In this document: one piece after another, positions 1-36,354 of the stretch
How positions within the stretch are numbered: position 1 is the stretch's first letter
Layout of the letters: every line of letters begins with the position of its first letter
Source of the DNA: Deltaproteobacteria bacterium
GTDB taxonomy: Bacteria; Myxococcota_A; Polyangia; JAAYKL01
Assembly (NCBI GenBank): GCA_030595125.1
Contig: JAUVDV010000052.1
Span: 1 to 36,354, forward strand
Length of the DNA: 36,354 bases
Direction of reading: 5' to 3'
Notes under the pieces: model-generated
What the model saw: only the letters and a program-made list of their open reading frames with translations
What the model was told of the DNA's origin: nothing
Databases searched by the model: none
Position numbers and translations under genes: made by a program

Positions 1-141
1 TTCGGGGTGGTCTCCGGCGGAGGGCTGGTAGAGTCAACAAACTACTCCCTGCGTGTAACCGTCGGCGGTTCGCCAATGGGATCGGGCAGCAGCACAAACT
101 ACAGCGGCGCAGTTGGAGTCGGCGCGCTTGTTAATCAGTAA
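1..141 (+). CDS. C-terminal end of a secreted hypothetical protein (5' partial)
   Basis: An open frame runs from the window edge to a TAA at 139-141. The 46 visible residues are rich in Gly, Ser, Val and Asn and contain VVSGGG, an NYSLRVTVGG stretch and a Gly/Ser-rich end. This resembles the C-terminal beta-rich tail found on many secreted bacterial proteins encoded beside tail-collar-like proteins. The stop codon overlaps the AGGAG ribosome binding site of the next gene, so the two are probably co-transcribed. No catalytic motif is visible and the function is unknown. Confidence 0.6.
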   Translation, partial: FGVVSGGGLVESTNYSLRVTVGGSPMGSGSSTNYSGAVGVGALVNQ

Positions 142-153
142 GGAGACAACAAA

Positions 154-1740
154 ATGAAAAAAGCAATTCTGACTATATCGGCCCTAATGATAAGCGCGAT
201 GATTTCCACCGGCGCTCTTGCAACGGTTCCGGATCTGATTCCGGTGCAGGGAGTGTTGGCGGATTCCGCAGACGCCCCCGTCGATGCGCTCACCGACCTC
301 ACATTCACCCTGTACGACGGCGAGGCGAGCAGCACGGTGCTGTGGACCGACACCTTCGTCGATGTCGACGTGGTAGAAGGTTTCTTCACGGTGTACCTGG
401 GCGACAACACGGCACTGGACTTCGGATCTCTGATTACAAACGCGGAGGTGTGGGTAGGCATCACTGTCGAGTCCGATCCCGAGATGGATCGTTTCCAGCT
501 CGCAACGGTTCCGTTTGCCATCGAGGCGCAGGTTTCCCAGCAGGTCGGCTCGCTGACCGAAGCGAACATTAACAGCAACTTCGTATCCTCCTCCTCCCCC
601 GCTGCAGGAGTAACCGCAGCACAGATTTCCAATTGGGACACGGCCTACGGCTGGGGTGACCACAGCGGTCTGTACGCTCCGTTAGTCCACAATCATGATG
701 ATCTTTACTACACCGAAACCGAGATGCAGACCTCGGGCTCGGCTGAGTTACACTGGAACAATCTGACCAACGTTCCGGCCGGCTTCGCTGATGGTGTGGA
801 CAACTTCGAGGCCGACACAAACGCCGCCACCATCTGCGCCGCCGGGCAGTACCTGAACGGCAGCGGCTCCTGCGAGACTATTCCGTCGCAGACCCCGGCC
901 GGTTCGATCACCATGTTCGCGGGCAACGTAGCGCCGTCAGGCTATTCGATCTGTGACGGCTCCGAAGTCAGCCGCGCCACCTATTCCGATCTTTTCACCG
1001 CGATAGGAACAGCCTATGGCGCGGGTGACGGCAGCACCACCTTCAATCTGCCTGACCTGCGAGGTCGCGTTCCGGTTGGAATGAACGGTACTGTCACTGA
1101 GTTCGATTCGCTCAACAACCAGGGCGGAGAGATGGCGCACACGCTCACTACCTCGGAAATGCCGAGTCACACTCACACCGGCACCGCGGCTTCGGCAGGG
1201 AATCACGCTCATTCCGGCACTGCGGCTTCGGCAGGGAATCATGCTCATTCCGGCACCGCAGCTTCGGCGGGTAGCCACGGCCATACCGCCTCTACCAATT
1301 CAACTGGTTCGCACGGCCATTCAGTAAGTCTCTACGGTGCGCAGCAATACAACTTCACATACACCCCCGACACATTTGCAGCGCCGTTTATTAGAGATTA
1401 CTCTACGACAAATTACGGTGATGGATATTATGATGATATGCGATTCTATGATGGAGCAGCGTTACATACAGCCACCGATGTAGATTGGATGGAGATAGGA
1501 CATGCCTCCAACGTTACATCAGGTTCCGCCGGCACACACTCCCACACAGTCACGGTTAATGCGAACGGCACACACACCCACACGATTTCGACCAACACCA
1601 CCGGCGCGCACACCCACGCGATTTCAACCAACACCACCGGCGCGCACACGCATACGGTCACCAACAGTTCGACCGGCGGTGATGCGGCTCACAACGTGCT
1701 GCAGCCTTATGTCGTGTTGAATTACGTGATCAAGCTCTAG
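154..1740 (+). CDS. Exported phage tail-collar domain protein with His-rich repeats
   Basis: Encodes 528 residues starting at an ATG nine bases after AGGAG (141-145). Residues 1-23 form a Sec signal peptide ending in ALA. Residues 24-130 are a beta-rich domain of a kind often found before collar domains in environmental surface proteins. Residues about 248-308 match the phage tail collar domain (PF07484): PAGSITMFAGNVAPSGY, CDGSEVSRATYSDLF and FNLPDLRGRVPVG. The rest is His/Thr/Ala/Gly repeat units in 12-residue periods, interrupted at about 390-450 by an A/T-richer Tyr/Asp-rich insert, and the protein closes with LQPYVVLNYVIKL, the usual end of this family. In phages these modules form trimeric fibre tips. 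Here the signal peptide and lack of phage genes point to a cell-surface adhesin or fibre (inference). Related families include the microcystin-dependent proteins. Confidence 0.85.
   Translation: MKKAILTISALMISAMISTGALATVPDLIPVQGVLADSADAPVDALTDLTFTLYDGEASSTVLWTDTFVDVDVVEGFFTVYLGDNTALDFGSLITNAEVWVGITVESDPEMDRFQLATVPFAIEAQVSQQVGSLTEANINSNFVSSSSPAAGVTAAQISNWDTAYGWGDHSGLYAPLVHNHDDLYYTETEMQTSGSAELHWNNLTNVPAGFADGVDNFEADTNAATICAAGQYLNGSGSCETIPSQTPAGSITMFAGNVAPSGYSICDGSEVSRATYSDLFTAIGTAYGAGDGSTTFNLPDLRGRVPVGMNGTVTEFDSLNNQGGEMAHTLTTSEMPSHTHTGTAASAGNHAHSGTAASAGNHAHSGTAASAGSHGHTASTNSTGSHGHSVSLYGAQQYNFTYTPDTFAAPFIRDYSTTNYGDGYYDDMRFYDGAALHTATDVDWMEIGHASNVTSGSAGTHSHTVTVNANGTHTHTISTNTTGAHTHAISTNTTGAHTHTVTNSSTGGDAAHNVLQPYVVLNYVIKL
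1180..1287 (+). repeat. Three tandem 36-bp coding repeats (GTAASAGxHxH)
   Basis: Three direct in-frame 36-bp units (1180-1215, 1216-1251, 1252-1287) encode GTAASAGNHAHS twice and GTAASAGSHGHT once. They lie in the His-rich part of the tail-collar protein. Near-identity at DNA level suggests recent duplication and possible length variation. Confidence 0.85.
1549..1656 (+). repeat. Second block of 36-bp coding repeats (ISTNTTGAHTH)
   Basis: Units at 1585-1620 and 1621-1656 encode ISTNTTGAHTHA and ISTNTTGAHTHT. A diverged unit at 1549-1584 encodes VTVNANGTHTHT. The 12-residue period equals that of the first block, which suggests one structural repeat whose His pairs could bind metal ions along a trimeric fibre (inference). 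Confidence 0.8.
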
Positions 1741-1896
1741 TCTCTAGTCTGCCCCCCCCAGAATGGCACTCCTCGAAGGCATAACCTGGTAGGATTCTTG
1801 CCCCCATATCGATCAATGGTGCATCCATGCCCCGTTTATGTTTGCCCATCGCGACGGCTTGTTCTTTAATTGAGGTATTGAGGAAGGAAGGACGTG

Positions 1897-4800
1897 ATGA
1901 TGAGGTCTCTTCGTTCAATGTCTTTTTTGGCGCTGGTCGCGCTCGCGGCGGCGGCGATGTCCACGGGGTGCCACAAGGGCCCCAACATAACCGACAGGGT
2001 CCAGCCGAACGCCATCAAGAAGGCGATGCTCGACGGCGAGTGGTACTTCCAGACAAAGGTCGTGGACGTGCCCGGCGGGATGACCCATGGCTTCATGGTC
2101 CCGGCCGTGGTGGGCTGGTATACAGATCCGGAGCGAATAGCCTTCGATATTCAGGAACATTTTCTTTACATCAAACGCACCACCGAGCTCATCGACGGTT
2201 CCCAGTCCTACTCGCAGGACTGGGACGACGAGCTCGATTCCCACGCGATCCTGGCCGCCTACGCCATCAAAAGCCATTTCGACATAGTCCGGGACTACAA
2301 CCCCGTGACCGGGGAAAAGTTCAACGTAATAGTGGAGAACACAACCGATCGTCCCTGGTGGGAACGCGAGTTCATCCGCGTGGACTGGTCCGTTAACCTT
2401 GCGCCCAACTACGAGCTTGGGGAGGGGCTGGAGCTCGTCGATCAGGAGCCCATCGCGTTCTACGTGCAGGACGAGTGCACCCCACAGAACGAGACGGCCA
2501 TCAAAGTGGAGGACCGGTGCATCCCCGGCGACGATGCGCCATTCTTTGACATGGTGTGGAACGAAGAAGGTACTGCCCTTGTGCGCGGTTACTTCGACAT
2601 CACCAACGCCTTCGTCGCCACGCCGAGGATTGTTGACGCCGAGGGTCTGGGGCAGATACCCGCCTGCTGGCTGATCGGCAACGATACCGACGAATGCGTG
2701 GCCACCACCTACAACACCCGAATGTCCTTCTGGAAACTGACCGAGAACGAGCGCGATTACGAAACCATGCCTTACTCGGGTGAGATCTCGAGCCAGTTCG
2801 GCTTCTTCTCCGATGACCGCCTTGTCTTCGACGAGAAGGAGGGCATCAACGAGCACACTCGCGAATACTACCTGCGCCGTCACAACATATGGGAGCAAAC
2901 CCATTCCGTCGCGGACGCAAAAGGTATCGATTGGAGCGCCACGGACGCGGACCTCTTCAACCCCGTCAATCGCCGGCTGTGCCACACCACCGCCGACTGT
3001 TGTGTGGAGTCCGACCCCGATGATCCGACGAGCGAGGCCCGCTGTCCCAGCGTTTGCGACCTTCAGGCAGATCTGCGACCAGTGGACAGAACCGAATACG
3101 AACTGCGTAACGCGTGTAAATTCGTCGTCCCTCCCCAGGATCTGGTGGCGAAGTGCGAGCCCACTTTCTACTGCACCGTCCCATACAACGAGCGGCGCGT
3201 GCGGCCCATGGTCTACTATGTCAACGAGGAGTGGCCGGAAGAGCTGGTTCGTCGCCCGGACGAGCCCAAGTTCATGCCTCCGAACGAGGAGCATCCCGGC
3301 GCCTGGAGCTACGAGACAAACCACACGCCGGATCCGGCGTCCCTCGACGCGTTCGCATTCGCCAACGCCGACGAGAGCGACCTGGACGACCGCCCGATGA
3401 TGAAGCAAATTTCCGATCGGTGGAACGCTCCGTTCGTGCGCCTGATCAACATCCTCAAACACAAGGCGGCGGGTAGTTACAACGAAGAAGTGTACGCCAA
3501 CACTCCCTACGTCAACGACGATATGTATCGCGAGCAGGGCGGGACCGGCGACTTCTACGGCATCGGATTGCTCGACAAGGACAGCAACGGGATGCCCACC
3601 GGCGGCCTCGGATTCGATGAGTATTGGTACGACATGGAACGACCTCCCCTGACCATCTGCCGATTCAACCCGGTCCTCGGACCCAATAACGATCCGCACA
3701 ACGTGGAGCCCGACATCTGTTGGGAGAGAATCCAGGAGATGAGTCGTTGCGTCTTCGAACCGGAGCGACCAGGCGTGAACCCGAAGACCGGAACTTTCTG
3801 GACCGAGGCGGTGGACTGGCCCTTGTGCTCGATGAGGGAAGCCTCCCCCCGGATCGGGGACGTCCGGCACAGCTTCGTCTGGTGGGTGGATAAGTGGTTC
3901 GACGGTCTGAAGATCGTCGGAATGGGACCATCCGCTTCGGATCCCATCACCGGAGAAATTCTCTCGGGCTCGGCCTATTTGTACATGCACAACAACGAGA
4001 TCGCGTCCAGGATAGTGGACCGCACCATGCTCCTGACGGGAGACCTCGATTCCAACGAGTACATCGACGGATACGATCTCATCGGGTGGCGCAACCAGTA
4101 TACGGGCGCGGCGACAAACCCCTACGCCATGACCAAGGGGATCCAATCCGGCGCGGGCATTCTCTCCTCCATGGGCTCCCTCATGGGCGCGAACGCTTCA
4201 CTGGGAAACAAGTTCGGGCTGTCATACGACACCGCGCTCGGGACCATGACATACGAGCCGGGGGATGGAACGAGCAAACCCCAACCGTCACCCGTCGAGC
4301 TGATGAAGGACGATCTCCTGACGGCCGCCGAGGTTGCCTACGGCGCGGGATCCATCCACGCCGACGGTCAGATGATAGAATCCATTGCCACTGCTCAAGG
4401 CGGGGAATACGTCGAGGGCACACTCCTGTCCGAGGCCAACGCGACGACCATGCTCGTCGGATCGGGCATGAGCCCCATGACTTCATGGCAGAGCGACGAG
4501 ATCAAGGACTACCTCCTGGTAACCAGAAAGGACCCCTTCGCGCTGGCTCGCTATCGGCGCGATCTCATGAGCCGGATCTCCGAGTTCAAGGCCGGTGATT
4601 TCGCCATCCACGGAGACGAAGCGGCGGACTCGCTCGCCTATGAGGTCCAGCGGCTTGTGGCAAAGGGCAAGCTTCCCTCGGATGGAGGATCCGAACTCAA
4701 GAACGCCCTGTGGAGGATGACGCGCAAGAAGATCGTCCGGTCGGCCACCATGCACGAGATCGGTCACACGCTCGGGCTGCGTCACAACTTCGCAGGATCC

Positions 4801-7392
4801 CAGGATTACCTGAACTACCTGGAGCCCTACTGGGAAATCCGCGAGCACGGATGCTCCGACGTGGAGTACGGAGACCAGTGGGCTCCGCCGATGGACGAGG
4901 CGGGCTCGGACAATCCCTGGGGCGCCCAGGAAGCCGACGGCTGCGGCAACCCGGACCCCACCCTGGGACCACGCTTCCTCGACTGGGGCGACGAGGACGG
5001 GGATCCGCTGTCGAAGTACGAGGTGTACAAGAAGCTCAACCACTTCGCCTACTCCTCGGTCATGGACTACTCGGCCTCCGGCCATCTCGATGAGATGAGC
5101 CTCGGACGATACGATTGGGCCGCAACCCTGTTCGGCTACGGGCACCATTTCGAAGTGTACAAGGATTACCCCAAGACGTGGCACGGCTCGGACGATCTGA
5201 CCAACGAGCCGCGAAACTGGCAATTCCACAAGACCATGAGGCCCGGCTTCGCCACCACCGATTGCCCCGACGCGTGCACCATCGTGGACGACGAAGCCGA
5301 GTTCATCACGGCCGGCATAGAGATCGGCGCCCGGGTGATGAACAGCATCACAGCGCAGGAATCTACCGTGGCCTCGGTCCAGATGAACAGTATCACGCTG
5401 GAGCCCGGGAGTTGCTTCGATGCTCCGATGGAGGAGGGACAGGGATACGCGGTGTGGGCGTGGCCCCACGGTTTCGAAGGACCACAGATGAACTCCGAGT
5501 CGATGACCGTGAAGTACATGCTGGATCGATATCTGAGGGACATGGGGGTTCCGGTGGCGATCTACACCAACTACTTCATCGCTCCTCACTACACCGAGTT
5601 CTACCGCAACTGGGTGGACAACTACACCACCGAGCCAAACCGCGGCTTCAACACCCAGGACAACCGGGGCGTGCGTGACGTGAGGGAGTTCAACTGGAAC
5701 ATGGCCTCCCAGAACAACTTCTGGGCGCCCGGCTTCGATCTCCTGGACATTACCGACAACGTGATTCGAGTTCCGTACGCGTACTGCACCGACAGCCGGG
5801 TGGACATCTCCAATTCTTGCCGAAAACGAGACTACGGGGCGGATGACTGGGAACGCATGGACCACATGATCGCTGACTGGAATCAGTGGTACATAAGTCG
5901 TTCGTTCATTCGCGGGGAGGTCGGCGAGCTGCCACAGGACTACGCGTCGAGCTACTACGACCAGATCTACGGCGTTCCCAAACAGTACAATGACATCTAC
6001 GCGCTCTACGTTGAGCTTGTGTCCGGCCTGTACAGCGAGCGCGCACTCCAGTCGATGATGACCGATCCCTACAATTCCTGGGGGGGGTACACCATGGCGG
6101 TCCACGACGGTTTCAACATGCTCATGCAGACCCTGGCCGCGCCGGACGCCATCGACGGTTACAGCCCGGGGCCGAGACCGGAGAACGGGCTTTACAGCCT
6201 CAACTACGATCCGCTGCTGTCGGGAACGGCCGGCTTTGACATTGGCCAGGGCGCGCGCGTCTTCCAGACCCTCTACAGCAACTACACGGGCAACGGATCC
6301 GATGAGAACTGCGGCGAGCCCTTCTGGCGCTGCCTCTGGAATGTCGGCTACTACTACGACAAGGTAATGGCCATAAACGGCTTGTCGGACTCCGACACCC
6401 ACTTCGTCGGTCGCGACACGGCCCACGATCTGAGACTGTTCAGGATCAGCTTCTTCGACAATTTCAACTGGCAGATCAAACGAAATTTCGCGTCGTTGAT
6501 GGGCGAGAAATGGGACCGGTGGGCCCCGGTAACTCCGGTGAGACACTCCAACAACGCCCAGGGCTCAAACAAGTTCCCCGAGCTGTATCAGGGCAACCCG
6601 GTCCATCCGGACACGGGCAACCCCAACCCGGCCCTGTTCTTCAGAGACTGGGCCAACCCTGTCTGGGACATCACCAACCCCAACATCTACGCGTCGAGCA
6701 CGGATCTCTCCGAGGCCACCAAGAGCGACCTCGACGATCCGGGGGATTTCTTCGACACCCAGTGGACCCCCATCGATCCGGTCACCGGTTTCACTGTGCA
6801 GGTGTACGCGATGGTCCTGGGCATGGCCCGGTTCCAGCACAACTACGATCAATCTTTTTACAACACCTCGCGCATGTGGTTCCGCTCGGGGGACACCATA
6901 GACACCCTCGGAGACTACGTTTCCTTCTACGATTCGGAGAGCGACATCATCTACACCGCCCTGGCCGAATACGGCATCAACGAAGTGTTCCACCCGTTCA
7001 CGACCGAAGACCTCACGGAGGAGGGCATCGCAGCGGCCATGATTGCTTTTGCCAACAAGACGAAATCAAGGTCGAGCGATTGCGATCCGGGAGACGATCC
7101 GGTTACACCCGAGGACGAGGAGATCACCACCTGGCTCGAAGACGACTGCTGCGACAATCCCTACGACCTGATAGCCCAGCCCCACCTGGTTCCGTGCCCC
7201 GAAGAGTACGGCAACCCTGCGCTGATGACACCTTCGGAGCTGGAGGAAGCCAGTCAGAAGCTCCTGGAAGATCGCGAGCATGTGGACGTCTATCTCAAGA
7301 AGTACAAGGGTCTGCTCGATTTCCAGGTCAGGTTGACAAACGTTTACGACCTCTACATGGGGTTCGTGGGAGGCGAATACGACCCGGGTTGA
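1897..7392 (+). CDS. Very large lipoprotein zinc metallopeptidase (metzincin type)
   Basis: Encodes about 1831 residues. GTG-ATG-ATG at 1894-1902 gives three possible starts; ATG 1897 is preferred because AGGAAGG (1881-1887) lies at a good distance. The N terminus has a basic region, a hydrophobic core and a lipobox ending MSTGC, so it is exported and lipid-anchored. The zinc site HEIGHTLGLRH at about 953-963 is a complete HExxHxxGxxH, and SVMDY near residue 1056 supplies the metzincin Met-turn. This layout matches large secreted bacterial proteases of the DUF4953/DUF5117 kind (family assignment inferred). The about 950 residues before the active site include a Cys-rich segment near 365-390. 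The region after it is rich in Asp, Tyr, Trp and Asn, as in extracellular proteins. A probable role is digestion of external protein. It stands alone, with 156 bases upstream and 93 downstream free of genes. Confidence 0.85.
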   Translation: MMRSLRSMSFLALVALAAAAMSTGCHKGPNITDRVQPNAIKKAMLDGEWYFQTKVVDVPGGMTHGFMVPAVVGWYTDPERIAFDIQEHFLYIKRTTELIDGSQSYSQDWDDELDSHAILAAYAIKSHFDIVRDYNPVTGEKFNVIVENTTDRPWWEREFIRVDWSVNLAPNYELGEGLELVDQEPIAFYVQDECTPQNETAIKVEDRCIPGDDAPFFDMVWNEEGTALVRGYFDITNAFVATPRIVDAEGLGQIPACWLIGNDTDECVATTYNTRMSFWKLTENERDYETMPYSGEISSQFGFFSDDRLVFDEKEGINEHTREYYLRRHNIWEQTHSVADAKGIDWSATDADLFNPVNRRLCHTTADCCVESDPDDPTSEARCPSVCDLQADLRPVDRTEYELRNACKFVVPPQDLVAKCEPTFYCTVPYNERRVRPMVYYVNEEWPEELVRRPDEPKFMPPNEEHPGAWSYETNHTPDPASLDAFAFANADESDLDDRPMMKQISDRWNAPFVRLINILKHKAAGSYNEEVYANTPYVNDDMYREQGGTGDFYGIGLLDKDSNGMPTGGLGFDEYWYDMERPPLTICRFNPVLGPNNDPHNVEPDICWERIQEMSRCVFEPERPGVNPKTGTFWTEAVDWPLCSMREASPRIGDVRHSFVWWVDKWFDGLKIVGMGPSASDPITGEILSGSAYLYMHNNEIASRIVDRTMLLTGDLDSNEYIDGYDLIGWRNQYTGAATNPYAMTKGIQSGAGILSSMGSLMGANASLGNKFGLSYDTALGTMTYEPGDGTSKPQPSPVELMKDDLLTAAEVAYGAGSIHADGQMIESIATAQGGEYVEGTLLSEANATTMLVGSGMSPMTSWQSDEIKDYLLVTRKDPFALARYRRDLMSRISEFKAGDFAIHGDEAADSLAYEVQRLVAKGKLPSDGGSELKNALWRMTRKKIVRSATMHEIGHTLGLRHNFAGSQDYLNYLEPYWEIREHGCSDVEYGDQWAPPMDEAGSDNPWGAQEADGCGNPDPTLGPRFLDWGDEDGDPLSKYEVYKKLNHFAYSSVMDYSASGHLDEMSLGRYDWAATLFGYGHHFEVYKDYPKTWHGSDDLTNEPRNWQFHKTMRPGFATTDCPDACTIVDDEAEFITAGIEIGARVMNSITAQESTVASVQMNSITLEPGSCFDAPMEEGQGYAVWAWPHGFEGPQMNSESMTVKYMLDRYLRDMGVPVAIYTNYFIAPHYTEFYRNWVDNYTTEPNRGFNTQDNRGVRDVREFNWNMASQNNFWAPGFDLLDITDNVIRVPYAYCTDSRVDISNSCRKRDYGADDWERMDHMIADWNQWYISRSFIRGEVGELPQDYASSYYDQIYGVPKQYNDIYALYVELVSGLYSERALQSMMTDPYNSWGGYTMAVHDGFNMLMQTLAAPDAIDGYSPGPRPENGLYSLNYDPLLSGTAGFDIGQGARVFQTLYSNYTGNGSDENCGEPFWRCLWNVGYYYDKVMAINGLSDSDTHFVGRDTAHDLRLFRISFFDNFNWQIKRNFASLMGEKWDRWAPVTPVRHSNNAQGSNKFPELYQGNPVHPDTGNPNPALFFRDWANPVWDITNPNIYASSTDLSEATKSDLDDPGDFFDTQWTPIDPVTGFTVQVYAMVLGMARFQHNYDQSFYNTSRMWFRSGDTIDTLGDYVSFYDSESDIIYTALAEYGINEVFHPFTTEDLTEEGIAAAMIAFANKTKSRSSDCDPGDDPVTPEDEEITTWLEDDCCDNPYDLIAQPHLVPCPEEYGNPALMTPSELEEASQKLLEDREHVDVYLKKYKGLLDFQVRLTNVYDLYMGFVGGEYDPG

Positions 7393-7400
7393 GATAGGAT

Positions 7401-7436
7401 ATCGTTTGACAGCCTCCCCCGATAGCAGTAAACGAT
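7401..7436 (+). promoter_or_regulatory. Putative promoter overlapped by an inverted repeat
   Basis: TTGACA (7406-7411) is a perfect -35 box. Seventeen bases later TAAACG (7429-7434) is a weak -10. The arms ATCGTTT (7401-7407) and AAACGAT (7430-7436) are exact reverse complements and overlap both boxes. This could be a repressor operator for the gene at 7486, but a chance dyad of this size is possible. Confidence 0.4.
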
Positions 7437-7485
7437 TCGCCACACATACAACCAATACAAACAGCCATATAACGGAGGGAAAAAA

Positions 7486-8217
7486 ATGGCATCCAAGTCA
7501 ACATTGAGGAGACAGAAATCGGCCGGGAAAGTGGTCGCGTCCGGCCGCACACACAAGAAGCTGATGTCCGGAGCCATGGGCGAGATTTTCGGCGAGGAGG
7601 TAGTCCAACCGGTGGAGACGATTGTCGACAAGACCGCCGGTCACCTGGAGTCCAAATCCGCCGCGATGGTGAAGGCCGACGAAGCTCACATCGAGGAGCT
7701 TCGCGACGATCCGACCGCTCGCGACGGGCGGGACACTCTCGTCGATTCGTCCCACGACGAGATGGTGACCAACCGGGCGCAGCTCACGACCATCCTGGGC
7801 GATAAATACGTGGCTCGCCTGGGGTTCGAGGGCGATACGCCCGACGATCCGCTGGAGCTGGCGCGCCTGGCCCGCGCCGTGGTAACCAATTTGAACGAAA
7901 TCCCGGCGCCGAAGCCGTTGATTGAGGACTACACCTTCAACCCGTCGAAATGGGCCGACAAGATCTCGAAAACCCTGGTCATGTTGGAAGAGGCCGTGTC
8001 CGAGGTGGACAAAGAGGAGCGCGAGGCCGAGGCCACCCTGAGCGCAAAGAACGACGCAATAAAGGATTACGACCGGGCGTTCTCCGTTACCGCCAACCTG
8101 TTCAGCGCCCTGCTCGACGCCGCAGGCAAGAAGGACCTGGCAAAGAAAGTCAGGCCGTCCACCCGGCGCGCCGGCCAGACCGTCGAAGACGCCGCCAACC
8201 CCGATCCCACCATTTAA
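7486..8217 (+). CDS. Unrecognised helical cytoplasmic protein, 243 aa
   Basis: The ATG follows a strong GGAGGG (7473-7478). There is no signal peptide or membrane segment. The first 30 residues are basic (MASKSTLRRQKSAGK), followed by an acidic Ala/Asp/Glu-rich body with long predicted helices, for instance about 45-90 and 160-215. The C terminus is basic and then ends DAANPDPTI. The composition suits a soluble helical scaffold or a nucleic-acid-associated protein, but no family was recognised. It appears monocistronic: a promoter-like site precedes it and a perfect hairpin follows 21 bases after the stop. Confidence 0.75.
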   Translation: MASKSTLRRQKSAGKVVASGRTHKKLMSGAMGEIFGEEVVQPVETIVDKTAGHLESKSAAMVKADEAHIEELRDDPTARDGRDTLVDSSHDEMVTNRAQLTTILGDKYVARLGFEGDTPDDPLELARLARAVVTNLNEIPAPKPLIEDYTFNPSKWADKISKTLVMLEEAVSEVDKEEREAEATLSAKNDAIKDYDRAFSVTANLFSALLDAAGKKDLAKKVRPSTRRAGQTVEDAANPDPTI

Positions 8218-8238
8218 AGCTGGCCGCCAACAACTTCC

Positions 8239-8259
8239 CCTTCCCCTCGCAGGGGAAGG
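8239..8259 (+). terminator. Perfect 9-bp hairpin after the 7486-8217 gene
   Basis: CCTTCCCCT (8239-8247), loop CGC and AGGGGAAGG (8251-8259) form a perfect stem 21 bases after the TAA. No T-tract follows, so it is either a non-canonical terminator or a copy of the common CCCTTCCCC/GGGGAAGG class of dispersed palindromes. RNA folding supports the stem; the terminator role is inferred. Confidence 0.4.
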
Positions 8260-8296
8260 CCGGGATGGGGTCAACGCCTAAAACCCGCACCGTTGC

Positions 8297-8590
8297 TCGT
8301 TCGGCAGAGTGCCGGACACCTTCCGGGCCGCCCGGAACGCGATTTTTCCAGTGCCCGGAATCTCCCTGACCGCCGACACCGCGATTTTCCCAATGCCCAC
8401 CGCTTTCCTGGCCGCCGGCACCGCGTTTTTTTCAGCGACAGGCTTCTTCCGGGCCGGTGGGGACGACCCTTGCGGCCGCAAACACGTCTTCGGGGCCGAT
8501 GGAGACGTCATTGGCGATGAAAAAATCGTCTGCCGGGCCGCCCGGTACGACCCCGGCACCCGCAAACTCCCCCGCCGGGCCGGTAGGGAC
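8297..8590. repeat. Seven-unit degenerate 42-bp tandem repeat array
   Basis: This fills most of the 386-base gap between two convergent genes. Units of exactly 42 bp start at 8297, 8339, 8381, 8423, 8465, 8507 and 8549. Each ends in a G/C-rich block such as GGGCCGCCCGGAAC, GGCCGCCGGCACC, GGGCCGGTGGGGAC or GGGCCGGTAGGGAC, and the first half is more variable and often T-rich. The period equals 14 codons. Open frames exist on both strands: a minus frame carries recurring RAARK and GKIA, and a plus frame carries RAAR and GADGD. None has a convincing start, signal or homologue. It is either a decayed repeat-protein gene or a non-coding tandem array. Confidence 0.7.
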
Positions 8591-8603
8591 GGCCTCGCTC
8601 CTT

Positions 8604-10550
8604 CTACCAGGACTCCCTTACGTGAACTCCCAACTCAAAAAACTCAATATCTGTCCCCGGAAAGTACCCGTTCAAGGGATTGTAGAAGAAGGTGTAGTCC
8701 TGCCTCAGGTGCGGCGCAGTGGAATCGGCGGCCATTTCGTGCAGGTGCTCGGTCGTGGCGAGGTCGCCGATCTCGGGCGAGGCAGCGTCGAACCTGGTAT
8801 GCGGAACCCAGGTGCTTCTTTCCTCCCAATTGGTCCTATCGCCGCTGCAATCTTCAAAGCAGCCACCAGCGCACTCTTCGACGTTGTCGCACTCCCAGAA
8901 TTGACCGTCGCCGTTGATATCGTCCAGCTGGATCATCCACACCCACGAATTCAGTGATAGCACGGCGTCCCGAATCGCCAGGTTCACCACACCGTTCCGC
9001 TCCACCGCCTCGGGCGGACCGCCCAGAGAACGGAATTGTATGCCGCATGTTTCCAGATCTCCGTCGAAGGGAATGATGCGGCTCGGTTCCCAGTCTCCAA
9101 CTGAGTGGTTGAGCCGTGAATAGCAAAGCCCGTGGATATTGGAACCCGGTTGATCCCCGACCCAGAATGTCCAGACATGGCCGTCGTGGTTCACAACCTC
9201 GGGACGGAACTGTGATATGGTGGGGCACTGGCCCTCAGGAATAACCAGATCCCAACCGGTGTCTCCCGTGTCACCGTCCCATTCAAAGCTCTTTAGCTTA
9301 TCACTGTCGTCCGCGTCGGCGTAAACGACAACCTCGTGGGTGCCTCCCGACGCGCCCGTGTAGTGGCCGACTCCAGGACGATGGTTCGACGTGTGCGGTG
9401 GTCCCGAGGTCCAGTCGCAAACCCGCGTCGGCGGGCTGCCCGTAACCTGCCTGTTGGGAGCTATCGGAACCTGCTTTTTACAGATTCCCATGCCGGCCCC
9501 TGCATGGGCGCGATAGACTATCCACAATCCGTGATTGGCGTCGTTGACGCCGGTTGCGTCCACATCGTTGATGTCCAGGGCCGGAGTGCCCTCGGGCTGG
9601 AACCAGCCGCTGAGGTCCGGCTCATCCACGATGAGAGGAGGCGTCCAGCTCGCGTTTCCGAAGCAGTAGTCCATGTCGTCGTCGCCGTCCCATTTTTTGT
9701 TCCAACACCCTCTCAATGTGAGATAGATCACATTAGGCGCGGGCGCGAAGGAGAACAACCACTCCGTGTTGCGTGTTTCAACAAACGTGTCCATGCCCCA
9801 ATCGACCATGGCAGCGGTGAGCCCCTGCGTGCCCACGTCCGGCGGAAGCTGGAAGTAGTTGCCGATCGGAGTCCAGAAGCCCAACGAGTCGCGAACGCGT
9901 ACGAAGTCTACTACCTCTTGCTCCGGCGGAGCCAGCCAGGTCCAGCCGATGTCGTTCATCAATGCGTCGAGGAACGCATCCATGAACTCGTATGGAAGCG
10001 CATCGTTCGCCCCGAAGGTCAATGCGCCGGCATCGAAGATCATCCGGAAGAACAGACGTCCGAGGCGATCCCGCCCAAGTTCACCCGCCGGGAGATGGCT
10101 GCGATCCAGGCTCGTCGATTTCACGCCGAAATGATACTGCTGGAAGCCTTCCGTCTCAGGTGTGCCGTTGTCCGTCGCGCCGTGGAGGATGCAGGAAGAC
10201 GATGGCTCGATGGTGTGCAATCGGGGGGATCGGCGCTGATACGTGAGGCCCGTGTTGTCGCACCTCGGCGATCCTGACGCGCAGGAACAGGAATCGTTGA
10301 CGATCTCGTTTCCGTTGATGCCGCAGTTGTTGTCGATGTCGCAGATGTCGTTCCCCATCATGAAGTAGAACCTGTCGATGAGGCCTGCGGAACGGTGGAT
10401 CTCGGCTTCCAGAATATCGTCATCTGTACGGAGAATGGTGAAGTCGTTGATTGACTCGGGCCTCCTGGTGTCGAGGCCGTTGCCGTCCGGCCGCTGCATG
10501 TCCCGACCCTGTCCGGGAGTGTTACCCTCGTTGTACGTCCAGTCCGGCAC
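8604..10550 (-). CDS. C-terminal part of a frameshifted secreted protein (peptidase-like, no zinc motif)
   Basis: This frame of about 648 residues begins at a GTG only because the reading frame breaks near 10556-10562. The natural polypeptide is the fusion with the upstream fragment (11380 to about 10560), about 925 residues in total. The visible sequence has Cys-rich segments (NDICDIDNNCG, SCSCASGS), a helical block resembling the C-terminal helices of thermolysin/fungalysin-type peptidases (GRDRLGRLFFRMIF, YEFMDAFLDAL), beta-rich stretches and a DINGDG calcium-loop-like motif near the end. No HExxH occurs, so the product is not a conventional zinc peptidase. It could be an inactive homologue or a surface-binding protein. 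It is the last gene of its operon and ends beside the 42-bp array. Confidence 0.65.
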   Translation of the reverse strand: MPDWTYNEGNTPGQGRDMQRPDGNGLDTRRPESINDFTILRTDDDILEAEIHRSAGLIDRFYFMMGNDICDIDNNCGINGNEIVNDSCSCASGSPRCDNTGLTYQRRSPRLHTIEPSSSCILHGATDNGTPETEGFQQYHFGVKSTSLDRSHLPAGELGRDRLGRLFFRMIFDAGALTFGANDALPYEFMDAFLDALMNDIGWTWLAPPEQEVVDFVRVRDSLGFWTPIGNYFQLPPDVGTQGLTAAMVDWGMDTFVETRNTEWLFSFAPAPNVIYLTLRGCWNKKWDGDDDMDYCFGNASWTPPLIVDEPDLSGWFQPEGTPALDINDVDATGVNDANHGLWIVYRAHAGAGMGICKKQVPIAPNRQVTGSPPTRVCDWTSGPPHTSNHRPGVGHYTGASGGTHEVVVYADADDSDKLKSFEWDGDTGDTGWDLVIPEGQCPTISQFRPEVVNHDGHVWTFWVGDQPGSNIHGLCYSRLNHSVGDWEPSRIIPFDGDLETCGIQFRSLGGPPEAVERNGVVNLAIRDAVLSLNSWVWMIQLDDINGDGQFWECDNVEECAGGCFEDCSGDRTNWEERSTWVPHTRFDAASPEIGDLATTEHLHEMAADSTAPHLRQDYTFFYNPLNGYFPGTDIEFFELGVHVRESW

Positions 10551-11380
10551 GTGCTCGATCGCAGGATCCGGTCTACTTCATCAGCGCTCACCGACGGCAC
10601 GACATCCACGGCCAGGTCTGGGACATAGCTGCTTTGCATGGCGAAAACATCGCCCCACGCGTCGCCGCGCACCAGCACCCGCGCCCCCAAAACCTCCAGC
10701 TCTTCGTACCGCTGCCGGAACTCTACCGACCAAGTTCCGTTTGCATTCGCCGCCACGCGGTGCACGACGAGGTCGGGCAACCCGTATTGGACGAGAATGA
10801 GATTGCGCCAGCGATTCAGGAATCCTCGGGCGACCGCGACCTTGCCGGCGTCTGTGGACGGCGGTGGGCCGGGGTTGAACCACAGCGGCCACGGTGAAGT
10901 AGATAGCAGCAAGCCCACGGTGCCGAAGCTGCTGTAGCGATAAATAGCTCCGCTCATCTCGGCCGCCTCGGGGAAAGACTTTGTCCAGGGAAACGCCTGG
11001 AACCAGGGCGCGCGGTACTTGGTGCCGCGCAGGTCGGCCGGCGTATTGCGCAGCAGGGCTCCCAGCGCGAGGCGGGACTCCCCGCGGATCTTGCCCGGTT
11101 CGCAGGGAACGCTCTGGTCGTCGTCGAGTACGGCTTCCCACTCTCCGGCATCGATAGACGACGCGTATTGCATCCAGTCGGATACCGCATCATCCCCAAT
11201 ATCGACGATCCCAATTGCTTCATCGAGAGATGCGGCATCGCTCGCAACGAGATCGCCGAGCGCCCCGGCCGACGCTTCGGGAAACGGTCTTGCAGTAATC
11301 GGTCCGTCCGCTGGAACCGCCCACGTCACGGCAGGCGTGACAAGCGTCATCATCAATATAAGCCCTATCATGGTTTTCAT
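10358..11380 (-). CDS. N-terminal part of the frameshifted secreted protein (FTP-like propeptide)
   Basis: The ATG at 11380 is chosen because AAGGAGG lies five bases upstream and the sequence then begins MKTMIGLILMMTLVTPAVTWA, a good Sec signal peptide; a start at 11404 would put extra residues before the signal. Residues about 175-270 (VEFRQRYEELEVLGARVLV, DLAVDVVPSVSADEV) resemble the fungalysin/thermolysin propeptide (FTP) fold, which keeps M4/M36 peptidases inactive. After about residue 273 the frame becomes unnatural (Thr/Arg/Ser-rich) and stops at 10358, while the other frame continues with EHVPDWTYNEG. One missing base in the segment 10556-10562 explains the break. The gene starts 23 bases after the FG-GAP lipoprotein gene, so the two form an operon. 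Confidence 0.7.
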   Translation of the reverse strand: MKTMIGLILMMTLVTPAVTWAVPADGPITARPFPEASAGALGDLVASDAASLDEAIGIVDIGDDAVSDWMQYASSIDAGEWEAVLDDDQSVPCEPGKIRGESRLALGALLRNTPADLRGTKYRAPWFQAFPWTKSFPEAAEMSGAIYRYSSFGTVGLLLSTSPWPLWFNPGPPPSTDAGKVAVARGFLNRWRNLILVQYGLPDLVVHRVAANANGTWSVEFRQRYEELEVLGARVLVRGDAWGDVFAMQSSYVPDLAVDVVPSVSADEVDRILRSSTCRTGRTTRVTLPDRVGTCSGRTATASTPGGPSQSTTSPFSVQMTIFWKPRSTVPQASSTGSTS

Positions 11381-11403
11381 CACCGCCTCCTTCTCTTCAA
11401 ACA

Positions 11404-13329
11404 TCAGTAGATTTCCGGGATCGCAGGCCAGAAAGCTACCGATGCCTGGTTGTCGGTCAGGATCACATATTGGTCGGTTCCGGACAGCCTGATCGCATAG
11501 TCCTGCCCGGAATATCCTTTCAACATAAGATCATTCAAACCGTCGCCATCGACATCGGCGACGATCCGCCATATATGAACGCCGGTTTCCATGGGGATAA
11601 TTTCATCACCTTCCGTGGCAAGAACCAGGGGATCCCACTCTGCATCTCCCCAGAAGAAGAACCACCTTCCACTGTAGTTGGGAAACGACTCGGAGCCCTG
11701 TAAACTCCCTATCAAGAAATCGTCGATTTCATCTCCATTCAGGTCGCCGCACGGGTACGCTCCCTGGAGATTCTCAGTGCCTTCAAATTCAAATACCTGG
11801 AAATCACCAACGACTACATATTCTATTGAATCCGAGGCCGGGTAGCTTCCTGGGCCGAGCACGTCGTCGAAAAACGCGTATCCACCGGTATCCACCAGCC
11901 ATGGTTCGGTGGTGTCAATGGCTTCGACAGTGCTGCCCAGCTCCGGGTAGCCGTCGAAGTCGATATCTCCGAGCGCATAAACAAAAGCGGATGAATTACC
12001 ACCGAAGCTTCCCCCTATAGCCCAGTCATCGATATTGAGCCCGGCGGACTGGGAGATAACTCCGGTATCCTCGAACAGATCCATCTCGGAAGGGGGCGAT
12101 ACCGAACCGAACACTATGACCGCGTGACCATAGCCGGCCCCGATGACGCCCGAATCGTATTCGTCGGCCCTGCTCACAAGATCCGCAAAGCCGTCACCGT
12201 TCATGTCAAGTAGCCAGGCTGCAATGAGACTCGGCGATGCTATTTCAGGTTCGGGCGCGACTATAGTAACATCCGCTTGGTCAATATCCTCGCTGATGTC
12301 GTCGCCTGTACCACCAAATACAATGTGAAGTTTCCGATTGTCCGACAAAGCGGTCTGTTCCCGGAAAGCAAGATCGGTGTAACCGTCCCCGTTGAAATCC
12401 GAATAGCGGTTGTGATCTACCAGGTAGACTATTAACCCCACAGAGGAAGATATCTCGACTACCGCGTCCTGGTCGGTTTTCACTTGGCCGGCGCGAAGCC
12501 CACTGAATACCCATGTTTCGCAATAGGAGTTTTCAGGCTCGGTGATCATGTCACTTTGGAGTGTAATGCCGAGATCCTCGAACGAATCCCCGTTCACATC
12601 GCCCAAATACGCAGGCCAGACATACTTGAATTGATCATCCACCTCCATCTCCACCACAAGCTCCGGCTCCACGGTCTGGCCGCCTTTCTCATCCAGGTCG
12701 AAGAACGCGAAGCACTGGACCAGCTTCGGATCGAACTCCTCCACCGGCTCCACCAGCACGCAGTACGCGATGTCCGGCACGCCGTCGCGGTCGAGGTCGC
12801 CGGGGGCCATTCCGACGAACATCTCCCATGTGTACGATGAAGCTCCCGACTCGCACTCGGGTGAAGTCACCGACTTGACCCGGAAGAAGTGCACCCCACA
12901 GTCGAGGTCGCAGGTCACTATATGATGCAGCCGGTCGTCGTAGCCGGGGTACGGCTCGTTGTCGGCAGAGCGATAAACAACATCTGTAAACTGACGGTCC
13001 CGGGCGATCTCCAGCCGGTATTGCGTTGCGCCGTCAGCCTCCTCCCAAATGATCTGAGGCCGCCGGTCCCGTATATGCCTCCCCGACAACGGAAAGATCA
13101 GCCTCGGCGCGTTCAGCTTGGTGACGTCACAGATCTCCAGATCCTCCGGCGCCTCGCAGGAAGTCTCCAGCTCCGGACACCACTCCTCTCCCGTATCCGT
13201 GTCAGTATCCGTGTCGGAGTCAGTGTCAGTATCTCCACCGTCCGGATCGCCATTGCCGTGACTCTTCGAACACGCAACAACCCCAAAGCCCATCGAACAA
13301 ACGAACAGCAAAACCGACAAGTGTTTCAT
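11404..13329 (-). CDS. FG-GAP/VCBS beta-propeller lipoprotein
   Basis: Encodes 641 residues. The signal peptide MKHLSVLLFVCSMGFGVVAC ends in a lipobox, so Cys20 is probably lipidated. Residues about 32-48 form an acidic Asp-Thr/Ser spacer (DTDTDSDTDTD) typical of delta-proteobacterial and Myxococcota surface lipoproteins. A Cys-rich stretch and a fibronectin-III-like domain (about 70-170) come next. From about 178 to 610 there are seven FG-GAP/integrin-alpha-like calcium loops, including GDLDRDGVPD, GDVNGDSFED, SDFNGDGYTD, LDMNGDGFAD, GDLNGDEIDD and ADVDGDGLND, which implies a seven-bladed beta-propeller. Such domains bind ligands or glycans outside the cell; the ligand is unknown. It is the first gene of a two-gene operon with a promoter candidate at 13377-13405. 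Confidence 0.88.
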   Translation of the reverse strand: MKHLSVLLFVCSMGFGVVACSKSHGNGDPDGGDTDTDSDTDTDTDTGEEWCPELETSCEAPEDLEICDVTKLNAPRLIFPLSGRHIRDRRPQIIWEEADGATQYRLEIARDRQFTDVVYRSADNEPYPGYDDRLHHIVTCDLDCGVHFFRVKSVTSPECESGASSYTWEMFVGMAPGDLDRDGVPDIAYCVLVEPVEEFDPKLVQCFAFFDLDEKGGQTVEPELVVEMEVDDQFKYVWPAYLGDVNGDSFEDLGITLQSDMITEPENSYCETWVFSGLRAGQVKTDQDAVVEISSSVGLIVYLVDHNRYSDFNGDGYTDLAFREQTALSDNRKLHIVFGGTGDDISEDIDQADVTIVAPEPEIASPSLIAAWLLDMNGDGFADLVSRADEYDSGVIGAGYGHAVIVFGSVSPPSEMDLFEDTGVISQSAGLNIDDWAIGGSFGGNSSAFVYALGDIDFDGYPELGSTVEAIDTTEPWLVDTGGYAFFDDVLGPGSYPASDSIEYVVVGDFQVFEFEGTENLQGAYPCGDLNGDEIDDFLIGSLQGSESFPNYSGRWFFFWGDAEWDPLVLATEGDEIIPMETGVHIWRIVADVDGDGLNDLMLKGYSGQDYAIRLSGTDQYVILTDNQASVAFWPAIPEIY

Positions 13330-13376
13330 TCTTATTTATCCCCGCTGAAAACTGAACCCACACGACCCGTATCTTT

Positions 13377-13405
13377 ATTAAATGCATTGTATCACCAACG
13401 CTCAA
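13377..13405 (-). promoter_or_regulatory. Putative sigma-70-type promoter for the FG-GAP operon
   Basis: Read on the minus strand, TTGAGC (13405-13400) and TTTAAT (13382-13377) are separated by exactly 17 bases. They match the -35 and -10 consensus at four and five of six positions. Transcription would start near 13370, leaving a leader of about 40 bases before the ATG at 13329. Confidence 0.45.
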
Positions 13406-13533
13406 ACACTGTTGTTGATTTTTGCTGATCCATCCTGGTCGGACTCCAACTCGGATCAGGTCTGGATCGCCCTGGCGAGATCCCGTGTCGATATGGATCT
13501 CTCCATCAGCCTGTGCTATTCCCTTCAGATAAG

Positions 13534-14028
13534 ATGAATTCTACGTTCAACAAATCATATCCTGCGGCCCCCGTGACACGAGCCGTGATAATCGCCCGGT
13601 TCAACAGCCGGAAGGAAGCAGAGCAAGGACGCGATGCGCTCGAGCTCATCTTCAATGAGCTTCGCGCGGAGGTGGCCGAGCTTTACAAGCAGCAGGGCGG
13701 CGAGGCCAATATTTTCGATATTGCAAAGATCTACACCCGGCATGGACTTCGCAACGATAGCGGCTGGGAGCAGGAGTACCCGATCCTCATAAACGACGAG
13801 GACATCGCGTGGGCACTCCCTGCGGGCGCCTTTCCAGAAGACGCCACGAGCCTGGTGTGGACCCTGGGAGCGCAAGACGTGGCAGTACACAAGCCAGGGC
13901 TCGATCCGGAAGATTGGAGGATGGCGCCCCACCCCATGGCCATACCGATCCCCGACGAGGAGGTCGATTTCTTCGAAGGCGAGGACGAGGACCCGATACT
14001 CGACAGTGGAAAGCGCACCCTTCACTGA
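13534..14028 (+). CDS. Small acidic protein upstream of the subtilisin-like protease
   Basis: Encodes about 164 residues from ATG 13534; a GTG at 13513 would add seven. Neither start has a clear ribosome binding site. There is no signal peptide. Residues about 14-55 (VTRAVIIARFNSRKEAEQG and a long helix) suggest a beta-alpha unit of ferredoxin-like type. The C-terminal third is very acidic (PDEEVDFFEGEDED). The stop is 16 bases before the protease ATG, so co-expression is likely. A cytoplasmic partner or inhibitor of the protease is possible from position alone. The family was not recognised. Confidence 0.65.
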   Translation: MNSTFNKSYPAAPVTRAVIIARFNSRKEAEQGRDALELIFNELRAEVAELYKQQGGEANIFDIAKIYTRHGLRNDSGWEQEYPILINDEDIAWALPAGAFPEDATSLVWTLGAQDVAVHKPGLDPEDWRMAPHPMAIPIPDEEVDFFEGEDEDPILDSGKRTLH

Positions 14029-14044
14029 TAAAGGGAGGAGCCGG

Positions 14045-16015
14045 ATGAACGGGGGAATCACACTGGCCGTCTCAACCATCGTATTTCTTCTGGCGTCGAT
14101 CCCGTGCGTGGGACAGACCGACACATGGCATGACAAGGTAGCTCCGACTCTGCTCGAATCATCTGCGGACGAACCCATCCAATTCCTGGTGATCATGAAC
14201 GAACGCTCCGATCTGAGCAAAGCCGCACTCCTGCCCACCGGGGAGGAGAAGGGACGGTTCGTTTTCGATGAGCTCACACGGACGGCGTCCCGCTCGCAGG
14301 CAAATCTTCTTGCACATCTGCGGCAAATGGGCGTCGAACACCGGTCGTTCTGGCTGATCAACGCCCTCCTTGTGCACGGGAAAACCACGCTGTTAAAACA
14401 ACTCGCCTCCAGAGACGACGTTGCGCGCCTGGTTCCCAACCCTTCGGTTGCGGCTGATATCCCGTCGCCTCCGCAGTCACAGCCGACGCCCAAAGAGATC
14501 AACGCAACGGAGTGGGGAATAGAGACCACAAACGCGCCCGATGCCTGGGCGCTCGGCTACACTGGGCAGGGAGTGGTTGTCGGCGGCAATGACACCGGCC
14601 TCGAATGGGACCATCAGGCCATCATCAATCAGTATCGCGGCTGGAACGGCAGCACGGCGGATCACGACTACAACTGGCACGACTCAATACACTCCGGGGG
14701 CGGCTCCTGCGGCGCGGACTCGGCCGTTCCGTGCGACGATCACGGCCACGGCACCCACACCATCGGCACCGTGATGGGCGACGACGGCGGAAGTAACCAG
14801 ATCGGCATGGCGCCGGACGCACGCTGGATCGGGTGCAGGAATATGGACCAGGGTGTCGGGACGCCGGCCACGTACATCGAGTGCTTCGAGTTCTTCATGG
14901 CCCCCTACCCGGTGGGCGGTGACCCATTCCTCAACGGAGATCCCTCGCTGTCGGCACACGTGATCAACAACTCCTGGGGGTGCCCGCCCTCGGAGGGTTG
15001 CGACCACGATTCCCTGCTCGAGGTTGTCGAGAACGTTCGAACTGCGGGAATCCTCGTCGTGGCCTCCGCCGGCAACGAGGGATCCAGCTGCTCCACGGTA
15101 GCCAGCCCCCCGGCAATATACGACGCCACCTTTTCTGTGGGAGCGGTCGACTCGAGCGATGACATCGCGGGCTTCAGCAGCCGGGGCCCAGTAACGGTGG
15201 ACGGTAGCGACAGACTAAAACCAGATGTATCGGCGCCCGGAGTCGATGTCCGATCTTGTTTGCCCGGCGGAGGATACGATTCCTGGAACGGAACCAGCAT
15301 GGCCTCACCACACGTGGCGGGTCTGGCGGCTCTGCTGATCTCGGCCGATCCGACCCTTGTGGGCGACGTAGACAAACTGGAAGATTTAATTCGGACGAGC
15401 GCGCGCCCCATAACGACCGACGAGGGCTGCGGAGGCGACGGGCTGAGCGACGTGCCCAACAACGTCTTCGGATATGGCATCATGAACGCCCTGGCTGCCG
15501 TGGATTGCATCGATTGTGACGATGACAATCTCTGTACCATCGACCAGTGCTCCTTCGAAGGATGCTCGAACGACGCGGTGGAAGACGGAATCGAATGCGA
15601 CGATTCACTTTTTTGCAACGGCGAAGACGTCTGCTTTTCGGGAGAATGTCAGCACGAGGGAGATCCATGTGACGAAGGCGACGAGTGTTCCAGCACTTGT
15701 GATGAAACCGAAGAAAATTGTCTTGCTCCTTCCGGCACTCCGTGTGGTTCCAGCGCAACACCATCTGCATGCGACTCCCCCGACACGTGTGACGGCATGG
15801 GAGCTTGCGCATTGAACATCCTCGAAAATGGCGAACCGTGTGATGATCTCGATCCGGCGACGGCCAACGATTCGTGTCAACCGGGCGGCATCTGCCAGGG
15901 CGAGCCGACTGGCGTCTTCTTCCATCCTCCCTCCGCCGGGTGCGGATGCGCACTTGCCGGCGAAACGCCTTCTCGAAAATCCACCCTGTCGAGAATCATT
16001 GGAGCTCTCATCTAG
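14045..16015 (+). CDS. Secreted subtilisin-like serine protease (S8) with Cys-rich tail
   Basis: Encodes 656 residues; ATG 14045 is chosen because GGGAGGAG (14033-14040) precedes it and a signal peptide follows (MNGGITLAVSTIVFLLASIPCVGQ). Residues about 35-145 look like an inhibitory propeptide (FLVIMNERSDLS, NALLVHGKTTLLKQL). The catalytic triad is complete: Asp183 in GGNDTGLEW, His235 in DDHGHGTHTIG and Ser418 in NGTSMASPHVAGLAALL. Asn344 in SAGNEGSS is the oxyanion residue. After the catalytic domain, residues about 490-635 are Cys-rich with short CDD/CNGEDVC/CDEGDEC motifs, seen in adhesive tails of secreted delta-proteobacterial proteins. The end AGCGCALAGETPSRKSTLSRIIGALI resembles a MYXO-CTERM sorting signal but lacks a full membrane helix and the Arg cluster. 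Substrate unknown. Confidence 0.92.
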   Translation: MNGGITLAVSTIVFLLASIPCVGQTDTWHDKVAPTLLESSADEPIQFLVIMNERSDLSKAALLPTGEEKGRFVFDELTRTASRSQANLLAHLRQMGVEHRSFWLINALLVHGKTTLLKQLASRDDVARLVPNPSVAADIPSPPQSQPTPKEINATEWGIETTNAPDAWALGYTGQGVVVGGNDTGLEWDHQAIINQYRGWNGSTADHDYNWHDSIHSGGGSCGADSAVPCDDHGHGTHTIGTVMGDDGGSNQIGMAPDARWIGCRNMDQGVGTPATYIECFEFFMAPYPVGGDPFLNGDPSLSAHVINNSWGCPPSEGCDHDSLLEVVENVRTAGILVVASAGNEGSSCSTVASPPAIYDATFSVGAVDSSDDIAGFSSRGPVTVDGSDRLKPDVSAPGVDVRSCLPGGGYDSWNGTSMASPHVAGLAALLISADPTLVGDVDKLEDLIRTSARPITTDEGCGGDGLSDVPNNVFGYGIMNALAAVDCIDCDDDNLCTIDQCSFEGCSNDAVEDGIECDDSLFCNGEDVCFSGECQHEGDPCDEGDECSSTCDETEENCLAPSGTPCGSSATPSACDSPDTCDGMGACALNILENGEPCDDLDPATANDSCQPGGICQGEPTGVFFHPPSAGCGCALAGETPSRKSTLSRIIGALI

Positions 16016-16032
16016 CCGGGGGAGGCCGCACC

Positions 16033-16734
16033 ATGAACAGAAATCGGACACACATGGCGATATGGATCCTCTGGGCCGTCTCTTCCGCCGGCTGCTGGCA
16101 AACGCAGGCATTGCCGATGTCCGCAAGCGATACGGATGCTGACACCGATTCCGACAGTGACACCGATTCCGACAGCGACACTGATTCCGACAGTGACACT
16201 GATTCCGACAGCGACACAGACATCGAACCCCAGGGGCCGATAACGTTCATCCTCACCAACTCTTCCGGTTCGCAAAAATTCCTCGACTGGTGGACCATGG
16301 GAGAGAGTCTGCCGGGCTGCCAGCACCTCCAGGGAAGCGACTGGGAGAACTGTTACTTTGAGAAACCGTGGTGCACACTGTCCTGCGACGATGTGGATGA
16401 GGGAGACAACTGCTGCATAGACTGCGGCGTCGTTTCCGCTGTGAAACTCTTGCAACCGGACGAGTCCTTCTCTTTTTCGTGGGACGGAAAGCTCTCCATC
16501 CCCGACTTTGAGTATTGCTCCGATTGCGAGTGCTATTATCCGGCCACGCCCCCAACCGGACCCTACAAAGCGCTATGGAGTGTGTACACCGACTACGAGT
16601 GCTTTGTCGGCGAGTGCGCCCCCGACACAGAGGGTGTGATCTGGGGTGCAAACCCCCTCGGCGCGGCAATTGGGTACGTTGAAGAGTTCGAAGTCATCTA
16701 CGACGGCGACACAATAGAAACAGTCATCAACTGA
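16033..16734 (+). CDS. Cys-rich lipoprotein with Asp-Ser-Asp-Thr linker
   Basis: Encodes 233 residues. ATG 16033 follows GGGGGAGG (16018-16025) and opens the signal peptide MNRNRTHMAIWILWAVSSAGC, with a lipobox at Cys21. An acidic linker of repeated DTDSDS (residues about 35-65) leads to a C-terminal domain of about 165 residues. That domain contains many Cys (CQHLQG, NCYFEKPWCTLSC, NCCIDCG, YCSDCECYY, CFVGEC) and probable beta strands such as ITFILTNSSG and ESFSFSWDGKL. Such a domain, placed outside the outer membrane by the linker, probably forms disulfides; its ligand is unknown. It starts 17 bases after the S8 protease stop, so it is the third gene of that operon and may serve the protease at the surface (inference). 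Confidence 0.82.
   Translation: MNRNRTHMAIWILWAVSSAGCWQTQALPMSASDTDADTDSDSDTDSDSDTDSDSDTDSDSDTDIEPQGPITFILTNSSGSQKFLDWWTMGESLPGCQHLQGSDWENCYFEKPWCTLSCDDVDEGDNCCIDCGVVSAVKLLQPDESFSFSWDGKLSIPDFEYCSDCECYYPATPPTGPYKALWSVYTDYECFVGECAPDTEGVIWGANPLGAAIGYVEEFEVIYDGDTIETVIN
16141..16212 (+). repeat. Four tandem 18-bp repeats encoding the acidic linker
   Basis: Four 18-bp units (16141, 16159, 16177, 16195) of the form GACACYGATTCCGACAGY encode DTDSDS. The near-identity makes slippage likely, so linker length may vary between strains. Confidence 0.9.
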
Positions 16735-16742
16735 GGCTGGAC

Positions 16743-16781
16743 CGGAACCTATATGTCAACTGGAGGGTTCCGTCCCTGTTT
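16743..16781. repeat. 39-bp direct repeat, left copy
   Basis: This copy matches 17508-17546 at 35 of 39 positions. It begins CGGAACCTATATGTCAA and contains GGAACC and GGTTCC, which can pair as a stem around a 16-base loop. It lies eight bases after the lipoprotein stop and upstream of the Bax-inhibitor-like gene. It is either an insertion-sequence end or a small dispersed palindromic element. Confidence 0.75.
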
Positions 16782-16822
16782 ATTCTTGATGCAGCCTATC
16801 CGCAGCGAGGAGGCAAGAGAAC

Positions 16823-17482
16823 ATGATTGAAAGCGTCTGGAAACGAACAGAGGTGACCGGGTCGATCATCAGCGCCAAGCTCTACAACCTGATAATCGGG
16901 CTGGTGCTCTGCTGGGGGTTCCTGGTGAACTTCCTGATGGTGAAGTACATTCCCACCGAAACCATTGCAGCGATCAATCCCATCGCATTTTTCGTGGGCT
17001 ACCTGGTGTCCTGCATCGTGGGCGTGATTATTTACACCAAGTCGGACAATCCGATCATAAGCTTCCTGGGCTACAACTTTGTGGTGGTGCCGTTCGGGTT
17101 CATCGTCAATCTGGCGGTGAGCCAGTACACGCCAGACCTGGTGATGGACGCCATGCGCATCACGGGAATCGTGACCGTCATCATGATGATACTGGGTACC
17201 CTTTATCCCGGCTTTTTCTTCAAGATCGCCAGAGGATTGTTCATCGCTCTCATTATTGTGGTCGTCGTAGAGCTGGTGGAGGTGTTCGTCTTTGGCATTC
17301 ACCACGACATTCTGGATTGGGCGGTGGTGCTCATATTCTGCGGGTACATCGGTTACGACTGGGCCCGGGCCAATTCAATCCCCAAGACCGTCGACAATGC
17401 CGTGGACAGCGCCGCAGCGCTCTACATGGATATTCTCCTCCTGTTTCTGCGCATCCTGCGCATCCTCGGTCGTTCCAGATAG
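16823..17482 (+). CDS. Bax inhibitor-1 family membrane protein
   Basis: Encodes 219 residues from an ATG preceded by GAGGAGG (16808-16814). Six to seven hydrophobic helices span most of the protein. The C-terminal signatures fit the Bax-inhibitor-1/YbhL-YccA family: GYIGYDWARAN corresponds to the family GxxxYD block, and SAAALYMDILLLFLRILRILGRSR matches the usual last helix with its basic end. Members act as inner-membrane pH-sensitive calcium-leak channels or modulators of the FtsH protease in other bacteria; the role here is inferred from family only. The gene lies between two 39-bp direct repeats and next to a transposase remnant, so it may have been moved or duplicated with them. No partner gene is evident. 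Confidence 0.85.
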   Translation: MIESVWKRTEVTGSIISAKLYNLIIGLVLCWGFLVNFLMVKYIPTETIAAINPIAFFVGYLVSCIVGVIIYTKSDNPIISFLGYNFVVVPFGFIVNLAVSQYTPDLVMDAMRITGIVTVIMMILGTLYPGFFFKIARGLFIALIIVVVVELVEVFVFGIHHDILDWAVVLIFCGYIGYDWARANSIPKTVDNAVDSAAALYMDILLLFLRILRILGRSR

Positions 17483-17507
17483 CCGGCAGGACAGAGAAAC
17501 GGGGTAG

Positions 17508-17546
17508 CGGAACCTATATGTCAAGTGGAGGGTTACGACCCCGTTT
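17508..17546. repeat. 39-bp direct repeat, right copy, abutting transposase remnant
   Basis: Second copy of the 16743-16781 element, with four substitutions. The transposase-like frame becomes readable within its last bases, which supports an insertion-sequence origin. No inverted copy was found after the transposase fragment. Confidence 0.75.
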
Positions 17547-18164
17547 GCGCTCTTCGGGCTGAAGGGCTCGCAGCCTACGCTTCAGGCTGAGGCCCGCGCT
17601 CATCTGGCACGCCGAACACCGGACGAATGCGACGCGGTGACCGTTGACATTCGAGGCAACCGGGAGGTGACTCGCCGCCTGTACATGACCACGGAGATGG
17701 CCTGTTTTCTCGACTGGACACACCTGCAAACGACCCTGCGCGTCGAGAGCGAAATGGTGGACATCGAAACCGGCGAGGTGGTGGCACAAAAAGAAGAGGA
17801 CGTAAACCGCTACTTCATATCCAGCCTTGAAGGCGATGGACTCACCGCGCCGCAGTGGCTGAAGCTGGTGCGCATGCACTGGGGCGTGGAGAACAACTGC
17901 CACAACACCTGGGACGTCGCCTTCGAGGAGGACGACCGGCGCTGGATTGTCGCCGACCCCAAGGGCGCGATGAACGTGATGTTGCTCAGGCGAATCGCCT
18001 ACAACATGCTCGCGCTGTTTAGAACGGTCACACAGCGCAGCGAAGAGAACCGCATGACCCCGTGGAAGGACATCCTGCGCTGGGTCTACAACACTTTGGT
18101 AGCCGCGCAGGAAACCGAACTGGCCGGTCTGCGCGAACGAACGGCGGTCACCGCCGAAATATGA
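17541..18164 (+). pseudogene. 5'-truncated ISAs1-type transposase
   Basis: The frame is open from 17541, directly after the repeat, and reads FALFGLKGSQPTLQAEA, then VTVDIRGNREVTRRLYM, RYFISSL, LVRMHWGVENNCHNTWDVAFEEDD and LLRRIAYNMLALF. These are the C-terminal landmarks of ISAs1/H-repeat DDE transposases, including the HWGVEN glutamate. The N-terminal half, with the first catalytic Asp residues, is absent, so the protein cannot transpose. A GTG at 17637 could start a 175-residue fragment, but no ribosome binding site supports it. No right-hand inverted end was seen between 18165 and 18461. Confidence 0.82.
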
Positions 18165-18367
18165 AATCCGGGTCGGGCTCCAACTGATCGCATTCTAGCC
18201 AGAGACATACCCGGTCCTCGATGACCGAAAAAGATCGTGGGCGCAAGCCCGCTGATTTGCTTCGCTTTGTCTCGGACAGGCGTCAATCGACTGCCGAAGA
18301 GATCTTGTGGTCATTTCGAACTCGCTCAAAGATCTTCGGATCAGGCCTGGGACTCTTGGGAGGACTC

Positions 18368-18396
18368 TTGTGTTGGCAGGTCAGACTCTTTATACT
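18368..18396 (+). promoter_or_regulatory. Putative promoter for the coiled-coil lipoprotein
   Basis: TTGTGT (18368-18373) and TATACT (18391-18396) are separated by 17 bases. The -10 box matches five of six consensus positions. The remaining sequence between the transposase remnant and the lipoprotein gene (18165-18461, 297 bases) shows no other feature. Confidence 0.4.
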
Positions 18397-18461
18397 CCCC
18401 ACCCGATGGCAGAACTACACTGGATTAAAGTGTCATAAAGGTGGAGGGACACGAAGTAATC

Positions 18462-18899
18462 ATGAGACGATTATTGGCAATCTGTTTTGTTTTGCTCTGT
18501 GTCATTCAGCTGTCCGGATGTGACCTGATCAAACCCAAACCCAAACGAGACCGGGGGATGAGCGAACAGGATAGACAAATCGCGATACTCATGCGGCAGA
18601 TTGAAGAGCTAGGGGAGCCCGATTCGGAATTCGAGGAGTTGAAGCAGGAACTGGCCAAACTGGCCAAACTGGAGGAGCCTCCCGACGCGGGCTCTCTTTC
18701 GCCACAGGAGAGAAACGAGATCCTGAAAATCCTCCTGGAGAAAGCAGAAAGTAGCAGTTCGGTAGAGAACTACTTTGATACTGTTCGAAAAATGCGTGAG
18801 CAGTGCAGTCTGATCTCAGGCGAACTCGATGTTTGCCATGATCGACTCGAGGCCTGCGAATCTCAAAAAGTTGACAGCATAGGGGTGCCACGCAAGTGA
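18462..18899 (+). CDS. Small coiled-coil lipoprotein
   Basis: Encodes 145 residues from ATG 18462, which opens the signal peptide MRRLLAICFVLLCVIQLSGC with a lipobox at Cys20. A GTG at 18441 would add seven residues before it. The nearest ribosome binding site, GGAGGG (18443-18448), is 13 bases away, which is long. The mature part starts DLIKPKPKRDRG and then has long heptad-rich helices (about 35-70 and 80-125: QIAILMRQIEELG, FEELKQELAKLAKLEE, RNEILKILLEKAE, VCHDRLEACESQ). It resembles short periplasmic helical lipoproteins with no enzyme motif. Its stop (18897-18899) touches the stop of the large convergent VWA lipoprotein gene with no spacer. Confidence 0.8.
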   Translation: MRRLLAICFVLLCVIQLSGCDLIKPKPKRDRGMSEQDRQIAILMRQIEELGEPDSEFEELKQELAKLAKLEEPPDAGSLSPQERNEILKILLEKAESSSSVENYFDTVRKMREQCSLISGELDVCHDRLEACESQKVDSIGVPRK

Positions 18900-21800
18900 C
18901 TAATTACACCGGTATTCCTCTTTCTTCCTGTACTTGACCTGGCCGACGGCGGTTTCCGCACCGGTGAGGGTGAAGAAGAGGGTCTTGCGTTTGTCGCGGA
19001 CGCGGACGGTGACCTTTCCGGACACGGGTCGGGAGGAGGTTGTGTCGCTGCGGGACACGAGGATCTGATAGGAACCGTTCCTGAGAAAGTGCACGGACAC
19101 TGTTTCTTCGTCGATGAGCCCGACGTTCTTGGCGGACGCTCCGCGGCGCCACAATCCGGAGATGCGCCTCCCGGCCGGGTCGATGACTGCAAGATCCAGG
19201 TCCACGTCCGGGGAGTTGTTACTCAACTTGACGGTCATGGTGCCCTTGAAGCCCTTCGCCGGCCACGCGGGGAGCACACCGTTCCTCGCGCCCGCAACAA
19301 GGTCATCCACCTTGCCCTGAATCGACCTGTACTTCCTGTTCGACGCCACGTTCCTGACCTCGATGTCCAGCAGGGAAAGCTGCCCGGAGGCGGCGAGGCA
19401 GAAGAGATAGTCGAGCATGAACTCGTTCTTCTTCTTTTTATTTACGGTCGCAGCCGCCCGGTAATGCCCGGCCGCAGCTCCGTAATCCCCGAGATCCCTG
19501 AAGGCGTTGGCAAGTCGTAAGTGTATCTTGCCGGATCGCGGCTCGAGCTCGGCAATGGAGGAATACATGCGCATGGCCGCGTCCCGGTGGCCGTGCCTGG
19601 CAATCTGGTCGGCATAAGCCGAAAGAGCGCTCGTGCCCATGGGATCCGAGTCGCGCCACGCCTTTGCTGCAGCCAGTGCCTTCGTAACATGCCCGAGTCT
19701 CGAAAGAATACGCACGTAGCGACGATGACTCGAACGCGACAACGGGTTCTGCCGTACCCTGGCCGCGAGTTGTTCGGCCTTGTTGGTCGCCGCCGAACCG
19801 TAGGATGCGGGAGGCCCGATCTTGATGTTGTATACCGTTCGGTATCCGCAATGGCGAGGCCGGCCGTAACCGTAGCCGTAGCCGCCTCCGCCTTCATACC
19901 CCTTGGACGGACCGCTCGTAGCGATGTTGCTGCTCCGGGCGGCGCGATCGTCCTTCAATGAATCCAAATCTTCCGACTTCTCAGACTCCATCTGCATGAG
20001 GGGAGCGGACGACGGTTTCGCCTTGGACTTCTTGGCGCTCGGAGCCTTTGCCGTGGCAACAGGGGCCGCCGAAGCATAGCCTTCACCCGCCTTGCCCATA
20101 CCGCCGCGCGGTTCGGCGCTCGCGCCCGTCGCCCCCGCACCCGATCCGAGCGTCCCGAGGGCGCTGTTGTCCGCCAGAACAAGATCGTCCAGGGCCATGG
20201 CGTCCGCCCCGTCCTCGGCGTCCTCGTCGTAGGCCTCCGCGAAGTTGGCCGCCCGACCATCCCACACCTCGGCTTCAGTGCGCTGGACCTTGAAGCGATC
20301 GTACATTTTCTGGTTCTCCAGAACGATCCAGCTCGTTAGCCTGCTGGCCACGCGCATTCGACGTGAAATGTCTATGATCTCCTTGTCCCTTCCCCCCTGG
20401 AACTGGAGGTAATCTATATGATCCTTGGCCCAGAGCTTTCCGATGAACCCGGGCGCCGGAGCGCCTGCCATCATCGAGATCTCGAACCGCTTTTCGTAGG
20501 GAGCGCCGTTCGTATCAGTGGCGCGCACAACTACCTGCCCGGGAACGCCCTGCGGCCGGGTCAGAGCTGCCGTGAGCACGATCTCGGACCCGGACGGAAT
20601 GAATCCGATCCTCTCGGGGTATGTGGCGCCAACACCTGCGGGCCACTGGAAAGTCACGTCCTTCAAACCCGGCGCGTTGATCCTCCGGGCCACGTTCCAC
20701 GCGGCAATCGCCGGGGACTCTCCCACCGACAGCCGATAGCTGGATCCGCCCATGGATGCCGCCATTGCGTCCAGGAGGACCCCGTCAACGTCCGGACCCA
20801 CGCCCACAGTCTGGACGGCGACGTTGGGGGGCCTTGTCTCCTCGAGAATATTCAACAGCTTGCCCGCGTCGAGCTCACCCGATGTGGGAACACCGTCGCC
20901 CAGGTAGACGATGGTCGCCGGGCCGCCGCCGCTCACCCATGCGAAGGCCTGTTCAACGGCGCCGAGGATATCGCTGGCGCCCCCGGGTTCGATGGCCGCC
21001 AGAAACTCGTGAGCTCTCTTCAACCCCTGAGAGGAAGGTTTCTCGAACCCGCGGGAGAAGGCGCGACAACCGCTGTCGCACGCAAGGATATTGAACATGT
21101 CGTTCTGTCCGAGGCCGGCCAGAAGCTCGACTACTGTGGACGACGTGAGGGCTCTGATATCCTCCGTCGTTCCGTATGAAGTATCAACCACGGCCAACAA
21201 CCGTGTGGAAACAGGCGCCGCACGCACAGCGGCCGTCACCTCGGGGCGGAAGATCGCCATGGAGTAGCTCTGGCCGTTTTTCTCCGTCTCCGTGGCAACC
21301 CGCATCTCGACGGGATCTTTCTTCGTCGCGTATTCGAGCACAAAATCCGCCGACGGCGCGTATCGTTGCGCGCTGAAGGACACGACCGCACGTTCGCCCT
21401 GAGCACTGATCTCGGTGGGGTACAGCGGGGTTCGCACCGCGCTGATGCCGTACGGCGACTCGATATCGATGTTCATGGAAAACTCGCCGATATCGGGTGT
21501 GCCCGCGGACCCGCCCATTGGATAGATGTAACGAACGTACCCGTCCGAGGCGGTCATCGGCTCCATGTAGGAGATGAAGACGCGCCGCGTCTCACCGGGC
21601 TTGATCGGGAAGATCTTCATGCTGAAGGCGCTTCCCTTGACCCACTCCAGAAGAGCGGGATCCCTGGGTCGCACAGAATCGTCTACTATCTGCTTGAAGA
21701 TACGCTTGGCCCGTTTCTTCTCCAGCACCTCTCCTTCTTCGATGCGCCCGTTCACATCGAGGGCGAGGCGGGTGATGCTGGCGCCCGACGGGAGCAGGAA

Positions 21801-22658
21801 CTTGTATGTTGCCTCCACAGTGCGACCGCTTCGATTGGTGAACGCCTCCTCCACACTGGTGAGGGCTATCCCCTCCCGGATGGAGACTTTGGCCGCGTGA
21901 TTGACGAGATCGAGGGCTGTCTCGTTCTTCTTTCCCGAACCGGGCACACGCGCCGTCAGGGTTCCGATACCGCGAAGCAGGTTGGTCGGGGCCGGGATAC
22001 GGTACGCCTCGGGAGCCAGAGACTCGATCCAGCCTACGAGCCTGTTCGACGAAACCGTTGAGCGAAGATCTGTAGTGACCTCTCCATCCGGAGATATGCT
22101 CAGCGACTGACCCGTGCGATACCCCACCCCGGACGCCAACGCCTGGATCTCACCGGCGAGGATCTGCATTCGGCCTCGCCCCTGATCCATATGGACGGTC
22201 GCCCTTCCGGAGGCCATTGTAAACGCGGTTCGACCCACGCCAAGGGACAATACGGCGCCGGATCCCAGGGGGCGCGCAATGGAGACTTCTCCGTCTTTGA
22301 TGACCAGCTTGCCGTCGACGAAGCCCGCGCGACTGTTTTCTCCCAGCACCAGCGATGTGCCGTCGTCGTAGAAGATGGATACTTCGAGGCCCGCGTCGGT
22401 CTGAACGATCTCTTCTCCGGTTACCCTGTCGCCGGGAGCCAAACTCCTCTTGCCCGCTTTTCCCAGTGCGCTCAGGCCTTCCGTGCCACCGGCGCCGCTT
22501 CGTACCGAAGCGATGGTCCCGCCCATGCCGACCCCGGGTTTCCCGTCCTGCGGGGCGACACCTCCCTGGTCTCGCGTTGTCTCGTGCTTCTCGCATCCGA
22601 GAACCAATGCCAGCATCATCGCGAAAACCATTGTTATCGTATTGCGTCTTGATCTCAT
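18900..22658 (-). CDS. Large FecR-like/VIT/VWA lipoprotein with helical repeats
   Basis: Encodes 1252 residues. ATG 22658 is chosen because GGAG lies upstream and MRSRRNTITMVFAMMLALVLGC is a signal peptide with a lipobox. Domains in order: FecR-like beta region (about 60-190: GDRVTGEEIVQTDAGLEV, DGTSLVLGENSRA); VIT domain (about 230-375: SVEEAFTNRSGRTVEATYKF, EVLEKKRAKRIF); von Willebrand A domain (about 485-640: LLAVVDTSYG, ILACDSG, VYLGDGVPTSG); an Ala/Lys/Ser/Gly-rich linker (about 810-950); TPR-like helices (about 955-1100); and a C-terminal domain resembling DUF2135 (about 1137-1252: VDLDLAVIDPAGRRISG). VIT-VWA proteins mediate adhesion or complex assembly. The metal site reads DTSYG rather than DxSxS, so metal-dependent binding may be weakened. 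Confidence 0.9.
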   Translation of the reverse strand: MRSRRNTITMVFAMMLALVLGCEKHETTRDQGGVAPQDGKPGVGMGGTIASVRSGAGGTEGLSALGKAGKRSLAPGDRVTGEEIVQTDAGLEVSIFYDDGTSLVLGENSRAGFVDGKLVIKDGEVSIARPLGSGAVLSLGVGRTAFTMASGRATVHMDQGRGRMQILAGEIQALASGVGYRTGQSLSISPDGEVTTDLRSTVSSNRLVGWIESLAPEAYRIPAPTNLLRGIGTLTARVPGSGKKNETALDLVNHAAKVSIREGIALTSVEEAFTNRSGRTVEATYKFLLPSGASITRLALDVNGRIEEGEVLEKKRAKRIFKQIVDDSVRPRDPALLEWVKGSAFSMKIFPIKPGETRRVFISYMEPMTASDGYVRYIYPMGGSAGTPDIGEFSMNIDIESPYGISAVRTPLYPTEISAQGERAVVSFSAQRYAPSADFVLEYATKKDPVEMRVATETEKNGQSYSMAIFRPEVTAAVRAAPVSTRLLAVVDTSYGTTEDIRALTSSTVVELLAGLGQNDMFNILACDSGCRAFSRGFEKPSSQGLKRAHEFLAAIEPGGASDILGAVEQAFAWVSGGGPATIVYLGDGVPTSGELDAGKLLNILEETRPPNVAVQTVGVGPDVDGVLLDAMAASMGGSSYRLSVGESPAIAAWNVARRINAPGLKDVTFQWPAGVGATYPERIGFIPSGSEIVLTAALTRPQGVPGQVVVRATDTNGAPYEKRFEISMMAGAPAPGFIGKLWAKDHIDYLQFQGGRDKEIIDISRRMRVASRLTSWIVLENQKMYDRFKVQRTEAEVWDGRAANFAEAYDEDAEDGADAMALDDLVLADNSALGTLGSGAGATGASAEPRGGMGKAGEGYASAAPVATAKAPSAKKSKAKPSSAPLMQMESEKSEDLDSLKDDRAARSSNIATSGPSKGYEGGGGYGYGYGRPRHCGYRTVYNIKIGPPASYGSAATNKAEQLAARVRQNPLSRSSHRRYVRILSRLGHVTKALAAAKAWRDSDPMGTSALSAYADQIARHGHRDAAMRMYSSIAELEPRSGKIHLRLANAFRDLGDYGAAAGHYRAAATVNKKKKNEFMLDYLFCLAASGQLSLLDIEVRNVASNRKYRSIQGKVDDLVAGARNGVLPAWPAKGFKGTMTVKLSNNSPDVDLDLAVIDPAGRRISGLWRRGASAKNVGLIDEETVSVHFLRNGSYQILVSRSDTTSSRPVSGKVTVRVRDKRKTLFFTLTGAETAVGQVKYRKKEEYRCN

Positions 22659-22774
22659 TGAATGCTGCTCCGTGTTTTGAAAAGGCCTTCGTTGCAAAAG
22701 GGACGAATCACCTACAAAAAGGATCTTTTCGACGCCCAGATCGCCGTGTGTTCTCAATTGGTGTAGTGAAATGC

Positions 22775-22780
22775 TATCAT
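22775..22780 (+). promoter_or_regulatory. Possible extended -10 promoter element
   Basis: TGC followed by TATCAT (22775-22780) fits an extended -10 box; no good -35 is present. If used, transcription would begin near 22787. That would rule out the upstream ATG at 22771 as start and favour ATG 22816 or 22840 for the kelch lipoprotein. Confidence 0.3.
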
Positions 22781-22839
22781 GTAGTTACATAGATGGAATT
22801 TGTTTTATCAAAAGGATGGACGGACTGTTGATTATCAGA

Positions 22840-25665
22840 ATGGAAAAGCTGCACATCAAACCATCTGAATCAATATTAATAGCAGTGGTTTTTATTGCCA
22901 TTGCCATGGGCGGGTGCGGCGAGAACGTGGGTATCAAGCTGGTCCCGGTTTTCCCAAACGATGAGCCCAACCTCCTTCAAAACGCCGGCGTGGAATACCT
23001 GGACGTCATGGCTGAATCCACACTTGAAGGGCCCCAGAGCGAGGACATGTCCCAGCGCCTGTATCCGGGAGACAAGCTGTCCATGAATCTCTCGCAAGGC
23101 ACATGGCAGGTCACGGTCAAGGGAATGAACGGCGGCGTGGAGGTGGTCCACGGACAAACTGCGCAGTTCGAGGTCGAGCGGAGTCTTTCGAGGGAGGTGA
23201 AGTTCTTCATCGGGAGGTCCATGGCGTTCAACGAGATCAAGCTCGACCCCGTCGAGCTGGCCAACACCCTGGGAGAGCTTACCGATCACAGCGCGGTGTC
23301 CTACGAGGACTCGGACGGCCACCCCTGGATCCTGGTGGCCGGGGGCAAGCGAAACATCAGCGGCGCGCCGGTTTCCGACGCCTATCTGATTGACCCGTTG
23401 AAATTCGAGATCAAACAGCTTCCTTCGATGGCGTGTACGAGGGCGGGCCACGTAGCCTTTACCGTCAAGACGGAGCAGGGTCTCGCTGTGGTCCTGGCAG
23501 GGGGAGACGACGGCACCTGCCTCGGCGCCCTCGAGGTATTCAATCCGGCGACCGAGAGCTTCAGCGTATTGGACGCGTGCGGCCTGGAGTTCACCCGTGG
23601 CGCGGCGGCAGAGATCGAGGCCTCCGGCGGTACGGAAGTGGCGCAGACCGGGTGGGTCATTGTGCCGGGCAATCCACGGTGCAAGGTAAACGTGTACGAC
23701 GGGCAGGCGGTGGCGGGAGTCACCCTGGATTCGACTGCGGTCTCACCAAAATCACCTCGCGACTCCAGGGTGAACGCGCAGGGGACGATCCTCATCGTAG
23801 ATCAGGACAGGTTGTTCGTGGACACACAGGCCCAGGCTCAGTGCATCGACAGCGCCACCCAGAGCTGGATGGAGATCGCTTCGTGGAGCGACATAGAGGA
23901 GCGACCCGGCGGAAAGCTGCACGCGTTCTCGGACGGCCGGTTCCTTTTCCTTGGAGGACGTGTTCCCCAGGGGGCAACACAGAGATTCGGCTGGTCCATG
24001 ATCATTGCGTCCATGTGCAGCCTGTCGAAAGTTGTGGAGGGCGCGCGCGCGCATGAGCAACCGCTGACCGGGTTCGTATTGATCGACCTCGATTTGCAAA
24101 GCGGTGTGGGGCTCCTGGCAGCAGGAGGGTACAACGACGCGGGAAGCCGCACGGACAAGGCATATCTTTTCATAGAGAACACCGGCGCGCTCGCACCGAG
24201 CTGGCACGATATGTCGGTGGTTGAAAGGAACAGAACCATTCAACTGAGGAGGCCGAGGGCCGGGCACGCGGCTGCGCGAATGGAAAACGGCGACTACTGG
24301 ATCTTCGGAGGCGGGGCTACGGTGCCTGAGATCTTCGTGCGAGGCGAGGAAACCCTGGAGACCAGCCCGAGGGCCCTCACAAAGAGGAGCCCCACATTGA
24401 CGTCGGTCTCCGTGATGGATACTGCGGCAGCGAGCGCACCCATCGATTCCGTCGATCCGTCGGTGAACAAGCTATTCAAAGAAAAATACGTGCCGGTGCT
24501 CTACAGCCAGTCCAGCCAGTTTCGGAACCTGCTCTTCTTTGTTACCAGCGCCGACAGGGGCATTCAGGACGGGTTGCTCGCATCGAACCCGCTCGGCTCG
24601 GACGGTTGTGAGGAGAACCCGTCTTCCGCCATCCTGGGCGTCTTCTTCGGGTCCGAGTCCAGCGTAAACCCGGGAGAACAAGGCGTTCAGGTGTTCGAGG
24701 GGCAAGGCGAGATCCTCATGGACAGCGCCAAGGAAAGCGCCGAGATCCTGGTGGACAATATCGCCGCAGGCGACGGCGACTGCGGATGGCGCCAGCTGTT
24801 GCGTGCCGGCCTGGAAGGGATGGAAAAGAGCGTCGAGGTGACCGAAGCGGGCCAGGACGATCCCACCCTGGGTGTAAACATCCTGTTCCTGGTCACTACG
24901 CAAGACGACTGCAGCCAGCGTATATATCACGAGATGGACGTTACCCCGTTGGAGCCGCCGCCGGACGCGGTGCTCACAAGCGAAGAGTGCTCTTCAGAGA
25001 GCTACGACGATTATTTCGGACTGCCCCCCACCGGCGAATATCTGGACGCCTTCATCGAAAACATCCCTGAGATCTCCTGGGATCCGTCGGACCTCATCGT
25101 CGTGCTCTTCGGCAACGGTGGTCCAAGCATCTCCTGCAACGCGGGAGATCTCGGCTTTCTGGACAGGCCGCGGCGACTCATGGAGACCCTCGACGTGATG
25201 GAATCCCGGGGCGTGGAGGTCTTCTACATCAACCTGTGCGAGGACAACACAAGCCAGGATGTGGCCGACCGGATGGGCGAACTCCTCGCCAAGATCACCG
25301 ACAGGAACCCGTACCAGGCGTGCCTGTCTGAGGGGGTAGTATCACTGGAAACGGAGTATGACGCCGACAGGGAACAGTACAAACCGGTGGAGCCGGACAA
25401 GGCGCTCGCGGACGAGGTTGCGCTGAGGTGTCAGCTCGTTTTTCTGGAGGACGTGGCCGATGCGGGCACGATCGACGATACGCCGGAACACCTGGAGGCA
25501 AGGCTTGTCGATCCCGACGACACCTGGATAGGAACCGATTCGGACAGAAGGGCCGCCTGCCCTGTTGATGATGTTAACGATGATCCATGGGTAATCCGCG
25601 TGGGACGGCCCCAAACCAGCGACGGCAAGGACGTCAATGACCTGGACCTCATCTGCCTTCCGTGA
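22840..25665 (+). CDS. Kelch-repeat lipoprotein with VWA-like C-terminal half
   Basis: Encodes about 941 residues. ATG 22840 gives MEKLHIKPSESILIAVVFIAIAMGGC, a signal peptide with a lipobox at Cys26; earlier ATGs at 22771 and 22816 lengthen the region before it. Residues about 145-510 hold kelch-like repeats with Gly-Gly turns (ILVAGGKRNISGAPVSDAYL, VVLAGGDDGTCLGALEVFNP, FLFLGGRVPQGA, LLAAGGYNDAGSRTDKAYLF, YWIFGGGATVPEIFV), implying a beta-propeller. The C-terminal part (about 540-835: FRNLLFFVTSADRG, VNILFLVTTQDDCSQRIY, LIVVLFGNGGPSIS, GVEVFYINLCEDN) has the alternating strand-helix pattern and the TxxDDCS motif of VWA-like domains in Myxococcota surface proteins. It overlaps the next gene by 29 bases. 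A surface binding role is inferred; the ligand is unknown. Confidence 0.82.
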   Translation: MEKLHIKPSESILIAVVFIAIAMGGCGENVGIKLVPVFPNDEPNLLQNAGVEYLDVMAESTLEGPQSEDMSQRLYPGDKLSMNLSQGTWQVTVKGMNGGVEVVHGQTAQFEVERSLSREVKFFIGRSMAFNEIKLDPVELANTLGELTDHSAVSYEDSDGHPWILVAGGKRNISGAPVSDAYLIDPLKFEIKQLPSMACTRAGHVAFTVKTEQGLAVVLAGGDDGTCLGALEVFNPATESFSVLDACGLEFTRGAAAEIEASGGTEVAQTGWVIVPGNPRCKVNVYDGQAVAGVTLDSTAVSPKSPRDSRVNAQGTILIVDQDRLFVDTQAQAQCIDSATQSWMEIASWSDIEERPGGKLHAFSDGRFLFLGGRVPQGATQRFGWSMIIASMCSLSKVVEGARAHEQPLTGFVLIDLDLQSGVGLLAAGGYNDAGSRTDKAYLFIENTGALAPSWHDMSVVERNRTIQLRRPRAGHAAARMENGDYWIFGGGATVPEIFVRGEETLETSPRALTKRSPTLTSVSVMDTAAASAPIDSVDPSVNKLFKEKYVPVLYSQSSQFRNLLFFVTSADRGIQDGLLASNPLGSDGCEENPSSAILGVFFGSESSVNPGEQGVQVFEGQGEILMDSAKESAEILVDNIAAGDGDCGWRQLLRAGLEGMEKSVEVTEAGQDDPTLGVNILFLVTTQDDCSQRIYHEMDVTPLEPPPDAVLTSEECSSESYDDYFGLPPTGEYLDAFIENIPEISWDPSDLIVVLFGNGGPSISCNAGDLGFLDRPRRLMETLDVMESRGVEVFYINLCEDNTSQDVADRMGELLAKITDRNPYQACLSEGVVSLETEYDADREQYKPVEPDKALADEVALRCQLVFLEDVADAGTIDDTPEHLEARLVDPDDTWIGTDSDRRAACPVDDVNDDPWVIRVGRPQTSDGKDVNDLDLICLP

Positions 25666-26737
25666 GGTGCCGGGGCCAGGCCGGCTCCTGCTGCTCGCGA
25701 CCTTCATGCTCATCCCCCTCCACTCGGCGGGGCAGGATGCCATATCACCTTCCCGCGACGCCGGCGTCACGGACGGATCACCTGATGAAACGGACAACAA
25801 AACCGGGGAACACGGTCCGCCTGACATACCCCCGAAGGACACTCGCGGAAGCATTTTAATTTTACCGACCCGCGCCGGCACGGAAGGAGTCGGCGATGCG
25901 GCAACCTTCGATGTTCTGCTGTCCTCCGCGTTTCGGGAGGTGGGTTTCACGGTGATGGACACCGGAAAAATCATCGAGAGCATGCACGTAAATTCCCGGG
26001 ATCTCGATGAGGCCAGGGAGGCGTACCTGGGCATGGACCTCGAGCGAGCACTGACCCTGGCGCAGGAGATACGGCAGGTCCACCTGGATCACCGGGGCGA
26101 CCTGTTGGGAGGGGAGGGGCTGACCGAGGCGGAGCTCTTCATGGTTCAGCTGCTGTTAGATCTGCGACGGGTGCCCGAGGCGCTGGATCTCGGGGTGGAT
26201 ATTCTGATGCGTCGGCCCGGATTGCGACTGGATCCGGTTGAGCATTCACCCGCCATCCAGGCGCTCTGGCTCGCCGCCATCGAACGACGTTCGGGGAGAC
26301 AGCCCGTGGAACCTTCAAGGGAGCAACTGAAGGAGTTGGGGCAAACCACCCACGCAGACTGGGTTGCCGCCGCGATGATAAAACGCGCCCAGGACGATTC
26401 GGCTCGACTGGTCATCACACTGGTTTCCACCATGCGTGGGGTGGAGCCTTCACGCCATTCCATCCGGCTTGGCAAGCGCAGCTGGTGGGCAACCGAGATC
26501 CGTCTGGCTCTCGAGGAGCGTTTTCCCGTGGCCAAACCGCGCGAGACCATCACACAGAAGTTGCCCGACGACCCCGAGCCAGGCGATGAGGTCGACGAGA
26601 AGACGCCGTGGTACAAGACCTGGTGGTTCTGGACGGCGGTCGGAGTGGCCGTGGTAGGGGGAACCGTCGGCGGCATCGCCGGATACAACGCCTCCAAGAG
26701 CGACGATCACACAACGACAATGGATCCGGGGTGGTAA
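25637..26737 (+). CDS. Exported protein with C-terminal membrane anchor, partner of the kelch lipoprotein
   Basis: The frame from ATG 25637 encodes 366 residues and overlaps the kelch gene by 29 bases. A GTG at 25667, one base after the kelch stop, would give a tighter signal peptide (MPGPGRLLLLATFMLIPLHSAG) and is a good alternative. A Pro/Asp-rich linker leads to a domain of about 200 residues starting SILILPTR, with helices such as ERALTLAQEIRQVHL and LFMVQLLLDLRRVPEALDLG that suggest TPR-like structure. Near the end PWYKTWWFWTAVGVAVVGGTVGGIAG is a transmembrane helix with an aromatic border. The layout resembles Myxococcota periplasmic proteins encoded with lipoproteins, but no precise family was recognised. 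Confidence 0.78.
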   Translation: MTWTSSAFREVPGPGRLLLLATFMLIPLHSAGQDAISPSRDAGVTDGSPDETDNKTGEHGPPDIPPKDTRGSILILPTRAGTEGVGDAATFDVLLSSAFREVGFTVMDTGKIIESMHVNSRDLDEAREAYLGMDLERALTLAQEIRQVHLDHRGDLLGGEGLTEAELFMVQLLLDLRRVPEALDLGVDILMRRPGLRLDPVEHSPAIQALWLAAIERRSGRQPVEPSREQLKELGQTTHADWVAAAMIKRAQDDSARLVITLVSTMRGVEPSRHSIRLGKRSWWATEIRLALEERFPVAKPRETITQKLPDDPEPGDEVDEKTPWYKTWWFWTAVGVAVVGGTVGGIAGYNASKSDDHTTTMDPGW

Positions 26738-26758
26738 AAAGACGGGGGTTTTAGATTC

Positions 26759-27901
26759 TCAGAACAACGAGTGGGACCATAGCTGCTCCAGAAACAGTTC
26801 GTACGGAACGATCTCCACTCCATCTACCCGTCGCGGTTCCGGCTCCCGACAAACAACAATGCGCCGCTCGATGTTGTAGTCTCGCTGCTCCGTGATCGCC
26901 CGCAGCCCTTTGAAATCACGGTCGTGCAACATCCTGGACGACTTGACCTCCACCGCAATTGACTCTCCCAGTACGAAATCAACCTCCGCCCCGTTTTTAT
27001 CCCGCCAGAAGTGGATCGGCTTACTACGAGCGAAGTAATTAGTGTATGCGTTCAGCTCCTGCCAGATGAAGTGCTCGAAAGCTTTTCCATACGCTGGCGT
27101 ATCCACGCCGAGCGACATCCGACCGGTCAGCGCATGCACCACACCGATGTCGAAGAAATAAAACTTTCCGTGAGAGACCGCCTTACGCTTGCCGGTGGTC
27201 TGGAGCGGACGAAGCATTTTACCCACAAGCGTGTCTTCGAGCAGAACGAAGTACTCGCGTACAGTGCGCGCGGGCACCTGGCTGTCTCTCCCTACCCCTT
27301 CGAAGTTGATAAGTTCGCCGCTCCACAAGGCGGCGTGCGCCAGAAAACGCGAGAACCCCTCAATATTGCGGCTCAACGCCTCGGCGTGAATCTCCTCGCG
27401 AAGGTATGTGCCCACATAGCTGCCAAGTTCCTCCAGCGGTTCGTCCGACAACTGCACCGGGGGGAGCATCCCATACGTGAGCGCACGATCCAGATCCAAC
27501 GCAGGCAACTCCACACTCACAAAAGGCGCCAGCAGGCGCGTTCGCGCCCGTCCCGCCATCAACGATGTATGTGTCCGCCTCAGCTTGCGAGCACTGCTCC
27601 CGGTGAGCAAAAAGCGCACCCCTTTCTCCTCGATCATGACGTGAACTTCGTCCATGAGCACCGGCAACTTCTGGATCTCATCAATGACGATCAGGTGGTC
27701 GTCCGGCGACAACGACTCTCGGATAAGCGATGGACGCTGCGACAATCTCAGAAACACGTCCGATTTCAGGAGATCATAAACTCGATGCGGCGGCGCCTGA
27801 TGCCGGATGAAGGCACTCTTTCCGGTTCGGCGTGGACCGAGCAGTAGAATACTGCTTTTCTGCAGCTCCTTGACGATAGGGATAATGCGTTCGATGTACA
27901 T
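26759..27901 (-). CDS. AAA-family ATPase with DUF4143-type C-terminal domain
   Basis: Encodes 380 residues from ATG 27901; a GTG at 27940 would add 13 but falls inside a palindrome. Walker A is GPRRTGKS (22-29) and Walker B is LIVIDE (70-75), followed by LLTGSSARKLR, the sensor-like motif of this family. The C-terminal part contains the DUF4143 region (KFYFFDIGVVHALTG) and a PD-(D/E)xK nuclease-like fold (GAEVDFVLGESIAVEVKSS). Such ATPases are common, often laterally transferred, and of uncertain function; some are proposed to act in defence or DNA processing. There is no ribosome binding site, and a -10-like TACAAA (27914-27909) lies just upstream, so the mRNA may be leaderless. It converges with the 25637-26737 gene across a 21-base gap. 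Confidence 0.9.
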   Translation of the reverse strand: MYIERIIPIVKELQKSSILLLGPRRTGKSAFIRHQAPPHRVYDLLKSDVFLRLSQRPSLIRESLSPDDHLIVIDEIQKLPVLMDEVHVMIEEKGVRFLLTGSSARKLRRTHTSLMAGRARTRLLAPFVSVELPALDLDRALTYGMLPPVQLSDEPLEELGSYVGTYLREEIHAEALSRNIEGFSRFLAHAALWSGELINFEGVGRDSQVPARTVREYFVLLEDTLVGKMLRPLQTTGKRKAVSHGKFYFFDIGVVHALTGRMSLGVDTPAYGKAFEHFIWQELNAYTNYFARSKPIHFWRDKNGAEVDFVLGESIAVEVKSSRMLHDRDFKGLRAITEQRDYNIERRIVVCREPEPRRVDGVEIVPYELFLEQLWSHSLF

Positions 27902-27931
27902 CGATTTATTTGTAGCACAAAACTCTGATTC

Positions 27932-28012
27932 CCGCAACACTGTTGCGGCTTTTACCGTCTTTTCCGTATCTCCATTGCGGGTTTAAGCCATTTTTCCGCA
28001 TCTCTGTTGCGG
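27932..28012. promoter_or_regulatory. Three 17-bp dyads phased at 32 bp
   Basis: Sites at 27932-27948 (CCGCAACACTGTTGCGG), 27964-27980 (CCGTATCTCCATTGCGG) and 27996-28012 (CCGCATCTCTGTTGCGG) start exactly 32 bases apart, about three helical turns. The first is a perfect palindrome around one central base; the others keep the CCGya...TTGCGG outer arms. On the minus strand TTGCGG of the first site would act as the -35 box, 17 bases from TACAAA, for the ATPase gene. The arrangement suggests cooperative operator sites; the regulator is unknown. Confidence 0.55.
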
Positions 28013-28067
28013 ATTTCGGCATACGCCACCGCTTGCACTTTGAATAGCGGGACAACGTAGATAGTCG

Positions 28068-28073
28068 TATAAT
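28068..28073 (+). promoter_or_regulatory. Consensus -10 box upstream of the two-Cys repeat protein
   Basis: TATAAT matches the consensus fully and lies 31 bases before ATG 28099. No -35 box is found at a normal distance; TTGCAC at 28033 is 29 bases away. An activator-dependent promoter or chance are both possible. Confidence 0.35.
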
Positions 28074-28098
28074 TGTAGATGTCACGAGGGAGCGAACC

Positions 28099-28593
28099 AT
28101 GAAAGATAAGGCGCCCGCCATCATCCTCACAGCCCTGGCCCTGCTGGCCCTGTGCTTCGTGATCCACAGCCGTATCGCTGCAGCGTCGTCGTGTGGGCTT
28201 GTCAGGGATTCGGACGAGCGCCATATGTGCTACGCCCTGCAGGACAACTCCACCGGCCAGTGCGGCCTCATCAGGGATTCGGACAAACGCCACTATTGTT
28301 ACGCGATAGTAGACAAGAACACGGGCCAGTGCGGCCTCATCAGGGACAGCGACCTGCGCCACCAGTGCTATGCGGAGATCGACAACTCCTCGGGCCAGTG
28401 CGGCCTCATCAGGGACAGCGACCGTCGGCATTTTTGCTACGCCAGGGCCGACAAGAGCACGGGGCAGTGCGGCCTCATCAGGGAAAGCGATCTGCGCCAT
28501 TACTGCTACGCCCTGATCGACAAGAGCTCCGGACAGTGCGGACTCATCAGGCGAAGCGACCTGCGCAGCCGCTGCTACACCGAAGCCAAATAG
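28099..28593 (+). CDS. Exported protein of six 23-residue two-Cys repeats
   Basis: Encodes 164 residues; GAGGGA (28086-28091) precedes the ATG. Residues 1-30 form a signal peptide (MKDKAPAIILTALALLALCFVIHS, then AAAS). Everything after is six copies of one unit starting at residues 32, 55, 78, 101, 124 and 147. Each reads CGLIRDSDxRHxCYAxxDxSxGQ with small changes; the sixth is shortened to CGLIRRSDLRSRCYTEAK. Each unit has two Cys separated by 11 residues, so 12 Cys could give six internal disulfides in the periplasm or outside. The conserved Arg, Asp, His and Tyr suggest a metal- or ligand-binding repeat, but no named family was recognised. It diverges from the ATPase gene across the phased dyads. 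Confidence 0.85.
   Translation: MKDKAPAIILTALALLALCFVIHSRIAAASSCGLVRDSDERHMCYALQDNSTGQCGLIRDSDKRHYCYAIVDKNTGQCGLIRDSDLRHQCYAEIDNSSGQCGLIRDSDRRHFCYARADKSTGQCGLIRESDLRHYCYALIDKSSGQCGLIRRSDLRSRCYTEAK
28192..28575 (+). repeat. 69-bp tandem coding repeats (six units)
   Basis: Units start at 28192, 28261, 28330, 28399, 28468 and 28537, always 69 bp apart; the last ends early. The block TGCGGCCTCATCAGG is nearly invariant in units two to five. High DNA identity indicates recent expansion or gene conversion. Confidence 0.9.
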
Positions 28594-28606
28594 TTTCCGG
28601 GTTGGG

Positions 28607-28969
28607 TCAGACTTTCGTCTCAGATTTCGTGACCGCCTCGGCCTTTATCCGGTCGAGAAGTTCGGCGAGCACCGGCTTGACATTCTCGCGGATATCCCCG
28701 GCGACAATGATGAACAGCAGATCGTCCCCGGGTTTCAGATGTCCCGCCACGGCCTCCACCACTATCTTCCAGATTCCGGGCCTGGCCTCGTACTCCACCC
28801 TGAGGGCCTCTATCCGATCCCGATCCGGGTGAACCTCGATATCGGTCACCTCCTTGTGATCCGATCTCGACCAGGCGCGCACGACACCGTTGTGAACGAG
28901 GATCATGCCCACATTTTGTGCGAACCCGGGCTCCTTTTTCATACGCGCGATCTCTGCGGTGATATCCAT
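28607..28969 (-). CDS. MoaE-like protein (molybdopterin synthase large subunit family)
   Basis: Encodes 120 residues. The central VGMILVHNGVVRAWSRSDHKEVTDIEV matches the MoaE N-terminal strand and VR-xSR block. GDDLLFIIVAGDIRENVKPVLAELLDRIKAE corresponds to the dimer and active-site region with its Arg and Lys; the C-terminal TKSE takes the place of the usual WKKE. In molybdenum cofactor biosynthesis MoaE, with MoaD, converts the cyclic precursor to molybdopterin. This short version is like stand-alone forms in anaerobic delta-proteobacteria, and no moaD, moaA or other pathway gene is in the window, so a different role is possible. It converges with the repeat-protein gene (13-base gap) and diverges from the transporter gene at 29044. 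Confidence 0.78.
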   Translation of the reverse strand: MDITAEIARMKKEPGFAQNVGMILVHNGVVRAWSRSDHKEVTDIEVHPDRDRIEALRVEYEARPGIWKIVVEAVAGHLKPGDDLLFIIVAGDIRENVKPVLAELLDRIKAEAVTKSETKV

Positions 28970-29043
28970 GCCGTTTTCTTATATGAAAAAAATGAGAATG
29001 GCTAACTGGGAAATCTTGATTAAAATAAGCTAGTATTCCCCCA

Positions 29044-30870
29044 ATGAACGAAGCGCTCACATTTGCGGACCTCGGACCGGATGCCTGGTTCGCCGCAGCT
29101 GTCCTCGTCGCCATCGTTGTCGCGCTGACAAGGGACTGGCTCGGGCCGGACGCCATCATGGGCCTGGGGCTCGCGGCATGCATCGTTGTTCTCCCTTTCC
29201 TCGTGCCGCAGGGGCGCAGCTTCGCGATCGCGGACGCGGTCGCCGGGTTCGGTAACACGGGCGTGCTGACCGTCGCCGCGCTGTTCATCGTGGCTGCGGG
29301 CATCAAGGAGACAGGCGGCATGGGCAGGATCATGCCCATTATGCTCGGCAAGAGCCGCACGGCTGCGCTGACCCTGATCCGCCTGATGGTTCCCACTTCC
29401 TTCGTATCCGCATTCCTCAACAACACGCCGGTGGTGGCCATGTTCACGCCGGTGGTGCGCGAATGGGCCAAACGCAACGACGTGGCCCCGTCCAAGCTCC
29501 TCATCCCCCTGTCCTACGCGTCCATCCTGGGCGGGACCTGCACCCTCATCGGCACCTCCACCAATCTGGTCGTCAGCGGTCTGATGGTCGAGTACGGCCT
29601 GGAACCCATGGGGATGTTCGAAATCACGCGACTCGGCCTGCCCTGGGCGATCATCGGCCTGGTTTTCATGATCACCGTAGGCCACAGGCTGCTGCCGACG
29701 CGAAAAGACATCACTCAGCAACTCGAAGAGGCCAGGCGGGAATACCTGGTAGAGGTGACCGTGGATCCCGGTTGCCCGCTCGCAGGCAAGAGTATCCAGG
29801 CCGCAGGGCTCCGGCATCTGAAGGGTCTTTTCCTGGTGCATATCGAGAGGGACGATCGCATCATCGGGCCGGTCCAGCCGACGGAGGTTCTGGAAGTCGG
29901 AGACAACCTGCTGTTCACCGGTCTGATCTCTACCATAGTGGATCTCAAGGCCATCAAGGGGTTGAGCGCGGTGGATCAGGATCTCGCGGGGAGCCCCATT
30001 TCCGGGAGCGAGATCAGGTTGTTCGAGGCGGTGATCGCCTCCACATCGCCCCTCGTCGGGAGGGGTATCCGGGAGGCGGGTTTCCGTGGGACTTACGAAG
30101 CGGCGGTGATCGCGGTACACCGGGCCGGCCAGCGAATCCGCTCCAAGATCGGGGACATCGTGCTCCGCTCCGGCGACACGATCCTGCTCGAAGCCTCCGA
30201 GAGCTTCGCGGCGAAGTGGTATCACACTCCACACTTCTACCTGGTTTCCCAGGTGGGCGACGTGGGCCGCGTCAAGCACGAGAAGGCGCCCCTCGCAGTA
30301 CTTATTCTCGTGGCGATGATCGCGCTGCCTTCTCTCAATATATTGCCGATGGTCGTATCCGCCTTCCTCGCTGCGGGTCTGTTTGTGGCCTTCAAGATCA
30401 TCTCCCCGGCCGGCGCGAGGCGGGCCCTGGATCTTCAGGTGCTGATAACAATCGCTGCGGCGTTCGGAATCGGGCGCGCCATGGAGGTTACAGGGCTCGC
30501 GCAAGCGGTAGCGGGCACTCTCATCACCTGGGTGTCGCCGTTGGGTCCTGCGGGAGTGCTGGCCGGCGTCCTTCTGGTGACCAGCATCTTCACCGAGATC
30601 ATCACAAACAACGCGGCGGCGGCGCTCGTGTTCCCCATCGCATTCTCCACCGCGCAACAGATGGAGATGAATCCCACACCCTTCCTGATCGGACTGGCGG
30701 TAGCCGCGTCGGCCTCCTTCGCCACGCCGCTCGGTTACCAGACAAACCTCATCGTCTACGGTCCGGGGGGCTACAAATTCAGCGACTTCCTCAAAGTCGG
30801 AGTTCCCATGAACATCCTGATGTTGATCACCACCGTGAGCACCGCCTGTTTCTGGTGGGACCTTTTCTAA
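29044..30870 (+). CDS. SLC13-type permease with two TrkA-C-like domains
   Basis: Encodes 608 residues with about ten hydrophobic helices split by a soluble insert. The N-terminal half has SAFLNNTPVVAMFTPVV and GGTCTLIGTSTNLVVSG, and the C-terminal half FTEIITNNAAAALVFPIAF. These are the paired hairpin signatures of the ion transporter superfamily containing SLC13/DASS and CitT proteins. Two TrkA-C (RCK-C) like domains lie at about 232-300 and 324-386. This layout is common in bacterial sodium-coupled anion transporters; substrates in the family include sulfate, phosphate and dicarboxylates, and the sequence alone does not decide. No ribosome binding site precedes the ATG, so translation may be leaderless or the start may differ. 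Confidence 0.9.
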   Translation: MNEALTFADLGPDAWFAAAVLVAIVVALTRDWLGPDAIMGLGLAACIVVLPFLVPQGRSFAIADAVAGFGNTGVLTVAALFIVAAGIKETGGMGRIMPIMLGKSRTAALTLIRLMVPTSFVSAFLNNTPVVAMFTPVVREWAKRNDVAPSKLLIPLSYASILGGTCTLIGTSTNLVVSGLMVEYGLEPMGMFEITRLGLPWAIIGLVFMITVGHRLLPTRKDITQQLEEARREYLVEVTVDPGCPLAGKSIQAAGLRHLKGLFLVHIERDDRIIGPVQPTEVLEVGDNLLFTGLISTIVDLKAIKGLSAVDQDLAGSPISGSEIRLFEAVIASTSPLVGRGIREAGFRGTYEAAVIAVHRAGQRIRSKIGDIVLRSGDTILLEASESFAAKWYHTPHFYLVSQVGDVGRVKHEKAPLAVLILVAMIALPSLNILPMVVSAFLAAGLFVAFKIISPAGARRALDLQVLITIAAAFGIGRAMEVTGLAQAVAGTLITWVSPLGPAGVLAGVLLVTSIFTEIITNNAAAALVFPIAFSTAQQMEMNPTPFLIGLAVAASASFATPLGYQTNLIVYGPGGYKFSDFLKVGVPMNILMLITTVSTACFWWDLF

Positions 30871-30905
30871 CCGGCGTTCCCGCCTCGATTACTATACTCG
30901 ACTGA

Positions 30906-32456
30906 TCACGAGTGACCTCTGTCCTTGTTAACAAAGGAATAGAAGTGGCTGTACTGGATCAGGATTACGAACAACCACCCCATGAGTCGAGGGGTGCCCT
31001 TCCAGGTCTTTTTCATGCACCTCAAGAAAAGCTTCCGTACATCCTTTCCGTCCTTTGTCATGAGACGCCAGAAGACCTTGATCCCCTTCAACGCCTCCCA
31101 CAGGTCCGCCGACTTGCCTTCGTAGGGCACCGCAAAATACTCGACCTGCGCCATCCACGAGTGAAGCCGCCGCTCGAAAACGACCGGATCGTAGCACTCC
31201 TTAAAGAAGCTCCAGTATCGCGCGAACAGTTCCTCCCGGCTCATCTGCTTTGGGATGATGTTGGTGTTCAGTTGCCACTCTCCTGAAAACCCGTCCTCCC
31301 TGAGCCTGCCTTCTTTCTTCAGCCGTTCGTGCAGCGGCGTGTGACGGGGCGCGTTGAGGAGGCTTATTCCCACAATGGGGCTGCCGGTCTCGTCGAGAAA
31401 GTCCCGCAGGTCGTCGAACACTGTTGCGTCGTCATTGTCGAAACCGACGATGAGCCCGATGAAGGGAACTATCCCGTACCTGGTTATTCGCCTGATCCTC
31501 TCGTTTATGTCGTTGCTCAGATTGATCGGCTTGTTAATCTCTTCCAGACATGCCTTCCTGACAGTCTCCACTCCGAGAAACAACACCGAGAACCTCACGT
31601 CGGCCATCAGCTTGAGCAGCTCATCGTCGTCGCCCACCTTGACGGTGATCTGGGTGGAGAACGAGAGGGGCTTCTCCTGGACCCGGTTCCACTGAAGCAA
31701 CCGTCGCAAGAGCTCCATGGTAAACCGCTTGTTTCCCAGGAAGTTGTCGTCCGAAAAGAACACCCTTTGAGCCCCGGCCGCCTGTGCGCCGGAGATCTCC
31801 TCGAGTATCTGATCTGCCGACTTGGTTCTGTACTTCCGCCCCACATACTGGATCACATCGCAAAATTCGCATCCGTTCGGGCACCCCCGGCTCGTCTGCA
31901 CCGGGAAGTTCAGATAATCACCCTCATCGACCAGTGACCAGTCCGGCGCCGGACTGTCGCCAAGATCGATAAAACTCTCCTGGGTGTAAACCTCATCGGC
32001 CTCGCCGCGCTGCCATTCTTCGAGGAACTTCGGCCACGTGTATTCGGCCTCTCCGATGAAATGATAATCCGCCAGGCCCTCGCATTTGTCGGCTTCCAGC
32101 GTTGCGTAGGCCCCGCCGAGAGCCACTGGTTTACCCCGTTGTCGAAACTCCGAAACCAGATCCCGTACCCTGGTGGTATGCAGGGTGGATCCGGTGATCG
32201 CGACCAGATCGCATTCGAAATCAAGGTCTATTTCGGCAACGTTCTCATCCATCAGGAAGTACTCGACGTTCACACCCCCCGGCGTCAACGCCACCAGGGT
32301 TGCGAGGGCCGAGTTGGGCATCAACGTCCGTTTGCCCAGCATGTCCACCATGCCCTGCATTGACCAGAAGCTCTCCGGATGTTTGGGCGCTACCAGCAGT
32401 ATCTTCTTGCGGGATTCTCCATCGTCACCGAACCGCTTTGATCTCCGAGTCTTCAT
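30906..32456 (-). CDS. B12-binding radical SAM protein with DUF4070-type C terminus
   Basis: Encodes 516 residues from ATG 32456; a TTG at 32465 is an alternative. Residues about 18-150 form a cobalamin-binding Rossmann-like domain (KILLVAPKHPESFWSMQG, LVAITGSTLHTTRV, VALGGAYATLE) without the DxHxxG cobalamin-ligand motif. The radical SAM cluster is Cys192, Cys196 and Cys199 (SRGCPNGCEFCDV), followed by RVFFSDDNFLGN and GVETVRKACLEEINKP. The C-terminal HSWMAQVEYFAV region fits DUF4070. Relatives include the hopanoid 2-methylase HpnP group and other uncharacterised methyltransferases, so a lipid or pigment C-methylation role is possible but not shown. Last gene of the right-hand operon, 21 bases after the phoH-like gene. 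Confidence 0.88.
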   Translation of the reverse strand: MKTRRSKRFGDDGESRKKILLVAPKHPESFWSMQGMVDMLGKRTLMPNSALATLVALTPGGVNVEYFLMDENVAEIDLDFECDLVAITGSTLHTTRVRDLVSEFRQRGKPVALGGAYATLEADKCEGLADYHFIGEAEYTWPKFLEEWQRGEADEVYTQESFIDLGDSPAPDWSLVDEGDYLNFPVQTSRGCPNGCEFCDVIQYVGRKYRTKSADQILEEISGAQAAGAQRVFFSDDNFLGNKRFTMELLRRLLQWNRVQEKPLSFSTQITVKVGDDDELLKLMADVRFSVLFLGVETVRKACLEEINKPINLSNDINERIRRITRYGIVPFIGLIVGFDNDDATVFDDLRDFLDETGSPIVGISLLNAPRHTPLHERLKKEGRLREDGFSGEWQLNTNIIPKQMSREELFARYWSFFKECYDPVVFERRLHSWMAQVEYFAVPYEGKSADLWEALKGIKVFWRLMTKDGKDVRKLFLRCMKKTWKGTPRLMGWLFVILIQYSHFYSFVNKDRGHS

Positions 32457-32477
32457 ATGATGCAACGACCGCAGACC

Positions 32478-33806
32478 CTACAGAAGCTTGGCGGCGCGCT
32501 CGGCAAGCTCGGAGCGCTCTCCCTTGGTAAGAGTAATGTGCCCCGCCACGGAGTCGCCGCGAAAGCGCCTGACCACATGGACGAGCCCATTGTTGGTGGC
32601 GTCCACATACGGGTTGTCGATCTGGTAGGGGTCACCGGTGAGGACGATCTTGGTGTCGTCACCGGCCCTGGTAATGATGGTCTTCACCTCGTGTGGTGTG
32701 AGGTTCTGGGCCTCGTCGATCAGCATGAATTGCCGGGGAATGGATCTCCCCCGGATGTAGGTAAGGGGCTCGATATTGATCATATCCATGAAGAAGAGTT
32801 CGTCACTGGATCGCCCATCCTTTTTGTCCCCGGAGGAGAGACTCAGCAACAACTCCAGGTTGTCGTGGACCGGCTGCATCCAGGGTCGAAGCTTCTCGTT
32901 GATGTCTCCGGGCAAAAAACCGATATCCTTACCCAGCGGGAACACCGGACGAGAGACGAGCATCTTCTGGTACACCTGCTCTTCCACTGATTTCTGTAGC
33001 CCCGCGGCCAGGGCCAGCAGCGTCTTGCCGGTGCCCGCCTGCCCTACCAGGGTGACAAGCTGGACGTTATCGTCGAGGAGGAGCTCGAACGCGAATTGCT
33101 GTTCCTTGTTGCGCGGCCTGATCCCCCACACTGTGGGCCCATTGCCCTTGACCAGCCTCATCTTGCCATCGTTCGGCGGAATCCTGACGATGGCGGATCC
33201 CTGACCGCTGTTGCCCTGAAGCACCGCGAACGAATTGGGAGAAAAAGTCTCACCTTCGTCGAGCTGTGGCGCGAGCACCTCTCCCTTTTCGTACAGCTCG
33301 TCAATAACTGCGTTGTCAACTTTGAGTTCGGCCATGCCGCTGTAAAGCTCGGCGATGTCGGTTCTCTCCACGTCGTAGTCCGCCACCGTCAGGCCCAGGG
33401 CGGCAGCGCGTATCCGAAGGTTGATATCTTTGCTGATGAACACCAGGGGTGTGTCCGCGTCCTTCTCCTGAACCTCGAGCGCCGAAGCAAGGATGCGGTT
33501 ATCGGCGCTATGACTGGAGAGGGCGTATTGGGGAGGAAGATCCCGGGTGGAAAATGCCACCCGAAGGGAACCGCCGTTGGAGTCTGTTATGGGGACACCG
33601 TCCACGAGGCGGCCGCCCGTTCGCAGTTCGTCGAGTATCCGCGAGACCTGACGGGCGTTCCTGCCAAGCTCGGACAGGTCTTTCTTGAAATTATCGACCT
33701 CTTCGATCACGTAGATGGGAATGATGACGTTGTTTTCCTCGAACGACAGCATCGATCTGGGATCGTGGAGCAGCACATTGGTGTCGAGCACAAAGTTCTT
33801 CTTCAT
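32478..33806 (-). CDS. PIN domain - PhoH-family ATPase
   Basis: Encodes 442 residues. ATG 33806 is chosen because it overlaps the preceding stop as ATGA and GAAAGG lies just upstream; an earlier start would add 11 residues. An N-terminal PIN ribonuclease domain (about 1-140: FVLDTNVLLHDP, EEVDNFKKD, SADNRILASAL) keeps the acidic residues needed to bind metal. After a linker comes the PhoH ATPase with Walker A GQAGTGKT (about 258-265) and Walker B MLIDEAQN (about 363-370), plus LTGDPYQID. PIN-PhoH proteins act as RNA helicase-ribonucleases in other bacteria. The overlap with the upstream repeat-protein gene indicates coupled translation. Confidence 0.95.
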   Translation of the reverse strand: MKKNFVLDTNVLLHDPRSMLSFEENNVIIPIYVIEEVDNFKKDLSELGRNARQVSRILDELRTGGRLVDGVPITDSNGGSLRVAFSTRDLPPQYALSSHSADNRILASALEVQEKDADTPLVFISKDINLRIRAAALGLTVADYDVERTDIAELYSGMAELKVDNAVIDELYEKGEVLAPQLDEGETFSPNSFAVLQGNSGQGSAIVRIPPNDGKMRLVKGNGPTVWGIRPRNKEQQFAFELLLDDNVQLVTLVGQAGTGKTLLALAAGLQKSVEEQVYQKMLVSRPVFPLGKDIGFLPGDINEKLRPWMQPVHDNLELLLSLSSGDKKDGRSSDELFFMDMINIEPLTYIRGRSIPRQFMLIDEAQNLTPHEVKTIITRAGDDTKIVLTGDPYQIDNPYVDATNNGLVHVVRRFRGDSVAGHITLTKGERSELAERAAKLL

Positions 33807-35068
33807 TGGGTGCCTTTCTTGGAAATCGAGGGCCAGCACACTCCCGCTTCTTCGAATCTCGTGCGCAACTCGCCTAGATCCTCTTCGATCTGTTCGGATT
33901 CAATGCCCTGCTCCCTGGCCTTCAGCAGGAGAAGAGCAGCCGGTACGGTCTTGCCGCGCCGCAGGAAAGATCTCCCAAGCGGAGCCAGCAACTCGTTGGC
34001 GTCAGCGTCGAGCGCGCTGGCGCGCCGCAGAAATCCGATGGCCTCTCCATGGCGTTCGACCTCGCTGAGCAAGATACCCAACCTGCTGTACAACCTCGCG
34101 GCGTTGCTCCCTTCCCGTATGAACTGCAGACCCAGCCGGTAGAGCTCTTCGGACCATGTGAATCTGCTCTTGGTCTTGAACGCATCCCCCAGGAGCACCA
34201 ATCCCTCCGCGATCAGGTCGAGCTGTTCTTCGTTCAGTTGCTTTGCTACGGGCGTCCTCTGGAGCGCGGCGAGCAATCCCGGCCACGTCTCGAGACAGTG
34301 AATGACCTTTTCCGGACTCCCTTCTTTCTCGCCTTCCCGCGCCTGTTCAATGGCAGAAAGGTCGAGCTGGAACGGCTGTTCGAATGTCCCCACCAGATCC
34401 CTGTGGAGTTTTTGTTTCATCAGGGACTCGAAGGAGCCAAGTTCCATGAAGTTGAAGCCGGCCTCGGAGATAAATCCCACGATGGCCCACGATCCCACTT
34501 CCTCGTCCTGCACCCAGATGAACTGTCTCAACGACAAACCGAACAACGAGGTGAGGAGCACCATGTCGGGCCCGATCACCGAGGTCGCGGTCTCCTCGTC
34601 GAGGGGGGTAGCCACATCTGCAGGTATCTCGTGCTCCTTCAGCAGTAGCGCCTGAACGACTCGGGACCTAAACTCCCCGATGGTCAGCACCTGAAGGAGA
34701 TTGTCCTCGCCGGCGAACTCCACGGTGTTGTTCGCGGCAACCCTCGGATCTCTTGCGAGGCCGCGTATCTGGATTCCGAGGATGAAGGCGTAGGCCAGGA
34801 AGCGGCCACCGAGGATCTCGCAGATAAGTTTGAAGTTGCTGATCTTGTCGCCGAGCTTTTCGAACCATCCGTCGGAGCGGGAATCCCTGAAATAGGTTAC
34901 CGCCCCTGCGCGCTCCAGAAGATCGAGGCAGGCGACCTGGGTGGCCGGAGTGCTGTCGTCGATCAGCAGCTGCGCCACCAGGGGCACAACTTTGCTCGCG
35001 GGTTTGTCCTGGAGGGCGACGAAAGCGGTCTCGCGCTTCCTGTCAGAAGACGAGGCGAGTCTTGCCAC
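33803..35068 (-). CDS. Helical-repeat (TPR-like) protein
   Basis: Encodes 421 residues from GTG 35068, but the frame stays open further up. A strong GGGAGGAG (35104-35097) sits four bases before an in-frame ATC at 35092, which would add SSVEKL and fit the rest well; the GTG has no ribosome binding site. The product is soluble and helical, with TPR-like segments in the last 200 residues (NEEQLDLIAEGLVLLGDAF, RLYSRLGILLSEVERHGEAIGFLRRA, APLGRSFLRRGKTVPAALLLLKA). The first half has helical stretches resembling HEAT-like repeats (VPLVAQLLIDDSTPA, QVACLDLLERAG). No enzyme motif is visible. Probably an adaptor for the co-translated PIN-PhoH protein (inference). Confidence 0.8.
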   Translation of the reverse strand: MARLASSSDRKRETAFVALQDKPASKVVPLVAQLLIDDSTPATQVACLDLLERAGAVTYFRDSRSDGWFEKLGDKISNFKLICEILGGRFLAYAFILGIQIRGLARDPRVAANNTVEFAGEDNLLQVLTIGEFRSRVVQALLLKEHEIPADVATPLDEETATSVIGPDMVLLTSLFGLSLRQFIWVQDEEVGSWAIVGFISEAGFNFMELGSFESLMKQKLHRDLVGTFEQPFQLDLSAIEQAREGEKEGSPEKVIHCLETWPGLLAALQRTPVAKQLNEEQLDLIAEGLVLLGDAFKTKSRFTWSEELYRLGLQFIREGSNAARLYSRLGILLSEVERHGEAIGFLRRASALDADANELLAPLGRSFLRRGKTVPAALLLLKAREQGIESEQIEEDLGELRTRFEEAGVCWPSISKKGTQ

Positions 35069-35141
35069 TAGCTTTTCGACACTGGATTGGATCGCGCTCC
35101 TCCCGCTTCAGCCGGATGGCTTCGGTAGATATTCCCTGCGT

Positions 35142-36104
35142 TCAGTTCAAGTCAAGTGTAGAACGGTACCACTTCAGAGTACGATTGAGCCCTTCTTCGA
35201 GATCGACCTTCGGTTCGAACCCCAGGAGATTTCTCGCAGATGTGATGTCGGGGACCCTCAACTCCACGTCCGGGTACGGCCACTCAACGAGCCTGACCTC
35301 CGAAGAAGATCCAGCTATGCGCACTATCAGGTTGGCCAGGTTGTAAACAGTCAGCGCCGTGCGCGGGTTTCCGATATTGAAAGTGTTGCCCACCGCCTCG
35401 GGGCGTTCCATCGAGAGAAGCAGCCCGTCTATCATGTCGTCGATGTAGCACCAGGCACGAATCTGGGCTCCATCGTTGTGTACCGTCAGTCGCTCTCCCT
35501 TGAGGGCTTTTACAATGAAGTGATGAATCGCCCCCTCGCCCACCTGGCCAGGCCCGAATATGTTGAACGGTCTCACGGTCACCGCCGGTAGATCTTTTTG
35601 CATGTGCATCACATGGCACAGGTGCTCCGTGGCGAGTTTGGAGACAGCGTATGTCCAGCGGGCCTCGCCCACGGCCCCCAATGAAGTGACATCGCCCTCC
35701 TTGACCCGGTACGCATACGCCCCGAATACCTCGGAGGTCGAAAGGTCGACAAAACGCTCGATCCCCTTTTCCTCCACCGCAGCCTCCAGAACGTTGAAGG
35801 TTCCCTTCAGCGTGATGTCCATGGTGAGCAGCGGGTTGTTCATCACCGTATCCACGCCTGCTATGGACGCCAGGTGGATCACGTGGGAGGCGCCCTTCAT
35901 GGCACTCTTCACCGCATCGGAATCCCGCACGTCCCCCACGACGAGATCGATGTTCGGATGATTCTCCAGGGGGCTATCCTTGATGGCGTTGCGGTGGAGT
36001 GTATCCAGGATGACGATCTGATTGTCATCGACCAGCCGCTCGCAAAGACGCGTGCCGATAAAACCCGCCCCGCCTGTAATAAAGATTTTTTTGTTCTTTA
36101 ACAT
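35142..36104 (-). CDS. Extended SDR family nucleotide-sugar epimerase/dehydratase
   Basis: Encodes 320 residues from ATG 36104; a TTG at 36140 gives a longer, less likely start. GGAGFIG (11-17, in ITGGAGFIG) binds NAD, and Tyr152 and Lys156 of YAVSK plus the Ser of STSEVFG are the catalytic residues. VVGDVRD, HLASIAGVDTVM and RPFNIFGPGQ are family landmarks. The profile fits NAD-dependent nucleotide-sugar enzymes such as UDP-glucose 4-epimerase or UDP-glucuronate decarboxylase; the substrate cannot be fixed by eye. A cell-surface polysaccharide role is likely. It lies 73 bases before the repeat-protein gene and is probably the first gene of the operon, downstream of the group II intron end. 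Confidence 0.92.
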   Translation of the reverse strand: MLKNKKIFITGGAGFIGTRLCERLVDDNQIVILDTLHRNAIKDSPLENHPNIDLVVGDVRDSDAVKSAMKGASHVIHLASIAGVDTVMNNPLLTMDITLKGTFNVLEAAVEEKGIERFVDLSTSEVFGAYAYRVKEGDVTSLGAVGEARWTYAVSKLATEHLCHVMHMQKDLPAVTVRPFNIFGPGQVGEGAIHHFIVKALKGERLTVHNDGAQIRAWCYIDDMIDGLLLSMERPEAVGNTFNIGNPRTALTVYNLANLIVRIAGSSSEVRLVEWPYPDVELRVPDITSARNLLGFEPKVDLEEGLNRTLKWYRSTLDLN

Positions 36105-36216
36105 TCTGATTATTGTGGCGGAAGCAAACACATTGGTCAAAAGGAAAGCTGGTTTATGAAAATTGAATTACCAACTTCAAATTCGAAGGTCGACGATCTC
36201 GCCATAGCGCGAAGCG

Positions 36217-36354
36217 GTAGAGTAGGCTCGGGACGTTCCCGTCCCGAGCCCCTCGCCAGATCCGTACTTGGAGATTTCCACCATACGGCTCCTCCGCTGA
36301 CATGACTCACTGGGCTGGCCCCCAGAACACCTTTTGGGACTGGGGGACCGGGAG
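36217..36354 (-). mobile_element. 3' end of a group II intron (domains V and VI), truncated by the window edge
   Basis: On the minus strand, 36291-36259 has a domain V pattern: GAGCCGTA at one end and TACGGATC at the other pair (one mismatch), the AGC triad is present, a GAAA loop caps the distal stem and a two-base AG bulge precedes TACGG. Domain VI follows: GGCTCGGGACG and CGTCCCGAGCC form an 11-bp stem (36250-36225, loop GGAA); GAG pairs with CTC at the base and leaves one bulged A (36223), the branch point. The intron would end in TAC at 36217, seven bases from that A. The rest, including any reverse transcriptase, is beyond 36354. The segment 36300-36354 also has a 7-bp CCCCCAG/CTGGGGG stem. 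Confidence 0.75.

Follow-up and report, generated by a model that had tools for sequence, protein, structure and literature searches.

A DUF4143 (COG1373-type) ATPase gene, found in the 36,354-nucleotide stretch of deltaproteobacterial DNA analysed here (the window), is preceded by three phased dyads that overlap its promoter, persist with the gene in its orthologues and form a pattern unique in the genome. The array is real and worth testing, and comparison of loci places it with the ATPase gene, not with the divergent gene that shares the intergenic region. With reasonable confidence we favour the reading that the ATPase would repress its own promoter, binding cooperatively to private operators. 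The positions of all features are given in Table 1.

Table 1. Features of the ATPase locus in the window.
Feature	Position	Strand	Description
DUF4143 (COG1373-type) ATPase gene	26759..27901	-	380 aa; AAA/STAND-like NTPase, winged helix and restriction-nuclease-like domain
PD-(D/E)XK-like active-site stretch (E276, E306-x-D308, E318-x-K320)	26942..27076	-	From family conservation
ATPase helix-turn-helix, residues ~199-222, NFEGVGRDSQVPARTVREYFVLLE	27236..27307	-	From alignment and model; proposed dyad reader
ATPase promoter	27909..27937	-	-35 TTGCGG at 27932-27937, 17-bp spacer, -10 TACAAA at 27909-27914, 7 nt to ATG
Proximal dyad CCGCAACACTGTTGCGG	27932..27948	.	Perfect palindrome, 8/8 symmetric pairs; one arm doubles as the ATPase -35 box
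Middle dyad CCGTATCTCCATTGCGG	27964..27980	.	4/8 symmetric pairs
Distal dyad CCGCATCTCTGTTGCGG	27996..28012	.	6/8 symmetric pairs
Divergent two-Cys gene	28099..28593	+	Secreted-looking, tandem two-Cys repeats GQCGLIRDSDxRHxCYA

The dyad array and its distribution

The original prediction of three phased dyads, one of them perfect, was upheld. Each site is 17 bp long and the starts follow one another at a step of exactly 32 bp; the middle dyad is a weak palindrome and a good direct repeat. When the 197-bp intergenic region was shuffled with dinucleotide composition retained, the score of the three dyads was matched by none of 300 shuffles, whether the spacing was held at 32 bp or left free, and the direct-repeat score by none of 500. 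The helical phasing ascribed to the array was likewise borne out.

A scan of the organism's own 5.39-Mb genome for the specific pattern CCGYANCNCNRTTGCGG returned the window locus as its sole occurrence, and the looser single CCGNA-TTGCGG dyad occurs at control level in six genomes. The many genome copies of a REP- or MITE-like dispersed repeat were found neither in the own genome nor, with the looser dyad, in the six, and we rejected that reading; the units are not scattered at unrelated loci. Searches of 96 and 379 genomes placed the paired array at ATPase loci and at two solo places in distant genomes. Further matches with two mismatches look like background, since reversed controls match too.

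The two solo arrays are paired CCGCA-TTGCGG sites at 32-bp spacing (L150:8146-8194, that is G126:C378:37145-37193, and L151:8777-8825, that is G300:C4:10776-10824) with no DUF4143 gene adjoining. Both lie 29-41 bp past the stop codon of another long ORF, and TTGCGGGAATC comes after each of them, just as it does in the window. They may represent a relic, a cross-regulated gene or chance; for an ATPase relic beside the G126 array, tblastn with 40 queries reached E 0.001 and a profile search gave no confirmation.

Promoter overlap and conservation with the ATPase gene

The ATPase start was picked from an alignment of orthologues and is likely the ATG at 27901 on the minus strand. Upstream of it, the right arm of the proximal dyad, TTGCGG, is itself the -35 box and stands 17 bp from the -10; the original prediction had the first site overlapping the -35. 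This arrangement of TTGCGG, 17-bp spacer and -10-like hexamer is present in all seven clade genes (the window and six orthologues). In 6 of the 7 (5/6 orthologues) an ATG lies 6-7 nt past the -10-like hexamer. A leaderless ATPase mRNA is plausible because this short distance, 7 nt in the window, recurs in orthologues, and the earlier suggestion to that effect is probably right. An RNA-level hairpin was also considered and is unlikely, since in this clade the dyads sit upstream of the predicted starts of both transcripts.

Close relatives of the ATPase were collected by a scan of genome contigs, and searching relatives and the phylum added more. Five of them, 97% (L024), 74% (L026), 73% (L027), 69% (L028) and 66% (L034) identical to the window protein, carry 2-3 upstream CCGNA-N6-TTGCGG sites at exactly 32 bp, so that the dyads expected in homologous regions are indeed present there, and the more distant L060 (55% identity) keeps at least one dyad upstream of its ATPase. 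Between the window and L024, by eye count, the dyads show ~2 changes in 51 bp and the two 15-bp spacers ~8 in 30. Conserved dyads over the promoter of the gene's own ATPase, as would be expected of an autoregulatory operator, are found in seven genes with a fixed -35 overlap. Moreover, no neighbouring gene is common to the window and the orthologue loci, or to the orthologue loci among themselves, except at L024, which is of the same genus. With no common neighbour beyond the genus and the dyads nevertheless kept, the sites go with the ATPase.

The ATPase protein

The window ATPase matches Pfam AAA_14 (E 2.7e-16, 60.2 bits against a cut-off of 27) and DUF4143 (E 7.5e-29, 101 bits against 28.1), which places it among the DUF4143/COG1373 ATPases. 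It also matches the PADLOC profile PDC-S01 at E 3.6e-50, together with six more PDC-S01 profiles, and on this basis is a PDC-S01 phage-defence candidate. At E 0.001 Pfam returned AAA_14 and DUF4143 only, with no WYL domain; the NCBIfam search gave no named family, and a sequence search of solved structures gave no relative at E <0.1.

The AlphaFold model has a mean pLDDT of 92.8. Residues 1-260 align to the archaeal structures 2QEN and 2FNA (Z 15.4 and 14.8), with CED-4 and NLRs lower (12-13), all clearly above the other rows; the NTPase and winged helix thus match a STAND NTPase fold. The winged helix of NLR-type STAND proteins need not bind DNA. The winged helix and the nuclease-like domain were compared from a second model of residues 150-380. 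The former resembles CzrA/SmtB repressors (Foldseek probability 0.95-0.99, E 0.03-0.1, not significant), and the best rows for the latter were Can2/Card1 (Z 8.3), McrC (Z 7.7) and restriction enzymes, none with a Foldseek E <0.001. The Walker motifs and E276, E306, D308, E318 and K320 are kept in 112-113 of 113 family sequences, and these five residues match the acidic positions and lysine of a PD-(D/E)XK catalytic site.

A family-wide period over unrelated dyads

We compared 77 DUF4143 promoters, most of them from the same phylum, with the own genome's paralogues among them, against 172 other gene starts at the same loci. A best dyad score of at least 9 was reached by 27% of the family promoters and 2% of the controls (Mann-Whitney p=2.7e-12, a value that ignores shared descent, as do all p values for these promoters). 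The comparison was repeated in Omnitrophota with 39% against 3% (28 genes, 39 controls). About 40% of family promoters are without a strong dyad. Of all direct-repeat periods tested between 12 and 70 bp, 31 and 32 alone stand out: 22 of 45 repeated family promoters have this period against 2 of 65 controls, one of which is the same promoter seen from the opposite side. The cases come from 10 of 39 protein clusters, and their dyads are unrelated (for example ATTATCATGATAAT, GATTTTCATCGAAAAT, GGAGTATACTCC and AAAGTGCTACTTT); dyad sequences are wholly different between ATPase clades. A constant 31-32 bp period over unrelated dyads suggests that the proteins share a single geometry on DNA. The earlier claim that no known operator looks like this one stands, as far as that can be checked, if the exact sequence is meant; it misses that the 31-32 bp architecture, carrying other sequences, is common in the ATPase family.

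A divergent clade from alpha- and gammaproteobacteria and Deinococcota has CCTTGC/GCAAGG arms 31-32 bp apart in 6/6 cases. These arms, seen at the plasmid-borne DUF4143 genes L139-L141, L143, L144 and L146, enclose the promoter and end at the start codon. The own genome (G000, 5.4 Mb) has 20 DUF4143 matches, and several of these are preceded by dyads of their own; at one of them, L015, a palindrome with 13-bp arms (TTGAAAATTGATAGTTGCATTATCAATTTTCAA) precedes the DUF4143 start. On a Runella rosea plasmid (L145) a perfect palindrome with 16-bp arms (CGTACATTTAGGAATTTAATTCCTAAATGTACG) ends 3 bp before the DUF4143 ATG.

Two helix subtypes match operators of their own. Helices of the type QVPART[VI]RE pair with CCGNA-N6-TTGCGG in 7/7 genes against 0/96 others, and those of the type G[VI][DN][SA]KT with TATACTCC-NN-TTAGT-ACTAA-GGAG in 9/9 against 0/94 others, across two phyla; within the latter group pairs are 62-80% identical. 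To these two phyla a third is added by a Simkania plasmid gene that carries GVDDKT and GGAATATACTCC. Both helix groups are also clades, so shared descent, and not the helix alone, may lie behind part of these two perfect associations. Over ~100 genes, recognition helix and operator did not covary in general (partial Mantel, partial r about 0), and binned operator similarity showed almost no trend, rising only in a bin of two pairs.

Proposed mechanism and alternatives

We propose that each 17-bp dyad would be bound by the winged helix of the ATPase, probably as a dimer. At a distance of three helical turns (31.5 bp), neighbouring dimers would share one face of the DNA and touch each other, and once bound would cover the -35 box and keep transcription low. 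The promoter would open when the ATPase leaves it, as might happen if nucleotide-driven assembly on its trigger draws the protein off; this release on activation is speculation. A Thermus thermophilus AAA_14-DUF4143 gene, TT_P0211, is up 6.6-fold with a plasmid, only if Argonaute is present (PMC4406477), a response which fits such self-control but does not prove it. A far-reaching extension, tentative and in our view somewhat doubtful, is that in this very common STAND ATPase-nuclease family a single polypeptide would serve as sensor, effector and repressor at once, with each member held on a private array of universal three-turn period until recognition of foreign DNA or another trigger pulls it off and so induces it. 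If so, private arrays would keep the many paralogues of one genome from cross-regulating.

Alternatively, the array might be an operator read by another, unlinked protein that regulates these ATPase genes. Dedicated repressors do control other defence genes (CapW, PMC9122588; RptR, PMC12255303), two arrays are without an adjoining ATPase, and that the ATPase itself binds DNA is something we infer. Nevertheless, we judge this unlikely: no neighbour gene is conserved, the operators vary by ATPase clade under a constant period, and the own genome's 20 DUF4143 genes, several with different dyads, would need many matching copies of the regulator. The original prediction that the array may control both divergent genes was not supported by comparison of the loci, where the sites travel with the ATPase and the two-Cys gene is shared with the same-genus locus only. 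It is true that the array takes up the intergenic region common to the two genes, and that the same-genus locus, which retains the two-Cys gene, keeps all three sites as well. However, the dyads are kept at the other orthologues, from which that gene is missing, the proximal site sits exactly on the ATPase -35, and the -10 of the two-Cys gene (TATAAT, 28068-28073) lies 55 nt beyond the distal dyad, outside simple promoter occlusion, which makes shared control improbable.

About equally improbable is that the dyads are target or assembly sites of the ATPase-nuclease in defence or DNA mobility, with the promoter overlap secondary. An intact ATPase, a conserved nuclease-like active site and a stand-alone gene unit in varied contexts would suit it, but in all orthologues the sites are fixed relative to the -35/-10 and the start codon, and neither duplicated ends nor dispersed copies turned up. 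As for a dispersed repeat or a chance pattern unconnected with the gene, the two solo arrays in distant genomes and the background level of single CCGNA-TTGCGG dyads elsewhere could be cited for it; against them stand the uniqueness of the array in its genome, its retention in orthologues of 65-97% identity, the shuffles and the family-wide period, and we give this reading almost no credence. Autorepression by the ATPase through its own operators is the reading that we carry forward.

Relation to known systems

PDC-S01 is described as an ATPase with PD-(D/E)XK, a single-gene phage-defence candidate (PMC12988326), and this description fits our model. It was counted the fourth most common 'defence' across prokaryotes, and validation of anti-phage function is pending for most such candidates (PMC12988326). 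In the parts of the two PDC-S01 sources available to us, prevalence and evolution are treated and promoter architecture was not found (PMC12988326, PMC13356809). Among publications naming COG1373, judged by title and abstract, none dealt with the regulation of this gene family.

Like the dyads here, the palindromes bound by CapW and BrxR (CBASS, BREX) lie over a defence-operon promoter and are bound by winged-helix dimers, and CapW also represses its own gene (PMC9122588). Those proteins, however, are separate WYL-domain regulators adjoining defence genes, whereas at this locus a single protein would be both regulator and putative effector. RptR, from a restriction-modification defence island, represses a defence promoter via a set of three direct repeats that each contain a short palindrome (PMC12255303), but it is a separate small regulator of another protein type and its sites have a TAGCTA core. 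In the AbiE defence system, the antitoxin AbiEi is reported to act by negative autoregulation with cooperative binding to multiple inverted repeats (PMC7319586); AbiE is a two-gene toxin-antitoxin pair, in contrast to the single ATPase-nuclease here. Autorepressed defence genes are thus already known (CapW, RptR, AbiEi), and what would be new is a regulator and putative effector in one protein. The archaeal AAA+/STAND ATPases 2QEN and 2FNA share the NTPase and winged-helix module over residues 1-260 but are only about 20% identical to the window ATPase and are likened to it by fold. To our knowledge, no operator is known for them.

A private operator linked to the winged helix would give tests of PDC-S01 proteins a DNA ligand to work with, as well as a reporter assay and a means of reading out induction. 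Genomes with about 20 paralogues, such as this one, would be natural sets in which to study orthogonal repressor-operator pairs.

The divergent gene

The two-Cys gene is probably outside the conserved unit, as its position beside the ATPase is shared only with the same-genus locus L024. Its 164-aa product is built from the ~24-residue unit GQCGLIRDSDxRHxCYAxxDNS, which has two cysteines and is repeated about six times in tandem; the best Pfam match of the product, EGF_LRP2, is under the cut-off. Just downstream of it lies a gene with a MoaE-like domain (28607-28969 on the minus strand, Pfam E 1.8e-9).
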